DNA of 64,000 bases from Domibacillus indicus (GTDB taxonomy: Bacteria; Bacillota; Bacilli; Bacillales; Domibacillaceae). The notes below the pieces were generated by a model. The model did no database searches, was not told where the DNA came from, and worked only from the letters and a program-made list of their open reading frames with translations. Shown here piece by piece: positions 1 to 64,000 of this stretch (position 1 is its first letter; each line of letters begins with the position of its first letter). Location of the stretch: positions 62,001 through 126,000 of the forward strand of contig NZ_JAMBOO010000005.1 in NCBI RefSeq assembly GCF_023715895.1, given 5' to 3'. The position numbers and the translations under genes were made by a program.

Positions 1-293
1 CCCCCGCCTACGGCTAGAATAAAATCAATATTGTGCTCCCTGCATAGTGAAATACCTTCCCGAACAAGGCTTACTCTCGGATTGGGCTGTACGCCGCCTA
101 GTTCAATGATCTCGATTCCCTGCTCCCGCACAGACTGCATAACTCTATCGTATAAACCGCTTTCTTTAATGCTTCCCCCGCCGTAATGCAAAAGCAGTTT
201 TTTACCGTATACAGCAGCTTCTGTCCCTACTACTTGTTCCTGTCCTTTTCCAAAAATAACTTTTGTAGCGTTTTGAAATACAAAATCCTGCAT
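1..293 (-). CDS. Iron-containing alcohol dehydrogenase, 5' end only
   Basis: The reading frame begins with MQDFVFQNATKVIFGKGQE and leaves the window at base 1, so about the first 97 residues are visible. The N-terminal pattern (FxNxTKVIFGKG, then a predicted Rossmann-like half with GGGSIK and LGGVQPNPR) is that of group III Fe-dependent alcohol dehydrogenases of the YugJ/YugK/BdhA type, which reduce aldehydes with NAD(P)H in the cytoplasm. The metal-binding histidines lie outside the window. The ATG is preceded by AGGGGAGGA at a normal distance, which fixes the start. Substrate unknown. Confidence 0.85.
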   Translation of the reverse strand, partial: MQDFVFQNATKVIFGKGQEQVVGTEAAVYGKKLLLHYGGGSIKESGLYDRVMQSVREQGIEIIELGGVQPNPRVSLVREGISLCREHNIDFILAVGG

Positions 294-496
294 TTGCGTA
301 TCCTCCCCTAACGTGATTCGTTTCATTGAAACAAGCATTTTTATCGTATCATTAAATCGGTTAAAAGCAGAGGGACCCTTTTCCCGTTTCTAGAAGCAAC
401 AAATTTATTTTATGTCCCGTTTTTCAAGTAATGATATATATCTAATTAGCTTTCTGTCCTTCTTAATCTTTAAAATATATCCTTATGAATTTTAAC

Positions 497-1048
497 TCAC
501 TTTCCTTTTGTTACTCTCTCAAGCACAAAAAAGTATCCAGATTCCTCTTTTCCGCCTTTCAGATCCATAACACCCAGTACAGTATGGTCATCCACTTTTC
601 TAAACATGTCATACATGCCATGCTGGTCATAAATCATTGTGGCACTTAAGACGCCTCTATACTCCAGCATACGTATTCTCGCTTTGTCTTTTTTGGTTGC
701 GATAAAAGGTGATGCAGCTGAAAACAATGGCTTAACCAGGGATCTAGGAATTTTGTCAAATGGCAGAGACAAAGGGATAAAACCCGGATTGATCTTATAC
801 AATACACCATTATTTTTTTGAAAAACGAGCGGATGGACCGTTTCGGAGTCGATAAATTCCTTGCCAAACCAGTTCACAGATTCAAGCAGGCCATCCATCG
901 GGTGGTTCGTCCTGAACTCCCTGCCCTTCCATAATCCGATCATAAAAGAAAGATCGATACTTTCCAATTGGTCAAAAAATTGAAAGGCCTCCGCTTGCGA
1001 TATGGGCCCTTCTGTAAGAAACTTCTCCAGCTTTGTGCGGGGATTCAT
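497..1048 (-). CDS. GXWXG / DUF4334 domain protein
   Basis: This is a 183-residue cytoplasmic protein with no signal or membrane segment. Residues about 38-70 contain IGLWKGREF followed by HPMDGLLESVNWFGKEF, the hallmark of the GXWXG domain. The C-terminal half (about 120-180: RMLEYRGVLSATMIYD, then DHTVLGVMDLKG) matches the DUF4334 domain that normally follows it. Full length for the family. The biochemical role of these proteins is not established, so none is assigned. It is monocistronic by appearance: the next genes on the same strand are 200 bp away on either side. The start is supported by GGAGG sequence in the rc of 1050-1065. Confidence 0.8.
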   Translation of the reverse strand: MNPRTKLEKFLTEGPISQAEAFQFFDQLESIDLSFMIGLWKGREFRTNHPMDGLLESVNWFGKEFIDSETVHPLVFQKNNGVLYKINPGFIPLSLPFDKIPRSLVKPLFSAASPFIATKKDKARIRMLEYRGVLSATMIYDQHGMYDMFRKVDDHTVLGVMDLKGGKEESGYFFVLERVTKGK

Positions 1049-1120
1049 TCATCAGCCTCCTCACTTCTTTTCCCTTTTCTTTCCTCCGTTCGTTTCATTA
1101 TACCCTTTTTACGCAAAGAA

Positions 1121-1145
1121 AAAGACCGAGCGGAAACCCGGTCTT
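1121..1145. terminator. Terminator-like hairpin, copy 1 of a repeated motif
   Basis: The stem AAGACCG / CGGTCTT surrounds GAGCGGAAAC. The same hairpin occurs at 16891-16918 and 17117-17144. Copies 1 and 16891 also share the preceding TACGCAAAGAAAA, so they are related by descent and not only by function. It lies beside the helicase remnant at 1160-1248. Confidence 0.6.
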
Positions 1146-1159
1146 GATTACGTAGCTTT

Positions 1160-1248
1160 TCATACTGCAATGGTTTTGTATTTTAAAAAGGCGCCCCGCT
1201 CATAGCATGCTGGACAGATATTACAAAGGTAACCCCATTTTCCTGACA
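1160..1248 (-). pseudogene. Remnant of the 3' end of a SUV3-like helicase gene
   Basis: The minus strand reads MSGKWGYLCNICPACYERG, then AFLKYKTIAV and stop. This aligns with the extreme C-terminus of the complete helicase at 17162-19702 (DWDYPYSICQACYERGQPF, then QKYRNRR). The zinc-ribbon residues CxxC and the CYERG motif are retained, but nothing upstream of about 1248 resembles the helicase. The following terminator hairpin is also shared. I read it as a decayed duplicate of the gene end, about 16 kb from the intact copy. Confidence 0.6.
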
Positions 1249-1314
1249 TACTATTAGTATTTTGGATTTAGAACTTTTCTCTATCTATATATAACTGCCT
1301 GAATGTTTAGAAAA

Positions 1315-2166
1315 TCAGGTAATCTTTTTTGCTTTTTCAGCTTGATATCCAGCCAATTGATGCTTCGAAAAATAGGATTTTGCTGCTTCTAAACACTGCT
1401 GCGCAAATTTCTCATATCCCATTTCCTTCAATCGTTTTGTATGAGGTAATTCGATAGAGTAAGGCATTTCCGGAAGACTGGTTACAATAGCTGCCACATC
1501 AATTCCCCCTTCTCCTACATACGAACGTTCTTCTCGAAGGATACGGGTCATTTCTTCTAGGGATTGTGGAATACCCGCCTGAGCATCGCATAGATGAAGA
1601 AAACGAAACCAATCCCGCGGTAATTGTTGCAGATCCTCTACTTTTTCTTTTGAGCGATGAAAATGATGAACATCAATCATTAGTCCGGCATTTTCTTGTT
1701 TGGCCGCTTTTAATATATCTACGGCTTCTGCCAGCGTCGATACGCTGGCAATCGGTACAAATTCCAGTTCGACAGTAAGTCCAAACGGATCTGCAAGCTC
1801 GCACAATTCTACGAAGCGTTCGACCGCAAAGGATCGGTCATCTGTCCAAATGCTGCTAAGTACGTGGCATCCGCCAAGCTCAGCTGCCACTTCCATTGCA
1901 GGAAGATAGCTTTTCGGCTCTGTTCCGTCACAAATTCTTGCAAGTTCAATATCCAGCAGCTTCATCCCCGTCTCAGCCATCGCTTTCTTTGTTTCTTTTA
2001 ACAGCAGCTTACTTTCTGTTAAAGAAACTGCAGGCTCTCCAGGCACGCCCATGTGAATAGGTCTAAAGCTAACAAAATCATAACCGGTTCTTGAAGCGAT
2101 ATATGTCATCTCAGGCGGCAGACAGCCAAGTACAGTGAGGTAGGCAAGAGAAAATTGTGGAGCCAT
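1315..2166 (-). CDS. Sugar phosphate isomerase/epimerase (TIM barrel)
   Basis: A 283-residue protein of the xylose isomerase-like AP-endonuclease-2 fold. Visible metal-site style residues include the Glu in TVELEFVP (about 133), DVHHFHRS (about 167-174), HLCDA (about 192-196) and the late IELPH (about 238). Relatives include hydroxypyruvate isomerase, IolE/IolI and other sugar-acid isomerases. The substrate cannot be read from the sequence. It is the last gene of the ALDH-ADH-ThDP operon, 36 bp after the ThDP enzyme, and GGAGGAAGAAAG precedes its ATG. A ThDP enzyme next to a TIM-barrel isomerase resembles gcl-hyi and iolD-iolE arrangements, which suggests, as inference, handling of a short keto-sugar product. 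Confidence 0.8.
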   Translation of the reverse strand: MAPQFSLAYLTVLGCLPPEMTYIASRTGYDFVSFRPIHMGVPGEPAVSLTESKLLLKETKKAMAETGMKLLDIELARICDGTEPKSYLPAMEVAAELGGCHVLSSIWTDDRSFAVERFVELCELADPFGLTVELEFVPIASVSTLAEAVDILKAAKQENAGLMIDVHHFHRSKEKVEDLQQLPRDWFRFLHLCDAQAGIPQSLEEMTRILREERSYVGEGGIDVAAIVTSLPEMPYSIELPHTKRLKEMGYEKFAQQCLEAAKSYFSKHQLAGYQAEKAKKIT

Positions 2167-2202
2167 CTTTCTTCCTCCAATCGTACATTTTGTAAATATA
2201 GC

Positions 2203-3963
2203 TTAGTTTGTCGCCACGTGGTGAACAGTTTTGCCCGGTGAGTAAATATCCATGATGTTCCAATGCCCTGCGGTTGGCACTGGATTATTCAGCATAGCTA
2301 CATCAATAACAACCGGTTTGTTGGCTGCAATCGCAGCTTCAAGAGCCGGCTTAAACTCCTCTGCTTTTTCAATTTTCACGCCTTCTATGCCGTATGCGCG
2401 GGCAATCGCCGCAAAATCTGGTGAATACGGCTGGCCATCCTTTTCGAATAATGTGCCGAGTGTCGTGCCGTAGTGGGCTTTTTGAAGACCGGCAATCGTA
2501 CCAAAGGCAAAATTGTTCATAATCACCCAGATAACCGGTATATTTTCTTCTGCTGCTGTGGCAAGAAGCGCCGGGTTTTGCCCAAAACCGCCATCACCCA
2601 CAAGAGACACAACTACACGGTCAGGATGAGCGACTTTAACGCCCAGTGCAGCGGGTGCGCCAAAGCCCATCGTCGCGAAACCGCCCGGAGTGAAAATGGT
2701 GCCTGGCTCTAAAATATCAAACTGCTGGCCGACGCCGTTTTTATTCCAGCCAACATCTGTTGTGATAAAGGCGTCACGCGGCAGTACGTCGCGCACTTCT
2801 GCTAAAATCCGCTGAGGCTGCATTGGAAAGCTGTTATCTTTAATAAATTCTTTATTGCTGTTTTTAAAAGCTTGCTTATTCGCGGCGATCTCAGCCTTCA
2901 GCGCTTCATTTCGGCGGCCTTCTGGCGCTATTTTCTTTGCTACTCGGTTCAATACGGTTAATGCTTGCTTTAAGTCTGCCACTGCACCCATCTCGACTGG
3001 ATAGTTGCGGCCAATTTCGCTGGCTTCAATATCGATTTGGATTAGTTTGGTCGGCGGAAAATGAAAAGTATACTCGTCTTCCCATGAGCTGCTGTCCGCT
3101 TCGGCAAAACGAGTGCCAAGAGCTAACATATAATCCGCTTCTTTGCATTTATTGTTAATAAACTCAGTGCCCCAGAAGCCAGTCATGCCAAGCACAAGTG
3201 GATTGTCGTCTGCTACTGCCCCTTTGCCCATCAGTGAATGCGCTACCGGAAAATCAAAATGATTCACAAACTCAGCCAATTCTTCTGCTGCATCTGCAAG
3301 CAGCACGCCGCCGCCCGCGTAAACAACCGGGTTTTTCGCATCAAGAAGAGCATTAATAATCGTTTCTGCTGTGTCTTCATCGATGGACGGTTTTTGAAGT
3401 GCCTTCGTATGGTGTTTTTGTTTTTCAAACAGCTCCGTATCAATTTCTTTTGAAAAAATGTCCATTGGAACAGATACAAGTACCGGTCCTGGTGTGCCCG
3501 TTTCAGCCAGCTGGAATGCTTTCTCTAAAATTTCCGGCAGCAGATGCGGGCTGTCTACACGCCATGCGCGTTTTACAAAAGGACGGTAAATTTCATACTG
3601 TGTCGCATCCGCATGAAGGTTGATCTCCTGATGCGGGTGCTTTCCGTAGTAATGGCTTGGCACATCGCCCGCAATGACAACCATTGGAATACAATCCATT
3701 GCTGCATTCGCCACCCCGGTTGCGGCATTGGTCATGCCCGGCCCCACATGGCTTAATACAACAGATGTCTGCTTTTTCGCGCGTGCATATCCGTCTGCGG
3801 CATGGGAAGCCACTTGTTCATGGCGTACGTTAACAAATTTAATTGAACTTTTTTCTAGCTCTGTTAAAACAGCAATATTGGTGTGCCCGCACAGTCCAAA
3901 AATATGTTCTACACCGCGGTCTTCTAAATATTTAACGAGTTGACGAGAAATCAGTTCTTTCAT
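2203..3963 (-). CDS. Thiamine diphosphate enzyme, acetolactate synthase-like
   Basis: 586 residues with the three-domain ThDP architecture. The N-terminal PYR domain carries the catalytic Glu at about residue 49 (VRHEQVASHAADGYAR). The central DHS-like domain spans about 195-330. The C-terminal PP domain has the cofactor motif GDGGFGQNPAL to IMNN at about 455-483. The catalytic Glu is present, unlike glyoxylate carboligase where it is replaced by Val. The family decarboxylates 2-keto acids or joins or cleaves C-C bonds next to a carbonyl. Its start overlaps the ADH stop by 4 bp (ATGA), so translation is coupled. True acetolactate synthase is unlikely: no small subunit or ilv genes are nearby and the context is catabolic. 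Confidence 0.8.
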   Translation of the reverse strand: MKELISRQLVKYLEDRGVEHIFGLCGHTNIAVLTELEKSSIKFVNVRHEQVASHAADGYARAKKQTSVVLSHVGPGMTNAATGVANAAMDCIPMVVIAGDVPSHYYGKHPHQEINLHADATQYEIYRPFVKRAWRVDSPHLLPEILEKAFQLAETGTPGPVLVSVPMDIFSKEIDTELFEKQKHHTKALQKPSIDEDTAETIINALLDAKNPVVYAGGGVLLADAAEELAEFVNHFDFPVAHSLMGKGAVADDNPLVLGMTGFWGTEFINNKCKEADYMLALGTRFAEADSSSWEDEYTFHFPPTKLIQIDIEASEIGRNYPVEMGAVADLKQALTVLNRVAKKIAPEGRRNEALKAEIAANKQAFKNSNKEFIKDNSFPMQPQRILAEVRDVLPRDAFITTDVGWNKNGVGQQFDILEPGTIFTPGGFATMGFGAPAALGVKVAHPDRVVVSLVGDGGFGQNPALLATAAEENIPVIWVIMNNFAFGTIAGLQKAHYGTTLGTLFEKDGQPYSPDFAAIARAYGIEGVKIEKAEEFKPALEAAIAANKPVVIDVAMLNNPVPTAGHWNIMDIYSPGKTVHHVATN

Positions 3964-5006
3964 TGATGAAAGCCCTCCTTAAAGTTCAAAATAATTTTGG
4001 CGTATTGCCCTGAGACAGCCGCTTCGTATGCACGCTCATATTCTTTAAGCGGAATGATATCCGCAATAATAGGATCAATTGTGAATTCCGGCAGCTTCAA
4101 GTATTCTGCACTTTCCGAGAAATCAGTCGGAAAGTTGTAAATGATGCTTCCATGAATAGAAATTTCATTGCGGACGATTTTCAGGATCGGCAGTGTGGCT
4201 TCATCCGTTAAGCCAATTAAAACAACTTCACCGCCCGGTTTTACAATATCTACAGCCTGCTCAACTGCCTGTCTGACACCTGCTGCCTCAATCACAACAT
4301 CAAATTGCATCTTTTCTGGCACAGCAGATGGAACAAACGTCTGAATATCACCGTACACAGAAACCTTTTTTAGCTTTTCCTTATTGATGTCAATAGCTGT
4401 AATATCTGCACCGAGGTGAGCAGCAAGCGCAATGGCAAGCTGTCCTTCTGTTCCGCAGCCAATTACCGCAACGGAGGTGCCTTTTGTAATGTTCGCTCGT
4501 TTAAAAGCGTGAATGACAACTGCAAAAGGCTCAATTAACACAGCCCGTTCATCCGATAATTCATCCGGGACAGGCAAAATATATTTAGCAGGCACCGTAA
4601 ATTCTTCCGAGAAGCCGCCGTCTGTGTTGACGCCAAGAGATTTTTTAAAAGCACAAAGATTGGTTTTTCCTTTTTGGCACTGTTCACACTCACCACAATA
4701 GGAGTTTGGCTGTACCACAACGCGTGTACCGATTGGAATATCCACTTTTTCTCCAGCTTCAATGACCATTCCAAGCAGTTCATGCCCTGGAGTAAGCGGA
4801 TAAGAAGCATGAGCAATTTTCCCTTTATACACACCAATATCGGATCCGCAGATGCCGCCGTAAATTAATTTGAGTTTTACTTCATCCTGCTTCGGTGCCG
4901 GGGCACTGCTTTCTTGTAAAGAAATATCCCCAGGGCCTGATATATGGAGACTCCGCATTTTATTCACCGCTGTAAGTTCATTGAGTTTACGCTCTAAAAT
5001 ACTCAT
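3960..5006 (-). CDS. Zinc-dependent medium-chain alcohol dehydrogenase
   Basis: 348 residues, MDR superfamily. Catalytic zinc ligands are seen as GGICGSD (Cys53) and PGHE (His75, Glu76). The structural zinc loop is CGECEQCQKGKTNLC (Cys104, 107, 110, 118). The Rossmann motif is VAVIGCGTEGQLAIALAA at about 180. This class includes sorbitol, threonine and sugar-acid dehydrogenases. The substrate is unknown. The first ATG follows the ALDH stop by 4 bp but has a poor ribosome site. The second Met (residue 17, MRSLHIS, base 4958) matches the usual family start and is an alternative. It sits mid-operon between ALDH and the ThDP enzyme. Confidence 0.82.
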   Translation of the reverse strand: MSILERKLNELTAVNKMRSLHISGPGDISLQESSAPAPKQDEVKLKLIYGGICGSDIGVYKGKIAHASYPLTPGHELLGMVIEAGEKVDIPIGTRVVVQPNSYCGECEQCQKGKTNLCAFKKSLGVNTDGGFSEEFTVPAKYILPVPDELSDERAVLIEPFAVVIHAFKRANITKGTSVAVIGCGTEGQLAIALAAHLGADITAIDINKEKLKKVSVYGDIQTFVPSAVPEKMQFDVVIEAAGVRQAVEQAVDIVKPGGEVVLIGLTDEATLPILKIVRNEISIHGSIIYNFPTDFSESAEYLKLPEFTIDPIIADIIPLKEYERAYEAAVSGQYAKIILNFKEGFHQ

Positions 5007-5010
5007 AGGC

Positions 5011-6480
5011 TCACACCGGAAGCTGAAGCACGATCATTTTTGATTCTGTCATGTCTTCAACAGCGAAACGCGGGCCCTCACGTCCAATACCGCTGTTTTT
5101 GACGCCTCCATACGGCCAGTGATCCAGACGGAAATTGGAAGTTCCATTAATCACAACTCCCCCAACAGCCAGTTCATGTGCCGCTTTATAAGCCAGGTCG
5201 AGCTGATTTGTGAAAATACCTGCCTGAAGACCGAAATCTGAATCGTTCGCTTCTGAGATGGCTTCTTCGATTCTTTCATAAGGAAGAATGCTGACGATTG
5301 GGCCAAATACCTCCTGGCAGACAACATTCGTTGTTTTAGGCGGATTCAGCAAAATTGTTGGCTGAACACTAGCACCGTTCTGTTTGCCTCCTGAGACAAC
5401 TTCGGCTCCATCTTTTACAGCTAGATCGATCCAATTAACGATACGGTCAGCTGCCTGCTCATTGACTAACGTGCCCACATCAGTTGATGGGTCAAGAGGA
5501 TCGCCTACTTTCAGCTTTTCTACTTCGTTTTTCAAAAACTCCTTAAACTGGGGAACGACTGATTGATGCACATAAATACGCTGAACAGAGATACAACTCT
5601 GTCCCGAGTTGCTGAAGCCGGTACGCGCGCACATGGCTGCAGCCCTCTCCAAATCTGCGTCTTCATGAACAATGGTCGCCGCATTTCCGCCAAGTTCGAG
5701 CAGCACTTTTTTCATTCCGGCAATTGAGCAAATATTGCGGCTGGCTACCGTACCTCCCGTAAACGAAATAATGTTCACACGATCATCTTTTACAATGGCC
5801 TGCCCGCTTTCCACTCCGCCGAGAATCATGTTTACTGCATTTAATGGAAGGCCGGCTTCATGCAAAAGTTTCAATAAAGCGCTTGCAATTAAAGAAGTTT
5901 GAGGCGCCGGCTTTAAAATCGTACTGTTTCCTGCAGCAAACGCCGGGCCTACTTTATGACAAACAAGGTTTAATGGAGCATTAAAAGGAGTAATAGCGGC
6001 AATTACGCCTACTGGAACACGAAACGTCACAGCGATTGCTTGTTCTCCACGTTCGGAAGCATCTCCAGGCATGCTCTGCCCATGCAGCCGTTTGGCTTCT
6101 TCTCCTGACAGCTCCAGTGTTTCAATGGAGCGGGATACTTCATCCAGCGTGTTTTTCAGTGGTTTGCCAAGTTCTAATGAAATTAATGTTGCAAACTCTT
6201 CTTTTCGCTCCTCTAGAAGAAAAGCGGCTTTCTTTAAAATACGAGCCCGTTTATGTGCCGGGATGGCCGCAATTTCTTTTTTGGCTTCAAATGCAGCTTG
6301 TAGTGCTTGTTCTGTATCTTCCATTGTCGCGAGTACTTGATGCCCAATAACCTCTCCAGAATATGGGCTTTTTACTTCTATGACTTCCCGATTTCCTTCC
6401 AGCCACTCACCATTTACAAACGGCTGAGCTCTTTTAAGTTCTGTCATAAGGGCCGTTTGTTGTTTTTTCAATTCTGCCAT
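5011..6480 (-). CDS. NAD(P)-dependent aldehyde dehydrogenase
   Basis: A 489-residue ALDH superfamily enzyme. The catalytic Cys lies in NSGQSC (about residue 296) and the general base Glu in LLELGGNA (about 262). The cofactor motif is SFTGGT. It oxidises an aldehyde to the acid, or to the CoA ester in some clades. I start it at the ATG of MAELKK: AGGTGA lies 5 bp upstream, while the GTG nine bases earlier is inside that ribosome site. It is the first gene of a four-gene operon (ALDH, ADH, ThDP enzyme, isomerase). Its promoter region carries two copies of the TTAGATCGATCTAA-type palindrome and a cre-like site, so LacI-type and CcpA control is inferred. Confidence 0.85.
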   Translation of the reverse strand: MAELKKQQTALMTELKRAQPFVNGEWLEGNREVIEVKSPYSGEVIGHQVLATMEDTEQALQAAFEAKKEIAAIPAHKRARILKKAAFLLEERKEEFATLISLELGKPLKNTLDEVSRSIETLELSGEEAKRLHGQSMPGDASERGEQAIAVTFRVPVGVIAAITPFNAPLNLVCHKVGPAFAAGNSTILKPAPQTSLIASALLKLLHEAGLPLNAVNMILGGVESGQAIVKDDRVNIISFTGGTVASRNICSIAGMKKVLLELGGNAATIVHEDADLERAAAMCARTGFSNSGQSCISVQRIYVHQSVVPQFKEFLKNEVEKLKVGDPLDPSTDVGTLVNEQAADRIVNWIDLAVKDGAEVVSGGKQNGASVQPTILLNPPKTTNVVCQEVFGPIVSILPYERIEEAISEANDSDFGLQAGIFTNQLDLAYKAAHELAVGGVVINGTSNFRLDHWPYGGVKNSGIGREGPRFAVEDMTESKMIVLQLPV

Positions 6481-6512
6481 ACGGATCACCTGCTTTTATA
6501 AATTTTTCACGT

Positions 6513-6556
6513 TATTAGATCGATCTAATAGAAAGCCTTTTTTTAGATCGATCCAA
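6513..6556. promoter_or_regulatory. Tandem LacI-type operators before the ALDH operon
   Basis: 6513-6530 is a perfect 18-bp palindrome, TATTAGATCGATCTAATA. 6543-6556 is TTAGATCGATCCAA, one base off. The centres are 28 bp apart. The central CG dyad is characteristic of LacI-family operators. The same core is found at 6700, 12167, 12189, 16576 and 16607, always upstream of genes around the LacI gene at 12424-13446. Confidence 0.75.
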
Positions 6557-6582
6557 TAATCGACCTAATAACATCGCTTTCG

Positions 6583-6596
6583 TGTAAGCGTTAACA
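6583..6596. promoter_or_regulatory. Catabolite-responsive element (cre)
   Basis: TGTAAGCGTTAACA fits the CcpA consensus TGWAARCGYTWNCA. It lies between the divergent ALDH operon and the membrane protein gene at 6727, so it could repress both when preferred sugars are present. Confidence 0.6.
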
Positions 6597-6699
6597 ACAT
6601 CTTATAACAGCTTAACGTTTTATGCAATACTTTTTATACAATTTTTATTAAATTTTTAATGCATGGACGAAAACGAATAATTTTGTTAGGTTTATAGAG

Positions 6700-6711
6700 T
6701 AGATCGATCTA
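6700..6711. promoter_or_regulatory. LacI-type operator before the membrane protein gene
   Basis: TAGATCGATCTA is the 12-bp core of the shared palindrome. It lies immediately upstream of the GAAGG ribosome site of the gene starting at 6727, a position suited to block transcription. Confidence 0.6.
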
Positions 6712-6726
6712 GAAAGAAGGTATAGT

Positions 6727-8073
6727 ATGGTTTTACTCCTTTATACATCCTTGATTATCCTTTACATTTTGTCTGTTTTTTTTGATGCTTCTTTTCTCCA
6801 TTACATTGTAGGAATTGCAGCCTTTTTAACACTACTGACAGCTGCCTTTCGGGCAAAAGGGCTGTATTTTTACTCCGGGCTTCTGTTTTTTCTCATTGGA
6901 TCTGTGCTTTTTATCATGCAAGATCTTCCCTGGCATTACTTTTTTTTATATTTCGATTCAATGCTCGGTGTAATGTCCCTTTTTCTTGTACTGCCTTTTT
7001 TAAATTCTATTATCCGAACCGGACATTATGACACGAATCTAAACACTCTGCTTCGCCAGAATGTTCAAGGGTTTGAAAAACTATATCGGCGCAGCTTTCT
7101 TGTATCCCATGTGCTTGGCTTGTTTTTAAACGTTGCCACGATTCCGTTGCTAAAAAACACGCTTCATCATACCTTGAAACAGTTTCCAAGAGAAAAAGCA
7201 CAAGCTTTTCTTTCTCAAAGTCTTCTTCGCGGCTATGCCCTTTGTTTATCGTGGAGCCCGATGGAAGTCATGGTGATTACATCACTCGATATCACAGGAA
7301 AAACATACATTGAAATTGTTCTGGTTATGTTAATGCTCGTTCTTCTTTTTACCGCCGCTGATTACACCATTTCTTTTTTTAAGTATCGTACATTTGGCTT
7401 ACATATCGCAGATTCTTTGCAGAAAAAATCAAATGTCACACGGAAGCTGCTTCAAATGGGCGGCATGCTTTTGCTTTTTGTCTGCTTAGCCTCTATATTT
7501 CAGCATTACTTTCAAACAGGCTACCTGCTTTCTGTTGTGATCGTAATTATTCCTATTTCATTATTATGGGCTTGTTTAATTAAAAAGCAAAAACGGTATC
7601 TTAAAATCACGATACCGCACTGGAAAGAACGTACAAGAGGCCTTTCCAATTACTTTTTTATGTTTTTAAGCGCCGGTTTATTTGTGAATATGCTTTCTGA
7701 ATCTCACACGCTGTCTTTTTTACAAGATATGTTTTACAGCGTTTCTCATCAAACACTGTTTTTTTATGTTTTGATTGGCCTGTACTTTTTCGTGACGTCG
7801 CTTGTCGGCTTTCACCCGCTTGTTTCCATTACCCTTTTAGGAGAGCTGCTGAAGCCTTCCTTGCCCGATGCATCATCTATTTCACTTACCATTGTGCTGA
7901 TTACCTGCAGCCTGGCAACTGTGATGTACAGTCCTTTTAATTTATCGGTTTCTATCCTGTCGGACCTTTTGCGTATCAATCCATTTAAAATTGTACGGTG
8001 GAACCTCCCGTTTGCGTTACTTTATATGAGTGTCAGTATTTTCATTGCTTATACAATAGGGCTGCTTCTTTAA
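6727..8073 (+). CDS. Polytopic membrane protein, possible transporter
   Basis: 448 residues with about 11-12 hydrophobic helices spread over the whole length. There is no signal peptide and no large soluble domain. The central part has a conserved-looking loop (LSWSPMEVMVITSLD, about 176-190) and a second similar region near the end (LVGFHPLVSITLLGELL, then MYSPFNLSVSILS). Two such half-repeats with broken helices would suit the ion-transporter (IT/DctM/CitM-like) fold, but I cannot assign it to a named family. The gene is divergent from the ALDH operon and carries the regulon operator directly before its ribosome site (AGAAAGAAGG). It is therefore probably part of the same substrate-handling system, as importer or exporter. 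It is followed by a terminator at 8146. Confidence 0.75.
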   Translation: MVLLLYTSLIILYILSVFFDASFLHYIVGIAAFLTLLTAAFRAKGLYFYSGLLFFLIGSVLFIMQDLPWHYFFLYFDSMLGVMSLFLVLPFLNSIIRTGHYDTNLNTLLRQNVQGFEKLYRRSFLVSHVLGLFLNVATIPLLKNTLHHTLKQFPREKAQAFLSQSLLRGYALCLSWSPMEVMVITSLDITGKTYIEIVLVMLMLVLLFTAADYTISFFKYRTFGLHIADSLQKKSNVTRKLLQMGGMLLLFVCLASIFQHYFQTGYLLSVVIVIIPISLLWACLIKKQKRYLKITIPHWKERTRGLSNYFFMFLSAGLFVNMLSESHTLSFLQDMFYSVSHQTLFFYVLIGLYFFVTSLVGFHPLVSITLLGELLKPSLPDASSISLTIVLITCSLATVMYSPFNLSVSILSDLLRINPFKIVRWNLPFALLYMSVSIFIAYTIGLLL

Positions 8074-8145
8074 CACATAGAAAAGGTTGAGTGTTGGGAG
8101 CTGAATGAAAGGAACACCGTGCTTTTCCAATTCTTTATATTCATT

Positions 8146-8175
8146 AAAAAAGCGATTCCGGGTGGAATCGCTTTT
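8146..8175. terminator. Bidirectional terminator
   Basis: AAAAAGCGATTCC / GGAATCGCTTTT with a short GGGT loop. It stands between the converging membrane protein gene and the HMG-CoA lyase-like gene and has A- and T-runs on both sides. Confidence 0.85.
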
Positions 8176-8211
8176 CTGCCTTGTTCAGAAGAGGCTGAAC
8201 GAATAAAAGAC

Positions 8212-9162
8212 TTATCCCAGCTTTACCTGTCCTTCTGGTTTTGGACTAAGCATGGAACAAGGACCTGCTTGAAGCATATAACTGCTGCTGTCTGTTTTTC
8301 CAAGCAGCTGTTGGACTTCTTTTGCTGCATCAATCATTTTTGCTAAGTCAATCTCTGTTTCAATGCCCATTTCCTCAAATCCGTGTACAAGATCCTCAGA
8401 GGCAATGTTTCCTGATGCTCCAGGAGCATACGGGCAGCCGCCTAACCCCGCAATTGAACTATCAAAATGAATCACACCCTGCTGCAAAGCGGCAACCGCA
8501 TTGGCAAAAGCCATGCCGCGCGTATTATGAAGATGCATTGAAAACGTCATCGCAGGAAACTGTTCTGTTAATCGGCCAAGATAACTGTAGACTTGACGTG
8601 GATTAGCCATACCTGTTGTATCGGCCAGCGATACCTCTTGAATTCCCATTTTAGTATATCGATCTAATATAACCGCCAGGCGATCGACAGGAACAATTCC
8701 TTCATACGGGCAGCCAAAGGCCACTGAAATGGAGCCTCCCACTGTTACTCCATGTTTCTCCGCTAATGCAATAATAGGTTCTAACGCATTCTGGGCTTCT
8801 TCTACTGTCGCATTTGCATTTGAAAGACTATGAGAATCTGTTGCAGACAGCATGAGTTTTAATTTTTTAATTCCCACGTCAATGGCACGCTGCGCTCCTC
8901 TTGCATTTGGGACGAGTGCCCGGAATTTAATATTGGTTAAATCCTGTGTGCGTGTGACAACTTCTTCTGCATCTTTCAATTGAGGAATGGCTTTTGGATG
9001 AACAAATGAAGTAATTTCCATTGACTGTATACCTGTGCGGGCCAGTTTTCGAATAATCTCTATTTTAGTCTCTGTCGGTATCCAGTCGTGTTCTGCCTGA
9101 AATCCATCACGCGGCGCTACTTCACAAATTACGGCTTTAGAAGGGATCTGTAAATCAGTCAT
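8212..9162 (-). CDS. Hydroxymethylglutaryl-CoA lyase family protein
   Basis: 316 residues, DRE-TIM metallolyase fold. The N-terminal EVAPRDGFQAEHDWIPTETK carries the catalytic Arg-Asp. GLGGCPYAPGASGNIASEDL (about 230-250) is the HMG-CoA lyase signature with its catalytic Cys. MHLHNTRG gives the metal-binding histidines. The family cleaves 3-hydroxy-3-methylacyl-CoA thioesters to acetyl-CoA (or an analogue) plus a keto acid. AAGGAG lies upstream. Either the TTG at 9165 directly after the CoA-transferase stop or the ATG at 9162 is the start. It pairs with the CoA-transferase before it, which would make the CoA thioester. The true acid could be 3-hydroxy-3-methylglutarate, citramalate-like or another tertiary hydroxy acid. 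Leucine degradation is less likely because no liu genes are nearby. Confidence 0.85.
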   Translation of the reverse strand: MTDLQIPSKAVICEVAPRDGFQAEHDWIPTETKIEIIRKLARTGIQSMEITSFVHPKAIPQLKDAEEVVTRTQDLTNIKFRALVPNARGAQRAIDVGIKKLKLMLSATDSHSLSNANATVEEAQNALEPIIALAEKHGVTVGGSISVAFGCPYEGIVPVDRLAVILDRYTKMGIQEVSLADTTGMANPRQVYSYLGRLTEQFPAMTFSMHLHNTRGMAFANAVAALQQGVIHFDSSIAGLGGCPYAPGASGNIASEDLVHGFEEMGIETEIDLAKMIDAAKEVQQLLGKTDSSSYMLQAGPCSMLSPKPEGQVKLG

Positions 9163-9165
9163 CAA

Positions 9166-10374
9166 TTAAATAACTCCTTTCGCTTTTAAGTCAGCCATTT
9201 CGGCTTCAGACAATCCTAATTTCCCGACTAATATTTCTTCATTATGCTCACCAAGTTCCGGTGCCCGGTAGCGAATGGCACCTGGTGTATCAGAAAAGTT
9301 TGGTACAACATTTGGAACTTTTACTTTGCCAAGACGCGGATGCTCTACTTCTACAATGTTTTGGCGGGCTGCGTAGTGCGGGTCATTAAAAATATCTTCA
9401 ATACTTAAAATAGGACTCACCGGTACCCCAAAGTTGTCGAGCTTTTCCTGAAGTTCTTTTTGTGTAAACCCTTTAATAAATTCACGCACAATTTCTTGTA
9501 CTTCTTCATCATTCTGCAGACGTACCGCATTTGTATAGTACCGCTCATCCTCCAGCATATCTGTACGTTCCATTGCCGCTGCCAGGCGGTCAAAAGTAGA
9601 ATCGGTACTGCAGACGAGCACGACGTATTTGCCATCTTTCGTTTCGTATGTTCCGGCTGGGCTTGAATGACCGGCAAGGCCTGGGCTTCTGCCGCGCACT
9701 TTGTCGTTTTGATCATACTCGGCGATTAAAAACTCAAGCATACGGAAAATCGATTCGTACAATCCCATTTCTACAACCTGGCCTTGTGCTTCTTCATGTG
9801 TATCCCGGTGGTAAAGAGCACTCACAGCTGCAAACGCCACATAAATGCCAGTAATGTAGTCAAGCAAAGAATAGGATGGACTGACCGGCGGGCGGTCTGG
9901 ATAGCCCTGTAAATACGTATGTCCGCTGAACGCCGTACCTGGTGTTCCAAATCCAGCTTTTTCACGATACGGGCCGGTCTGGCCATAACCCGAAACACGC
10001 ACCATGACCAGGTTCGGGTTAACCGCTTTCAAGACGTCATATCCAAGACCCCATTTTTCAAGCGTTCCTGGCCGGAAGTTTTCAATGAGTATGTCGATAT
10101 CTTTAATTAATTTCAGGAAAATGGCCGTTCCTTCTTCTGAATGAATATTAAGGGTAATGGACTTTTTATTGCGGGCAAGACCCGGCCAGCGCAGCGGTTC
10201 ACCATCTTTCCATGGTCCGACGGTACGAAGAGTATCTCCTTTATTCGGCAGTTCGACTTTTGTTACTTCTGCTCCCAAATCTGCCAGCAGTGTAGCACCA
10301 AACGGCGCAGCGATCATCGTAGAAATATCTAAAATCTGTACACCCGTTAATGGGCCGAAATTTTTCCGTGACAT
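9166..10374 (-). CDS. CaiB/BaiF (class III) CoA-transferase
   Basis: 402 residues. The N-terminal GPLTGVQILDISTMIAAPF and LGAEVTKVE motifs are typical of the family. The catalytic Asp is in SLLDYITG (Asp172, equivalent to Asp169 of formyl-CoA transferase). The C-terminal region has the usual FGVPVSPI and NIVEVEHPRLGKVKVP blocks. It moves CoA from a donor such as succinyl-CoA to a carboxylic acid in the cytoplasm. GGAGAGAGG precedes the ATG. It lies between the MFS transporter and the lyase on one transcript, which suggests it activates the imported acid. Donor and acceptor are not deducible. Confidence 0.87.
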   Translation of the reverse strand: MSRKNFGPLTGVQILDISTMIAAPFGATLLADLGAEVTKVELPNKGDTLRTVGPWKDGEPLRWPGLARNKKSITLNIHSEEGTAIFLKLIKDIDILIENFRPGTLEKWGLGYDVLKAVNPNLVMVRVSGYGQTGPYREKAGFGTPGTAFSGHTYLQGYPDRPPVSPSYSLLDYITGIYVAFAAVSALYHRDTHEEAQGQVVEMGLYESIFRMLEFLIAEYDQNDKVRGRSPGLAGHSSPAGTYETKDGKYVVLVCSTDSTFDRLAAAMERTDMLEDERYYTNAVRLQNDEEVQEIVREFIKGFTQKELQEKLDNFGVPVSPILSIEDIFNDPHYAARQNIVEVEHPRLGKVKVPNVVPNFSDTPGAIRYRAPELGEHNEEILVGKLGLSEAEMADLKAKGVI

Positions 10375-10466
10375 ATTAACCTCTCTCCTTTAATGACATT
10401 TTCTCGTCTGTGCAGCAGGCCAACTTTGATCAAATGCCGGATCTGCAGCACAACCTTTTTATAGTC

Positions 10467-11786
10467 TTACTCTTCAATTTCAATTCGCTTTACTTCTCCA
10501 ACTACAAAGATATAGGTGAGGGCCCCAATTAATGCAACTACACCAACAAAAACAATAGCGCCGTTAAAGGAACCTGTTTGACTGACAATCATTCCAATGA
10601 CAATCGGTGTAACTATCGCTGATAAGTTACCAGCGAGGTTAAAGACCCCACCTGCTAATCCAACGAGCTCTTTAGGGGCAATATCGGAAACAAGTGTCCA
10701 CGTAATGGCGGACATTCCCTGGGCAAAAAAAGCAAACGACATAACCGCGATAACCAAACCAATAGAAGTTGTATAATTTGCTGCTATAATTGTGCAAGCG
10801 CCAAGCAGGCCGAGAATAACCGGTGTTTTACGTGCTTTGCTGACAGATACACCTTTCTTTACCATCCAGTCCGACCAGTAGCCGCCAACGAGAACCCCAA
10901 TTCCGGCCGCAATATATGGAACTGACCCTACAAATCCTGCTTTTAATAGCGTGATCCCTTTTTCCTGTACCAGATAGCTTGGAAACCAGGTCAGAAAAAA
11001 GTAAAGAGTCGATGTAACGGCAAACTGTCCTATGTAAATGCCCCAAAATTGTCGGTATTTAAATAGGTGCCGTGCTTTTGACCAAGTAATTTTCTGCCTC
11101 TCTGGCGCCTGATCCGCCAGGCCGCCGCCGTCCCGAATATACGCTAGTTCTTCCTCATTCACATACTTGCTGTCTTTTGGTTCCCGGTAAAATGCAAACC
11201 AAACCGCCGCAAATAGAATACCGATCACCCCAGTTACTAAAAAAATAGACTGCCAGCCAAATGAAGACAGCAGCCAAAATAGAAATGGCGTGGCTACTGC
11301 TAGCCCAACATATTCCCCTGCTGTATAAACACCTGTGGCAAGCGCTCGTTCACGCTGAGGGAACCAGGCAGCTACCACCCGGCTGTTGGCCGGAAAAGCC
11401 GGTGATTCAGAAAACCCAAGACCGAGCCTCAGCCCAAACAACGCCCCAAAATTTTTAGCGAACCCTTGAAAAAGTGTAAAAAGCGAAAATAGAATCAGGG
11501 ATACCCCATACACCAGCCGTGGTCCAAATCGGTCAATCAGCCAGCCGCCCGGTATTTGCATAAAAGCATACGTCCAGCCGAAGGCAGATAAAATGAGCCC
11601 GAGCATGGCCGCATCGAGTCCAAGATCATCCTGAATAGCAGAAGCAGCTACTGCCATGTTGGTGCGGTCCAAATAATTAATAGCGGTGCCAAAAAACAGC
11701 AGTGTCAACATGATGAAACGGGCACGGGTCGGTTTATTCTTATGAAGAGGGTCCGGCAATGTACTATGTTTCAATGGATAACTCAT
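10467..11786 (-). CDS. MFS transporter, anion:cation symporter (ACS) family
   Basis: 439 residues with 12 predicted transmembrane helices. After a short cytoplasmic N-terminus come AINYLDRTNMAVAA in helix 1 and GWLIDRFGPR in loop 2-3, both typical of the ACS branch that includes glucarate, hexuronate, phthalate and tartrate transporters. It is likely to carry a carboxylate by proton symport. It is first in the transcript with the CoA-transferase and lyase. GGAGGTGTAACA precedes the ATG. The leader contains a cre-like site at 11805, and two regulon operators lie further up at 12167 and 12189. Confidence 0.88.
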   Translation of the reverse strand: MSYPLKHSTLPDPLHKNKPTRARFIMLTLLFFGTAINYLDRTNMAVAASAIQDDLGLDAAMLGLILSAFGWTYAFMQIPGGWLIDRFGPRLVYGVSLILFSLFTLFQGFAKNFGALFGLRLGLGFSESPAFPANSRVVAAWFPQRERALATGVYTAGEYVGLAVATPFLFWLLSSFGWQSIFLVTGVIGILFAAVWFAFYREPKDSKYVNEEELAYIRDGGGLADQAPERQKITWSKARHLFKYRQFWGIYIGQFAVTSTLYFFLTWFPSYLVQEKGITLLKAGFVGSVPYIAAGIGVLVGGYWSDWMVKKGVSVSKARKTPVILGLLGACTIIAANYTTSIGLVIAVMSFAFFAQGMSAITWTLVSDIAPKELVGLAGGVFNLAGNLSAIVTPIVIGMIVSQTGSFNGAIVFVGVVALIGALTYIFVVGEVKRIEIEE

Positions 11787-11804
11787 TGTTACACCTCCAA
11801 AAAA

Positions 11805-11818
11805 ATTAAACGCTTACA
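11805..11818. promoter_or_regulatory. cre-like site in the MFS leader
   Basis: The minus strand reads TGTAAGCGTTTAAT, close to the CcpA consensus, about 20 bp before the MFS start codon. A downstream position would suit roadblock repression. A weaker copy, TAAGCGCTTTA, is at about 12253. Confidence 0.45.
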
Positions 11819-11889
11819 ACTTTGGATTACTTGTACAACTTTCGTTATTTTTTCACTAACCTTTTTACACAACCAAAGATTCTCTTATT

Positions 11890-11994
11890 TTGACACTCCC
11901 ACGGCTAAAAAAGTGGAATTCCCCCCCCAAGTGTGTAAGGAGCAGCCTTTGCCGCTCGAAAAGGCTGTAAACATCATCAATAGTATGTATGCCT
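11890..11994. repeat. Remnant of a TnpB-element right end
   Basis: TTGACACTCCCACGGCTAAA is identical over 20 bases to the right end of the TnpB element at 59826-59845, and GTATGTATGCC follows at a similar distance in both. No tnpB reading frame is attached. It sits in the 637-bp gap 11787-12423, which otherwise holds only regulatory sites. Confidence 0.55.
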
Positions 11995-12166
11995 AAATAC
12001 AGCCCAAAAAGAAAATCAGCCATCTTTCCTTTCTTGTAATCGGAACACGACCCAAAACTCTGCTTAGAAACATGATGCAGGGTAACTATTAAACCTTCTG
12101 TTATTTCTTTTTAGAGAACCCTCCTTACCTGAAAAAAATATAAGGTAATAATTTGGCCTGTTTCTG

Positions 12167-12202
12167 TTAGATCGATCTAATTAGGTTGTTAGATCGATCT
12201 AA
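12167..12202. promoter_or_regulatory. Two LacI-type operators before the MFS operon
   Basis: TTAGATCGATCTAA occurs perfectly at 12167-12180 and again at 12189-12202. The centres are 22 bp apart, about two helical turns, so two dimers could bind on one face. They lie upstream of the MFS/CoA-transferase/lyase operon and just beyond the end of the lacI-type gene. Confidence 0.75.
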
Positions 12203-12349
12203 TACTAAGCAATAATTTGTCTCTGTTTTTAAAGAAGGAAGGTTGGTTTAAGTAAGCGCTTTAATTGTATTCTAACCTAATTGTTTGAAAATTACAACGT
12301 TCTTTTTACTTTTCAATATATTGAATTCTTCCCCACATAAAAATCTCGT

Positions 12350-12396
12350 CAAAAAAGCACCCCAGTTGTTAAGATTATGTTTAACAATTGGAGTGC
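12350..12396 (-). terminator. Terminator of the LacI-type regulator gene
   Basis: 16-bp arms, GCACCCCAGTTGTTAA and TTAACAATTGGAGTGC with two G-U pairs, flanked by a run of A on the plus strand (T on the transcript). It lies 28 bp after the regulator stop codon. Confidence 0.85.
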
Positions 12397-12423
12397 ATTT
12401 CACTACCGGATCTCTTTTTATTT

Positions 12424-13446
12424 TTAGAGCTGATTTTTTCCAGAAGATGCGCGCACAAATAACTCAGGTTCCAGTATGATTCTCTCTTGATCACGCATAT
12501 GGTCTTTAATCCGTTTATGAAGTAAATCTGCCGCGTTTATACCAATATGCTTCGGAAATGCTTCAACAGTTGTAAGGGATGGATAAAAGGTTTCCGCTTC
12601 TAATACATTATCAAAGCCAACAACCGATAAATCCCTGCCAGGCTGAAGATTTAATTCTCTCATCCGCTGCATTACACCAAAGGCAACAAGATCATTAAAA
12701 CAGAAAACAGCTGTTGGCGGGGCTTCGTGCTTTAAGCTTGTATCCAGTGTTCGTGCGCCGCCTTCCCGCGTGACGGGGCTTTGAAAAATAAGTGATTCAT
12801 CAACAGCCAGTCCCGCTTTTTTATGGGCCGCTGCGTAGCCTTCAAATCTTTTTTTCCAGGCAGATGAATCAGAAATTCCTCCTAAAAAGGCAATTCGAGT
12901 GTGACCGTTTTCAATTAAATGATCAATGGCCATCTCTACCCCTTTTTTATAATTAATTCCAACATAATCGCAATGCAGATCAGGAATTTCACGAACAGCT
13001 GTTACAATCGGAACATCTAACTGAAGAATTTTGCCAATGGATGCCGGCGAGTTATCAGACACGGGACATAAGATAACACCGCCTACCCTATGCTCTAACA
13101 TCGTTGACAGCAAGTTGTCCTGCTTTGTATCTGAATCAAACGTCGTTGCCAGAAAGACAGTATACCCTTCTTTTTCAAGCTGGTGATGTACACCTGTTAA
13201 AAACTCTGAATAATACGGGTTAGCGAAGTCTGTCACAACGACGCCAATCGTTGAAGAGCTTTGCGACCGCAGATTAGCGGCAATTCGATCATAAACGTAG
13301 CCGAGCTCCTCCATGGAAGCCAGCACCTTTTTCCTGGTTGCTTCTGAAATGCTTGGACTGTTCCGCACAATTAACGAGGCAGTTGCTCGTGAAACTCCTG
13401 CATGGTCCGCCACCTGCTGCAGCGTTACCCGTCCGCTTTTTTTCAT
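12424..13446 (-). CDS. LacI family transcriptional regulator
   Basis: 340 residues. The N-terminal helix-turn-helix is VTLQQVADHAGVSRATASLI, followed by the hinge SMEELGYVYDRIAANLR. The rest is a periplasmic-binding-like effector domain (IGVVVTDFANPYYSEFLTGV to VVGFDN). It is cytoplasmic and dimeric. I start it at the ATG of MKKSGRVTL: AGGTGA is 5 bp upstream, and earlier GTG/ATG codons overlap that site. It sits between the MFS operon and the TRAP operon. All neighbouring promoters carry TTAGATCGATCTAA, which has the central CG expected for LacI proteins, so it is the likely regulon repressor. No copy was seen before its own gene. Confidence 0.9.
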   Translation of the reverse strand: MKKSGRVTLQQVADHAGVSRATASLIVRNSPSISEATRKKVLASMEELGYVYDRIAANLRSQSSSTIGVVVTDFANPYYSEFLTGVHHQLEKEGYTVFLATTFDSDTKQDNLLSTMLEHRVGGVILCPVSDNSPASIGKILQLDVPIVTAVREIPDLHCDYVGINYKKGVEMAIDHLIENGHTRIAFLGGISDSSAWKKRFEGYAAAHKKAGLAVDESLIFQSPVTREGGARTLDTSLKHEAPPTAVFCFNDLVAFGVMQRMRELNLQPGRDLSVVGFDNVLEAETFYPSLTTVEAFPKHIGINAADLLHKRIKDHMRDQERIILEPELFVRASSGKNQL

Positions 13447-13510
13447 TCTCATCACCTGTCCGTTTCTCTACTATACCTACTATTATATCGGACACTTATA
13501 ATCCAACCAA

Positions 13511-13546
13511 TAAAAATCACCCGCCAAGTTTAAAAGCGGGTGAAAG
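13511..13546 (-). terminator. Terminator of the TRAP transporter operon
   Basis: TCACCCGC / GCGGGTGA with loop CAAGTTTAAAA and an A-run on the left (T on the transcript), just after the large permease stop at 13556. Confidence 0.85.
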
Positions 13547-13555
13547 TCATTTCCA

Positions 13556-14833
13556 TTATGAAAACCATTCAAGCGGCACAAGAACCAGTGAAGGGAATAG
13601 AATGAGCAAAATTAAGATGATCACTTCTACCAGGAGGAAAGGCCATATGCCCTTCATCAAGTCTTCAAGGCTGATTTTGCTGACACCGCACATGACATTT
13701 AATACCGTTCCAACCGGCGGTGTCAGCAGTCCAATGGCGTTATTCAAAATAAACAAAACCCCAAAGTAAACAGGATCAATGCCAGCTGCTTCAACAAGCG
13801 GCATTAAAACTGGCGTGAGAATCAAGATTGTCGGAGTCATATCCATAGCTGTCCCGACAAGAATAACAAGCAAATTAATCATGATTAACAACAGTAATGG
13901 TTTGTCCAAAAAAGGCCCCAGCATATCAATAACCATGGCAGGCAGATTTGCTACGGTAATCAGCCAGGATGAAACAAGTGCGGCAGCTACAAGGAACATA
14001 ACCACGCTCGTCATTTTTGCCGATTGCACTAATACGTGGTACAAATCCTTTAGTTTTAATTCACGGTATACGACTACGCCTACAAATAATGCGTAAACCG
14101 CCGCCACTACAGCTGCTTCTGTCGGCGTAAAGATCCCAAATTTTAATCCTACAATAATAATAATGGGAAGGAAAAGAGCCCAGATACCGTGACGTAGAGC
14201 AGCAAGCATTTCTTTCACAGAAGCACGCGGCTGGACGGCCACATTATCCTTGCGGGCGACAATCGACCATGTAATCACCAGGCCGAGAGCCATCAACAGG
14301 CCTGGCACAATCCCTGCCATAAAGAGCTGCGTAATAGATACGCCGCTCGCGACGCCAAAGATAATAAAGCCGATACTCGGCGGAAGGACTGGTGCAATAA
14401 TTCCGCCCGTTGCAATCAATCCGCTGGAACGGTTCACATTATAACCGGCTTTGTTCATCATTGGGATTAAGACAGCACCCAAAGCGGCTGTATCCGCTAC
14501 AGCAGAGCCAGAAATACTCGCAAACAATAGTGCCGCGATAATCGCCACATAGCCGAGGCCGCCTTTGATGTGGCCAACCATCGTCATTGCCATTTCAACA
14601 ATACGGCGCGATAAGCCGCCCTGGTTCATTAATTCTCCTGCCAGCATGAAAAACGGAATCGCCAAAAGAGGGAAGCTGTCCGCTCCGCTGATTAAGTTTT
14701 GCGCAATAATCTGGCTATCAAAAATACCGAGGAAATACATTAGGATCACGCTGCTAACGAGAAGAGCAAATGCGATAGGCATGCCCAGGGCCATAGCCCC
14801 AAGCAGAGAGCCAACAAATACACCGATCGTCAT
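13556..14833 (-). CDS. dctM: TRAP transporter large permease subunit (DctM type)
   Basis: 425 residues, about 12 transmembrane helices. The family landmarks are seen: FFMLAGELMNQGGLSRRIV near residue 60, GSAVADTAALGAVLIP near 110, PPSIGFIIFGVASG near 150 and LLTPPVGTVLNVMCG near 370. It forms the sodium-driven channel of a tripartite ATP-independent importer. Its start overlaps the small permease stop by 4 bp. With DctP and DctQ it would import a carboxylate or sugar acid. The subtype resembles DctM/SiaM/UxaM proteins, and the substrate is not readable. Confidence 0.92.
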   Translation of the reverse strand: MTIGVFVGSLLGAMALGMPIAFALLVSSVILMYFLGIFDSQIIAQNLISGADSFPLLAIPFFMLAGELMNQGGLSRRIVEMAMTMVGHIKGGLGYVAIIAALLFASISGSAVADTAALGAVLIPMMNKAGYNVNRSSGLIATGGIIAPVLPPSIGFIIFGVASGVSITQLFMAGIVPGLLMALGLVITWSIVARKDNVAVQPRASVKEMLAALRHGIWALFLPIIIIVGLKFGIFTPTEAAVVAAVYALFVGVVVYRELKLKDLYHVLVQSAKMTSVVMFLVAAALVSSWLITVANLPAMVIDMLGPFLDKPLLLLIMINLLVILVGTAMDMTPTILILTPVLMPLVEAAGIDPVYFGVLFILNNAIGLLTPPVGTVLNVMCGVSKISLEDLMKGIWPFLLVEVIILILLILFPSLVLVPLEWFS

Positions 14834-15393
14834 CCTTGCTTCTCCTCCTTTCTAAACAAATGATCTTCTTCATCGTACAATACGATCAGCTCTTCCGATT
14901 CGCTGGTCTTCATCATTTCTTCTTCCGTCATTTTGTTAAAGAAAATTCGATATAAATTAAAAATGCATATTACGGCCATAGAAAGACTTACAATGATCCC
15001 TGTACCATATACTACTGCCATTGGCATACCAGTGGCCGGCGCTGTGCTGCCTAAATTAAGTATTGTCATCTTCCAGCTTCCATCGAGGATAAGGATGAGG
15101 ACAAATATCATAAGCAATTCACTGATGATGAGAACTACTTTCTTCATCTTGGTAGGAAGCCTTTTAATCAGCATATCTACACCTAAATGATCTTTGTTTT
15201 TAAATGCGCCAATTGCTCCGAGAAACGTCAGCCAGATAAAGAGATAGCGCGACATCTCTTCTGACCAGGTAATTCCTGAATTAAAAAGATAACGAAGAAC
15301 CACATTGCCAAAGACAAGAACGACCATTACCGCTAGGGCGGAGGCCATAACCACATTTAACGAGTTCTCTAAAAACCTCTCTATTTTTTTCAT
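14830..15393 (-). CDS. dctQ: TRAP transporter small permease subunit (DctQ type)
   Basis: 187 residues, four predicted transmembrane helices. VFGNVVLRYLFNSGITWSEE (about 27-46) followed by RYLFIWLTFLGAIGAFK is the DctQ signature. A charged C-terminal tail (about 150-187) extends into the cytoplasm. It partners the large permease with which it overlaps by 4 bp. AAGGAGGAGAATAC precedes the ATG. A stem-loop between it and dctP probably sets subunit ratios. Confidence 0.9.
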   Translation of the reverse strand: MKKIERFLENSLNVVMASALAVMVVLVFGNVVLRYLFNSGITWSEEMSRYLFIWLTFLGAIGAFKNKDHLGVDMLIKRLPTKMKKVVLIISELLMIFVLILILDGSWKMTILNLGSTAPATGMPMAVVYGTGIIVSLSMAVICIFNLYRIFFNKMTEEEMMKTSESEELIVLYDEEDHLFRKEEKQG

Positions 15394-15468
15394 GTATTCT
15401 CCTCCTTCCTATGTAAAACAAACTCAAACAAAGAAAATCGTTTCCTTATTCTCTGCTTTTTGGAGAAA

Positions 15469-15497
15469 GAAAGCTAAGGGACCGTTCCTTAGCTTTC
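15469..15497 (-). terminator. Intercistronic hairpin between dctP and dctQ
   Basis: GAAAGCTAAGG / CCTTAGCTTTC with loop GACCGTT, 12 bp after the dctP stop and with little T-run. It is likely a partial terminator or mRNA 3'-end protector that allows more binding protein than permease, as is common in such operons. Confidence 0.65.
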
Positions 15498-15508
15498 TTT
15501 AACATACT

Positions 15509-16519
15509 TTATTTAACTTCATTCATGATTTGGTCAACGAGCTCTTTGCCGACTTTTTCTGTGTATTTACTGTAGACCTCTTTCGCTTTATCTTCAAAAT
15601 CTTTCCGTGCTTCTTCAGAGAGCTCCGTTACTTTCATTCCTTCTTTTTCAAGAGCTGCAAAGGCTTCTTCGCTTTCTTTTTGATTCAGTTCACGCTGATA
15701 GTCTCTTGCTTCCTCGGATGCCTTCGTAACAATTTCTTTTTCTTCATCAGACAGTGTCTGCATAAATTTATCACTGATCATAAAAACGCTGGCATTGTAA
15801 ATATGATCTGTTTTTGTTACATATTTTTGTACTTCATAAAAATTCCCTGTTGTGATATTGCCCGCAGGATTTTCCTGTCCGTCTACGACTCCCTGTTCAA
15901 GTGCCGTAAACAATTCTGTATAAGGCATTGGAGATGGGTTTGCGCCAAGTGATTTCCATAAATCAACATGAAGTTCATTTTCCAGTGTTCTAATTTTAAG
16001 GCCTTTCACATCTTCAAGGGATTTAACTTCATGCTTATTATTCGTTAACTGCCTGAATCCATTTTCCCAGTAATTCAATCCAACAATTCCTTGGCTATCA
16101 AGCTTTTTTAACAACTCAGTTCCGATTTCACCATCAAGCACTCTGTAGGCGGTTTCTTCATCTTTAAACAAATACGGGAAATCAAGCACTTCAAATTCTT
16201 TTACAAAAGAAGCAATTGGACCTGATGACATGGTCGTACCTTGAATAGAATTCATTTTTAAACCTTCAAATACCGCCCGGTCGCCCCCAAGCTGCCCGTC
16301 TGGGAACACTTGAACTTTAATAGATCCATTCGATTCTTTTTCCACAATTTCTTTAAACTTATCAAGGCCTTTTGTTAAAGAGCGGTCTTTTGATGTAGCC
16401 ACTGCCATTTTCATTGTTTTAACTTCTGCTGATTCACCAGTACCACTGCTGCTTGCGCCAGAACATCCTGCTAAAATCATCATTACTGCTGCAACTAACC
16501 AAATTACGCATTTTTTCAT
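15509..16519 (-). CDS. dctP: TRAP substrate-binding lipoprotein (DctP type)
   Basis: 336 residues with a lipoprotein signal, MKKCVIWLVAAVMMILAGC (lipobox LAGC, lipidated Cys at 19). The mature protein has the DctP fold: VFPDGQLGGDRAVFEGLKMN near 75, LKIRTLENELHVD near 165, and the FTALEQGVVDGQENP loop near 205. It captures the ligand outside the membrane for DctQM. The ATG at 16519 has AAGGGGG 7 bp upstream, better than the TTG two codons earlier. It is first gene of the TRAP operon, preceded by a cre site and two regulon operators. Arg near 170 in the IRTLE block is the position that usually binds a carboxylate. Confidence 0.9.
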   Translation of the reverse strand: MKKCVIWLVAAVMMILAGCSGASSSGTGESAEVKTMKMAVATSKDRSLTKGLDKFKEIVEKESNGSIKVQVFPDGQLGGDRAVFEGLKMNSIQGTTMSSGPIASFVKEFEVLDFPYLFKDEETAYRVLDGEIGTELLKKLDSQGIVGLNYWENGFRQLTNNKHEVKSLEDVKGLKIRTLENELHVDLWKSLGANPSPMPYTELFTALEQGVVDGQENPAGNITTGNFYEVQKYVTKTDHIYNASVFMISDKFMQTLSDEEKEIVTKASEEARDYQRELNQKESEEAFAALEKEGMKVTELSEEARKDFEDKAKEVYSKYTEKVGKELVDQIMNEVK

Positions 16520-16546
16520 TTCCAAACCCCCTTATTTTAATCCTTA

Positions 16547-16681
16547 AAGACAGCGCTTTCAAAAAAAGATATTTTTTAGATCGATCTAAAAATAAACCAA
16601 AAAATTTTAGATCGATCTAATTAAACGCCAAAAAAAGTCTTTGCTTCTTTTTAAGGTAATCTCTTTATGAAAGCGCTATTT
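16547..16681. promoter_or_regulatory. TRAP operon control region: two operators and two cre-like sites
   Basis: TTAGATCGATCTAA occurs perfectly at 16576-16589 and 16607-16620, with centres 31 bp apart, about three helical turns. The first extends to 18 bp. Two sites have the CcpA core: TGAAAGCGCTGTCT on the minus strand at 16547-16560 and TGAAAGCGCTATTT at 16668-16681. This is the densest regulatory region of the regulon. Confidence 0.7.
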
Positions 16682-16890
16682 TTTCTGATTTTAACTCAGT
16701 ATTTTGAAAATTGCAAGATTATTTTCCATTATTTCTTTTGCTAGTGGATTGTCTTTTCCTAAACATAATACATTTTTATTTCAGATGATTATATTTAGGC
16801 TGTGCTATATCTTCATTATTTACGCTCTTACTCCTGCTTTCCTTTCGCAGCTCATCTCATCATTTTCTTTTGTTTATGATGTACGCAAAG

Positions 16891-16918
16891 AAAAAGACCG
16901 AGCGGAAATTCGGTCTTT
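16891..16918. terminator. Terminator-like hairpin, copy 2
   Basis: AAAGACCGA gcggaaat TCGGTCTTT. It shares TACGCAAAGAAAAAGACCG and more with the copy at 1121. The 640-bp stretch 16520-17161 holds the TRAP control region, this hairpin and copy 3. I see no gene in it. Confidence 0.6.
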
Positions 16919-17116
16919 CAAACTGTAGACAAATTATATGGATGACCATGCACATGAATGAAGTGGATCGGCGGCTTGCGACAAGATTGTATAGAGTTCA
17001 TAAGGTCGTATTTCTCTGTTTAAAAAAAGAGAAAATGTCTATTCAGTCCTTGTTTATGGATCTTTAACACCACTTATCGGCTTTTTTTTAAAGCGAAAGA
17101 CTTTGTCTACACACTG

Positions 17117-17144
17117 AAAGGCCGAGCGGAAACTCGGTCTTTTT
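17117..17144 (-). terminator. Terminator of the helicase gene, copy 3
   Basis: AAAGGCCGAG cggaaa CTCGGTCTTTTT, 18 bp after the helicase stop. The stem is the same as the hairpins at 1121 and 16891. Confidence 0.75.
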
Positions 17145-17161
17145 CAGATGCTTTTCTAAAA

Positions 17162-19702
17162 TCAGCGGCGATTTCTGTATTTTTGAAAAGGCTGCCCCCG
17201 CTCATAACACGCCTGGCAGATGCTGTACGGGTAATCCCAATCCAATTTTCTGCCGCACTGCCGGCATTTTTTCACGACCGCTTTTATGTTATGGCTCAGC
17301 CAGTAATGGATGTCATCGGCAATTTCTTTTTTGACCCGTTCCCAATAATACGCCTCAGTCGGCTTATTTAACCGGTATAAAAACATTAAATGCAGCTCCA
17401 CTGATTTGTAGGAAAGCTCCAGTTCTTCTAGTGTTTCTTTTTGAACAAACGGGTCCGGCATGTCAGTCCGGTTTACTAAGGACATGAGCACCTGCTTCCA
17501 TTGATCCGCTAAAATGTCTTCATAAGCGGAAAAAGGAATTTGCAGATAGCTGTATAAATCCTCCATGCTGAACCGCTGTTCGATCGCTGTTCCTCTCACC
17601 AGACTGTACAAATATTCTTCCTGGGCAAGAGAAGCTTTTTTTGTACCTTTTGGATTTTGGAATTCTTTCCATAATTCAAAGAAAAGGCCTAAATCTTTAT
17701 AATAACGTTTGAACCGCTCCAGCACGCTGCGGGTTGGCGCCACTGTGAACACCTGGATCGGCACATCTTTTCCTTCAAGCAGCCGTTTCATGCGCTTTGG
17801 ATTTTCCATAAACACAACTTCCCCTTGTTCATATAACCCTTTGCGCCCTGCCCGGCCGGCAATTTGCTTTACTTCCTGCGTAGTCAGTTCCCGGCGTCTT
17901 TTCCCATCAAATTTTTGGCTGCTCATTAAAATAATTCGTTTGATCGGAAGGTTCAAGCCCATGCCAATCGCATCTGTAGCGACTAAAATGTGTGTAGCGC
18001 CAGCATTAAAATTCTCCATTTGACGCTGCCGGGATTCTGGCGGCATGTTTCCGTAAATGACACTGACCTTGTGTCCGTCTCCTTCCAGATTCCCCGCGAT
18101 TTCAAGCACCCGTTTTCTCGAAAACGCAACCAGGGCATCTCCTTTTTGAACGTCCTTCAGGCGGAATGATTTTTTCCGTACCAATAATGGCAGTTCACGC
18201 TTGTATTCCCGCACTTCTATATCCGCTTCTTCTCCCAGCAGGCCAAGAATCAGCTCTTTTACATTGGGACTGCCGATAATATGAACTTCCCGGGCATTTG
18301 CTTTGGTAATACTGCGGAACCAGGAGAAGCCCCTCTCTTTATCAGCAATCATTTGCGCTTCATCAATGACGACAATGTCATAATGACGGTTTTCTTGAAA
18401 CATTTCAACTGTGCTGGAGGCATGTGCAGCTCCTTCTGTCCGTTTTTCTTCTTCCCCTGTTTTTAAATCACACGGGATCCCGTCTTTGTTTAGTTTTTCA
18501 TATACCTCGAGCGCCAACAGGCGGAGTGGTGCCAGGTAAAGACCCGATGGGCATGCTTTAAGCCGCTCCAGCGCTGTGTAAGTTTTTCCAGTATTGGTGT
18601 CGCCAAAATGAAGAATATAGCGGGTATTTACCTTTTGGGCCGGTTCATACTCTTCGCCAAAAATGTAGGCAATCCGATTTTTTCGTTCTGCTTTTTCCCG
18701 CTTGGCCCGCTCTTTTTCTTCCCGTCTTTTCTGTTCAAACTGCTCCCATGCTTCATTGATTTCTTCCGGTGTCTGCGGTGTAGTGAGAACAGAATCCACT
18801 ACATCTTCTTCCCACTCCCGGAAAAACGATTCCGCACAATCTTCTAAAACAAGGTTAATGTCTTTGCTTTTTTGAAACACACGGTATGACCACTTTTCTC
18901 CCGTTTGCTGCTCATACAGGGTTCCAAGTTCTTTCGGCAGCTCCTCAAAAATAACCTGTTTAAAGTCTTTCGTTACATAAGATAAAATCAGTTCATAATA
19001 AGCATCCCAATAGGTTTCGTGCGTCCAGTCATCAAAATCAGGATATCCGGGCGCTGTCCTTCCGGTAAATTCCGTTAAAAAAGAAGCGACCATCGAATAG
19101 TATTCCGGATGAAAGGTTCCCGCTTTATGCAATGTGCCGCTTTCATCTTCTGTGAAGCGGACACCGCTGTTTAAATGCTGCTCCAGCCTTTTTCCTGCAT
19201 ACTTTCGGACATATAAGTAAAAGTATAAGTACTTTTCTTCCAAGAGGCGGCTTACAGCAGGAAGAAGAAACTGTTTGTTCCAGCTTCGTTTCATCTGTTT
19301 TTGCTTTTGCTTTTTCTTGCTGCTTTGCATGTTCTCGGTAATCAATGCCCATGTTTCCTCGTACTCGTCCCGTACCCACTCCGCCGCATCAAACGGTTCA
19401 AAATGAGCCAGCACCTGGTAAAAAGATTTCTTCAACTGGTTCAGTGATAACTCGTCCACCTCAATGCCCATCGAACGGAGATACTCCATTTTCTCAGAAC
19501 GGCTGTATGAACTAACGAGCCGCTGCTTCCATATATCTGACCACACTTTACCCAAAAACAAAGCCCGTTTTTGAAGGTATTCGTCGAGTGTAGCGGTTTC
19601 ATTGTGTTCTATGAATTCTAAAATATTGGTGTGTATTTGTTTTTTTGTGCTTTCGATTGCTTTTTGATGATGTTTCTCGATGCCCTGCAGTTCCGCAGCC
19701 AC
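17162..19702 (-). CDS. SUV3-like DExQ helicase with C-terminal zinc ribbon
   Basis: 846 residues. A long N-terminal region (1-340) is charged and unassigned. The helicase core follows: Walker A GDTNTGKT (367-374), motif Ia APLRLLALEVYEKL, motif II DEAQ (447-450), SAT-like and GSPNV, motif V TDAIGMGLNLP, and motif VI QIAGRAGRKG. DEAQ and the GxTNxGKT P-loop are characteristic of the SUV3 RNA helicase family known from mitochondria and some bacteria. The C-terminus adds a CRQCG ... CQACYERG zinc ribbon. Likely an ATP-dependent RNA (or RNA/DNA) unwinding enzyme in the cytoplasm. It starts at GTG with GGAAAGGAAG 9 bp upstream. It appears monocistronic. A remnant of its 3' end is at 1160-1248. Confidence 0.85.
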   Translation of the reverse strand: MAAELQGIEKHHQKAIESTKKQIHTNILEFIEHNETATLDEYLQKRALFLGKVWSDIWKQRLVSSYSRSEKMEYLRSMGIEVDELSLNQLKKSFYQVLAHFEPFDAAEWVRDEYEETWALITENMQSSKKKQKQKQMKRSWNKQFLLPAVSRLLEEKYLYFYLYVRKYAGKRLEQHLNSGVRFTEDESGTLHKAGTFHPEYYSMVASFLTEFTGRTAPGYPDFDDWTHETYWDAYYELILSYVTKDFKQVIFEELPKELGTLYEQQTGEKWSYRVFQKSKDINLVLEDCAESFFREWEEDVVDSVLTTPQTPEEINEAWEQFEQKRREEKERAKREKAERKNRIAYIFGEEYEPAQKVNTRYILHFGDTNTGKTYTALERLKACPSGLYLAPLRLLALEVYEKLNKDGIPCDLKTGEEEKRTEGAAHASSTVEMFQENRHYDIVVIDEAQMIADKERGFSWFRSITKANAREVHIIGSPNVKELILGLLGEEADIEVREYKRELPLLVRKKSFRLKDVQKGDALVAFSRKRVLEIAGNLEGDGHKVSVIYGNMPPESRQRQMENFNAGATHILVATDAIGMGLNLPIKRIILMSSQKFDGKRRRELTTQEVKQIAGRAGRKGLYEQGEVVFMENPKRMKRLLEGKDVPIQVFTVAPTRSVLERFKRYYKDLGLFFELWKEFQNPKGTKKASLAQEEYLYSLVRGTAIEQRFSMEDLYSYLQIPFSAYEDILADQWKQVLMSLVNRTDMPDPFVQKETLEELELSYKSVELHLMFLYRLNKPTEAYYWERVKKEIADDIHYWLSHNIKAVVKKCRQCGRKLDWDYPYSICQACYERGQPFQKYRNRR

Positions 19703-20077
19703 GACAATCAGCTTCCTTTCCTGTCTCTCTCTTGTTCATCATACCATACCAGCCCTTTCCTTCTTTAGCTTTTCCTGTTTCTCCTGGTTCATGCTTCTTT
19801 AGACAATAGGAACCGGTGAGAATCCGGTAAAGTGCTTCGTTAAGATGGAAAGGAGGCGTAAAGAAAATTCCCTGCTTTAGAGGCATAATAAACCTTCTGT
19901 TTGGACGGCAACATTTTTATGATTTTTAAGAACCGAATAAAAAATGCTAACGGACAAATAGTATATGTATACGACTTAAAAAAACCACCGACTGTGGTGA
20001 TCGAAAGCGGGCAGTCAGATCGCTGCGGCTGATTGATTCCTTCATTCAGAAAAAACGAACAGTTTAGGGAGAAAACA

Positions 20078-20293
20078 ATGAAAGTTACAGGCGTTTTTTT
20101 ATTTATCACTACTACGGCTTCTGCGTTCTGTATCATTTTGGATATACTATTGGGCTTTACCTTTTCCGAAGCATGGATGCATTTACTCGATCCGTTTTTT
20201 GTGATGGATATCAGTGAATACTTAGTGGCTCTTTTGTTTTTATCTATAACGATTGGACATCAAATCATAACCAAAAAGAACCAGCAAAAATAG
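20078..20293 (+). CDS. Small two-helix membrane protein
   Basis: 71 residues beginning MKVTGVFLFITTTASAFCII. There are two hydrophobic segments (about 4-28 and 43-64) joined by an acidic loop (SEAWMHLLDPFFVMDISEY) and a basic tail ending KKNQQK. The ATG has GGGAGAAAACA before it. A longer frame from 20033 lacks a ribosome site. No family recognised. It converges with gerAB-type DNA at 20311. The upstream gap 19703-20077 shows no other gene. Confidence 0.6.
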   Translation: MKVTGVFLFITTTASAFCIILDILLGFTFSEAWMHLLDPFFVMDISEYLVALLFLSITIGHQIITKKNQQK

Positions 20294-20310
20294 CAACATT
20301 AGTTTCTTTA

Positions 20311-21411
20311 TTATTTAGTAAAACGATGGCGAATAAAAGCAATGATCAGCATCACAAAAGGCAAAATAATAAGGAGCGGAGCGGAGAAATACGATATAAA
20401 GGTTGTAAAGCCTTCTTCTGAATGTTCAGCAAAATCCTCTGCAATGGCTACAGAAAGAAAAACCAGAATAAGACCTGCCGGCAAAATCATTTGCTGATGG
20501 TTTTTTAAGCGAAACAGATCAACCATTCCTATGACAGAAGCATATAAATAAATACCCGCTTTAAAAAAAACGGTAATGAGTAACGTCATCACGACAAGGG
20601 CATCTAAGCGCTGGATAAATTCCAAAAAGTTGATCTTTCCTACTGTAGCCAGTAAAGGAAAAGGAGATCTTTCCACTTCGCTGACTCCTAAAACAGCGAT
20701 ATTTAAAGCAGCCATATAACTTAAAATAAGGCCGCTGACGATTAATGAAGCGATTCCGACTTTTTTCACTGCCTTTACACGATTTAAATATGGAAACAGC
20801 ATCGCAAAAACGAACGCTTCTCCAAATGGAAAAACCACAACCAGCGGAGGATAAAAAGTCGTCTCCAGTACAGGCTTCCAGCCATATTCTAATACAGGCT
20901 TTAAGTTATTAAGGTCCACGGTGCCGGTTAAATAAACAAAAAGATTTCCTATGATTCCCACAAGAATCAAAAAAATCCCCAATATTTCAGCTGTTCTTGC
21001 AAATACTTCAATTCCAAGATAAAGCACATAACACATAGTCAGCACAAATAAAATGATCACCACAAGCAAAGGAATCTCCGGCATTGTTGCTGTAATCAAT
21101 ACTTCACTGAATTCGCGCACATTTCTGGCGGAAATATACAAAAAAAAGACGGTATACATTAATCCGACAATCCATCCGATATATGTGCCAAATATTTTTC
21201 TGGCATAGGCAGTAAGCGGCAAGGAGGGGTAATAGCGAAACAGCCTATAATAAACAAGAAATAAAATTAACCCTGTGCTTAATCCTAACAAAATAGAGAG
21301 CCAGGAATCCTTTTTTGCTTCTGTTCCCTGTGACACGACAACAGCTGTCCCCAGCTCGAACATAAAGAGTAAGAGAAAAAATTGAATGCTGCTTATTTTC
21401 GCTTTTTCCAT
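20311..21411 (-). CDS. Spore germination permease (GerAB type)
   Basis: 366 residues, ten predicted transmembrane helices, APC-superfamily permease of the endospore germination family. It begins KISSIQFFLLLFMFELGTAVVV and has the usual FPFGEAFVFAMLFPYL in the middle. It forms the B subunit of a nutrient germinant receptor in the spore inner membrane and probably binds the germinant. It is the third gene of an A-C-B operon, 38 bp after the GerAC-type gene. Expression in the forespore under sigma G is expected from the family. I could not confirm a promoter. Confidence 0.9.
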   Translation of the reverse strand: MEKAKISSIQFFLLLFMFELGTAVVVSQGTEAKKDSWLSILLGLSTGLILFLVYYRLFRYYPSLPLTAYARKIFGTYIGWIVGLMYTVFFLYISARNVREFSEVLITATMPEIPLLVVIILFVLTMCYVLYLGIEVFARTAEILGIFLILVGIIGNLFVYLTGTVDLNNLKPVLEYGWKPVLETTFYPPLVVVFPFGEAFVFAMLFPYLNRVKAVKKVGIASLIVSGLILSYMAALNIAVLGVSEVERSPFPLLATVGKINFLEFIQRLDALVVMTLLITVFFKAGIYLYASVIGMVDLFRLKNHQQMILPAGLILVFLSVAIAEDFAEHSEEGFTTFISYFSAPLLIILPFVMLIIAFIRHRFTK

Positions 21412-21449
21412 TGAAAAAAGCTCCCCCTCCTTTTGCTAAGATCTTTTCC

Positions 21450-22658
21450 TTATTCTAAGTAGGAATTTGTTCGCAGTCCTGAACGACGAATAGATGTTTT
21501 AACTTCTACGCTAACCTCTGTTTCAGGAAAACCTTCATCCTGCCATTTTTCTTTTATCTTTCTCCACGTTTTTGGATCTTTATGGTTGATGGCTTCACCA
21601 AATCGGAAGATGTCATTCTTTTTATTTTTTGCGTACGCTACGGTCTTGTTGATTTCCCGCTCGATCTCCTGATCCAGCTGCTTTTCAAAATCAGTAAATG
21701 TTTTGTGTTTTGTGAGATCAATGGGGCATTGTACTTCGTCAAACGACCCTTCTGCTCTGACCGAAAGTTCAATGACTCGTTTATCATTTTGGATCTTGGC
21801 GTTTACTTTCGTTCTGGAGCGATCTATTTTAACAGTGATACCGTCTTTTTTCCCTTCACAATCGAGATGGACGATTGTTTGTTTCAAATCATTATTGATC
21901 CATGACACGCCCCGGGAAAGCTCATCATTCATCCATCCCTGCAGTTTGCCATCTTTAAAAATGCCTAATCCCCCCATTTCCAGCTTTGTTTCCGGAGATA
22001 TCCCCTCAATATTTGACATTTTGTTTCCCTCTTCCGGGCTGCCGACAACCTGAAGACTGACTAACATGCCTCCGCCCCATTCAATTTGTTTAACGACTTG
22101 ATCTGCGTTCAGCATATCGTAATCCCCCTGCTGACGTTCAAGGGTTTCCACCCCGCTGATAATGCGGTCTGCTGGCAGCTCCTCTAAAGGCGTTGTAACA
22201 TGGAGGGCTTCTTCTGCCGTGTTGTCTTTAACAAATAAAACGGGAAACTCTCCACGGAAATAAGGCGTACGGTCAAGACTGTCAAACAGTCCCTGAATCC
22301 CATCGGTTCTTGCTAACTCTTCCCCTATCACCATCGATCGAATATGTGCCAGAAAAAGCTCGTGCGGTGACTTTTTCTCTATTTTGCGAAGGGCATCTAA
22401 AATCGTGCTTCCTTCAGCTGAATAAGCAACAACAGGCATTTCTCCTGATGCCCCGCTTTTCGCCGCCGTGCCGGCTACTTGTCCTTCATTTATTACCTGG
22501 ACCGTGACACGATAAGCGTTTTTCTCGTCATCGCTCCCTCTATCCACGCCGATTGCACTGACAATATCTAATTGTTGCACTTCCATACGTCCCCAGCAGC
22601 CTGACAGCAGCACGGCAGAAACAAGGATAAAAACAAAGGTAAGTGGCTTAATATTCAT
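21450..22658 (-). CDS. Spore germination lipoprotein (GerAC type)
   Basis: 402 residues from the ATG at 22658, giving a lipoprotein signal MNIKPLTFVFILVSAVLLSGC. GAGGG lies 6 bp upstream, and a longer frame from 22715 would spoil the signal peptide. The mature protein has the Ger(x)C features: WGRMEVQQLDIVSAIGVDRG, SHELFLAHIR-like SPHELFLAHIRSMVIGEELA, and a C-terminal domain from about 210. It is the C subunit of the germinant receptor, anchored in the spore inner membrane. It overlaps the GerAA-type stop by 11 bp. Confidence 0.9.
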   Translation of the reverse strand: MNIKPLTFVFILVSAVLLSGCWGRMEVQQLDIVSAIGVDRGSDDEKNAYRVTVQVINEGQVAGTAAKSGASGEMPVVAYSAEGSTILDALRKIEKKSPHELFLAHIRSMVIGEELARTDGIQGLFDSLDRTPYFRGEFPVLFVKDNTAEEALHVTTPLEELPADRIISGVETLERQQGDYDMLNADQVVKQIEWGGGMLVSLQVVGSPEEGNKMSNIEGISPETKLEMGGLGIFKDGKLQGWMNDELSRGVSWINNDLKQTIVHLDCEGKKDGITVKIDRSRTKVNAKIQNDKRVIELSVRAEGSFDEVQCPIDLTKHKTFTDFEKQLDQEIEREINKTVAYAKNKKNDIFRFGEAINHKDPKTWRKIKEKWQDEGFPETEVSVEVKTSIRRSGLRTNSYLE

Positions 22659-24279
22659 TGGGATCCCTCTGCGAATGATTTTCCTGGGTTTGACGATCCC
22701 TTGGTGCTGGTCCAAGAGTGTCCGTATTTCCCACTTTAGATACTTTTTTCTGTGCGATTAGCCTTGGGCGCGTAGACATAAACGGTTTTGACACACGAAT
22801 AAGTGTATCTTTTAAATCAGTAAAAATAAGCGGCGCAAATGGTGTTAAATAGGGAACGCCAAATGAGCGCAGGCTGCTCGTATGTGCAATGAGAATAATG
22901 AGACCAAGCCCGACTCCATAAAGCCCTAAAGAAGAGGCTAAGATAATCATGCCGAAGCGAAGGATCCGTACAGCATCTATCATGGAGTGGTTTGACATTG
23001 TAAAACTGGAGATGGCTGTCGCTGCTACAATAATCACCGTGGCACTTGCAACGATTCCTGCTGATACAGCCGCCTCACCCAGCACAAGAGCCCCTACAAT
23101 CGATACGGCCTGTCCGACCTGTTTCGGCATTCGCAGTCCTGCTTCCCGCAGAAATTCAAAGGTTAATTCCAGCAGCAGCACTTCAATAAAAAGCGGAAAC
23201 GGAACCTCCTGCCGCTGGGCTGCCAGGCTGATCAATAAAGGTGTGGGAATAAGGTCTGGATGAAAAGACAAGAAAGCAATATAAAAAGAAGGAAAAAGCA
23301 GCGTACTTGTAATACCCAATAATCGCAGCATCCTTAAAAAACTGGCTATGCTCCAGTGCATATAATAGTCTTCCGCCGACTGAAAAAACTCAATAAATGT
23401 TGCCGGCAAAACCAACGTGTTGGGCGTTCCGTCAACAAAAACCGCAATACGTCCTTCCATCAGCTCCCCCATCACTACATCCGGCCGCTGCGTATTGTAA
23501 ATAGTCGGCCATACAGATCTTGGACCGTCCCGGATCCACTCTTCAATCGTATTAGAGCCGATCAATTCATCGACTTTAACTTTTTGAAGGCGCTCTTTAA
23601 GCTCGGTTAAAATTTTTTCATTCGCAATTCCTTTAAGGTACATAATCGCGACTTCTGTTTCGGTAATATCACCGATCTTTACCGATTCAACCCGCAGGTG
23701 AGCACTTTTAATTCTCCGGCGAACCATTGCAACGTTTGTATGAAGGGATTCAATAAAACTTTCTTGTGGTCCGCGAATCGACTGCTCGGAAGAAGGTTCA
23801 GAAATGGCTCTTGTGGCACCGCCTTTTAAAGGACAGATCATCGCCTGGTCCCATCCATCGAGTAAGAGAATAGTCTTCCCGGACACGAGAGACTGGATCG
23901 TTTTGTTCCATTCTTGTGTTTCCTCGACTTCCGCAGCCGTGATCATTTGTTCTTTCACCCCGGTAAATAAAAGACCGGCTGACGAGCTGTTTAATTTTCT
24001 GTGATCATTCATGATTTTATCGATAATGAAGCTTGCTACGTGTTCTTTATCCACTAATCCATTGATAAAAATAACAGCGGCATCCCGCCCGGAGCTGTTT
24101 CCTATTTTAAATATGCGGACAATGATATCAGCACTGTAGCCAAGAGTCTCTTGAATGTTTTTAAGATTTGCTTCAAGATTGGTTTCAAGTTTCTGATGAT
24201 TTGTATTCGATTCAGCCTCTTCGGTATATTCAATAGGTTTTTTCTCTTTTTTTCTAATCTTATTCCACACTTTTTTCAT
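22648..24279 (-). CDS. Spore germination protein (GerAA type)
   Basis: 543 residues from MKKVWNKIRKKEKK, where GGAGTGA lies 8 bp upstream. An earlier in-frame Met at 24414 has no ribosome site. It has a soluble N-terminal half (about 1-290) with NLKNIQETLGYSADIIVR and the conserved VVMGELMEGRIAVFVDGTP. A C-terminal membrane domain of about five helices follows, with the typical FYIAFLSFHPDLIPTPLLISLAAQR and PFPLFIEVLLLELTFEFLREAGLRMP (written here as separate blocks). It is the A subunit of the germinant receptor and first gene of the operon. The upstream region to 24566 has only the GH30 terminator. Confidence 0.92.
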   Translation of the reverse strand: MKKVWNKIRKKEKKPIEYTEEAESNTNHQKLETNLEANLKNIQETLGYSADIIVRIFKIGNSSGRDAAVIFINGLVDKEHVASFIIDKIMNDHRKLNSSSAGLLFTGVKEQMITAAEVEETQEWNKTIQSLVSGKTILLLDGWDQAMICPLKGGATRAISEPSSEQSIRGPQESFIESLHTNVAMVRRRIKSAHLRVESVKIGDITETEVAIMYLKGIANEKILTELKERLQKVKVDELIGSNTIEEWIRDGPRSVWPTIYNTQRPDVVMGELMEGRIAVFVDGTPNTLVLPATFIEFFQSAEDYYMHWSIASFLRMLRLLGITSTLLFPSFYIAFLSFHPDLIPTPLLISLAAQRQEVPFPLFIEVLLLELTFEFLREAGLRMPKQVGQAVSIVGALVLGEAAVSAGIVASATVIIVAATAISSFTMSNHSMIDAVRILRFGMIILASSLGLYGVGLGLIILIAHTSSLRSFGVPYLTPFAPLIFTDLKDTLIRVSKPFMSTRPRLIAQKKVSKVGNTDTLGPAPRDRQTQENHSQRDPNEY

Positions 24280-24400
24280 TTCTAGCTTCACTCCCGCTTT
24301 GCCCTTATATGACAGAGCTTTCACATATACCAACAGTATGCCAATTTTGCCAGCTTTTAATCCAAGAAACCTCCCTATCCCGAGAGATAGAGATACAAAC

Positions 24401-24437
24401 AAAAAGGGAAACACCTGGTAAGCGGTGTTTCCCTTTT
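24401..24437 (-). terminator. Terminator after the GH30 gene
   Basis: AAAAAGGGAAACACC / GGTGTTTCCCTTTT with loop TGGTAAGC. It lies 130 bp beyond the GH30 stop and 120 bp before the gerA-type operon start, separating the two transcripts. Confidence 0.8.
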
Positions 24438-24566
24438 ATGGATGAATAAGTGATGTTTTTATTGTTTACAAGCTGTGAATTTTTTATTTCTCAGTTCATC
24501 ATGACTTCCTGCTTCTATGATGCTTCCAGTAAATTACTGGCTTCCCTTTCACATAATTAACATGTT

Positions 24567-25889
24567 TCACCAGGAAATCGTATGAAAAGATTCTGCTTCC
24601 AGCAAAAATGTGCATGCGTCACCATCAATACTGATTTGTGCTTCTCGTTCTTCTTTAAACGGGTTTTGAAGGATAACCACTTTTGTTCCATCAGGATTCT
24701 GAAAAGCAACCGTTGTTCCTGTCCACGGACCCGTCGTTTCAAGGCGGCGGGCACCTGGTTCGATAAAATGCGAAAAATGCTTCATCACATAATATTCGGG
24801 ATTAAAAAGGGCTTTTTGTTCCGTCACCTGAGCCGTGATCATCGCATTTTGATTCCATCCCCACGTGCTTTTCCCTTCCGGCTCCAATACCATATTCCAA
24901 TAAACATAAGCATTCACGCCATTTACAAAGTAATGCCGGTACAAGTTAAACACGTACTGGGCGTACTCCCATGTGTTTTTTCCATCGCCGCATTCATTCT
25001 CGGTCTGCATATACCGCTTTTCCGGATAGCTTTGAACAGTTTGCTGGAGGGCGTATTTACCCGCCCACTGGTAGCCGACTCCGGCAACATACTGGGACGC
25101 TTCCGGGTCACTTAACGTCGGGGCAGCAATGGCATCATAATCAGAAGCAGATTTCGTAAATAAATCTTCTACAATACCATTAATCGTTCCCAGCCAGATT
25201 TCCGTTTGAAGGCCATGCTCTTTAAAAGCTGGGCCTAAATAATCCCGAATAAATGCACGCAGCTGTTCCCCAGTCCAGACACAGGAAGGAAATTTCTGGT
25301 CGGCGACGACTTCATTCTGAACATGAACTTGATGAATCGTAATGCCTTCTTCGGCATAGGCCTGCACAAATTTTACAAAATAAAGCGCATATGCCTTTAA
25401 AATCTCAGGCTCCCAGCGGATGGTACCGTAATTATAGGCTTTTGGGAACTTCATCCACGTTGGCGGGCTCCACGGGGAAGCAAAAAGCTGCAAATCCGGG
25501 TTTCGCTTTAACGCTTCTTTAATATAAGGAATTAAAAAGCGGCGGTCCCGTTGAATGCTGAAGTGTTCCATCTCCAAGTCGTCTTCTGTTTCATTGTGGC
25601 TGTACCATTGAAGCGCATAGTCACTCGCACCAATTGGAAGCCGGCAAATCGTGAAGCGGCAGTCGCCTTCCGGTGAGAAAAGCGCATCGTATACTTTGTG
25701 CTGCTCGCTTTCTGTCAGCTGCTGGATAGCGTGGTACCCGAGTTCATTAAAGCAGCCGCCGAATCCTTCGATAACGCGTTTAGCTTCATCAGTCACTGTT
25801 AAATTAACCACAGCTTCCACGCCTTGCTCCGGCTGCTTTTCCTGCCAGTATTGTTCACGTGTCGTAGATATCCACTTTATGTTCTGCAT
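24567..25889 (-). CDS. Glycoside hydrolase family 30
   Basis: 440 residues, no signal peptide, so cytoplasmic. The GH30 barrel is clear: EGFGGCFNELGYHAI near 41, RLPIGASDYAL near 83, acid/base in VQNEV (Glu193), and nucleophile in MQTENECG (Glu297). A beta-sandwich tail ends the protein. Family members are beta-glucosidases or glucosylceramidases, beta-1,6-glucanases or galactanases, and beta-xylosidases. The specificity is not readable. It is separated from the GH42 gene of the same strand only by a TnpB element, so the two glycosidases were probably adjacent and cotranscribed before that insertion. Confidence 0.88.
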   Translation of the reverse strand: MQNIKWISTTREQYWQEKQPEQGVEAVVNLTVTDEAKRVIEGFGGCFNELGYHAIQQLTESEQHKVYDALFSPEGDCRFTICRLPIGASDYALQWYSHNETEDDLEMEHFSIQRDRRFLIPYIKEALKRNPDLQLFASPWSPPTWMKFPKAYNYGTIRWEPEILKAYALYFVKFVQAYAEEGITIHQVHVQNEVVADQKFPSCVWTGEQLRAFIRDYLGPAFKEHGLQTEIWLGTINGIVEDLFTKSASDYDAIAAPTLSDPEASQYVAGVGYQWAGKYALQQTVQSYPEKRYMQTENECGDGKNTWEYAQYVFNLYRHYFVNGVNAYVYWNMVLEPEGKSTWGWNQNAMITAQVTEQKALFNPEYYVMKHFSHFIEPGARRLETTGPWTGTTVAFQNPDGTKVVILQNPFKEEREAQISIDGDACTFLLEAESFHTISW

Positions 25890-26054
25890 GCCGTCTTAGC
25901 TCCTTTATCGCATTATAGGCCAGAAGACTCCTTCAAATTGCCTCGCAATTAGTGGGAGATGAATGGCCGTTTTTTTGTATTTGCTGCTTAGTAGTTGAAA
26001 CATACGTTTCCTTTTTGGTATACTTTATTTGTTAAATACTGGGGGTGAATCGAG

Positions 26055-27206
26055 ATGATGCTGAATTACCGCTTCGAAATTTTTCCGAATGAAGAACAAA
26101 AAAGCACACTTCACTCATGGATCAACCTCTGCCGCCAGCAGTATAATTCCGCTCTTCTCGATAAACAAAGAGCCTATCAAAAGAACAAGAAAAACTTGAC
26201 TAAATGTGACCTCAGTGCCCTGTTAACCCGATCCAAGAAACACCACCCATGTCTTAAAAAAGTGCCTTCCCAGCCCCTTCAGGAGACACTGGACAGGCTG
26301 GGGAGAGCGTTTGATCAATTCTTCAAAAAAGAAGCTCGCTACCCTAAGATGAAAAAACATAAAGACTACCACTCCATTACGTTTACACAGTTTGGCATGA
26401 GTAAACAAAAAGATAAAAAAGGAAAGGTTCATACTGTCCGGCGGGCCGTTTCCTTCGGAAAAGGGGGAAAGCTCCTCATTTCTAAAATGGGCTTAATAGA
26501 TATCCGCCTCCACCGGAAACTGGATGGCAAAGTAAAGCAGGTGATCGTTAAGCGCCAAAACGAGCGCTGGTTTGCTATTTTCTGTGTCGAAAGGCAGGCA
26601 GACCCGCCGCAGGCTGTCCGTGAAGCCTCTAAAATAACCGGTATTGATGTCGGCATCAAGAAATTTGCTGTTCTGTCAAACGGTGAAGAGATTCTAAACC
26701 CAGGCTTTCTCCGTAAGGAGGAGAAAAAACTCATTCGTGCCCAGAAGAAACTTTCAAGAAAGAAAAAAGGCTCCTCAAACTGGAAAAAACAAGCGGCCAG
26801 GCTGCAGAAGCTTCATGCCAAGGCGGCGAACCAGCGGAAGGATTTCCTGCATAAAACAGCGTTCCGCCTGGCAAACACCTACAGCGTCATTTGTGTAGAG
26901 GATCTGAACATCCGCAACCTGGTGAAAAACCGGAAAGTGTCCAAACCGATTCATGATGCAGGATGGGGTATGTTCCGCCAGTTTCTGGCGTATAAATGCG
27001 CGCTCAATGGCGGCCAGCTGGTCAAAGTGAAGCCGCATTTCACCACCCAGGACTGTTCAGGGTGCGGAAAAAGGGTGAAAAAATCCCTTTCCGTCCGGAC
27101 ACATGCCTGTCCGGATTGCGGTCTGGTGCTGGACCGCGACCATAATGCCGCCTTAAACATTGAAAAAGCTGGGCTGATCCAGATAGGACTCATTCCGGAA
27201 ATATAA
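26055..27206 (+). CDS. tnpB: RNA-guided endonuclease TnpB (IS605 OrfB family)
   Basis: 383 residues. It starts MMLNYRFEIFPNEEQK, the usual N-terminus. RuvC-I is GIDVGIKKFAVL (Asp198), RuvC-II is ICVEDLNIRNL (Glu282), and a zinc ribbon CSGCG ... CPDCG (Cys334, 337, 352, 355) precedes RuvC-III RDHNAALNI (Asp362). All catalytic and zinc residues are present and the length is normal, so it may be active. TnpB uses an RNA from the element's right end to cut DNA and maintain the element. GGGGTGA precedes two adjacent ATGs (26055 and 26058). Confidence 0.92.
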   Translation: MMLNYRFEIFPNEEQKSTLHSWINLCRQQYNSALLDKQRAYQKNKKNLTKCDLSALLTRSKKHHPCLKKVPSQPLQETLDRLGRAFDQFFKKEARYPKMKKHKDYHSITFTQFGMSKQKDKKGKVHTVRRAVSFGKGGKLLISKMGLIDIRLHRKLDGKVKQVIVKRQNERWFAIFCVERQADPPQAVREASKITGIDVGIKKFAVLSNGEEILNPGFLRKEEKKLIRAQKKLSRKKKGSSNWKKQAARLQKLHAKAANQRKDFLHKTAFRLANTYSVICVEDLNIRNLVKNRKVSKPIHDAGWGMFRQFLAYKCALNGGQLVKVKPHFTTQDCSGCGKRVKKSLSVRTHACPDCGLVLDRDHNAALNIEKAGLIQIGLIPEI

Positions 27207-27403
27207 TCTCTTTACAACTGTAGGTCGAGGTCCCGCCCGAACAGTATAAAACAACGCCTGTGGAGATGATGTAAGACCCTGTTCGGAAGAACAGGGCAGA
27301 CATCGATAAAGCAGGAAAATCAATGAAGTCAGAGCATGTTTTTTCATGCTTCTGACAGAGATGCTCCATCAAATTGCGCAGCGATTAGTTGGAGAGGTTC
27401 ACT
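27207..27403 (+). ncRNA. Predicted omega (right-end) RNA scaffold of element 1
   Basis: The 197 bp between the tnpB stop and the element edge contains strong hairpins (for example CCCTGTTC-GGAA-GAACAGGG at about 27281-27298 and GAAG/CTTC-flanked CATG repeats near 27330-27350) and the terminal palindrome. In characterised TnpB systems this region gives the guide RNA, whose guide is the flanking DNA beyond the right end. Position is inferred from the family only. Confidence 0.4.
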
Positions 27404-29405
27404 CAATTTCCAATAATAGAAATGACCATGGCTCTATCAACATTTCCTGTCCTGTGTGAACAGAACGGCCTGATTGCAGTTCCACCGCATTCCCATACGG
27501 AGACGACAGCGTTTGAGGCTCCCAGGAGAAGTTAAATACATATTTAATCTGCCTGCCGTCTTGGTTGGTTCCGCTTTTGATAATGAGCGGGAATGAATAC
27601 GCTTGTTCAACTCCCCAGAGCCCTGCCCGTTTTAACGACTGTTGTAAAATGCCGGACATTACTTCAGTGGAGACAATACAGCCGATATAGGTTGCATAAC
27701 CTTTTCCATACTCGTTTCCGGTAATCGCCGCGTAACTGCCCCAAGCCGGGTGGTTATAGCGGGCTAACGTTTCCGCTGTAACAGGAACTAAAAGCTCCAT
27801 CCATGTGTGCACGTTATTTTGCTCCGGTTCCACTTCATAGGCATGATCAGCCAGCTTCACGTTTTTCGGTTTCACAAACATTTGATAATGAACACCGCAG
27901 GCTTTTTCAATCAAGCCAGGCTGCATGGTAGTGCGGACCTGCAGATGTTCATTTGTAAAGCCGGATTTAAACGTAAAGACGGCGTGGCCGCCATTTTCTA
28001 CGTACGTGTTTAACCGTTCCAGCAGTTCATCCGGCGCCACGTATAGACAAGGAACAAGAATCAGTGAATAGTCTTCAAGACGGCCGGTTTCCGGGTGGAT
28101 AATATCGCATTCTACATTTAACTTATATAACGCGTCGTACATCAGCCGGACAATGTCGTTATAGCGCAGCTCTGTTTCATGATGAAACGGAAACCACTGC
28201 ATGCCTGTCAGTGATTCATTGCTGACGAGAATCGCAACTTTATTATTCTTTTTCAGATTCACCAGTTTTGGAGATAAGCGCTCGAAATCGGCTCCGATGG
28301 TTTTCGCTTCGTTGTACACCGGGTTCGGCTGCAGGTCGTGGCTGAGCAGCCCTTTCCAGTATGTTTCAAACGAGTTATGGATAGAGTGCCAGTGCCAGTA
28401 AGCAACCATATTCGCACCAGATGCAAGGTGGCTGAATGCCTGCAGGCGCAGCTGGTTCGGGTACGGCGTCCAATGGGAAAAAGCCTGTGCTTCTGTTTCT
28501 AAAACCAAATAGTTTTGCTGCTTGGTAGAGCGGGCTACGTCCCCGCCGAATGAAATTTCAATGCCGGTTAAATCATCCTGTGTAGGATGGTAAATATCAA
28601 CGCCTGTTATGTCGAATGGCTCTGAAGCGGTGAAGTGGTTTACATTTGGCTGCACCCCAAACGAATAGCCCCGCCATTCAAAATCAAAATTCTGGGTAAT
28701 AAACTGGTCCGGCTTTCGGTATTCTTTTACGATGTCGACCTGCCACGCCAAAAATTGGTCGACAAGCCCCCGCTGGAATTTTGAGAATTCCCCGCCCAGG
28801 CTTCCATTAATGGTTCCGACAACAGACGGCATATCCTCCCATGCATTCACTTTGTTGCTCCAATAAGCCAGCCCAAATTCTTTGTTCAGCGCTTCTGTCG
28901 TTTTGAATTTTTCTTTTAAATATTTGATAAACTGCTGCTGTACATTCGGGCCGCTCGTATCATAATGCTTTGTTTCATTATCAATTTGATAGCCAATCAC
29001 AGCCGGATGGCCGCTTACCTGCTCCATTAGCTTGCGGATGATCCGTTCCGCATAAAATAAGTAGATGGGGCTCGTAATGTCCATAATTTGGCGGGCCCCG
29101 TATTTTCCGGGTCCCTGTTTCGTTTCCGCCAGCACCTCTGGATGCTCTTTTACCATCCACGTTGGTACCGCATAAGTCGGTGTCCCGACAATCACGCTGA
29201 TCTCCGCTTGATGCATCGCATCTAAGACACGGTTCACCGAAGTAAAGTCGAAAACACCATTCTGTGGTTCATGCGTGCTCCAGGTAGATTCCGCAATACG
29301 CACCACGTTAATCCCGGCTTCTTTCATCATTTGAATGTCTGTCTGAAGCCGTTCATAGGGCATATATTCATCGTAATAAGCAACACCGTAAAGCAGCTTT
29401 TCCAT
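27399..29405 (-). CDS. Beta-galactosidase, glycoside hydrolase family 42
   Basis: 668 residues, no signal peptide. The GH42 barrel begins LLYGVAYYDEYMPYERLQTD. The acid/base is in QIDNE (Glu144) and the nucleophile in LVLETEAQ (about Glu302). A trimerisation domain with ILVPCLYVAPDELLERL lies near 450, and a beta domain ends at LLLEIE. It cleaves terminal beta-galactosides, usually short oligosaccharides brought in by an ABC importer. The gene follows the importer genes by 20 bp with GAGG before its ATG. Its stop codon lies inside the last bases of TnpB element 1 (27399-27403), so the insertion supplied or just preserved the gene end. The length is still normal. Confidence 0.9.
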   Translation of the reverse strand: MEKLLYGVAYYDEYMPYERLQTDIQMMKEAGINVVRIAESTWSTHEPQNGVFDFTSVNRVLDAMHQAEISVIVGTPTYAVPTWMVKEHPEVLAETKQGPGKYGARQIMDITSPIYLFYAERIIRKLMEQVSGHPAVIGYQIDNETKHYDTSGPNVQQQFIKYLKEKFKTTEALNKEFGLAYWSNKVNAWEDMPSVVGTINGSLGGEFSKFQRGLVDQFLAWQVDIVKEYRKPDQFITQNFDFEWRGYSFGVQPNVNHFTASEPFDITGVDIYHPTQDDLTGIEISFGGDVARSTKQQNYLVLETEAQAFSHWTPYPNQLRLQAFSHLASGANMVAYWHWHSIHNSFETYWKGLLSHDLQPNPVYNEAKTIGADFERLSPKLVNLKKNNKVAILVSNESLTGMQWFPFHHETELRYNDIVRLMYDALYKLNVECDIIHPETGRLEDYSLILVPCLYVAPDELLERLNTYVENGGHAVFTFKSGFTNEHLQVRTTMQPGLIEKACGVHYQMFVKPKNVKLADHAYEVEPEQNNVHTWMELLVPVTAETLARYNHPAWGSYAAITGNEYGKGYATYIGCIVSTEVMSGILQQSLKRAGLWGVEQAYSFPLIIKSGTNQDGRQIKYVFNFSWEPQTLSSPYGNAVELQSGRSVHTGQEMLIEPWSFLLLEIE

Positions 29406-29425
29406 CTACGCTTCCTCACTTTTCA

Positions 29426-30250
29426 TTATTTAATGGCTCCATCTGCAATGCCTTCCAGGATGTATTTCTGAAAGATGGCATAAAAGATAATCACCGGAAG
29501 TGCTGTCAGCACAAGCGATGCGAGAATTTTCGGCCAGTCTGCTGCGTATTGGCCGAATAGCATATTGATTGACAGCATTAACGTGTAGTTGTTTACATCT
29601 GTTAGCATAATCAGTGGCAGCAGGAAGTCATTCCAGAGCCAGAGAACATTTAATACGAGAATCGTTGCTGTAATCGGTTTTAAAAGCGGGAAAATAATCT
29701 TCGTGAAAATTTGAAAATCATTGCAGCCATCGATTTTAGCTGCCTCTTCCAGCTCTTTTGGAATGGCTTTAACAAATCCGTGGTAAAGAAACACAGCCAT
29801 ATTTACTCCAAGACCGATGTAGATTAAGCCAAGACCGATTAACGATCCCTGCGCACCCACTCCTTTTGCAATTTGGCTGAGCGTGATCATGATCGAATGA
29901 AACGGAACGAGCATAGAAGCAATAAACAGCATAAAGATAAAATTGCTGAACTTTCCTGATGTGCGGGCCAGCTTATAGCCGGCAAGAGAGCCGCAGATCA
30001 CAATTCCGGCAAGGCCGATTACCGTTACAATGAGGGTATTCACTGCACTGTCGAGCAGGTTGAGCTCTTTAAAAACACCAATATAATTATCAAAAGTGAA
30101 TTCTTTAGGAAGGGCCAGAACTGATGTGAAAATTTCCGCCTGTGATTTAAAAGAATTAATCACAGACATATAAATCGGAAAAAACGAGACGACTGCGAAA
30201 AGAATCAATATGGTATTCACTGACCATGAAGCCGCTTTGTTTTCTCTCAT
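29426..30250 (-). CDS. Carbohydrate ABC transporter permease (MalG family)
   Basis: 274 residues, six transmembrane helices. The EAA loop ELEEAAKIDGCNDFQIFTKI near 173 is the site that contacts the ATPase. It forms the second channel subunit of a CUT1 sugar importer. The start overlaps the previous permease stop by one base (TAATG). No ATPase gene is in the locus, so a shared MsmX-type ATPase is inferred, as is usual in Bacillaceae. Confidence 0.92.
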   Translation of the reverse strand: MRENKAASWSVNTILILFAVVSFFPIYMSVINSFKSQAEIFTSVLALPKEFTFDNYIGVFKELNLLDSAVNTLIVTVIGLAGIVICGSLAGYKLARTSGKFSNFIFMLFIASMLVPFHSIMITLSQIAKGVGAQGSLIGLGLIYIGLGVNMAVFLYHGFVKAIPKELEEAAKIDGCNDFQIFTKIIFPLLKPITATILVLNVLWLWNDFLLPLIMLTDVNNYTLMLSINMLFGQYAADWPKILASLVLTALPVIIFYAIFQKYILEGIADGAIK

Positions 30251-31200
30251 TACGCTTCAACCTCCTTGCGTTTCGAAATACTGACTTGAATAATGGTGAT
30301 GACAAGAACAACGAGGAATAAAATCATTGCTTTTGAATTGGCATAGCCAAAACGGAAGTTGTTTGAAAAAGCTTCCTGATAAATGTTCAGCGCCATCACC
30401 TGCGTGGATGTTCCCGGTCCTCCTTGCGTTAACGCATAAACAACGTCAAACACTTTAAAGGCACCATTCAGCGTCAAGAACGAGCAAATCGTAATTGCAT
30501 GCATAATCATCGGCAGAACAACGTGGCGCAGCCGCTGAAATACATTGGCTCCATCAATCATCGCTGCTTCCTTCAGCTGTTTCGGTACTCCCTGCAGTGC
30601 TGCCATATAAATGATCATCATGTAGCCAATTCCCTGCCAGAGCGACACGATCACAATGGAATAAAAGGAAACATTCGGATCTCCAATCCAGGCCTGATCA
30701 AGAAAGGAAAAAACAGCTTTTTGAGAAAGCTCTGGAAATACATTTGAAAAAATAAAAGAAAACATAAACGAACTGATAATTAAGCTGAGCATATTTGGCA
30801 TAAAGAAAATGGTCCGGAAAAACCCTTTTGATCTTACTCTTGACTCAATTAGCAATGCCAGTAACAGTGCGATGATATTTTGAATAAAGAAGACGACAAT
30901 GGTGTATTTCAGAGTAAAGAAAAAAGAATGACGAAACGCTTCATCGTCTTTAAAAGCTTCAATATAGTTATCAAACCAGACAAAATTATAAGAAGGATTT
31001 AAGCCATTCCAGTCTGTGAAACTGTAAACACCCGCTCCAACCATTGGAATAAATAAGAAAACGAAGTAAAAAACAAAGGCAGGAAGAACAAATAAAATCA
31101 GGCTTAAATGACTGCTTTTCGTTCTTAATCTTTTTGCTTTTCTGTGTGCGCTGACTGAGTTTTCTTTTTTGTCATTGATGGCTTTAACCGTCATGCCCAT
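30250..31200 (-). CDS. Carbohydrate ABC transporter permease (MalF/UgpA family)
   Basis: 316 residues with a basic cytoplasmic N-terminus (KRLRTKSSH) and six helices. It has the EAA loop QLKEAAMIDGANVFQRLRHV near 215 and the ending TIIQVSISKRKEVEA. It is a CUT1 family channel subunit paired with the next gene. It follows the binding protein after a stable hairpin. Two near starts (31200 and 31194) cannot be separated. Confidence 0.92.
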   Translation of the reverse strand: MGMTVKAINDKKENSVSAHRKAKRLRTKSSHLSLILFVLPAFVFYFVFLFIPMVGAGVYSFTDWNGLNPSYNFVWFDNYIEAFKDDEAFRHSFFFTLKYTIVVFFIQNIIALLLALLIESRVRSKGFFRTIFFMPNMLSLIISSFMFSFIFSNVFPELSQKAVFSFLDQAWIGDPNVSFYSIVIVSLWQGIGYMMIIYMAALQGVPKQLKEAAMIDGANVFQRLRHVVLPMIMHAITICSFLTLNGAFKVFDVVYALTQGGPGTSTQVMALNIYQEAFSNNFRFGYANSKAMILFLVVLVITIIQVSISKRKEVEA

Positions 31201-31225
31201 TCAGTCCTTTCCCTCTTCTATATAG

Positions 31226-31252
31226 GGAAAGACAGCTGTGAGCTGTCTTTCC
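31226..31252 (-). terminator. Intercistronic hairpin after the binding-protein gene
   Basis: GGAAAGACAGCT / AGCTGTCTTTCC with a GTG loop, in the 60-bp gap between the binding protein and the first permease. Without a clear T-run, a 3'-end stabiliser that favours binding-protein mRNA is likely. Confidence 0.6.
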
Positions 31253-31260
31253 GCTACCCC

Positions 31261-32541
31261 TTATTTGTTTAGTTTGTTGTACTCCTGCCATGCCTGGTCA
31301 AGACCTTCAATCACTTCATTCTTCGATGCATCGCCTGCATAATAGCTTTGCATTAATTTTTCAGAAGCTGATTTCACGGCAGCTGGAATTAATGGATCCT
31401 GATAGACTTTTCCTTCTTCTACATATTTCGTTGAATCTACAAGCCACGGGTAAGGCTCAAATGTATGAACATCTGAAACGGGATTAAAGCCAAGGCTTTC
31501 ATAAAACTCACTTGAGTCCTGCTCATCAAGCACATAGTTCATAAAGTCCTTCGCTACCTCTTTTACTTCACTTTGTTTTGAAACGGCCAGGGATGTAGAT
31601 GTACTCAGATCAATCAAAGTAGCATTTGGATCATCATTAATTGGCAGCGGCGCTACCCCAAAGTTAAAGTCAGGATTAGTAGACATCAACGATTCTGCCA
31701 TCCATGGACCCTGTACCCACATAGCTGCTTCACCTGCGGCAAAAGCAGCTGCTCCCTGATCCTGCCCGACTTCAAATGGACGATCGGTGCCATGTTCATG
31801 AACTAGATCGATAATTGGGAACATGTCATCTTTTAACTCTGCAAATGACGCTTTGTCTTGATTCATTTTCTCGACAAATCCTTTATCGGTCGTGCTTTCC
31901 AGCGCTCCAACCGTCAATGGCAGGAATAATTGTGGAATGTAAGAATCCTTGTAAGCATTAATAAACGGCGTCACACCTGCATCTTCAAACTTTTTTACAA
32001 CCGCTTTCATTTCTGTGAGCGTCGTTGGAAGCTCTACTCCATGCTTTTTGAATAAGTCTTTATTGTAAATGTAACCCCATTGAAGCGTTTCAAGCGGTAC
32101 AGCCAGCACACGGTCATCCTTTGTTACCGCAGGTGATACCGTATCATACAGTTTTTCAACGAATGGCTCATTTGATAGATCTTCTAAGTATCCCGCTTTA
32201 TCGTAAACAGGAATATCGTTGACCGCATGAAGCGCGAACACATCCGGACTGTCGCCGGAAGCGAGGCGGGTTTTCAATAGCTCGTCTGCCTCGTTTACAC
32301 TTGGAAGCTCCAGTTTTACGGTTACGTCACGGCCTTCTTCTTCTTTTTGCTTAGCCACAAACTGGTCAATGTAAGTTTCATATTGTTCTTTGAATCGCGG
32401 CTGTCCAATAAATACTTTCAGCTCTACCTGGTCAGAATCACCAGATGACGAACCACCCGCGGAACTGCTGTCCCCGCTGCAGCCTGCCAGCATTCCAGCA
32501 AATAAAACAGATACAATCGGTAGTGTAAGCGCTTTTTTCAT
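31261..32541 (-). CDS. Extracellular sugar-binding lipoprotein of the ABC importer
   Basis: 426 residues with lipoprotein signal MKKALTLPIVSVLFAGMLAGC. The family-1 solute-binding fold is seen in VFIGQPRFKEQYETYIDQFV, GDSPDVFALH near 100, AAMWVQGPWMAE near 270 and a C-terminal PVSDVHTFEP. It captures an oligosaccharide for the two permeases. Adjacent GH42 and GH30 genes suggest a beta-linked galactose- or glucose-containing ligand. A cre-like site lies upstream at 32604, and it follows the response-regulator gene by 87 bp. Confidence 0.9.
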   Translation of the reverse strand: MKKALTLPIVSVLFAGMLAGCSGDSSSAGGSSSGDSDQVELKVFIGQPRFKEQYETYIDQFVAKQKEEEGRDVTVKLELPSVNEADELLKTRLASGDSPDVFALHAVNDIPVYDKAGYLEDLSNEPFVEKLYDTVSPAVTKDDRVLAVPLETLQWGYIYNKDLFKKHGVELPTTLTEMKAVVKKFEDAGVTPFINAYKDSYIPQLFLPLTVGALESTTDKGFVEKMNQDKASFAELKDDMFPIIDLVHEHGTDRPFEVGQDQGAAAFAAGEAAMWVQGPWMAESLMSTNPDFNFGVAPLPINDDPNATLIDLSTSTSLAVSKQSEVKEVAKDFMNYVLDEQDSSEFYESLGFNPVSDVHTFEPYPWLVDSTKYVEEGKVYQDPLIPAAVKSASEKLMQSYYAGDASKNEVIEGLDQAWQEYNKLNK

Positions 32542-32603
32542 TTTCAGCTCCCCTTTGCTTTTTTTTAATCATAATCGGTTTTTAACGCTTGGTGAATTGA
32601 CAA

Positions 32604-32617
32604 TATTAGCGCTTACA
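32604..32617. promoter_or_regulatory. cre site before the importer operon
   Basis: The minus strand reads TGTAAGCGCTAATA, a near-consensus CcpA site, 63 bp before the binding-protein start. A second AGCGCTT core lies at 32525-32535 inside the gene start. Confidence 0.55.
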
Positions 32618-32628
32618 TTTGTATTATG

Positions 32629-33705
32629 TTAATCTTTTCGCACCGATCCTGGTGAACTTCCATGGACTTTTTTAAACAGCCGGTAAAAATAAGAAACATC
32701 TTCATAGCCGATCATGCTACTGATCGTTTTATATTGAAGAGTGGTTGTTTGGACCAGCTCTTTTGCTTTATTCATGCGGTATTCGATTATGAATTCGGTA
32801 ATATTGCATCCGAACTTCTTTTTAAAAGCGGTCGTTAAATACTCCTTACTGATATAAAACTTTTTGGAGATCATGCCGAGCGACAATTCGGGGGAAGAAT
32901 AATTTTCTTCGATATAGTGCTTAATATCGTCCAAATTAATCCGTGTTTTTTGTCTGGCTCCTTCCCTTATTTTCTGAATAACGGTTTTCCCGACCGCTTG
33001 CATATTGATCAGTTCTGTTTCGATCGGGACCGCGGGATCGTACATAAAATCTTTTCGTTCAAATCCCAGCTCTTGTAGCGTGGCATTATGCTGTTTCATC
33101 ACTTCTTCCATTAACACGAGAAACTGCTGGTGAAAACGGAAATGAAAGGCTTCATTCTGCTTTAAATTTTCGGGAAGCTCTGCGAGAAACTGCTCAACGG
33201 TTGATTCGAACTGTTTTTCATTCAACTCTTTTAAGGAAAACGCAAGTGTAGCATAAAAAGGATCCAATAAGGATGAAATGGCGGGCTGTTTGGAGGCAAA
33301 CAATGGATAGCTGATCTGCTGCTGTTCCAGTTTTCGCTTTTCCATAATAGCTTTTCCAAGCGCTTGGTTGAGCTCTTCTCCATCAACAGGTTTTGGCAGG
33401 TATTCAACGGCTTTTGCTTTGATTGCCTGGCGTGTATACATAAAATCCTGATAGCCGCTTAACACAATCACCGGTAATTCGGGATAGTCGTTTTTTAACA
33501 CGTCCAGCAGGCCAATTCCGTCTATCCCCGGCATTTTCATATCCGTTATGATAATATCCGGGCACTTCTTCTGTATTTTCTCAATAGCCTGTTCCCCATT
33601 TTCAGCTTCATCCAGCTGGCTGATCCCCCACAGCTCTTGATCCACAAGTGTTTTGACTGTATCCCGTGTCCAATGCTCATCATCGACAATGAGTAGTGTT
33701 GTCAT
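32629..33705 (-). CDS. Response regulator, YesN-like (REC + AraC-type DNA-binding)
   Basis: 358 residues. The receiver domain is residues 1-120, with acidic pocket DDEHW, phosphoacceptor DMKMPG (Asp56) and KPVDGEEL (Lys105). A linker follows. The C-terminal AraC domain (about 260-358) has two helix-turn-helix units, LSLGMISKKFYISKEYLTTAFK and YKTISSMIGYEDVSYFYRLF. It activates glycan-uptake genes when phosphorylated. It overlaps the kinase stop by 4 bp. Confidence 0.92.
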   Translation of the reverse strand: MTTLLIVDDEHWTRDTVKTLVDQELWGISQLDEAENGEQAIEKIQKKCPDIIITDMKMPGIDGIGLLDVLKNDYPELPVIVLSGYQDFMYTRQAIKAKAVEYLPKPVDGEELNQALGKAIMEKRKLEQQQISYPLFASKQPAISSLLDPFYATLAFSLKELNEKQFESTVEQFLAELPENLKQNEAFHFRFHQQFLVLMEEVMKQHNATLQELGFERKDFMYDPAVPIETELINMQAVGKTVIQKIREGARQKTRINLDDIKHYIEENYSSPELSLGMISKKFYISKEYLTTAFKKKFGCNITEFIIEYRMNKAKELVQTTTLQYKTISSMIGYEDVSYFYRLFKKVHGSSPGSVRKD

Positions 33706-35459
33706 GCTGCCACTTCCTTTTGTTTTGATGGAATTCGAATGGTAACCTTCGTGTAATAGGAGTTTTCGCTGTCCACATCAATGCCGTACTCTCTGCCAAA
33801 ATATAGTTTGATACGCGCATCCACATTTTTCAGTCCAATGCTCCGCTGTTCAGAGAATCCCTCCTGTTGCAGTTTTTTTCTGACTTCCCGAAGCCGTTCT
33901 TCACTCATACCTGCTCCATTGTCCTCGATGGTAATTTCAATTTCATCGAAAATTTCCTGGATATCTATTTTGATGACCCCTTGCTCCACCTGGGTTTCAA
34001 AGCCATGCTTAAAAGAGTTTTCAATAATCGGCTGAAGAGACAAAAGTGGAATCAAGGCTTCGTTAATGGATTCATCTACAAACAGCTGAACCGAAATTTT
34101 TTCTCCAAAACGGACCTGCTGAATATATAAATAGTTTTTCAAATGGGAGATTTCTTCCCGAAGCGGTACAAGATCGCCCTGCTTATTGGTAATGTAGCGG
34201 AACATGAGCGCCAGCTTCTGTGTCATTTTATAAATATCGCCTGCCCCGTTTTTGACGGCCATCCCCCCAATTACTTGAAGGGTATTATAAAGAAAGTGCG
34301 GATTGATTTGCGCCTGCAAAGCCAGAAATTGAGCGTCTCTTGTTTCCAGTTCGCGCTTATAATTTTTTTCGATCAAATCCCGTATCCGGTCGATCATCTC
34401 TTTATATTTACGATGAAGAATACCAATCTCATCCGTGCGCTCCACTTTCATCTCTACACGAAAATCGGTTTCTTCCACACGCTCCATCGCTTTCGTTAAC
34501 GAAACAATTGGTCTTGCCACCTGGTTTGATACTACTACGGACAATATAGCTGTTAAGATCATCGAGACAATCAAAATGAATAGACCAGACCGGCCAATAT
34601 GCACAGCTCCTGTAAGCATCACTTCTTTCGGCACCATTTTTAAAATGGTTAATTTTCCATCCATGATCGGCTGCAGAAAATAATAGTTTTCTTTTTCAAT
34701 CGCGTACGCCCGATGTTCGGCCCGCTCTGCCAATTGACGGCTGAATGCTTTTGTAAGATTGATATGGTCCGGATTGTAAAGCGCGTTCCCTTTTGAATCT
34801 AAAAGCAAAATGTGTTCGCCTTCGTTGCTTTTCAGGTTTTCTGCAATATGATCCATAAAAGAAAATGAAACGTTGATTTGAATTTTTCCGACAGCTCTTT
34901 GATCTTCAAAGCGGTAAATATACCTCTCAAAAGAAAAGCTGCCTGTTTTCTGGTCTACACCAAAAATAGCCTCTTTGTTTTGGGGCGGAACCGGTGAATC
35001 AAGATAAGGAAAAACGAAAAAGTCGTTGCTTTCTACTTTGTAAAGCTGGTTTTCTTCAAATGAAACAAGAGATGCCGAGGTCGTATCATCCCGGCCATTG
35101 AATAGTCCAAAAAGCTTGTCTTTTATGTACGACTGTCTGTTAAAAATGTTAACGGTATTAATATCTTCAACTGAGGAAATGCTGGGCACCAGCTGTTCAT
35201 CGACAAGGGCATCAAATAAAAATTCATCATACCAGCGTATTTGCTCTTCCAGGTAACTGCCAGAAAGCTCCACTCTTGATTTGTTTGAACTAATTTCTGA
35301 GGATTCTACGGTTCCTCTTGAAATCTGTGTAGAAATTAACATAAAGATAATAAGCGGAACCATCATGACAAGCAGCAGTGTTCCCATTAATTTTCGCTGA
35401 ATGCTGTTTAAAACCGTTAATTTAAAATAATGCCCCATCTCTTTTAATACATGTTTCAC
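33702..35459 (-). CDS. Sensor histidine kinase, YesM-like
   Basis: 585 residues. Transmembrane helices flank an extracytoplasmic sensor (about 25-45 and 290-312; Cache-like fold between). A HAMP domain follows (RPIVSLTKAMERVEETDF), then the His_kinase LytS-like motif QINPHFLYNTLQVIGGM with the phosphoacceptor His, and an ATPase domain with SFKHGF and DNGAGM. It is the first gene of the locus and pairs with the response regulator. It probably senses an oligosaccharide or binding-protein complex outside the membrane. Confidence 0.92.
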   Translation of the reverse strand: MKHVLKEMGHYFKLTVLNSIQRKLMGTLLLVMMVPLIIFMLISTQISRGTVESSEISSNKSRVELSGSYLEEQIRWYDEFLFDALVDEQLVPSISSVEDINTVNIFNRQSYIKDKLFGLFNGRDDTTSASLVSFEENQLYKVESNDFFVFPYLDSPVPPQNKEAIFGVDQKTGSFSFERYIYRFEDQRAVGKIQINVSFSFMDHIAENLKSNEGEHILLLDSKGNALYNPDHINLTKAFSRQLAERAEHRAYAIEKENYYFLQPIMDGKLTILKMVPKEVMLTGAVHIGRSGLFILIVSMILTAILSVVVSNQVARPIVSLTKAMERVEETDFRVEMKVERTDEIGILHRKYKEMIDRIRDLIEKNYKRELETRDAQFLALQAQINPHFLYNTLQVIGGMAVKNGAGDIYKMTQKLALMFRYITNKQGDLVPLREEISHLKNYLYIQQVRFGEKISVQLFVDESINEALIPLLSLQPIIENSFKHGFETQVEQGVIKIDIQEIFDEIEITIEDNGAGMSEERLREVRKKLQQEGFSEQRSIGLKNVDARIKLYFGREYGIDVDSENSYYTKVTIRIPSKQKEVAA

Positions 35460-35664
35460 ATGGCATCCTCCCTCTTTAAATTTCTTTTATTGTAATCGTT
35501 CTCATTCTCATTGTGAAATAGATTTTTATGAATCGTTCTTAAACCATGCTGTCAATAAATCAGCGTCTCACAAGCCCGTTCTCCAGCATGTTCCATCTCT
35601 TTATCTGTTCAGTAACTGTACCCCATTGATGCTTTTGCTGCTTATCTCTATCAGCTTACTAAGC

Positions 35665-35697
35665 AAAAAAGCCAAATCTTAAGCAAGATTTGGCTTT
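35665..35697 (-). terminator. Terminator after the Gfo/Idh/MocA gene
   Basis: AAAAGCCAAATCTT / AAGATTTGGCTTT with a short AAGC loop, 7 bp beyond the stop codon at 35704 and with an A-run (T on the transcript). Confidence 0.85.
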
Positions 35698-35703
35698 GAA
35701 AAT

Positions 35704-36909
35704 TCAGATGAACTGTGTTTCCTGTTCATATTTAAAATCAACCCAGACGGCACCCTGGTCAGCCGAACGTACACAATGCTCAATCCAGCGGATGCCTTCG
35801 ATTCCTGCGTCAATATCCGGATAAACAAGGTTATCCAGCGTTTCTTGATCACCGCGATTTTTTGCATCCATGGCAATCGCAAACTTAACATAAATGTTTG
35901 CCCATGCGTCAGACAGGCCTTCTACGTGCAAAGCACCCAGGCGTTCATCTGCATTACAAGTTTCGTCGAGGTAAGGCATCGCCCGGATCAGTGTTTGCGC
36001 AGGCTGCCCCTGAATTTCATATGATAGTTCGCCCGGCTTGCTGTCCCACCATTCCAGGCTTGCTTTTGAACCGACAATACGAATTCGGTGGCCATCCATA
36101 CACCCTGCATTCACAGAAGACGTCCATAGTCTGCCTACTGCCCCGTTTTCATAATGCATTAGCACATAAGCATTATCTTCCAATGGAGCCCTGCTGCTGA
36201 TAAAGCTTTGACGGTCGCAAAGCAGTTTCTTAATCTTCATATTGGGCAGGATTAACTGTGACATGTAGTACGTATGAGTCGAAAGATCACCTAAAACAAA
36301 GCTTGGCCCTGCAATCTTCGGGTCCACACGCCACTTTTGTGCATCGCTGTATTTATCCGCTTCATCTGTTGCATTAAAGCCATGTGTATACTGCAGCTCT
36401 ACCATGCGGATCTCGCCAATATCCCCTTTTTCAATCATCGCCCGCATCTGCAAAAGCATTTGGTTGCCGGAGAATCCATACGTGACGCCCACTATTTTCC
36501 CTTTTTCTTCTGCGAGCGCTTTAATCTCCAGTCCTTCTTCAGTTGTGAAAAATAAGGGCTTTTCGCAGATTACGTGGAGGCCTGCTTCCAGGGCCGCTTT
36601 TGTAATATCATAGTGCGTGCCGTTCGGTGTTGCGATAGACACGGCTTCAATGCCATCTTCTCGTTTCGCTTCCTCTTCAAACATGGTTTCATAATCCTCG
36701 TAGCAGCGGTTGGACGCTACACCGAGATTGATGCCAAATTCTTTTCCTCTGGCAGGATCAATGTCAAATGCGCCCGCCACTAATTGAAAAACTGCGTTGT
36801 CTCTAAGTGCTCCCGTGCGGTGCTTGTATCCCACCTGGCTGAGCCTTCCTCCGCCTACCATTGCCCAGCGAAGCGGTCGTGCGATTTTTTTCTCTCCATT
36901 CAACATCAT
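35704..36909 (-). CDS. Gfo/Idh/MocA family oxidoreductase
   Basis: 401 residues. The N-terminal Rossmann motif is WAMVGGGRLSQVGYKHR. The family's CEKPLFFTT (catalytic Lys) lies near 110, and the C-terminal alpha/beta domain has GDLSTHTYYMSQL near 215 with a likely catalytic His. It oxidises a sugar or sugar derivative with NAD(P). GGGAGG precedes two adjacent ATGs, 36909 and 36906. It is divergent from the AraC gene and in opposite flank to the kinase, so it is probably part of the glycan locus. Substrate unknown. Confidence 0.87.
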   Translation of the reverse strand: MMLNGEKKIARPLRWAMVGGGRLSQVGYKHRTGALRDNAVFQLVAGAFDIDPARGKEFGINLGVASNRCYEDYETMFEEEAKREDGIEAVSIATPNGTHYDITKAALEAGLHVICEKPLFFTTEEGLEIKALAEEKGKIVGVTYGFSGNQMLLQMRAMIEKGDIGEIRMVELQYTHGFNATDEADKYSDAQKWRVDPKIAGPSFVLGDLSTHTYYMSQLILPNMKIKKLLCDRQSFISSRAPLEDNAYVLMHYENGAVGRLWTSSVNAGCMDGHRIRIVGSKASLEWWDSKPGELSYEIQGQPAQTLIRAMPYLDETCNADERLGALHVEGLSDAWANIYVKFAIAMDAKNRGDQETLDNLVYPDIDAGIEGIRWIEHCVRSADQGAVWVDFKYEQETQFI

Positions 36910-37123
36910 ACATTCCTCCCTTTTAGGATTGTGTTTTTTATTATTGCTGCAGAAAATCAATAAGCTTTTTATGCTTTATTTACTGTTACCGCCTTTACAT
37001 GCTTAGTATAATAAAAGGGGGAAAAATCAAAAATACGCAGGATTGCTTTGTTGTTCATTATTCTTGCTTTTATGTAAGCGTAATCATAAAATCATTTTAA
37101 ACACGATAAAAAGGAGTGATCCC

Positions 37124-37960
37124 GTGCTGCTGAATGAACCCGGGGTAGCGAAAGGTTCGCATTATTACTTTTTCACCCCTTCTGAAACTATCAAAAAACA
37201 TTACTATCATTTAATCTGCTGCGGTCATTATTACTGCAATGCTGACTACAGTATTAAGCGGGATTACTTCCCTTATCTTTTATTGATGTATATTCGCAGC
37301 GGACAACTTCACGTAAACTATCGAGATAAGTCGGTGACGGCTAAAAAAGGCGATATCCTATTGCTGGACTGCCGTGAACCCCACTACTATTATGGTTCCG
37401 ACGGACTGGAATTTATCTATATACATTTTGACGGGCCTAACTCCCAGGAATTATGCCGCTATATTATGAAACAGCATGGGTTCTTCTTTCAGCACAAACG
37501 CAATATCGAGATCGGAAAGCAGCTCTACCAAATGATTTACACCTATCAAAATGAACAAGACATGTCTGTTTCGGACTGTACGTGTACGATTTATACGATG
37601 ATCAACAGCCTTTCTGCAAAACAAGAAAAACAGCATAGTGAAACCTCTCCTGTTGATCAGGCCATTCAATATATTAAAGCGAATATAAACAGGCAGGTGA
37701 CTTTAAAAGAAATTGCGCAGCATGTGAATTTAAGCCCTTATTATTTCTCTCATGTATTTAAAACCGAAACCGGATATGCTCCAATCGAGTTTGCGACAAA
37801 AAATAGGATGGATACAGCCAAAGGTTTATTAAAAACAACGAACCTTTCTGTGTCTGATATTGCCTTTGAAGTGGGCTACAGCAGCAGTTCAGGGTTCATT
37901 AACATTTTTTATAAGAAAGTCGGTTTTACTCCGACAGAATTTCGGAATCTGACTATTTGA
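37124..37960 (+). CDS. AraC family transcriptional regulator
   Basis: 278 residues from a GTG with AAGGAG 7 bp upstream. An earlier in-frame Met (37043) has no ribosome site. The N-terminal cupin-like domain (about 20-140) has HLICCGHYYCN and GDILLLDCREPHYYYG. The C-terminal AraC domain (about 180-278) has VTLKEIAQHVNLSPYYFSHVFK and SVSDIAFEVGYSSSSGFINIFYK. It is divergent from the oxidoreductase gene and probably controls it. A cre-like GTAAGCGTAATCA lies about 40 bp upstream. Confidence 0.9.
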   Translation: MLLNEPGVAKGSHYYFFTPSETIKKHYYHLICCGHYYCNADYSIKRDYFPYLLLMYIRSGQLHVNYRDKSVTAKKGDILLLDCREPHYYYGSDGLEFIYIHFDGPNSQELCRYIMKQHGFFFQHKRNIEIGKQLYQMIYTYQNEQDMSVSDCTCTIYTMINSLSAKQEKQHSETSPVDQAIQYIKANINRQVTLKEIAQHVNLSPYYFSHVFKTETGYAPIEFATKNRMDTAKGLLKTTNLSVSDIAFEVGYSSSSGFINIFYKKVGFTPTEFRNLTI

Positions 37961-38052
37961 GAAAGCAAATGAAATGTACAAGTAAACTACAAAAAAGCCG
38001 TCAATGGCTATTGTTTGTAACCGTTGACGTGCTTTTTTATCCGCTTATTCCT

Positions 38053-38802
38053 TTATCTCACTCGGTTGTAAATATTCTTGACCGCTTCATCGATTTCATC
38101 TCTCGACATGCGCAAAGCTTTTTCAGAGGTGCCGTAGCCGATTTCCTGCTTTCCTTCTGCCAGCCCTTTAAAAATACCATCCGCAAATTCATTGACCGGA
38201 ACCCCAAATGTATGAAGGCCTGCGCCGCCTAAATCTGTATTTACAGCTGGCGGTGCGACTTCAATAACTTGAACAGATGTTTCCGACAGCTGGTGTCTCA
38301 GGCTCATAGAGAATGAGTGAAGCGCTGCTTTTGTTGCTGAATAAATAGGAGCGATAGCCATCGGTGTAAAAGCAAGGCCAGATGTAACATTCATAATAAC
38401 CGCGTTCTCTTTTTTCGCAAAGTACGGAGCAAACAGCATGGACAGGTGAATCGGTGCTTCCATGTTTGCGGTGATTTCGTTACTAAAATAGCTCCAGTTC
38501 TGAGCTGCATCCGCTTCTAATACATTAAAGCGCTGCTGAATACCTGCATTGTTGACAAGGACGTTCACTTCAGGATGCTCAGCCGTTACCCATTCAAATA
38601 AAGACAGCCGATCCGCTTCCTGTGCGACATCACACACGTGGGTAATGATATCAGGAAATGTTTTCTTTGCTTCCTGCAGCTTGCTCTCCCGTCTTCCGCA
38701 CACAATAACTGTACTGCCCGCTTCAATAAAACGCTTCGTAAAAGCAAGGCCGATTCCCGAGGCTCCACCAGTAATGAGAATTGTATTTCCCGATAAATTC
38801 AT
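38053..38802 (-). CDS. Short-chain dehydrogenase/reductase (DltE-like)
   Basis: 249 residues. The NAD(P)-binding motif is ITGGASGIGLAFTKRF. The catalytic Ser-Tyr-Lys is seen as NVTSG and YSATKAA (Tyr about 155). NNAGIQQR lies near 87. It is cytoplasmic and oxidises or reduces an alcohol or ketone. It resembles DltE-type SDRs by its long C-terminus (VDTDL-like NTDLGGAGLHTFGVPVNEFA). No dlt genes are near. It is monocistronic, with AGAAGGG before the ATG, and converges with the AraC gene; a hairpin at 37993-38037 lies between them. Confidence 0.85.
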   Translation of the reverse strand: MNLSGNTILITGGASGIGLAFTKRFIEAGSTVIVCGRRESKLQEAKKTFPDIITHVCDVAQEADRLSLFEWVTAEHPEVNVLVNNAGIQQRFNVLEADAAQNWSYFSNEITANMEAPIHLSMLFAPYFAKKENAVIMNVTSGLAFTPMAIAPIYSATKAALHSFSMSLRHQLSETSVQVIEVAPPAVNTDLGGAGLHTFGVPVNEFADGIFKGLAEGKQEIGYGTSEKALRMSRDEIDEAVKNIYNRVR

Positions 38803-39033
38803 CGATACCCTTCTTTCCTGTTTTTAATATGCTTTCATTTTACTCCTTTCTCTGATAATGCCAATTAAAAAGCCTTTCCTGTCGAAGGAATTTCCTTTTG
38901 TTCTGCCAAATATTCGTAAACAGAATTTCGTCTTAATGGGCACGGCCACATCATTATCCCATTAATATAAAAACCGCATCGTTTACTAAGCGGCAAGACA
39001 ACATTATTAATAAACCTATCTCACCTTTTTAAT

Positions 39034-39102
39034 GTTCGTGTTTTTTAAAGTATTTTTAATGATAACGTGTACATAAGGATAATAATTTCAAAAAACACGA
39101 AC
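39034..39102. promoter_or_regulatory. Possible PurR box pair
   Basis: GTTCGTGTTTTTT (39034-39046) and AAAAAACACGAAC (39090-39102) form a perfect 13-bp inverted repeat just upstream of the guaC promoter. CGAAC flanked by A/T resembles Bacillus PurBox sequences, and guaC is a PurR target in B. subtilis. The spacing (43 bp between arms) is longer than the usual 16-17 bp, so this is tentative. Confidence 0.4.
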
Positions 39103-39108
39103 TTTTAG

Positions 39109-39137
39109 TTGACAGAAAAATAAATATATCCTAAGAT
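39109..39137 (+). promoter_or_regulatory. Sigma A promoter of guaC
   Basis: TTGACA (39109-39114), 17 bp, TAAGAT (39132-39137). Transcription would start near 39144, just before the riboswitch. Confidence 0.8.
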
Positions 39138-39171
39138 CAATATTGTTAGAAAACATGAATAGTACCGTTTA

Positions 39172-39275
39172 CGTTCGTATATCCTCAATAATATGGTTTG
39201 AGGGTTTCTACTAGGATCCGTAAAATCCTGACTACGAATGGGTGTCTTTAGAGAACCCATTTGTAGTCAGGATTT
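39172..39275 (+). promoter_or_regulatory. Guanine-class purine riboswitch with overlapping terminator
   Basis: The aptamer spans 39172-39240. P1 pairs TTCGTA (39174-39179) with TACGAA (39233-39238). P2 is CCTCAA/TTGAGG with loop AATATGG. J2/3 is GTTTCTACTAG. P3 is AGGAT/ATCCT with loop CCGTAAA. J3/1 is GACTAC. The base equivalent to position 74 is C (39232), so guanine is the expected ligand. A 21-bp terminator stem follows: 39223-39243 pairs with 39255-39275 (one G-U), then a T-run. The terminator's 5' arm contains the 3' strands of P3 and P1, so ligand-bound aptamer and terminator exclude each other. This is the wiring of an ON switch. Confidence 0.88.
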
Positions 39276-39337
39276 TTTTATTGTTTTCTAAGAAATAAGG
39301 AAATAATTAAGAAAAAACCTATTTAGGAGTGTTCAAA

Positions 39338-40321
39338 ATGGATAATGTATTTGATTATGAGGATATTCAGTTAATTCCAGCAAAATCGATTGTAAACAGC
39401 CGGTCTGAATGCGATACAAGTGTTACGTTTGGCAGCCGGACATTTAAGCTGCCGGTTGTGCCTGCTAATATGCAGACGATTATTGACGAAAAGATTGCTG
39501 TTTACCTGGCGGAAAATAATTATTTTTACATTATGCACCGTTTCCAGCCTGAGAAGCGGCTTGATTTTGTGAAAGACATGCAATCCCGCGGCTTATATGC
39601 CTCTATTAGTGTCGGGGTTAAAGAAGAAGAATACACGTTTATCACAAACCTAGCAGAAGAAAATCTTACACCTGAATATATTACGATCGATATCGCACAC
39701 GGTCATGCCAATTCGGTCATCAATATGATTCAGCATATTAAGAAGCATCTGCCTGGAAGCTTTGTAATTGCCGGGAATGTCGGAACACCTGAAGCGGTGC
39801 GCGAGTTAGAACATGCGGGCGCGGATGCGACAAAAGTGGGCATCGGACCTGGGAAGGTATGCATTACAAAAATTAAAACTGGATTTGGAACAGGCGGCTG
39901 GCAGTTAGCTGCGCTGAGATGGTGTGCAAAAGCAGCGAGCAAGCCGATTATTGCAGACGGCGGTATCCGTACACACGGGGATATTGCTAAATCTGTCCGG
40001 TTTGGTGCATCCATGGTGATGATTGGCTCCCTGTTTGCCGGACATGAAGAATCTCCTGGAGAAACAGTTGTCCAAGACGGAAAGATGTATAAAGAATACT
40101 TTGGATCAGCTTCTGAGTTTCAAAAAGGGGAAAGAAAAAATGTCGAAGGTAAAAAAATGCACGTGGAATACAAAGGTGCCCTGCAGGATACGTTAACGGA
40201 AATGGAGCAGGACCTACAGTCTTCTATTTCTTATGCGGGCGGAAACAAGCTGTCCGCAATCCGCAATGTAGATTATGTAATTGTGAAGAATTCCATTTTC
40301 AACGGTGACAAAGTATATTAA
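39338..40321 (+). CDS. guaC: GMP reductase
   Basis: 327 residues, IMPDH/GMPR TIM barrel without a CBS pair, as expected of GMPR. The catalytic Cys is in GPGKVCITK (Cys175). The substrate loops [10 protein letters not shown] and [10 protein letters not shown] follow. The late [20 protein letters not shown] is the GMPR2-like flap. It deaminates GMP to IMP with NADPH in purine interconversion. The ATG at 39338 has GGAG 8 bp upstream. The GTG at 39329 overlaps that site. It is controlled by the riboswitch at 39172 and ends in a terminator at 40339. Confidence 0.95.
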
Positions 40322-40338
40322 AGTTGTTTAAAGAACAT

Positions 40339-40374
40339 AGGCCAGCCAGGCTGCTCGGCTGGCCTTTTGTTTTA
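40339..40374 (+). terminator. Terminator of guaC
   Basis: GGCCAGCC / GGCTGGCC with loop AGGCTGCTC, then TTTTGTTTTATTTTTT. Confidence 0.9.
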
Positions 40375-40399
40375 TTTTTTCCGCAGTCCCCACTGTTTT

Positions 40400-41323
40400 T
40401 TAGTTACAGTGGCCGTCTGCTGAACACTTCATGCCTTCCTTATCAATTTGAATGGTTACATGGTGCAGTTCAAATTCGTCATGAAGCAGCTTTTTCGCTT
40501 TAAACAAAACATCCTGCCCATCTCCATCCTGACTTACAACCAAGTGGCAGCTGAGCGCTGGAAAGTCAGACGTGATAGACCACACATGCAGATCATGAAC
40601 TCCTTTTACTTCACTCAGCGAAAGAAGCTTTTCTTTAACCTGATCAACATCTACATTCAATGGCGTTCCTTCCATTAAAATATGAACGGAATCCCGTGTA
40701 ACCCGGTACCCACTCACTACAATTAAAAGTGCCACGATCAAACTGGCAATCGGGTCAGCGAGATTCCAGCCAAAAAACATGATCATCAGGGCAGCTAGGA
40801 TCGCTCCAAAAGAACCGAGCATATCGCCTAAAACGTGTAAAAAAGCGCTTCGGACATTTAAATTGTCATCTTTATCGCCTTTCATCAAAATAAATGCTGC
40901 TACAATGTTCACGATTAATCCAAGTGTTGAAATGATGAGCATTCCAGAACTCATGACTTCCGGCGGATTTGTGATACGCCCATACGCTTCAAAGAAAATA
41001 TAAAGGGAAATCACCATAAGCGTAAGGCCATTTAAAAAAGCCGCCAGTATTTCAAAGCGTTTATAACCAAACGTTTTTCGCCTTGATGCTGCTTTTTGCC
41101 CGAGCGTCATCGCTGCATAGCTTAGTCCCAGTGCCGCCGCATCACTCAGCATATGTCCCGCATCCGACAACAGCGCCAGGCTGTTTGTTAAAAATCCGCC
41201 TATTACCTCTATGATCATATAAGAAGTAATTAAGAAGAACGACCATTTTAGGGCCATTTTATTGCTGCTTCCGTGATGATGCCCATGATGATGTCCGTGA
41301 TCATGTGAATGAGAATGTCCCAT
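40400..41323 (-). CDS. czcD: Cation diffusion facilitator (CzcD/ZitB-like)
   Basis: 307 residues. The N-terminus is a histidine-rich stretch (MGHSHSHDHGHHHGHHHG). Six transmembrane helices follow, with the metal sites LLSDAGHMLSDAAAL near 52 and HVLGDMLGSFGAI near 165. The C-terminal cytoplasmic metallochaperone-like domain is residues 215-300. It exports Zn2+, Cd2+ or Co2+ by proton antiport. AAGGGGTGC precedes the ATG. In B. subtilis czcD is cotranscribed with czcO; here the CzcO-like gene is next upstream on the same strand, but 200 bp away. Confidence 0.92.
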   Translation of the reverse strand: MGHSHSHDHGHHHGHHHGSSNKMALKWSFFLITSYMIIEVIGGFLTNSLALLSDAGHMLSDAAALGLSYAAMTLGQKAASRRKTFGYKRFEILAAFLNGLTLMVISLYIFFEAYGRITNPPEVMSSGMLIISTLGLIVNIVAAFILMKGDKDDNLNVRSAFLHVLGDMLGSFGAILAALMIMFFGWNLADPIASLIVALLIVVSGYRVTRDSVHILMEGTPLNVDVDQVKEKLLSLSEVKGVHDLHVWSITSDFPALSCHLVVSQDGDGQDVLFKAKKLLHDEFELHHVTIQIDKEGMKCSADGHCN

Positions 41324-41542
41324 GTTTTTGCACCCCTTATGATTAAAAAGCTTTCTCTCTACATAGTAGAGCTGACAGGTTTTCTTTCAAATACAAACCA
41401 GCTGATCTATTATTAGCTAGCCTATGAAAGGCCCTTCTCCCATGGTCTTGCTGCAGCGGAATTTCTCTCTTTTTAAGCAGATTCATTTATACCATTACAC
41501 TGCAGGCAATCGTTTTTAGAATGAAAGAACAATCATCTTCTT

Positions 41543-42601
41543 TTATGAAGGAATTACTATTTCATTACATTCCTGTATATGTTCAGCTATATACCTGGCA
41601 TCTTCCCCTACGCCTTGAAGAAGAGCCGAACCGCGCCGGTGCTGCCAGGGCAGGCCTAAAAAGTATAATCCCTTCACTGGTGTAACGCCTCTTTGATGAA
41701 CAGGGTGTCCCTTGTCATCGAGTACACCTTTTACTTTCAGCCACGCATAATCCGAAACAAATCCTGTGGACCAGATAATATTTTGTACCTCAACCGTAGA
41801 ACCATCCTGAAATTGTATAGCTGTTCCCCTCGCCCCAATCGTTCTGCTCTTTTGCATCACTGCTCCGCTTGTCAATGCATGCTTTAATTCTGAGCCAAAA
41901 ATAGGATCGCCGCTGCTGCGAATCTTTCTTGCCACCCATGAATCACGTGGAGCATTTAAGATTCCTGTTTTATCAAGCCACCAAAAAATACTCCTCTTTC
42001 CTATTTTCAGCGGTAAAAATCGTAACTTTTGGCTGACGGATAAGTATGTTTTTCTTGTCTTCGACAGTTCCACTGCGATTTGAGCCCCGCTGTTGCCGCC
42101 GCCTACTACTAGCACATTCCCCTCAGACAAACCAGCCGGATTCTTGTACTGGGAAGAATGCATCTGGAGAACGTCTGTTGAAAGCTTTTGGGCAAAATTC
42201 GGAATGAAAGGTGTCTGGAAAGGACCAGAAGCAATGATAAGACTGCTTGCTTCATACGTCTGGCCATTTGTTTGGATACGAAAGCGATCCCGTTCCTTCC
42301 ATACACTCTCCACCTCTGTCTGGAGCTGAACTGGAAAGTGGAATTGTTCCGCATAATGTTTCAAGTAAAAAGCCATTTCATTCTTTGCAGGAAAGCCATG
42401 TGGATCGCCCTTCAGCGGCAGTCCAGGCAGGGCGCTGTACCTTCTCGGTGTGAATAATGTTAAAGAATCGTATCTGCTTTTCCACGTGTCTCCAATTTCC
42501 TCACCGCGATCTAAAAGGATAAAAGGCTGATCGAGTCTCTTTAAGTGATACGCTATTGCAAGTCCTGCCTGTCCTGCACCTATAATGACCGTTTTATACA
42601 T
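41543..42601 (-). CDS. czcO: Flavin-containing monooxygenase-like oxidoreductase (CzcO-like)
   Basis: 352 residues from the ATG with AAAGGAG 8 bp upstream. An earlier Met at 42637 is less supported. The FAD motif is VIIGAGQAGLAIAYHL, and the NADPH motif VLVVGGGNSGAQIAVELS lies near 155. TGFVSDYAWLK lies near 285 with PVHQRGVTPVKGLYFLGLPWQHRRG (shown in part) near 305. These features match the CzcO/YrpB-type flavoproteins. Function in metal stress is inferred only from position next to CzcD. Confidence 0.82.
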   Translation of the reverse strand: MYKTVIIGAGQAGLAIAYHLKRLDQPFILLDRGEEIGDTWKSRYDSLTLFTPRRYSALPGLPLKGDPHGFPAKNEMAFYLKHYAEQFHFPVQLQTEVESVWKERDRFRIQTNGQTYEASSLIIASGPFQTPFIPNFAQKLSTDVLQMHSSQYKNPAGLSEGNVLVVGGGNSGAQIAVELSKTRKTYLSVSQKLRFLPLKIGKRSIFWWLDKTGILNAPRDSWVARKIRSSGDPIFGSELKHALTSGAVMQKSRTIGARGTAIQFQDGSTVEVQNIIWSTGFVSDYAWLKVKGVLDDKGHPVHQRGVTPVKGLYFLGLPWQHRRGSALLQGVGEDARYIAEHIQECNEIVIPS

Positions 42602-42752
42602 GCAACCGGCTCCTTTTCTTTCGTGCACCTTCATCATTTTTTGAGTTCAACATTCAAATAGTCATTTGAATATTTGATTACTTCTATTATAATCAAATTT
42701 TGGATAAACGTGAATAATTCAACTAAATATAAATGCGTTTTTAAATCAAAAA

Positions 42753-42784
42753 TTCCACCAGAGCTCATCAGCCTCTTGGTGGAA
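42753..42784. terminator. Hairpin in the CzcO-TetR gap
   Basis: TTCCACCAgag / ctcTTGGTGGAA with a 10-base loop, next to A-runs. It may end transcription of the small remnant on the minus strand at 42812. Otherwise the 390-bp gap before 42990 holds only that remnant. Confidence 0.5.
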
Positions 42785-42811
42785 TATTACCAAATTTCTT
42801 CTTTGAATAAA

Positions 42812-42995
42812 TTAAAAATTTGTTGCTGTTTGGTTATGATCTTTAATGTTTCCCTTAGATTTTTTACCCGGCTTTAGAACAGACAGCCCCATCGACAGCA
42901 AAGAAACAAGCCCAATAACTCCTAATTGTAACCAACGCCTTATGATGTTAGGCAGCATTTCCAGCGCCATGATCAGGATTGGCATTGAAAAAACA
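42812..42995 (-). pseudogene. Possible membrane-protein 3' remnant
   Basis: The minus frame reads SMPILIMALEMLPNIIRRW, then LQLGVIGLVSLLSMGLSVL and ends PGKKSKGNIKDHNQTATNF. One or two membrane helices and a basic tail suggest the end of a transporter gene. Its upstream part in this frame is antisense to the TetR remnant, so it begins at the same rearrangement point (about 42995). No family recognised. It may be spurious. Confidence 0.25.
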
Positions 42996-43003
42996 ATAAC
43001 AGG

Positions 43004-43492
43004 ATAAACAGGGCTGCTTTTTACCTGCACTATGAAGATAAATATGACCTGCTTGAACAAATTAGCCATGCTTATTTAAAAGAATTGATGGAGGTGCTGA
43101 ACATTTCTTTTCATCTTCAAAACGGAGAAGTGAATGTGGAGCGTTTTAAAATCACCTTAAGAAGAGTTTTTGAAAATATCGAAGAAAACCGTTTTTTCTA
43201 TGAAGTCATGCTTGGACCAAATGGAATTGCCGGCTTTACTAATAAGATTGAAAAGTTTTTGTTTGAGAAATTCAAAGAAAATTTTAAAGTCATTGTCGGA
43301 GATTTAAACAACCTGAACATTCCTGCAGATTTTATATTACATTTTATCTCCTCTGCTTATATCGGGGTCGTAAAGTGGTGGCTGAGTGAAGATACCCGGC
43401 ATTCTCCGGAGTATTTGGCAGAAGTCATTACGAAAGGGCCAATGAACGCGATTGGCTACAAAATCAATTTTAAAGAAGAAGATTCGGATTAA
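43004..43492 (+). pseudogene. TetR family regulator, lacking the DNA-binding N-terminus
   Basis: In one frame from 43004 the sequence reads INRAAFYLHYEDKYDLLEQI, the end of a TetR helix-turn-helix (the NRxTFYxHYxDKxDL block). It continues without break to FKEEDSD at 43492 with a TetR_C-like domain (SSAYIGVVKWWLSEDTRHSPEYLA). The first roughly 40 residues are absent and a TGA lies in frame just upstream. The first usable start (TTG 43085 or ATG 43088) would make a 134-residue protein with no DNA-binding domain. Probably inactivated by a deletion at about 42995. Confidence 0.7.
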
Positions 43493-43560
43493 TGGGTAAG
43501 CCAGCTGTAGATTGATGTGTTTTGAGAGCTCATTTTACTTACAGCGTACAAATTAAAAAT

Positions 43561-43598
43561 GCACCCCAATAGTTAATTGTGTCTAACTTTTGGGGTGC
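43561..43598 (-). terminator. Terminator of the MerR gene
   Basis: GCACCCCAAtAGTTA / TAACTTTTGGGGTGC flanked by an A-rich left side. It overlaps the 3' end of the MerR frame. Confidence 0.65.
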
Positions 43599-43935
43599 GC
43601 TTCAATTCCATTTGCTGTTTAAGTTTGTCCATCTCTTGTATCCGCCGGGCAATATGCTTTTTTAAATCCTCCAGCTCTATCATTTTACTTTTCAGTAATG
43701 TTTTTCGTTTGCTGAGATTCCCATTCTCAATTAACTCCTTAATGGCTGTTAAAGACATATCACAGCTTTTTAAAATATTAATTTTATTGATAACTTGGAT
43801 TTTCTCACGGCCATAATATCGATAATTTGTTGAAGGATCAATGTAAGACGGCTTTAGCAGGCCAATATCACTGTAGTAATACAATGTTTTAACAGAGGTA
43901 CCGCATAAATTGGAAAATTCAACTATGGAATACAT
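43573..43935 (-). CDS. MerR family transcriptional regulator
   Basis: 120 residues. The N-terminal winged helix is YSIVEFSNLCGTSVKTLYYYSDIGLLKPSYID. A coiled coil follows (about 75-115: LKSKMIELEDLKKHIARRIQEMDKL). There is no effector domain, as in short regulators of the BmrR/TipA-truncated type. GAAAGGAGAATAGC precedes the ATG. The upstream gap 43936-44398 holds no gene I trust, only a hairpin at 44218-44244 (AGCCAAAATC/GATTTTGGCT). Target unknown. Confidence 0.85.
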   Translation of the reverse strand: MYSIVEFSNLCGTSVKTLYYYSDIGLLKPSYIDPSTNYRYYGREKIQVINKINILKSCDMSLTAIKELIENGNLSKRKTLLKSKMIELEDLKKHIARRIQEMDKLKQQMELKRTPKVRHN

Positions 43936-44398
43936 GCTATTCTCCTTTCAGATAGGACCCCTCCAGTTTGGATTGAATACTGCTTTTTATTTCTTTCTAA
44001 GAGAATTCAATCAAAACCTTTACGATGCGTATCAATATTTGTTAGTAAATTTACCCATATTTTCACTTTATCTAAACCATCTACTCATAACAATAGATAT
44101 TTCCTCGTATTATTGGCCAGAGACTCCTCCCATTTACACAATAACTAGGTAGGGATTTATACTGGCTTAAAACCGTTAGAAATTGATTACAAGTATTTTA
44201 CGAAAAGAAAATCCAGAAGCCAAAATCAAAAACGGATTTTGGCTTTTTCAGTTAGTTTGCCTTGTAGACCTCCATGTGAAAAATTATACAAAATAAGAAA
44301 ATTGACGTGTCAGCTTTATTAAAAAGAGTGAGGTTTTTAATTTAACAAAGAAACTAAAAGCCTCACTCTCTTCAAATCTCGCTCATAACTGAGAAGGT

Positions 44399-44995
44399 TT
44401 ATCGTATAACCTGTTCTCGCAGTTGGCTCATGGAATAAAGACCTTCTTTTTCATGCAGCTTTCGCATTTCAATACTACCTACTTTCGTAGCGGCATCATA
44501 CTCACCAAGCACAGTGTCCATCATAATAAAAACTGCCTGATCGTAGGCCATATTTTCTGCATCAAACCCTTTGATGAAAAACCTGAGATCCACCAATTCT
44601 GCTTTTGGATCATACAGATAATCGAAATATATGTCTTCATCAGTCAGTGTCAGCCCGTTAATCGAAACATGGCAGCCCTCTTCAGACGGCTGGCGAAAAG
44701 CGATAATGTCGAAACCATTCAGATTTGGGGCTTGATCCACTAATCCTCTGACAACGGGAAATAATTCTTCCACACCGTCTGCACTGATGATAAATTCCCT
44801 TTTTCCGTTTATCAGATCCGCACTAAATTCGAATGCAAGATCCTTGTGCACCTTGCGCAATTTTTTCTCAAGCTGGCTAAACAATGGCTCATAATTTTCT
44901 TCAGACAACTGGTAATAGTCCTGTTGTACTTCCTTAAACCATTGCCAAAACAATGCTGCCTGATCTTTTTTCTGAAACAGTCTTTTAATGGGCAT
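44399..44995 (-). CDS. Conserved-looking hypothetical protein
   Basis: 198 residues, acidic, soluble, no signal peptide. Blocks that look structured: ALFWQWFKEVQQDYYQL near 14, NGKREFIISADGVEELFPVV near 66, FDIIAFRQPSEEGCHVSINGL near 97 and VFIMMDTVLGEYDAATKVGSIEM near 155. I do not recognise a named family. AAAAGGATGAGGG precedes the ATG. It is 29 bp after the methyltransferase stop region on the same strand, so the two may share a transcript. Confidence 0.7.
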   Translation of the reverse strand: MPIKRLFQKKDQAALFWQWFKEVQQDYYQLSEENYEPLFSQLEKKLRKVHKDLAFEFSADLINGKREFIISADGVEELFPVVRGLVDQAPNLNGFDIIAFRQPSEEGCHVSINGLTLTDEDIYFDYLYDPKAELVDLRFFIKGFDAENMAYDQAVFIMMDTVLGEYDAATKVGSIEMRKLHEKEGLYSMSQLREQVIR

Positions 44996-45024
44996 TGTCC
45001 CTCATCCTTTTCACTATTTTTATT

Positions 45025-45627
45025 TCATTGTAATGTAAGTTCTCGAACGATACTTCCCATCAGCTGTTTTTCCTGCTTTACCTTCAGGCCGGCAGCTTGT
45101 ATGTTCTCTATTGTTTTTCGATTAATATTAGCGCCCCACATCCTGACAATAATAGGATTTATAATATCCATCAGCTTGCCAAGAACAACATGTTCACTAC
45201 GCATGTGTTCAAGCATCAACACTTTGCCACCAGGCTTTAACACTCTCTTTATTTCTTTTAATCCCTGAACCGGATCAGGTACTGAACAAAAAACACATGC
45301 TGTAACGACGGTATCAAAGGATGCATCAGGAAAATCTATCTTTTCTGCATCCATCTCCATTAGTTTTACAGGAACCGGGGCTTTTTCTGCTTCTTCTTTG
45401 GCCAGCTTTATCATTTTAGAACTGAAATCAATCCCTGTTACATAGGTTACCGCAGAAGGATAAAAAGGGAGATTCGCACCTGTGCCAATCCCAACCTCTA
45501 GTACCTCTCCTTCTGCCTTTGCAAGCATTTCTTTGCGCCACGAGGGGCGGACCATTTTATCCATCGTATTAAACACTGGAGCAATTCGGTTGTATCGTCT
45601 TTTAATGATTTCTGTTTGTTTAGACAT
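45025..45627 (-). CDS. Class I SAM-dependent methyltransferase
   Basis: 200 residues. Motif I is VLEVGIGTGANLPFYP (about 40), motif II is MDAEKIDFPDASFDTVVTA (about 92), and the post-motif is LKEIKRVLKPGGKVLMLEH (about 122). This arrangement is like UbiE/PmtA-type small-molecule or lipid methyltransferases. The substrate is not readable. GATAGGAGAGC precedes the ATG. Confidence 0.82.
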   Translation of the reverse strand: MSKQTEIIKRRYNRIAPVFNTMDKMVRPSWRKEMLAKAEGEVLEVGIGTGANLPFYPSAVTYVTGIDFSSKMIKLAKEEAEKAPVPVKLMEMDAEKIDFPDASFDTVVTACVFCSVPDPVQGLKEIKRVLKPGGKVLMLEHMRSEHVVLGKLMDIINPIIVRMWGANINRKTIENIQAAGLKVKQEKQLMGSIVRELTLQ

Positions 45628-45934
45628 ACTGAAGCTCTCCTATCTTGGTCACTTTGTTAAGGAATTAAAAACAACATATAAAACACTTACTGCAAATTCA
45701 AAGGTTCTACTGCAAAACGGACAAAGAACCGGGAAGAAATGAGGGAAATACCTTGTTAAAGAACAGCGTCCTATATGTATTCAACCATGTTTGCCTGGGC
45801 AAAGCGCAAACTTCTGCTTTCAGGGTGACTTCTTATTCTGCAGCTATGTGAACAATCTTTTTCATTTCTTTGACATAAACATATTCTCTGGCTTTAAATC
45901 GTTCATTCTCTATAGTCATTTCCCTTTTTCTCGG

Positions 45935-45964
45935 TTGACATATCGAAAAAAATCGATATACAAT
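45935..45964 (+). promoter_or_regulatory. ArsR promoter with operator in the spacer
   Basis: -35 TTGACA (45935-45940) and -10 TACAAT (45959-45964) are separated by 18 bp that consist entirely of the inverted repeat TATCGA-AAAAAA-TCGATA. Repressor bound here would block RNA polymerase. Only 7 bp separate the -10 from the ATG at 45972. Confidence 0.75.
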
Positions 45965-45971
45965 AGTAAGC

Positions 45972-46286
45972 ATGGAACCAATCGATGTATTTAAGGCGTT
46001 ATCAAATGAAACCCGACTTAATATTTTACACTGGTTAAAGGAACCAGAGAAGCACTTCCCTAAACAAGGCGCTCACCTGCCAAAGGAGGTTAGTATCAAA
46101 GGGGGAGTATGTGTAGGGGATATTCAAGAAAAAGCCAAAGCTTCTCAATCTACCGTTTCCCATTACTTAAACATAATGCAGAAAGCGGGCCTGCTTGAAT
46201 CAGTTCGTTATGGTCAATGGACCTATTATAGACGAAATGAAGAAGCCATTCATCAGTTAGCTGAATATTTTAAAACAGAAATTTGA
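45972..46286 (+). CDS. ArsR family transcriptional regulator
   Basis: 104 residues. The winged helix includes VFKALSNETRLNILHWL and VGDIQEKAKASQSTVSHYLNIMQKAGLLE. There is a single Cys (in GGVCVGD), so a classic CxC metal site is lacking and the signal is unknown. There is no Shine-Dalgarno sequence before the ATG, and the -10 element is 7 bp upstream, so the mRNA would be leaderless or nearly so. It probably represses itself and the following DMT pair. Confidence 0.88.
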   Translation: MEPIDVFKALSNETRLNILHWLKEPEKHFPKQGAHLPKEVSIKGGVCVGDIQEKAKASQSTVSHYLNIMQKAGLLESVRYGQWTYYRRNEEAIHQLAEYFKTEI

Positions 46287-46317
46287 GTTGATTGATTTCT
46301 GTTTTTTTACGACGTTT

Positions 46318-46339
46318 TATATCGATTATTCTAGATATA
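46318..46339. promoter_or_regulatory. Second ArsR-like operator before the DMT pair
   Basis: TATATC ... GATATA, a 22-bp dyad with CGAT in common with the site at 45941. It lies 34 bp before the DMT gene start. Confidence 0.4.
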
Positions 46340-46372
46340 TAATTATAAAGATATTAAGGAGGGATTTATCTC

Positions 46373-46801
46373 GTGCGTTACTTCGCCTATATACTAGCGT
46401 TATTAGCAGGATCAGCCCTTAGCTTTGAAGGAGCTATCTATGCTGAACTAGGGAAAACAATAGGACAGCTCGAAACTAGCTTTTATAACTTCTTTATGGG
46501 CTCAATCATCATGGGATTATTATGGTTATTCTTTGGAAAAGGTAAACTTTCATATGCGGTGGAAGCACCTAAATGGTCCATACTAGGAGGCGTTCTAGGA
46601 GTTGTATATTTAACATCTATCGTGATTAGTGTTCCATTTGTTGGTGTTGGAATCACCATGGTTGCAGTCATTATTGGTCAATTGGTAATGAGTATGGTTA
46701 TTGAACATTATGGCTGGCTTGGCAGCAAAAAAACCAGAATCAATAAAGAAAAAATATTTGCCGTTATTTCAATGATTATGGCGCTTATTTTAATAAACTA
46801 G
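46373..46801 (+). CDS. DMT family transporter subunit (DUF606/YdcZ type), first of pair
   Basis: 142 residues with four to five transmembrane helices. It begins MRYFAYILALLAGSALSFEG and has APKWSILGGVLGVVYL in the middle, the DUF606 landmark. It starts at GTG with AAGGAGGG upstream. DUF606 proteins are half-size drug/metabolite transporters that act as pairs. The next gene, 11 bp on, is the likely partner. Confidence 0.85.
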   Translation: MRYFAYILALLAGSALSFEGAIYAELGKTIGQLETSFYNFFMGSIIMGLLWLFFGKGKLSYAVEAPKWSILGGVLGVVYLTSIVISVPFVGVGITMVAVIIGQLVMSMVIEHYGWLGSKKTRINKEKIFAVISMIMALILIN

Positions 46802-46812
46802 GAGGCCTAAAA

Positions 46813-47277
46813 ATGGGTATATTCATGATTCTATTCACCTTATTAGGAGGTATTACGTTAAGCGCCCAATCGTCTATCAATGGAACACTTAGTCGAAAAG
46901 CCGGAACAATAGAAACGACATTTTTGACCTTTATCACTGGATCTATGTTTCTTGCCATTTTTATCCTGTTTTTTGGTCAAGGAAATGTGCTTGGAATACT
47001 GGAAGCACCCAAATGGCAATTAAGTGCCGCCTTTTTAGGTACGATGTATTTGCTTCTCACTGTCATGGCTGTTCCAAAAATTGGGGTCATTGCAACCAAT
47101 ATTGCTGGTATTATTGGTCAGCTTGTCATTGGTATGCTTATTGATCATTTTGGCTGGTTTGGCAGTTTAGTCATATCTTTTGATTTGAAGCGCTCTTTTG
47201 CCTTACTCTTTATGATCATTGCTCTTTATTTTATCTACAAAGGAAATAAACGCTCCAGTGAAGAAACCTGTGCATAA
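46813..47277 (+). CDS. DMT family transporter subunit (DUF606/YdcZ type), second of pair
   Basis: 154 residues with the same fold as its neighbour (LGGITLSAQSSINGTLSRKAG, APKWQLSAAFLGTMYLLL, IAGIIGQLVIGMLIDHFGWFG). AGGAGGCC precedes the ATG. The two probably form an antiparallel heterodimer. Export substrate unknown. The ArsR gene in front may control both. Confidence 0.85.
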   Translation: MGIFMILFTLLGGITLSAQSSINGTLSRKAGTIETTFLTFITGSMFLAIFILFFGQGNVLGILEAPKWQLSAAFLGTMYLLLTVMAVPKIGVIATNIAGIIGQLVIGMLIDHFGWFGSLVISFDLKRSFALLFMIIALYFIYKGNKRSSEETCA

Positions 47278-47292
47278 CAAGTTTGAATAATG

Positions 47293-47331
47293 AAAAACGC
47301 TGCAAACCATAAAGAAGGAGCAGCGTTTTTT
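47293..47331 (+). terminator. Terminator of the ArsR-DMT operon
   Basis: AAAAACGCTGC / GCAGCGTTTTTT with a 16-base loop. Confidence 0.85.
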
Positions 47332-47677
47332 ATAAGATCAACATATCTTTATTCATCTAAATTTTTCATTCGTCGAACAAAAAAACGAGACGTATTTTTA
47401 GCGAACCCCTTTTCTAAAGTCCTTTATGCTTCGCAGGACAGATCTCCCCCCATCCTCTTCTAAGGTCACTGGCCCCCTTATACACCATTTCCCTATTTCA
47501 GTTCTTTGTGTATAGTCCCATTTTTTCACCTTAATACTTCACTCCATTCTAAACAGAATGGGGCTATACCTGTTTGAATCTGTTTATGCTTAAAAAAGCA
47601 ACGTTTCTCTCTGTCTCAGCAATTTTGAGTAATAATTCAACCTTAGCTCGACTTAGAAAAAATATAACCAGCTATGT

Positions 47678-47751
47678 AGTGAACCTCTCCACCTAAATCA
47701 AAGATTTTGATGGAGCATCCCTTATCTTGAATACAGTACAACATCAGCTGG
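47678..47751 (-). ncRNA. Predicted omega RNA 3' part of element 2
   Basis: The 74 bp between the tnpB stop and the right edge holds the terminal palindrome. By analogy with known TnpB systems, the RNA scaffold ends at AGGTTCACT and the flank beyond would act as guide. Inferred. Confidence 0.3.
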
Positions 47752-49110
47752 TTAAGCTTCCTCCGGAAGCCCGAGTGCATGATGGAGACTAATGAACGAA
47801 GACAAGGTCTGGGATGCCCTTATTGCCAGTTCAGGAACTTTTGCCTGAAGTGACAACCATTTCGTTTCCGAAGTGGATTTTTGAAAAGCCCGAATGAAGT
47901 AGCGGGCTCCAATATTATAAGAAGCAGATAAATCCGCGTGATAGACTTTACCGGTTGAAAATACGGCAAGGTCTTTTTTCGGGTTCCGTTTCACTTTCCC
48001 AGAACCGTCGAACGCCAGGGCGCTGGTGTTTCGCGGGTTGATCCGGGAGATGCGCATACCCAGGCAATGCGCCATTTCTTCCACTTTGTTCTGGATACCT
48101 ATTTTTCGCCACCCGTGAAGCTTGAAACGAAGTTTCCTAGCTCCATAGAACCCCTTTGGGGTTTTCATTCTGCCCAGGTATTCGAATACGATGACGTCAC
48201 AGCCATGCTTTGCCGCAAATTTTATAATTTCCTGGCTTGTGTGGCGGACAATATGCTGCTGGTATCCATTGATCTGCCGCCAAAAATTCGGTGCCTGAAT
48301 GCGGCCGCTTGCCCGCTGGGCTTTCCGCAGTTTATTCGTTAACGTCTGCAGACGGTCTTTTTCTTTAGGCTGGTCAATAAACTTCCGGCCTAAGACAGTG
48401 CCTCTTACATCGATAATGGAACAAACCGCAGAGTTCGTCAGTCCGAGATCTACCGCGCATACTTTTTGTTCTTGAATAGGTGTTTTTGTTAAAGTGACTT
48501 TGTTTTCATAGCTGATGGAAAGGAAGAATTTCTTTCCCCGCTTAATCAGCTTAGGGTTGTTCTCCTTCCATCCCCAGACACCCCTTTTATAAAGGTCCTG
48601 CTCTTTAAATTCGATATCCATCCATATCCAGTCATTCTGATGGAATACCTTGATTTGCGCGGTCGTATCTGACGCCCTGTTGAACATGTTTCCGCGATAA
48701 AATACAGGGAACTCTTTATGCTTCACTTGCAGCCGCGGAGGCTGTTTTTTAAACTTCTTTCCTTCAGAAAAAGCGTATTTCTGCTCTTTTTCCCAATTTT
48801 GATAGTTAGAGCGGAAGCTCTTTACTTTGCCAAAAGCGGAAGCAATAGCACTTCTGCGAAAATAGGACGGAAACTTGTAAAAACGTTCGTTAAACTCTTT
48901 GTATTTCGGAAGAGGGTTTGATTTGGTTGCGTGAATCAGTTTTTCTACTGCCGGCACAATTGATTTTGTTGTCAGGTCGTCGGTATGATCAAACTCTTTG
49001 TCGATCACTTGAATGATGAAAGACAGGGCGTTATTGTAAATATCCAGCGTATCATTGAAGATTTCGGTCCGGTTTGTAATTTTGTGCAGCAGTGACTTCG
49101 CAACTTTCAT
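47752..49110 (-). CDS. TnpB-like RNA-guided nuclease without a zinc ribbon
   Basis: 452 residues from the ATG with AGGAGGG 7 bp upstream. The RuvC residues are kept: CAVDLGLTNS (Asp221), VFEYLGR (Glu310) and YHADLSASYNIG (Asp393). Between RuvC-II and -III, where a CxxC-CxxC ribbon normally sits, the sequence is RINPRNTSALAFDGSG, then KVKRNPKKDLAVFSTGK, with no cysteines. A 50-residue C-terminal extension follows RuvC-III. It is longer than standard TnpB (about 380-400). The intact triad suggests nuclease activity. An alternative is a domesticated regulator, but such forms usually lose the triad. Confidence 0.85.
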   Translation of the reverse strand: MKVAKSLLHKITNRTEIFNDTLDIYNNALSFIIQVIDKEFDHTDDLTTKSIVPAVEKLIHATKSNPLPKYKEFNERFYKFPSYFRRSAIASAFGKVKSFRSNYQNWEKEQKYAFSEGKKFKKQPPRLQVKHKEFPVFYRGNMFNRASDTTAQIKVFHQNDWIWMDIEFKEQDLYKRGVWGWKENNPKLIKRGKKFFLSISYENKVTLTKTPIQEQKVCAVDLGLTNSAVCSIIDVRGTVLGRKFIDQPKEKDRLQTLTNKLRKAQRASGRIQAPNFWRQINGYQQHIVRHTSQEIIKFAAKHGCDVIVFEYLGRMKTPKGFYGARKLRFKLHGWRKIGIQNKVEEMAHCLGMRISRINPRNTSALAFDGSGKVKRNPKKDLAVFSTGKVYHADLSASYNIGARYFIRAFQKSTSETKWLSLQAKVPELAIRASQTLSSFISLHHALGLPEEA

Positions 49111-49143
49111 GATCAAACCCTCCTTTCCATTTTTTAGTCCTTA

Positions 49144-49162
49144 TGATACGTTGATCGTATCA
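49144..49162. promoter_or_regulatory. Inverted repeat before the divergent tnpB
   Basis: TGATACG TTGAT CGTATCA, a perfect 7-bp dyad 34 bp upstream of the start codon. It looks like an operator within the promoter of the element. The rest of 49163-49438 contains the left-end hairpin and the chemoreceptor promoter region. Confidence 0.45.
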
Positions 49163-49438
49163 AAATGGAAATCAATTGTAAAACGAAAAGAGAATCAATA
49201 TGAGTGATTATAAATAAGAACTAGCAATGGGTCTAATGAAAAAATATATAGAAGAGTAGGAAGAATTAAGACCTTAGCGCCTAACCCCCACTAAATCGGA
49301 GATTTTGAAGGGGTTAGGCGCTAATTTTTTGTTCAAGTTAAAAGAAAAACAGCCGATAAAACTAGTAGTAAAGCCTTGGTTAGCATTATATATTTTGTCT
49401 AACTTATCATTATTTTATAGTCATTTAGGAGGAAAAAC

Positions 49439-51451
49439 ATGAGGACGAAAAAGACAGCAAGAAAAGAGTTGTCTCAAAAAGGAAATCGCTTGTTCGCTGG
49501 ATCGCTTAAGAATAAACTGATTATATCCTTTGCATTAATTTTGATTATCCCAAGCTTAATTATTGGCTCTCTTTCTTACGTGAAAGCAAAAACGAGTATC
49601 CAGGAAGAGATTACAAACAGTGCAGAAACCAATGTTCAGTTACTTAGTGATGTGTTAGATACTGCTTTTAAAGCAAAAATGGAGCAGACTAATTTTTTAG
49701 CAAGCCGGATAAGCAAAGAGCTGTTTAAAGATCCATCTTATAAAAATCTTCATAATCAACTTGCCGGCTTTTATAACACAACTGAAGGACTGCTTTCTGT
49801 TTATGTTGGCACAACAGACGGAACCTTTGTAATGGAACCGGCCCTTGGTTCTCCGGAAGGTTATGATCCGAGAGAAAGAGGTTGGTACAAACAGGCGATG
49901 GAACACAAAGGAGAAGCGATCATTACATCTCCCTACCCAGATGCTTCGACAGGAAAAATGGTTGTAACAATTGCTTCGGCCCTTCAAGATGGAAGTGGAG
50001 TTGTTGGATTCGATCTTGAAATTAACAGTTTGGGCGAAATTGTTTCACAGGCCTCTATTGGGCAAAAAGGGTACCCGTTTATCATAGACGGAGATCAAAA
50101 GGTTGTTTTCCACCCGACCGTAAAACCGGGTGAAACATTAGACAGCCAGATTAGCGGTCCATTATTCGCCTCCAATGAAGGGCATTTTGAATACGAATTT
50201 GAAGGTAATGCGAAGGACATGGTTTTCCTAACCAATCCAACGACCGGCTGGAAAGTGGCAGGAACAATGGAAGTATCTGAATTTACTGATGCCTCCCAAT
50301 CGATATGGAACAGTGCTTTATTGACTTTAGCCCTTTCCCTTATTGCTGGCAGTTTGTTTGTATTCTTTGTCCTTCGTTCTATTCTTCGTCCTATCAGCCG
50401 TTTAATGGCAGTAACTGAAAAAGTAAGCAACGGAGATTTAACAGAACGTGTAGATATAAAAACAAAGGATGAGATTGGACAACTGGGGACAAGCTTTAAC
50501 CAAATGATTGATTCTCTCCGCAGTGTTCTCATGAAGATTAATGATTCATCCCAGCATTTAGCGGCATCTACCCAGCAGCTATCAGCTGGCTCTGAATACA
50601 CAGCCCAGACAACAAAAGAAGTAGCCGATGCTATTCAGGAAGTTGCATCAGGTTCAGAAACTCAAATGACCAGTACGGAAGAATCCGTAAAAGCGACCGA
50701 GGAAATTGCGAGAGGAATTCAGTATATTGCTGAAGGATCTAATATGGTTTCGGAATCTTCCGTTACTGCATCTCAAAATGCTCAAAAAGGAAATGAAGCA
50801 CTTGAACAAGTCACAGCACAAATGAAGCTTATCGCTGAAACGGTAAACGGAAGTGTAGGGACGGTTAAGCTTCTGGAAGAACATTCTCAGGAAATTGGAA
50901 AAATCACAGATGTCATTACACAAATTGCCGATCAAACAAATCTTCTGGCGTTAAATGCTGCAATTGAAGCAGCACGGGCTGGCGAACAAGGAAAAGGATT
51001 TGCGGTTGTAGCGGAAGAAGTGCGGAAGCTAGCGGAAGAGTCCAAAAAGTCAGCGAACCAGATTTCTAACTTGATTAGTACCATTCAAAAAGACACAGCT
51101 AAAGCGGTGACTTCCATGGAAAGAGGCAAATCAGAAGTTGAAAGCGGCTATAGTGTAGTCATTACTGCAGGAGAAGCTTTCGAGCAGATTCTTGGGTCTG
51201 TTCAAAAAGTAACGGAACAAATACAAGAAGTTTCAGCTACTTCTCAAGAGATTTCTGCCAGTGCTGAAGAAGTCACTGCATCTGTTGAAGAAGTTTCCAG
51301 CATCGCCAGCGAAACAGCAGCCAGCGCGAGTCAAGTGGCTGTTTCCGCCGAGGCTCAGCTGCATTCCATTGAAGAGATTACAAAGTCTATTCATGAATTA
51401 AGCAAACTTGCAACCGACTTACAAGAAACAGTGAACGAATTTAGAATGTAA
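49439..51451 (+). CDS. Methyl-accepting chemotaxis protein with dCache sensor
   Basis: 670 residues. A basic N-terminus is followed by helix 1 (about 28-50). The extracellular double-Cache domain (about 55-285) has [20 protein letters not shown], a ligand-site motif for small molecules or amino acids. Helix 2 is at about 288-312, HAMP at about 313-366 ([20 protein letters not shown]), and a long coiled-coil signalling domain follows with the hairpin [21 protein letters not shown] near 498. It couples ligand sensing to CheA/CheW. AGGAGGAAAAAC precedes the ATG. Single gene with its own terminator. Confidence 0.95.
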
Positions 51452-51524
51452 GAAACAGCTTAATGAAAACATACAGCAAAGGTGAAATCCGCTTAGGAGA
51501 TATTTATTACCTCAGCAGCCAAGC

Positions 51525-51565
51525 AAAAAAGCGCTGTTCCTTGAAAATAAGGAACAGCGCTTTTC
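51525..51565 (+). terminator. Terminator of the chemoreceptor gene
   Basis: AAAAAAGCGCTGTTCC / GGAACAGCGCTTTTC with a 10-base loop, T-rich afterwards. Confidence 0.9.
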
Positions 51566-51711
51566 TTTTGCTCACTTCTCTCTTTAGCTAACAACTTGGT
51601 TATTAAAAAGAAGTCTTTGAAATTCTCCAACGGCTTTGTATAAACTCTGAATTTTTTGGGGGTACACCAGTTTAACATCCTACTTCAGTTTTACCCTGAA
51701 TTGGGACACTT

Positions 51712-52695
51712 CTACTGTTCCCCCATTCCCTCAAGATTCTTTAACTCAAAGTTATCGAGCAATGCACGCACTTCATCTGTTGACTCTGTGTTCATTAATT
51801 GATTTCTTAATTCACTCGCCCCTCGAAATCCTTTGACATATATCTTAAAAAAGCGATGAAGAGCCTTGAACGGACGCAGCTCTAATTTTGAATATTTATC
51901 ATGGAGATCCAGATGTAGCCTTAAGAGATCAAGCAGTTCCTTACTACTATGATCTTTCGGCTGCTTTTCAAAGGCAAATGGATTATTGAAAATACCGCGC
52001 CCAATCATAACCCCATCAACACCATATTGATGAGCGAGCTTTAAGCCAGTTTCACGGTCAGGGATATCCCCATTGATCGTCAAGAGTGTATCTGGCGCCA
52101 CCTGGTCACGAAGTTTTTTAATCTCCGGGATCAGCTCCCAATGAGCATCTACTTTGCTCATTTCCTTTCTTGTACGCAGATGAATGGAAAGATTAGCAAT
52201 GTCTTGTTTCAATATGTGTGTTAGCCAGTCATGCCATTCGTCTACATCGGTGAAACCAAGCCTTGTCTTTACGCTTACGGGCAATCCTCCTGCTTTTGCT
52301 GCTTGTATTAAATCTGCTGCAACTTCTGGGCGACGGATAAGGCCGCTTCCCTTCCCATTCTGTGTCACATTAGGTACAGGACAGCCCATGTTGATATCCA
52401 GACCCCTAAACCCGAGCTCCGCCATACCAATACTCATTTGCCGAAAGTATTCAGGCTTATCCCCCCATATATGGGCTACAATGGGTTGTTCATCCTCTGT
52501 AAAAGTCAAACGCCCACGCACACTATGTTTCCCCTCTGGGTGACAATAGCTCTCCGTGTTGGTAAACTCTGTAAAAAAAACATCAGGTCTGGCTGCTTCA
52601 CTCACTACATGGCGAAAAACAACATCCGTCACATCTTCCATTGGTGCCAGTATAAAAAAAGGTCGTGGTAAATCACGCCAAAAATTATTTATCAT
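51712..52695 (-). CDS. tRNA-dihydrouridine synthase
   Basis: 327 residues. [18 protein letters not shown] opens the FMN barrel. The catalytic Cys is in [20 protein letters not shown] (Cys105). SVKTRLG and [12 protein letters not shown] follow. It reduces uridines of tRNA with NADPH. It is closer to the DusC-like group than to the usual Bacillus DusB, judging from [12 protein letters not shown] and [10 protein letters not shown]. The start is ATG at 52695 or a TTG at 52701 or 52707. AGAGGA favours 52695 or 52701. Confidence 0.9.
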
Positions 52696-52904
52696 ATTCA
52701 AATTCAAATCCTCTCATTCATTATGGGATACCAGAGTAAACCCTTATCCCAAAATTAAAAAGCAAAATATCTCTGCTTCTTTTACACTTATACCATGCTT
52801 AAGCACTTTTTATCAAACTGATCGGAAATGTTTATCTTAACTTCACAATCTCTGTACAACCAAAATAATCTCCTGCTAAAATTCACTCCATCAACCAGCA
52901 AAAC

Positions 52905-53347
52905 ATGAAAAAACCTCTAAACGTTTTAGCTGCATCATTATCAGCAGGGACAGTGTTTGTATCATCCATTTTTCAATGTTCGCAGAAGAGATTGTCAATC
53001 CTGCGCCTGCAATAGTGTCACCGTTACAGGAAGGATCAACACCATTCACTGATGTAAATAAGACAATCTGTGAAGAGTCTGTAAAATTCCTTTATGACAA
53101 TTTGGATATCATAGGTATAGGTCAAACATTTGGAGTAGAACATCCGATTAAGCGAGCGGATGCTGCCGTTATTATGTACAAACACTTGGATCTTAACGCC
53201 CAAAGCAATGTCCCTGAAACGAATTTTAAAGACGTGCCGGCTCGTGCAGCTCAAGCTGTGGCAGCTCTTAAATATCATGGTATTGTCAACGGCAAGTCGG
53301 ATGTGTACTTTGGGGCTGCAGACAACATTACACGGGGTGAAGCAACC
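52905..53347 (+). pseudogene. S-layer-homology (SLH) domain protein, frameshifted and truncated
   Basis: A signal-peptide frame MKKPLNVLAASLSAGTVFVS runs from 52905, then stops at a TAG. The mature part continues in another frame from about 52976 (MFAEEIVNPAPA). It has an SLH motif FTDV ... FLYDNLDIIGIGQTFGVEHP, then IKRADAAVIMYKHL, and a second one FKDVPARAAQAVAALKYHGI ... ITRGEA. At about 53345 it runs into tnpB antisense sequence. SLH proteins attach to cell-wall polymers. This copy has lost its signal frame and its 3' end. Confidence 0.75.
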
Positions 53348-53928
53348 TCGTTTCCTTTGAAAAACAATGAATTTGTCCCTATTGAAGTAACAGCTAAATA
53401 ATTTATCCCTACGTCTACACCCATCACTTTAGAAGAAGAGGAAACAACCTTCGGTTCAAAGGAAACCGACACAGACATATACCATTTCCCTTTTTTCTCA
53501 TAAAGCTCGCCGGCACCTAATTTTGCTTCGCCGGACAATATTTTATCAAGCCAATGCTGCTGATAGAGCTCTGCCACAACGGGAACACCGACTCGTTTCT
53601 CTAATGTAGGAAAAGAGAGGTTGTATAAGCCGTTTTCTTTTTCAACTTTTAAATTTTGGTTGTTAAAGGTACACCAAAAACGGCGAAAGGCTTTTGCTTT
53701 TTGATTTTTCTTTTGTGACTTCACTTCCCGGATGGTTTGGTTGACAATGGCCGAAGGCAATTTGTCCGCAGAAAAAAGTTTGTAGACCTTCGAAGTGGCT
53801 TTTGAAAGTTCATCATACTGAAGAAGCCAATTAGAAAAGCCGATGTTTAATTCGGTCATTTTGCAGTATATCTGTTCTTTTGCATGGGTTGGCTTCATTA
53901 GTTCTGGCTTTAAAGAAATGGTTTCCGT
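53341..53928 (-). pseudogene. Truncated tnpB, copy A
   Basis: It is about 90 percent identical by eye to residues 1-196 of the TnpB at 60031-61110, including RuvC-I VDVGINYLAV. It lacks RuvC-II, the zinc ribbon and RuvC-III. The start codon equivalent to ATG at 61110 has become ACG (53928-53926), although AGGAGGAACGAA is intact before it. Sequence beyond KGNEVA is antisense SLH gene. It cannot make an active nuclease. Confidence 0.85.
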
Positions 53929-53967
53929 TTCGTTCCTCCTTTCCGAAAAATTAGATTGTACCAATTA

Positions 53968-53987
53968 TACCAAACAAACGTTTTGTA
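53968..53987. promoter_or_regulatory. Operator-like palindrome in element A
   Basis: TACCAAACAAACGTTTTGTA, the degenerate counterpart of the 9-2-9 palindrome at 61150-61169, placed about 40 bp before the tnpB start in both copies. Confidence 0.4.
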
Positions 53988-54111
53988 TACAAAAGAGATA
54001 AGCTAAAAGAAAAAATCGAACCTTTGACATGTCTGAAGACATGCCCGGTTCGACCTCGCTATCATCCCACACCTGAAGGAGTGGACTTTCCCGCTCGTAA
54101 GGTCTGTAAGT

Positions 54112-55010
54112 CCAACGGATTCTTCTCCTTTGGCGAGAGCCAGTTGTTCTTTCTTCGACTCCTGATCCACTACATACAGCTTGGCACACGGAATGCCGCT
54201 TGGTGATACACCGAAGTCATAATGTTTTAAAACAAAGCCTTTTGAATCTGCTTCCTCCGGAGAGGCCGTCTGGCTTTCTTCTGTTGAGCTGCTTTTTGGT
54301 TCTTCACCAGATGATGGCAAACCTTCCTCTGCCTCTTGAGAGTGAACAGGCTGTGCAGATTCAGGCGTATGGCCTTCAGGACTCTTTTGGTAATCCGGCA
54401 CAAGATTTGCCTGTTCGCTTTTAAACTCTTCCATCCCCATTTCCTCGGCTGTATAAAGGCTGCCAAGCAGGAACTGTCGTCTAAAAAGAGCACTTCTGCT
54501 ACCTTTATGATCATTACGCTCGGCATAGCATCCCACATAAGAGGTCCTCCTTGGCCACCCTCTCTCTGTGAGCGTGCATTGGCTTTAAAGTATTTTTGAA
54601 AATTAACAAATACCGCGCAGGGACGAAACCTCTTATGAAACATCACCGCGTAGGCACCAATGATTTTCCCCCGCTTTTGGCCAAACACATGCCGTACATT
54701 CCCTTCTGATGGGATGAACTCAAACTCATCCCGCTTTCTTACTTCCGCTGCACAAGGGGCACCGACATAATCGGGATTCTGGGCCGCTGTACGAAGCAGG
54801 CCGTCCCTTGTGGTGATAAAATTTGTCCGTGCACCCTGTCTTGTTTTGCATTTTCGGAACACAATATCTCCAAGCAGCGGGTCCAGCCCAAACGTTTCGC
54901 AGAACTTCCACGAAATGTCTGGCTTCTTCCTGTGTTCCTCCATATGGCCCGACAAAGCGGCTCCAGATCAATGACTTCTGTTCCTGGGAAAAAACAAATG
55001 CTTTCTCCAT
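54112..55010 (-). pseudogene. Phage RecT/Bet-like single-strand annealing protein, broken
   Basis: Three frames together give a RecT/Bet protein. MEKAFVFSQEQKSLIWSRFV starts at 55010. CETFGLDPLLGDIVFRKCKT follows, with GARTNFITTRDGLLR, FEFIPSEGNVRHVFGQKRGK and MWDAMPSVMIIKVAEV. The last part is LYTAEEMGMEEFKSEQANLV and an acidic tail. One extra base near 54903 and a compensating shift near 54500 break the frame. The 3' end is cut at 54111 by the TnpB element. It is a relic of a prophage recombination module. No other phage gene is visible beside it. Confidence 0.75.
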
Positions 55011-55039
55011 TTTGACAAACACCCTTTCTGAAAATTTTT

Positions 55040-55083
55040 ATATAAAAAAAGCGCACTGCTCTTAGGGAGCAAATACGCTTCTT
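55040..55083. terminator. Hairpin in the gap before the GT8 gene
   Basis: AAGCGCACTGCTC / GGAGCAAATACGCTT, T- and A-rich around. The 499-bp AT-rich gap 55011-55509 shows no credible gene. It also has the dyad TCACTTTGAAGTGA at about 55340. Confidence 0.35.
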
Positions 55084-55509
55084 TTAACGAAATCAATGAG
55101 CATTTAAACACACAAAAAACGGCTTGATCTATTGCGTAATCCACCGATTTAAGGTCTGCTCTATTTAGGCATAGTGAAATAAGGATTACATGCCTGCTTT
55201 TAAAAAATCCAACAATCACTTTAGGATGGCTGAGCCATCGGCCTGCTGTTTCTTTGATCTATGCGGTGCATAGTAAGAATAGCAACTGTCACTTTGTGTC
55301 GATTCTCCCTTGGCAAAATGAAGGGGATAAAACGACTTTCACTTTGAAGTGACAAATAAATTAAACTATCGGGATAGAGTAACAAATATTCTGATAATAT
55401 GCAAATGCAATACTCTCTCGTTATTACATTTACATATTATCATATAGAGGAAAATAGAATAATAGAATCACTGATATAATAGGTTTTTTCATCTTTCATT
55501 TTAAATAAG

Positions 55510-56271
55510 TTACCATTCCGTTTTCGCTAAATATTTTAAATATGCTTTTCTACCTGGTGGATTCCCATTCCAAGGCTTATTTTTGCTAGTAAAGTGAATA
55601 ATTGCAGGTTTAGTGTTTATTTTATTCATACGATTAGCTCGAACATTCCATTTTTCATCTAGTTTTAGCCATTTATCTTGTAGAACAACATTCAATCCAT
55701 CCTGGTCGGGATATAACAACTTGGAAGGATTATCTTTAATAAATTGGAGAACTTTCGTCGAGATATCATGTTCTCTCCACTTCTTTAAGTTTATTAATAG
55801 AACGCCCGAATTAAAATACCCGTGCTCTTTTGGGATTAATAGTTTCTTACGTCTCTGATCATTGTCGTCATAAACCGCTGCCACATAATAATCATCTATA
55901 TTTGTTCCCCACAAATTCGTAATATCTTCTTTTACAATTAGGTCACAATCGAGATAAAGGGCTTTGTGAAAACTTTCGGGTAACAGGTCAGGAATAGATA
56001 TTCTGCAAAACATTTCTATGCTATAGTAACGATTTATTAATAAATCATCATATAAATTAACATTAATAAATAAAAATTGAGGAATTACATTAAATCTTTG
56101 TAAAGATTTCTCTAATTTAACTTTATTCTGTACTGAAAGGTTACCTCCATCAATGATATAAATATTTATGAGATGGTTTGAAACCTTATTTTCTAACAAA
56201 GAGTGTAACATTACAGCTAAATGTTTGGCATAATGATCGTTCGTTGAAGCCAAAATTATAATCTTTTCCAA
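55510..56271 (-). CDS. Glycosyltransferase family 8
   Basis: 253 residues, GT-A fold. The start is IIILASTNDHYAKHLAVMLHS. The metal-binding DxD is YLDCDLIV (Asp108, Asp110). GYFNSGVLLINLKKWRE lies near 155 and the second metal ligand His is in PAIIHFTSKNKPW near 225. This is the LgtC/GspA/RfaI-type layout, a retaining transferase using UDP-glucose or UDP-galactose. It begins at TTG with AGGTG upstream. Markedly AT-rich compared with the flanking catabolic genes. Confidence 0.88.
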   Translation of the reverse strand: MEKIIILASTNDHYAKHLAVMLHSLLENKVSNHLINIYIIDGGNLSVQNKVKLEKSLQRFNVIPQFLFINVNLYDDLLINRYYSIEMFCRISIPDLLPESFHKALYLDCDLIVKEDITNLWGTNIDDYYVAAVYDDNDQRRKKLLIPKEHGYFNSGVLLINLKKWREHDISTKVLQFIKDNPSKLLYPDQDGLNVVLQDKWLKLDEKWNVRANRMNKINTKPAIIHFTSKNKPWNGNPPGRKAYLKYLAKTEW

Positions 56272-56380
56272 CCCTTCACACCTCTTTATAAAAGATTTTA
56301 TTCAAAGGGCTTATTAAGCTTTTCTATGTGCGAAAGTTGAGTTAATAATTTAGAAATACTAATAATTAAAAACATAACTT

Positions 56381-57340
56381 TTACTTCCACCCGTCAATGG
56401 CTCTCTGATACAACTCTAAATACCTGTCAGTCATTCTTTCTTTCGTAAACCGTTTGGCAACATATTTCCTCAGATCCTGCGGTTTGATTGGCGAATCACC
56501 ACTTACTAATTTACCCATATAATCCAAATCACCACAAATGAACATAGGCAAACCTTCTAACACGTCTAGAACCCCTCCTCGACCATATGCAGCAACAGGA
56601 GTTCCGCAAGCCATTGCTTCTACTAATACCAGTCCAAATTGCTCCTGTTCTTCATTCGGAAAGACTAGCCATTTGGCGCGCCTCAATAGAGTTTGCTTTT
56701 TCTCCCCATGGACTTCGCCTACATAGGTGATATTTGATAATCTTTCTATTTGTGGCTGTATTTCCCTAAATAGCTTCGCGCTAAAGACAGGACCGGCAAT
56801 AATGGTCCTGATGCCTGTCTGTTCACCTAATTTTATAGCGTCTTCAACACCCTTTCCTTTGTCGATACGCCCCAAAAACAACAAGTAGTCTTCCTTTATT
56901 TCTGAGAAAGTATACGATTCTAAATCAATGCCGTTATGCACGTAGGCCCCCTTGTACTTATTGGTTGACTGCAGCAATTTTGTTTTACTAACGTACACTG
57001 GGCATTTCACAGAAATATTCAATCTTGATTGAGTATGAATAGTGGAAATAGTAGGAATATCCAAATGTTCACGTCCAATGACTAATTGGTTTGTGTGATC
57101 ATGAATGACATCAATATCCTTTGGCAACGTCTGAAGTACAAAGTCCTTGATATTTTTTTTGTTAAATCCTCTCTGTCCATAGGGAATAATAATCCCTTTA
57201 CTTTTGCTATCAGCCGGAGCATAAACATAAACTTCATGTCCTCTCCTAACCAACTCATCCGACAGGTTATAAACTACTCTTTCTATTCCTCCGCTTCCGG
57301 GAAGAGGCATAACAACTGGGGCAACCTGAACAATTCTCAT
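56381..57340 (-). CDS. Glycosyltransferase family 4
   Basis: 319 residues. It has an N-terminal acceptor domain with PLPGSGGIERVVYNLSDEL and VIHDHTN. The C-terminal nucleotide-sugar domain has LFLGRIDKGKGVEDAIKLGE and the EX7E motif FPNEEQEQFGLVLVEAMACG. It is shorter than BshA (about 375), with a compact middle. The ATG overlaps the PIG-L stop by 4 bp, so the two are coupled. It probably adds a sugar to a precursor that PIG-L then modifies, or the reverse. Confidence 0.88.
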   Translation of the reverse strand: MRIVQVAPVVMPLPGSGGIERVVYNLSDELVRRGHEVYVYAPADSKSKGIIIPYGQRGFNKKNIKDFVLQTLPKDIDVIHDHTNQLVIGREHLDIPTISTIHTQSRLNISVKCPVYVSKTKLLQSTNKYKGAYVHNGIDLESYTFSEIKEDYLLFLGRIDKGKGVEDAIKLGEQTGIRTIIAGPVFSAKLFREIQPQIERLSNITYVGEVHGEKKQTLLRRAKWLVFPNEEQEQFGLVLVEAMACGTPVAAYGRGGVLDVLEGLPMFICGDLDYMGKLVSGDSPIKPQDLRKYVAKRFTKERMTDRYLELYQRAIDGWK

Positions 57341-57873
57341 ACATGTTTACCTTCCGTAAAACAAGTTGACTTATCATACCGCACGATTCTCTCATATAAA
57401 ATATATGGCATTAACTTTTTAATCACGTGGATCTGGCTTCTATAGATAGAGAGAAGATTTAATTTTTTCTGAAGCAGGCGGAAGGGAATGACATCGTTTG
57501 AGGTATCAAAGACATAGAGATTATGATGTCCTTGATCATGTAAAATTTTTGAGAGTGATTTGTGTTGGGAATGTCCATACTCCCCACAAAGATTATGTGT
57601 AACGATGCGACTAGTTCTATACTTGCTAATGACCTTCCTTAAATCCTTTCCAACTAGCTGCACATCAAAGCTTCCGCCATATATATCAGGGTAGTCCCAT
57701 ATTTCATATGAAGCTCCAGCTTGTTTCATTACCTGATGAAATTCTTTTGAACGGATACTGTCTTTGCCATTGGTTAGGCATATGACCTTCCAACCTTGTT
57801 CTCTTAATAAAGCCGCTCCCCCGAAAATCGATTCATCATCGGGATGGGCGACAAACATGAGTTTATCAATCAA
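57337..57873 (-). CDS. PIG-L family N-acetyl-sugar deacetylase
   Basis: 178 residues from a TTG with AGGTG 7 bp before it (MIDKLMFVAHPDDES). The zinc site is AHPDDE and the distal GEYGHSQHKSL (HxxH). The fold is that of LmbE/PIG-L deacetylases, which remove acetyl from N-acetylglucosaminyl groups. It is first gene of a GT4-coupled pair, followed by GT8. The combination suggests synthesis of a de-acetylated amino-sugar glycoside. Confidence 0.85.
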   Translation of the reverse strand: MIDKLMFVAHPDDESIFGGAALLREQGWKVICLTNGKDSIRSKEFHQVMKQAGASYEIWDYPDIYGGSFDVQLVGKDLRKVISKYRTSRIVTHNLCGEYGHSQHKSLSKILHDQGHHNLYVFDTSNDVIPFRLLQKKLNLLSIYRSQIHVIKKLMPYILYERIVRYDKSTCFTEGKHV

Positions 57874-57973
57874 AACGTGACACCTCATTTTTAAATTTTA
57901 CTACCAGAAATTGCATTCTCAAATAGTGTATGTAGAGATCACGAAGGATGACACAGTGCATGGATAGGACAAA

Positions 57974-58050
57974 TTGAACAAAAATTTAGTGCCGCATTCC
58001 CCTTCAAAATCTTCGGCTTAGTGGGGGTTAGGCGCTAATTTTTTGTTCAA
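57974..58050. repeat. Long palindrome related to the TnpB element 2 left end
   Basis: The arms TTGAACAAAAATTTAGTGCC and GGCGCTAATTTTTTGTTCAA enclose CCCC-TTCAAAATC-TTCG-GCTTAGTGGGGG. The right 26 bases (58025-58050) are identical to 49311-49336, but the central hairpin is in the opposite orientation. No tnpB is attached. It could be a miniature element or a solo end. The rest of 57874-58431 has one terminator and no gene. Confidence 0.55.
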
Positions 58051-58101
58051 ATGTCTTTAGTGAAAATCATTTATAATCTAAAAATAGCAAAAAATTGACC
58101 C

Positions 58102-58131
58102 CTTCCTATGATTCATCTAGGAAGGCTTTTT
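58102..58131 (+). terminator. Terminator-like hairpin
   Basis: CCTTCCTA / TAGGAAGG with loop TGATTCATC, then CTTTTT. No gene directly upstream on the plus strand is recognised. Confidence 0.6.
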
Positions 58132-58431
58132 CACGCTTGCAACGTTAGAATAAGTCCAAATAATTTATATACAAAAAGAGCTGCCCAATTAGAACACCTC
58201 TTTTTAAGCAGACTATCATGGCCACAACCTGCAATATTTTTTATTTTTATGGTCACACATTTGGTTATATTCTTTATAAAAAAGCTGTTTTCGTGGCCAC
58301 AAATGGTCATATTACCAGCGAACTTCCTGCTCCTTACCGGTTCTCCACCGTCTCTGGATACAAGTTATGCTTCATCATATAAAGGTGATTACAGATACTG
58401 CTAGGACTTGACTTATCCATTAACATCCGCT

Positions 58432-58677
58432 TTATTTCCCAAAGCAACAGCGCCACACTCTCTTGAATATGCATAGACCAAAGAGAAGAGAAGCAAGGAA
58501 GCTGAGTATTGCAATAATGAGGGTGAAAGTAGCACCAATGGTTTCTAGACCAAGGAGCGAGAAGAAACCAGGGATTACAGGTGTTGCCCCCCACACCGTT
58601 AGCAGCAGCAAGACTACACCCACTAAAAACCCTAGGAACATCTCAAAAACACTACACGTAGAATGCTTCGTAATCAC
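58432..58677 (-). CDS. Small membrane protein
   Basis: 81 residues with two hydrophobic helices (FLGFLVGVVLLLLTVWGA and LETIGATFTLIIAILSFLAS) and a basic, Cys-rich tail (KRVWRCCFGK). It begins at GTG with an excellent AAAGGAGGTGG site. The promoter region has the palindrome TAGGACAATTAGTCCTA. Family not recognised. The quality of the start region makes it a real gene in my view. Confidence 0.65.
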   Translation of the reverse strand: MITKHSTCSVFEMFLGFLVGVVLLLLTVWGATPVIPGFFSLLGLETIGATFTLIIAILSFLASLLFGLCIFKRVWRCCFGK

Positions 58678-58694
58678 AGAAGTCCACCTCCTTT

Positions 58695-58712
58695 CATAGG
58701 ACTAATTGTCCT
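58695..58712. promoter_or_regulatory. Operator-like palindrome
   Basis: TAGGAC AATTA GTCCTA, directly upstream of the ribosome site of the small membrane protein gene and next to TATATA-like -10 sequence. Confidence 0.45.
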
Positions 58713-58811
58713 ACTATATAATACGTGGCTGCTTGAAAGTTCGTTAAAGAGAAACGCACAAAGAAACTAAAAAAGTATTAATAAAAGGCCCCTGATATAT
58801 CCTGAAATTTT

Positions 58812-59076
58812 TTGTTTCTACTGTTGCGCAAGGAAAACCGGACGATTGCAGTCCAAGCGAAGCGATATGGCAACGCTGTCGGAGTGAAAGCTGTCCATTG
58901 GGTAAGCGCTACCAAATGGTATTATCGAACAAATGAGGAATGGGTCATAACGAATAATACGTTTACCAAAAACGTCTGCAACTGCGCAGAACGGCTTAGC
59001 GTGAGATTAATCGACCGCAGCGACTTGATAAATTTAATTCCGGAAAGCAAGGCGATCCACTCAGGCACAGGAATAG
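58812..59076 (+). pseudogene. Restriction endonuclease (Mrr-like) C-terminal fragment
   Basis: The frame reads RKENRTIAVQAKRYGNAVGV, then KWYYRTNEEWVITNNTFTKN and RLSVRLIDRSDLINLIPESK. This is the second half of the Mrr_cat nuclease fold, with the catalytic QxK (QAKRY) and the ending DRxxLxxL. The first half with the PD/E residues is absent and no start codon or ribosome site is in place. Beyond ESK the frame runs through the terminator at 59073. Confidence 0.7.
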
Positions 59077-59110
59077 CCCCGTCCGGTTTAATCCGGCGGG
59101 GTTATTTTAT
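59073..59110 (+). terminator. Terminator after the nuclease fragment
   Basis: CCCCGTCCGG / CCGGCGGGG with loop TTTAAT, then TTATTTTATTT. It probably belonged to the intact nuclease gene. Confidence 0.75.
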
Positions 59111-59285
59111 TTAACACTTTTCGAAAACAGTGCCACACCGCAGTTCATTGACAATGGGACAAGGCAACGTTACCCTGACAACAACCGAGTCAGATGGGGC
59201 GGCAGTAAGTATGATAAAAAGACCGAAGTAAAAAATATTGCGCACCAAAAAGCCACCGTCTATTAAACCGATGGCTGCCCTGTCA

Positions 59286-59720
59286 CTACTGATCCGTCGA
59301 CAAAAGCGAATCGCTGAATGTATAACCAAGATTTTTACCGTCACTCCCGTAGACATGAACGTTATTCAAGTTGGTCAAAGCACGATATTCCGCATAATAG
59401 TAATAATGATTGACTACCATCGAGCCAAGTTTATTAACGGCCAATTGGCGCACTGCATCATCGTCTGTTGACGCTATAGTCGAATATATCTTTGCGACAT
59501 GCTGGTTCGGCACGATTTCAACTCGGTCAAACAACGCAATGCCATCATTGCTTGCAAAATTTGACCGGAATGTTTGAGTAAATTTCTCTGATAAAGCTTC
59601 GTCTACCGTACCAGGATATTCTTGCACCGGCTCTTTCGCAGAGACAAAAACGATTAATGCTATTATCAAACTAAATACAATAAGCGCACCGATCATTTTA
59701 ACATTTACTGCTTTAATCAC
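59286..59720 (-). CDS. Membrane-anchored extracytoplasmic protein, unknown
   Basis: 144 residues from a GTG with AGGGAGA 8 bp upstream (MIKAVNVKMIGALIVFSLII). One N-terminal helix (about 9-28) is followed by an exported domain of about 115 residues with TQTFRSNFASNDGIALFDRV, VAKIYSTIASTDDDAVRQLA and HYYYYAEYRALTNLNNVHVY. No family recognised. The exported domain looks globular and Tyr-rich near the end. It lies between the nuclease fragment and element B. Confidence 0.6.
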   Translation of the reverse strand: MIKAVNVKMIGALIVFSLIIALIVFVSAKEPVQEYPGTVDEALSEKFTQTFRSNFASNDGIALFDRVEIVPNQHVAKIYSTIASTDDDAVRQLAVNKLGSMVVNHYYYYAEYRALTNLNNVHVYGSDGKNLGYTFSDSLLSTDQ

Positions 59721-59825
59721 ATTTATCGTCTCCCTATTGAGTTTAGATAAGTGTAGACGAGAAATATTGAATTCATACATGGGAAGGCGCTTTACTTTGT
59801 TATTCCTTGTTATACCGCACTTATG

Positions 59826-60030
59826 TTGACACTCCCACGGCTAAAGCCGCAAGCCCTTCACCTTGCGGTGAGACGGGTGGGATTCTGAAGTGCGAACGCG
59901 TTTTCAGTCCATTTCTGTTTAGAACTCGCCTTCAGTTAAGGGCGGTGTCATCAGCCCATCCTGCTTCGTTATGTATGCCTTCGGCATACATGTACCTAAC
60001 AGGCGGTCCTGCTGTTACCACAGGACTAGG
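59826..60030 (-). ncRNA. Predicted omega RNA region of element B
   Basis: 205 bp between the tnpB stop and the right edge with several stable hairpins, including TGTATGCC-TTC-GGCATACA at about 59973-59991 and CCACCCGTCTCACCGCAAGG paired regions near 59858-59882. By family knowledge it would yield the guide RNA. Not testable here. Confidence 0.4.
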
Positions 60031-61110
60031 TTAAACTGCTTGCTTGTTTTTCTTTTTTGAAAGGCCGCTGATGGCCTTTGAAATATTAATGGCCGCATTC
60101 GCATCGGCATGAAGTTGATACTGACATTTGACACACGCAAACGTGTGTCTTTTTCGATTCTTTTTGTCTACATGGCCACATTTACATGTTTGAGAGGTAT
60201 GATGTGGATTCACATATTCAACTTGAATCCCTGCCATTTTGGCTTTGTATTCAATAAACTGCTGAAGCTGATAATGTGCCCAAGAATGCAGATTCCTGCC
60301 TGCGTCTTTTTTTGATTTGGCTTTACGACGAATGCCTGTCAAATCTTCCATTCGAATGCAGCGAACACCGTTCTCTGCAGCGAAATTCACGATTTGTCGG
60401 CTCATTTTATGATTTAGATTTTTCATCCATTGGGATTCTTTATTTTTAGAGGCTTTAATAACAGAAAGAAGCTTTTTTCTTCCCAAGGTTTTTCTCCTTG
60501 AAGAAAATGTTCTTCGAATAAAAGCAGCCTCATTTCCTTTGAAAAACAATGAATTTGTCCCTACTGAAGCAACAGCTAAATAATTCAGCCCCACGTCTAC
60601 ACCCATCATTTTAGAAGAAGGGGAAACAACCTTCGGTTCAGAGGAAACCGCCACAGACATATACCATTTCCCTTTTTTCTTATAAAGCTCGCCGGCACCT
60701 AATTTTGCTTCGCCGGACAATATTTTATCAAGCCAATGCTGCTGATAGAGCTCTGCCACAACGGGAACACCGACCCGTTTCTCTAATGTAGGAAAGGAGA
60801 GTTTGTATAAGCCGTTTTCTTTTTCAACTTTTAAATTTTGGTTGTTAAAGGTACACCAGAAACGGCGAAAGGCTTTTGCTTTTTGATTTTTCTTTTGTGA
60901 CTTCACTTCTCGGATGGTTTGGTTGACAATGGCCGAAGGCAACTTGTCCGCAGAAAACAGTTTGTAGACCTTCGAAGTGGCCTTTGAAAGTTCATCATAC
61001 TGAAGAAGCCAATTGGAAAAGGCGGTGTTTAATTCGGTCATTTTGCAGTATAGCTGTTCTTTTGCATGAGTTGGCTTCATGAGTTCCAGCTTCAAAGAAA
61101 TGGTTTCCAT
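60031..61110 (-). CDS. tnpB: RNA-guided endonuclease TnpB, element B
   Basis: 359 residues. RuvC-I is MGVDVGLNYLAV (Asp172), RuvC-II is IRMEDLTGIR (Glu255), the zinc ribbon is CKCG ... CVKC (Cys309, 311, 326, 329), and RuvC-III is HADANAAINI (Asp336). The ribbon has an unusual CxC first pair. AGGAGGAACGAA precedes the ATG. Complete, likely functional. A palindrome at 61150-61169 may regulate it. Confidence 0.9.
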   Translation of the reverse strand: METISLKLELMKPTHAKEQLYCKMTELNTAFSNWLLQYDELSKATSKVYKLFSADKLPSAIVNQTIREVKSQKKNQKAKAFRRFWCTFNNQNLKVEKENGLYKLSFPTLEKRVGVPVVAELYQQHWLDKILSGEAKLGAGELYKKKGKWYMSVAVSSEPKVVSPSSKMMGVDVGLNYLAVASVGTNSLFFKGNEAAFIRRTFSSRRKTLGRKKLLSVIKASKNKESQWMKNLNHKMSRQIVNFAAENGVRCIRMEDLTGIRRKAKSKKDAGRNLHSWAHYQLQQFIEYKAKMAGIQVEYVNPHHTSQTCKCGHVDKKNRKRHTFACVKCQYQLHADANAAINISKAISGLSKKKNKQAV

Positions 61111-61149
61111 TTCGTTCCTCCTTTCCGAAAAATTAGGTTATATCAATTA

Positions 61150-61169
61150 TACCAAACGAGCGTTCGGTA
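61150..61169. promoter_or_regulatory. Operator-like palindrome before tnpB of element B
   Basis: TACCAAACGAGCGTTCGGTA, a 9-2-9 dyad with one G-U, 40 bp upstream of the tnpB start. A degenerate copy is at 53968. Beyond it, 61293-61517 has no gene. A GGGGGTCAGCGCTAAT string at about 61362 resembles the palindrome arm seen at 58023. Confidence 0.45.
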
Positions 61170-61517
61170 CACAAGAGAGATAAACTAAAAGAAAAAAATC
61201 GAACCTTTGACATGTCTGAAGACATGCCCGGTTCGACCTCGCTATCATCCCACACCTGAAGGAGTGGGCTTTCCCGCTCGTAAGGTCTGTAAAAAACAGT
61301 CAAATTTTTTTTACGCGTAAATTCTGGGCAGCAGATACGGTATATTCATAGGAGGTACTCTGGGGGTCAGCGCTAATAAAAAAGCAACTGTTTCTCTGCC
61401 CCTGATTCTCTTTCTTCGTATTGGCTTACAAGCGATCGCGTTTTTAGTCATAGTACGGCTTTATCATAAGTTCTGTCGCAAGGTAATGTCGGTCATCTAG
61501 CCAGTTGATTGGGTGTT

Positions 61518-61919
61518 TTAAAATCCTTCTTCAGATGGCTGTAAGCTGAATGTCTCCGTTTGTCCGCCCCATTTGATCATCACTTTCACATCCTGATCCT
61601 CTTGAGTTACCGCACAGCCGTCACACCAGCTCACCGTTTTGATTAAAACACCATCTTCATTTAATTCGTCTGTTCCTTTTGAGCTTCCAGAATTCGTTTC
61701 AATAGAATAGCTGATTTCCGCTGGCGGTGCACCTTTTCCTGTATATTGGATTTTGTACTCCGTGGATTCACTTTTTTTACTTTTGGGCGTTACTTGGTAA
61801 TTCACATACCAATTTGTACTTTCCCCTGCAAAATTATAGCGCGATTCCCATCCGCTTTGACAGCCGCTTAACAACAAACTTGCCATGAAAAGAAAATAAC
61901 AAAGATGTTTTTTCTTCAT
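61518..61919 (-). CDS. Lipoprotein, unknown function
   Basis: 133 residues from the ATG at 61919 with GGGGCGAG upstream. Signal MKKKHLCYFLFMASLLLSGC gives the lipidated Cys20. The mature part is beta-rich with one CDGC pair (TVSWCDGCAVTQEDQDVKV). No family recognised. Anchored to the outer face of the membrane. Confidence 0.7.
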   Translation of the reverse strand: MKKKHLCYFLFMASLLLSGCQSGWESRYNFAGESTNWYVNYQVTPKSKKSESTEYKIQYTGKGAPPAEISYSIETNSGSSKGTDELNEDGVLIKTVSWCDGCAVTQEDQDVKVMIKWGGQTETFSLQPSEEGF

Positions 61920-62122
61920 ACTGCTCGCCCCTTGTATTCTAACTGCTCTTTCTTTGTACAATATAGAGCACCTTATTACACAAATGATCTGGCTGGTTCA
62001 GCTTTCGAGTTACTGCTGCTAAAATTATTTTAGCACAACATACTATAAAAGTAATTTTTTTCTATATGATTAAATCGCTTAGAGATACCACTCCCTATAC
62101 ATCGCGCATTTGGTATTAAAGG

Positions 62123-62694
62123 TTATTTAGCCGAAAGTTCACTTTCTGTTACCCATTTATGATTGGTTACTTTTTCTCCGCCATTAGTCGGCGTGTAATC
62201 AATCATATACACTGTGGTCTGCTCAGCTGATTCAATTACGGCTTTAGCACCTTCCATGCCTTCCATGTGATCCGCGTCTAGAGTAACTTCTGTGCCAGGC
62301 TCTATCGGTTGTTCACCAGCATCCTTGATCTCTTCGTGAATAATCCATTTGTGATTTGTCACTCGTTCACCGCCGGTCGTTGGGGTATAGGATAGTGTAT
62401 ACACGGTTGTATCGTAAGCACCAGCAATGGTTGCCTCAGCACCTTTCATGCCCTCCATATGACCATCTTGAATAATACCTGGGTTCCTATTTTAAAAGCT
62501 GGATTTTCTGCTTCTTTTAACCCTTCAGGAACTTCGGCTGAACCAGAATGATTCATTTCTTCGTGGCTGGCTTCTTCTGGGCTTTCTGAATGATTCATTT
62601 CTTCATGGTTTGTTTCTTCTTCTACCGCGTCGCTCCCGCATCCACTTAAACCCATGATTGCTGCAATACCAAGCATACAGATTGTCTTTTTCAT
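62123..62694 (-). pseudogene. YdhK/DUF1541-family lipoprotein with a frameshift
   Basis: The first frame (62694-62446) gives a lipoprotein signal, MKKTICMLGIAAIMGLSGC, and a Glu/His/Met-rich linker (NHEEMNHSESPEEASHEEMN). It then reads FKIGTQVLFKMVIWRA and stops. Another frame (from 62458) continues with two copies of a roughly 55-residue repeat, GTEVTL.ADHMEGMKGA .. TTVY.L.YTPT.GGE.VTNHKW, the DUF1541 domains of YdhK. Restoring one base near 62479 (GTAATTATTCAAGAT expected) joins them. Either a true pseudogene or a sequencing error. Function of the family is unclear. His/Met richness suggests metal binding. Confidence 0.75.
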
Positions 62695-63097
62695 TTTTTT
62701 ACCTCTTAGTTGTTAATATGAGCAGGCTTATCCGTAACTGTTTATGTATTAAAAGTATTTTATCATTGCAATGGTCAAGGAAATAAAAGATTTCTCCTTG
62801 GATCAGGCTAATTTATCTTTCAGCATCCTTTATATATTGTTGTACTACTCTTAACATTTCTTATATTTTCCTCTCCAGTCGCAAAAAGCCATATTTCGTA
62901 GAATTTGAACAATTTTTCTGTTTGAAAACCATTTAGAAGCAAGAAAATACGCTGCTCTGCATATGCTCTTTTTTAAGATTGAATAGCCGCCCACACAAAG
63001 TTAACAATTAAAACTTTTTGAATAAACTGTTTAACAATGGTCCATAATGGTACTGTTCGTCCCAAACCCAACTCCTACAGCTCGAAACTATTTCTGC

Positions 63098-63126
63098 AGC
63101 CAGGTCCCCATCTGGCTATTTTTTTG
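63098..63126 (+). terminator. Terminator-like hairpin
   Basis: AGCCAG / CTGGCT with loop GTCCCCAT and a run of T. No upstream gene is recognised. The stretch 62695-63596 has no gene I can support, only this and the next hairpin. Confidence 0.55.
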
Positions 63127-63230
63127 CCTTTCTTTATTTTAAATTTCTTTATTCAGGATAAGGATAAGCACAAGCCGCTAATAAATTGTTTAAGGTTTCC
63201 TATCTGGATATTTATCCAACCAAACCCTCC

Positions 63231-63270
63231 AAAAAGCGGAATAGCTGCCAGGCAGCTGTCCCGCTTTTTT
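63231..63270. terminator. Strong terminator-like hairpin
   Basis: AAAAAGCGG..AGCTGCC / GGCAGCT..CCGCTTTTTT. Symmetric A/T flanks would work on both strands. Confidence 0.7.
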
Positions 63271-63596
63271 ATTGTAAAGAATAGGTTTGTTTTCCTGCTG
63301 TTGGGGTATGGTTAGTAAAGTACCACCCCCACCTAAAGCTTACTCATCTTTTTTTCCGGAGAGCGTTTAGTTCTTCGGTTCTTTTTTGTTTATTTTTCTT
63401 TAAAAGACGATTTTGAAAATGCACCGAATACCTTCGCTTAAACGGGATAAACGCCTTCTTTTTATACTTTACATTTCAAGAATAACCCATCTCTCGATCA
63501 TTTCGCTTTTGTACTCGTCATTAAGAAGTATCGAATAAACTTGAACTGAATTACACATAATAAACCGAGTTAAATGATAGGAAAGGAGGGGCACAC

Positions 63597-63755
63597 ATGG
63601 AAAAGAAATACTTATTAACTGTGATGTCTGCTGTTTTGTCGCTAGGATTACTGTCAGCGTGTAATGGCGGCGATGATAATGAGCCAGATACTTCCGAAGA
63701 ACCTTCCGAGCAGCAGCAACAAAATAATGAAGAACGTGAAGAAGACGATGATTAA
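63597..63755 (+). CDS. Small acidic lipoprotein
   Basis: 52 residues. Signal MEKKYLLTVMSAVLSLGLLS then AC (lipidated Cys22). The mature part is only 31 residues, nearly all Asp, Glu, Gln and Asn. GAAAGGAGGGGC precedes the ATG, which makes it a real translated gene despite its size. Similar short lipoproteins are common in Bacillus and unassigned. Confidence 0.75.
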   Translation: MEKKYLLTVMSAVLSLGLLSACNGGDDNEPDTSEEPSEQQQQNNEEREEDDD

Positions 63756-63797
63756 TTCTTCAATAAAAACGATCTATCTTCCCGCTTTAATCCCCTG

Positions 63798-63821
63798 CCC
63801 GCCTCTTTAGTGCGGGATTTT
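63798..63821 (+). terminator. Terminator of the small lipoprotein gene
   Basis: CCCGC / GCGGG with loop CTCTTTAGT, then ATTTTAAT. After it, 63822-64000 shows no supported gene. Confidence 0.55.
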
Positions 63822-64000
63822 AATGTTACCCCACTTTTTTTGTGAACTCTTCTATTTTTCTATCGATACTTTAAGCAGGCTTTATACTGGGCAGCTTTTC
63901 TCTTAATATTTGCATGTAAAACTGCTGTTTTTCCAGTTCCTCTAAACGGTATTTTACGCTGCAATTAAAATGATTTCTAAAAAGCCATTATCATTCTCCA

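Follow-up and report, generated by a model that had tools for sequence, protein, structure and literature searches.

A predicted guanine-activated ON riboswitch in front of the GMP reductase gene guaC in Domibacillus indicus and other Bacillales

The GMP reductase gene guaC of Domibacillus indicus is very probably controlled by a transcriptional riboswitch which is turned on by guanine. The predicted switch lies in the leader of the gene, in a window of 64,000 nucleotides (positions 62,001 to 126,000 of contig NZ_JAMBOO010000005.1, which belongs to a 180-contig assembly), and all coordinates given here refer to the plus strand of this window. It is not a new riboswitch class: it is a guanine-I aptamer on a pbuE-type ON platform, with a new gene link, and it occurs in several genera. 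The aptamer, the terminator, the mutual exclusion of the two, their conservation, and the pairs of PurR-like boxes in related bacteria were obtained by computation; the ligand, the direction of the response in vivo, kinetic control and PurR binding are what we infer from them.

The only RNA family match at gathering level in the whole 64-kb window was RF00167, which aligned over its full model length to 39155-39254 (+) with 80.9 bits (cut-off 37, E 6.3e-13). The purine aptamer, of the guanine type, was delimited to 39172-39240 (+) from this match and from the count of pairs. It has the three-stem junction and the conserved core of the family: P1 (39172-39179/39233-39240) has eight pairs, one of them G-U, and all pairs of P2 (39183-39188/39198-39203) and P3 (39212-39217/39225-39230) are canonical. 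The pyrimidine of J3/1 that specifies the ligand is, from the sequence and the RF00167 alignment, C39232, position 74 in the xpt numbering. J2/3 reads GUUUCUAC with no insertion in the RF00167 alignment, and the core fits the guanine-I consensus at J2/3 and at J3/1 (A73, C74). An earlier note on this DNA had described a complete purine aptamer with C at 39232, and this description proved exact to the base. Guanine-II was ruled out by the absence of the single-base J2-3 insertion from the alignment, and the adenine ligand class of pbuE by the presence of C and not U at position 74.

The terminator consists of a 5' arm at 39223-39243 (+), a 3' arm at 39255-39275 (+), assigned from pair count and conservation, and a U tract evident in the sequence at 39273-39279 (+). 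All 21 pairs of the helix are canonical, one of them is G-U, and the last three A-U pairs draw on the U tract. The 5' arm covers the end of L3, the 3' strand of P3, J3/1 including C74, and the 3' strand of P1, so the overlap of a 21-bp terminator with the P3 and P1 strands, claimed earlier, was confirmed; the inclusion of these two strands in the terminator arm is the feature by which the pbuE-type ON platform is recognised. The stretch 39160-39280 had a fold energy z-score of -6.5, and none of 200 shuffles was equally stable. A simple terminator scan of the leader, allowing loops of 3-8, returned no site; the loop here has 11 bases. As the terminator and P1/P3 have common bases, the two structures cannot exist together.

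The gene downstream (39338-40321, +) was identified as guaC by TIGR01306 (659.9 bits, cut-off 465.65), in agreement with the earlier note. Its product is identical to that of Domibacillus sp. PGB-M46 and 97% identical to that of D. robiginosus. A predicted promoter, TTGACA-17-TAAGAT (39109-39137, +; 10/12 matches), ends 34 bases upstream of P1 and would place the transcription start near 39144. A likely ribosome binding site, AGGAG (39325-39329, +), was recognised from the sequence about 46 bases past the U tract; at this distance control is more likely to be exerted at transcription, and translational control was set aside on this ground.

We folded the growing transcript from the predicted start, each length being treated as an equilibrium. 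The probability of P1 was 0.92-0.95 for 3' ends between 39242 and 39257, fell to 0.15 at 39260, and was 0 from 39263 on; P3 was lost at 39272, and at 39278 the terminator had a probability of 0.97-0.99. In these folds the aptamer thus forms earlier and is displaced later by the terminator. With the 3' end at 39250 no base of the terminator 5' arm paired outside the aptamer above p 0.2, with the exception of an extension of P1 (39163-39166 with 39241-39244, p 0.83-0.90), which favours the aptamer side. By eye, this extension is present in the same-species leader L104 and absent from the other leaders compared. The earlier statement that there is no separate antiterminator therefore holds for the single length inspected, with the reservation that the P1 extension also pairs with the 5' arm. 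The lack of a competing pairing, together with mutual exclusion, means that a ligand which stabilises the aptamer must oppose termination, i.e. the layout is that of an ON switch. Because the complete terminator wins at equilibrium, the function of the switch would depend on kinetics.

The working of the switch can be envisaged as follows. RNA polymerase would first transcribe the aptamer. Without guanine, a hairpin nucleus downstream of P1 would zip up and displace the 3' strands of P1 and P3, and the completed 21-pair terminator would halt transcription ahead of guaC. Guanine, paired to C39232, would let the aptamer keep the P1 and P3 strands until the polymerase has cleared the U tract, and guaC would be made; its product would convert surplus GMP to IMP. 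The proposal that guanine stabilises the aptamer, blocks the terminator and induces guaC is supported, at the level of modelling, by the anatomy of the leader, the order of folding, conservation, the constant C74 and the contrast with other aptamers of the same genome.

The genome from which the window was taken contains six purine aptamers. Those in front of purE, xpt and a xanthine/uracil-family permease gene (L003) are followed by terminators that start 32-49 bases downstream of the first base of the P1 3' strand and do not overlap it, and that of a NupC-type transporter (L005; 438.1 bits, cut-off 442) has a weaker hairpin alone, starting 22 bases after the same point. These copies bear on the reading in which the guaC leader is an OFF switch or a ligand-independent attenuator, some hidden pairing governing the terminator and the aptamer being irrelevant. 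Guanine riboswitches do commonly lower expression when guanine is plentiful (PMC9295807), but the purE, permease and xpt aptamers are built differently from the guaC leader, in which terminator and P1/P3 exclude each other through their common bases and the only rival partner of the 5' arm above p 0.2 at 3' end 39250 is the P1 extension on the aptamer side; we regard an OFF switch or plain attenuator as very improbable.

The sixth aptamer (L006:1501-1600; G000:C95:39258-39357) is also of the ON layout and has G instead of A at position 73; it precedes an amidohydrolase gene whose product scored best with the NCBI model '5'-deoxyadenosine deaminase' (741 bits) and was below the cut-off for 8-oxoguanine deaminase and guanine deaminase. 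The same G73 type was seen at seven other loci of the family set and nine of the order set, and may represent the 8-oxoguanine riboswitch class. An identical ON layout with G73 in the same genome indicates that the binding pocket drifts in this lineage, and it is one reason to consider that the guaC switch is an ON switch for another physiological purine, such as hypoxanthine, xanthine, 8-oxoguanine or a nucleoside. According to PMC9295807, guanine-I aptamers disfavour hypoxanthine and xanthine only about 10-fold; the paper also mentions a guanine-I variant that senses 8-oxoguanine. Against this stand the J2/3 sequence, A73 and C74 of the guaC aptamer, which fit the guanine-I consensus, and the fact that GMP, the substrate of GuaC, is one salvage step from guanine. 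Another purine as the ligand is in our judgement unlikely, and guanine is the ligand that we favour.

RF00167 gave 104 matches in 24 genomes of the family. Two of these (L182 and L133) were dropped, as the pattern did not match usably where it was expected, and the remaining 102 were classified as 16 clear ON and 86 OFF layouts. The script had flagged 26 overlapping layouts, of which the 16 with compact strong hairpins were retained as ON; the other ten (L093, L113, L114, L128, L129, L135, L137, L140, L142 and L145) were reassigned to OFF by eye: their hairpins were either weak or long with interruptions, and the sibling loci L125 and L138 have separate terminators. The ON set consists of guaC (4, all C74), adenosine deaminase (4, all U74) and amidohydrolase (8, C74 with G73) leaders. 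The genes of the OFF set, assigned by similarity, are permease (26), purE (24), xpt (19), guaA (10), nupC (4) and others (3).

A guaC gene scoring above the cut-off was found in 9 of the 24 family genomes, and four of the nine have the complete switch, all with C74. A fifth (G016) apparently has the switch truncated by a contig end: its contig seems to be that of L007, as the distance to the contig end is equal, and L007, with just 130 bases before guaC, retains the 3' part alone. In the other four (G020-G023) no aptamer match was found beside the gene. Within the genus of the window, the switch was present in all four guaC-bearing genomes.

For a wider survey a covariance model (R1) comprising P2 and the overlapping terminator was built from the four guaC leaders. 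At E up to 0.001 it had matches in 192 of the 299 genomes sampled from the order. The order set of ON layouts consists of 110 of the best 114 matches (E up to 7.8e-9), the four left out being three that were already in the family search and one on the opposite strand; since R1 selects the ON layout, the survey is uninformative on the frequency of ON layouts among all purine riboswitches. The family and order sets overlap (L001 = L185, L155 = L188). The earlier note had suggested comparing guaC leaders by covariance search, and among these best 114 matches the same layout was indeed found before guaC at 20 of the 110 loci, the window included, corresponding to 20 of the 299 genomes, eight genera and seven families (nine of the 20 from one genus), with C74 in 20/20. 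The gene itself is present in 156 of the 299 genomes, so that about one in eight of these has the switch and 136 have no such switch among the matches examined. The device is thus not general across the guaC-bearing genomes of the order and the family.

Among the other members of the order set, U74 was present throughout in the leaders of adenosine deaminase (13) and of a further amidohydrolase family (7), and C74 throughout in those of the L006-type amidohydrolase (9, with G73), xanthine/uracil-family permeases (12) and a FAD-dependent protein (6). The pbuE-like MFS pumps (38), assigned by sequence pattern and checked for L220, had U74 in 33 cases and C74 in 5, and five loci belonged to other genes. 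Of 398 genomes sampled from the class, 74 matched at E 1e-12; 30 loci were retrieved, and none of the 25 newly numbered ones, two of which repeat order loci, belonged to guaC. Among 80 named loci with GuaC as the best match, an aptamer preceded the gene in three, plus L007 with the 3' part alone on its contig; the pattern used here allowed five substitutions within 500 bases, and thus diverged aptamers could be missed. The named carriers of the guaC switch are Domibacillus, Ectobacillus funiculus and Alkalihalobacterium elongatum.

The 23 aligned guaC leaders (alignment A2) represent 22 different sequences, L008 being identical to L102 and L086 to L187. Pairing was kept in 95.0% of the cells for the aptamer and in 90.7% for the terminator helix; slid registers gave far lower values for both. 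Covariation in these leaders is thin: pairs altered on both sides numbered three in P2 (in two Domibacillus rows alone), one in P3 and two in the terminator, the three in P2 being pairs common to both structures, and further pair types did not exceed shuffles (346 and 375 of 500). The terminator pair of columns 67-96 was lost in 18 of the 23 rows, and two further pairs in 9 of 23.

Within the aptamer, position 74 pairs with no other RNA base, hence a matched change of this base and its terminator partner speaks for the terminator. Over the 110 ON loci of the order the combination was U-A in 53, C-G in 51, U-G in one and unpaired in five, all of these with C; C74 was unpaired in the folded terminator of 3 of the 20 guaC leaders. 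In a tree of 103 aptamers, a single well-supported branch separated 11 of 12 OFF rows from the ON rows; the twelfth, L005, with a very long branch, fell among the ON rows. The OFF rows were hand-picked from the 86 and all come from one family, whereas the ON rows span the whole order, and the tree, built from 71 columns, is of low resolution, with 46 of 100 inner branches open, a long-branch attraction warning and no resolved root or direction. In this tree the guaC row of the window did not join the other guaC rows (two changes), and C74 among the MFS-pump switches requires at least three changes. These data suggest that there is an ON lineage within which the ligand base and its terminator partner change together. 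The pbuE-like efflux pumps with C74 for U74 (L267, L273, L274, L275, L280, L281) are candidate natural adenine/guanine conversions.

Drogalis and Batey (PMC7707468) describe that the xpt aptamer, made adenine-responsive, switched on the pbuE platform only if its P2 tune box was paired and a mismatch lay beside L3. All 22 distinct guaC aptamers, including that of the window, have a fully paired P2 tune box, and 16 of the 20 in the order set have the L3-proximal mismatch; the window has a U-A pair instead. In the family set, which was collected with RF00167 and consists of few and related gene groups, both tune-box pairs were present in 14 of 16 ON aptamers vs. 21 of 86 OFF aptamers, and the L3 mismatch in three of the OFF aptamers (two unparsed). 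The order-set count, 108 of 108 parsed aptamers (L219 and L291 of the 110 were unparsed), is biased by the paired P2 contained in R1. As a general marker of ON switches the tune box is weak.

The guaC promoter may add a second level of control. We defined a box pair by a rule of our own, as a CGAA and a TTCG core in convergent orientation, at a distance of 25-36 bases and with A/T-rich flanks; the background of this rule was 15 of 2218 windows and 39 of 4000 mononucleotide shuffles. Such a pair was found in 19 of the 20 guaC riboswitch leaders of the order set, all but that of the window, and also before 68 of 76 guaC loci without the switch. With their starts 30-31 bases apart, the paired boxes span the promoter and lie about 80 bases upstream of the aptamer. 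Their spacing is that of the B. subtilis PurR boxes, which are 14 bp long and separated by 16-17 bp; PurR binds at B. subtilis guaC by ChIP (PMC8789054), and a purR deletion raises the guaC transcript about 100-fold (PMC4223553). The window has a PurBox-like half site (39092-39106, +; CGAA core 39098-39101) just upstream of the -35 element, and by the box-pair rule no partner was found at the usual place 30 bases downstream. The Domibacillus relatives L008, L102 and L104 also have the upstream box alone, by eye. From this distribution, relatives probably combine PurR and guanine control and Domibacillus may rely mostly on RNA. The box pair of the relatives probably serves as a PurR-type operator that controls initiation at the promoter, and guaC expression would need PurR release as well as guanine. 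A lone inverted PurBox-like TTCG site was also noticed at 39031-39041, 63 bases upstream of the CGAA box, in a spacing unlike the usual operator.

The missing box, and the paired L3-proximal position in which the window differs from 16 of the 20 guaC aptamers, would fit an element that has decayed or is out of use and always terminates, with guaC expression driven from another site. We find this hardly credible, as the aptamer and terminator of the window are fully paired and conserved across eight genera, and a predicted promoter stands directly upstream; a functional ON switch remains our preferred reading. Taking the observations together, we incline slightly to the view that guaC in some Bacillales is a two-input gate, with PurR, sensing PRPP and ppGpp, acting at initiation and a guanine ON riboswitch at elongation, and that the switch belongs to an ON-type purine lineage separate from the OFF guanine switches, in which the ligand flips between adenine and guanine via the pyrimidine at position 74 and its terminator partner while the ON platform is kept.

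It is useful to compare the guaC switch with known systems. The adenine riboswitch of B. subtilis pbuE (ydhL) has, similarly, a terminator built from aptamer sequence, which invades through P1 into L3, and its ligand prevents termination (PMC7707468). The guaC leader differs from it in having C74 instead of U74, a U-A pair at L3 in place of the A-A mismatch of pbuE, and a GMP reductase gene instead of a purine efflux pump. With the guanine-I riboswitches (xpt, pur operon, pbuG, yxjA) it shares the aptamer class and C74; the purE, permease and xpt copies in this genome have the separate downstream terminator of a class described as OFF, whereas the guaC leader has the ON layout and precedes a GMP-consuming gene. 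B. subtilis guaC is, likewise, a PurR target (PMC8789054, PMC4223553), but the relatives studied here seem to add a riboswitch layer. In PMC9295807, guanine-I switches are described as lowering expression, and an ON direction is predicted for guanine-II; the guanine switches of C. difficile are OFF (PMC11477304). Full-length purine models with the terminator have been analysed as OFF (PMC3723493) and with the terminator as a covarying downstream hairpin (PMC13273304).

The contrast drawn in the earlier note between well-studied OFF guanine switches and the ON adenine switch of pbuE calls for a qualification: guanine-II of Paenibacillus was already predicted to be ON (PMC9295807). The guaC switch is for the same reason a variant and not the first guanine riboswitch predicted to be ON. 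Guanine-II resembles it in sensing guanine, which is predicted here, and in the predicted ON direction, and differs by a one-base J2-3 insertion, absent from the aptamer of the window, by other variations, and by preceding mostly phosphoribosyltransferase genes (PMC9295807). In the open-access literature that was searched we found no guanine riboswitch before guaC and no ON guanine-I switch.

A conserved ON guanine-I switch on a gene of GMP disposal would complete a simple logic, in which adenine turns on disposal and guanine turns on GMP recycling. Such switches would be natural counterparts of the designed chimeras of guanine-type aptamers and the pbuE platform, and would make the aptamer features needed for strand invasion testable against evolution. 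The pairing of PurR and riboswitch, if true, would be a compact two-signal controller.

Several other ON layouts came to light in the survey. Switches with C74, mostly with A73, precede xanthine/uracil-family permease genes (L195, L200, L215, L217 and eight more in the order set, and L296, L297, L299 and L317); PF00860 was present in the two permeases checked, and box pairs were seen at 6 of the 12 order-set loci. Induction of a purine permease by guanine would be surprising; the protein may be an exporter or have another substrate. At L272 (G222) an ON-layout aptamer with U73 (UC in J3/1) was seen; the gene that follows after about 330 bases resembles, below the cut-off, xanthine-dehydrogenase iron-sulfur subunits. 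ON-layout switches with CUAG in J2/3 or with G73 precede the gene of a FAD-dependent protein (L225, L228, L240, L265, L283, L286 and, by eye, many of L295-L319); the protein has PF21688 in L225 and L228, and that of L228 had no NCBIfam match at 1e-20.
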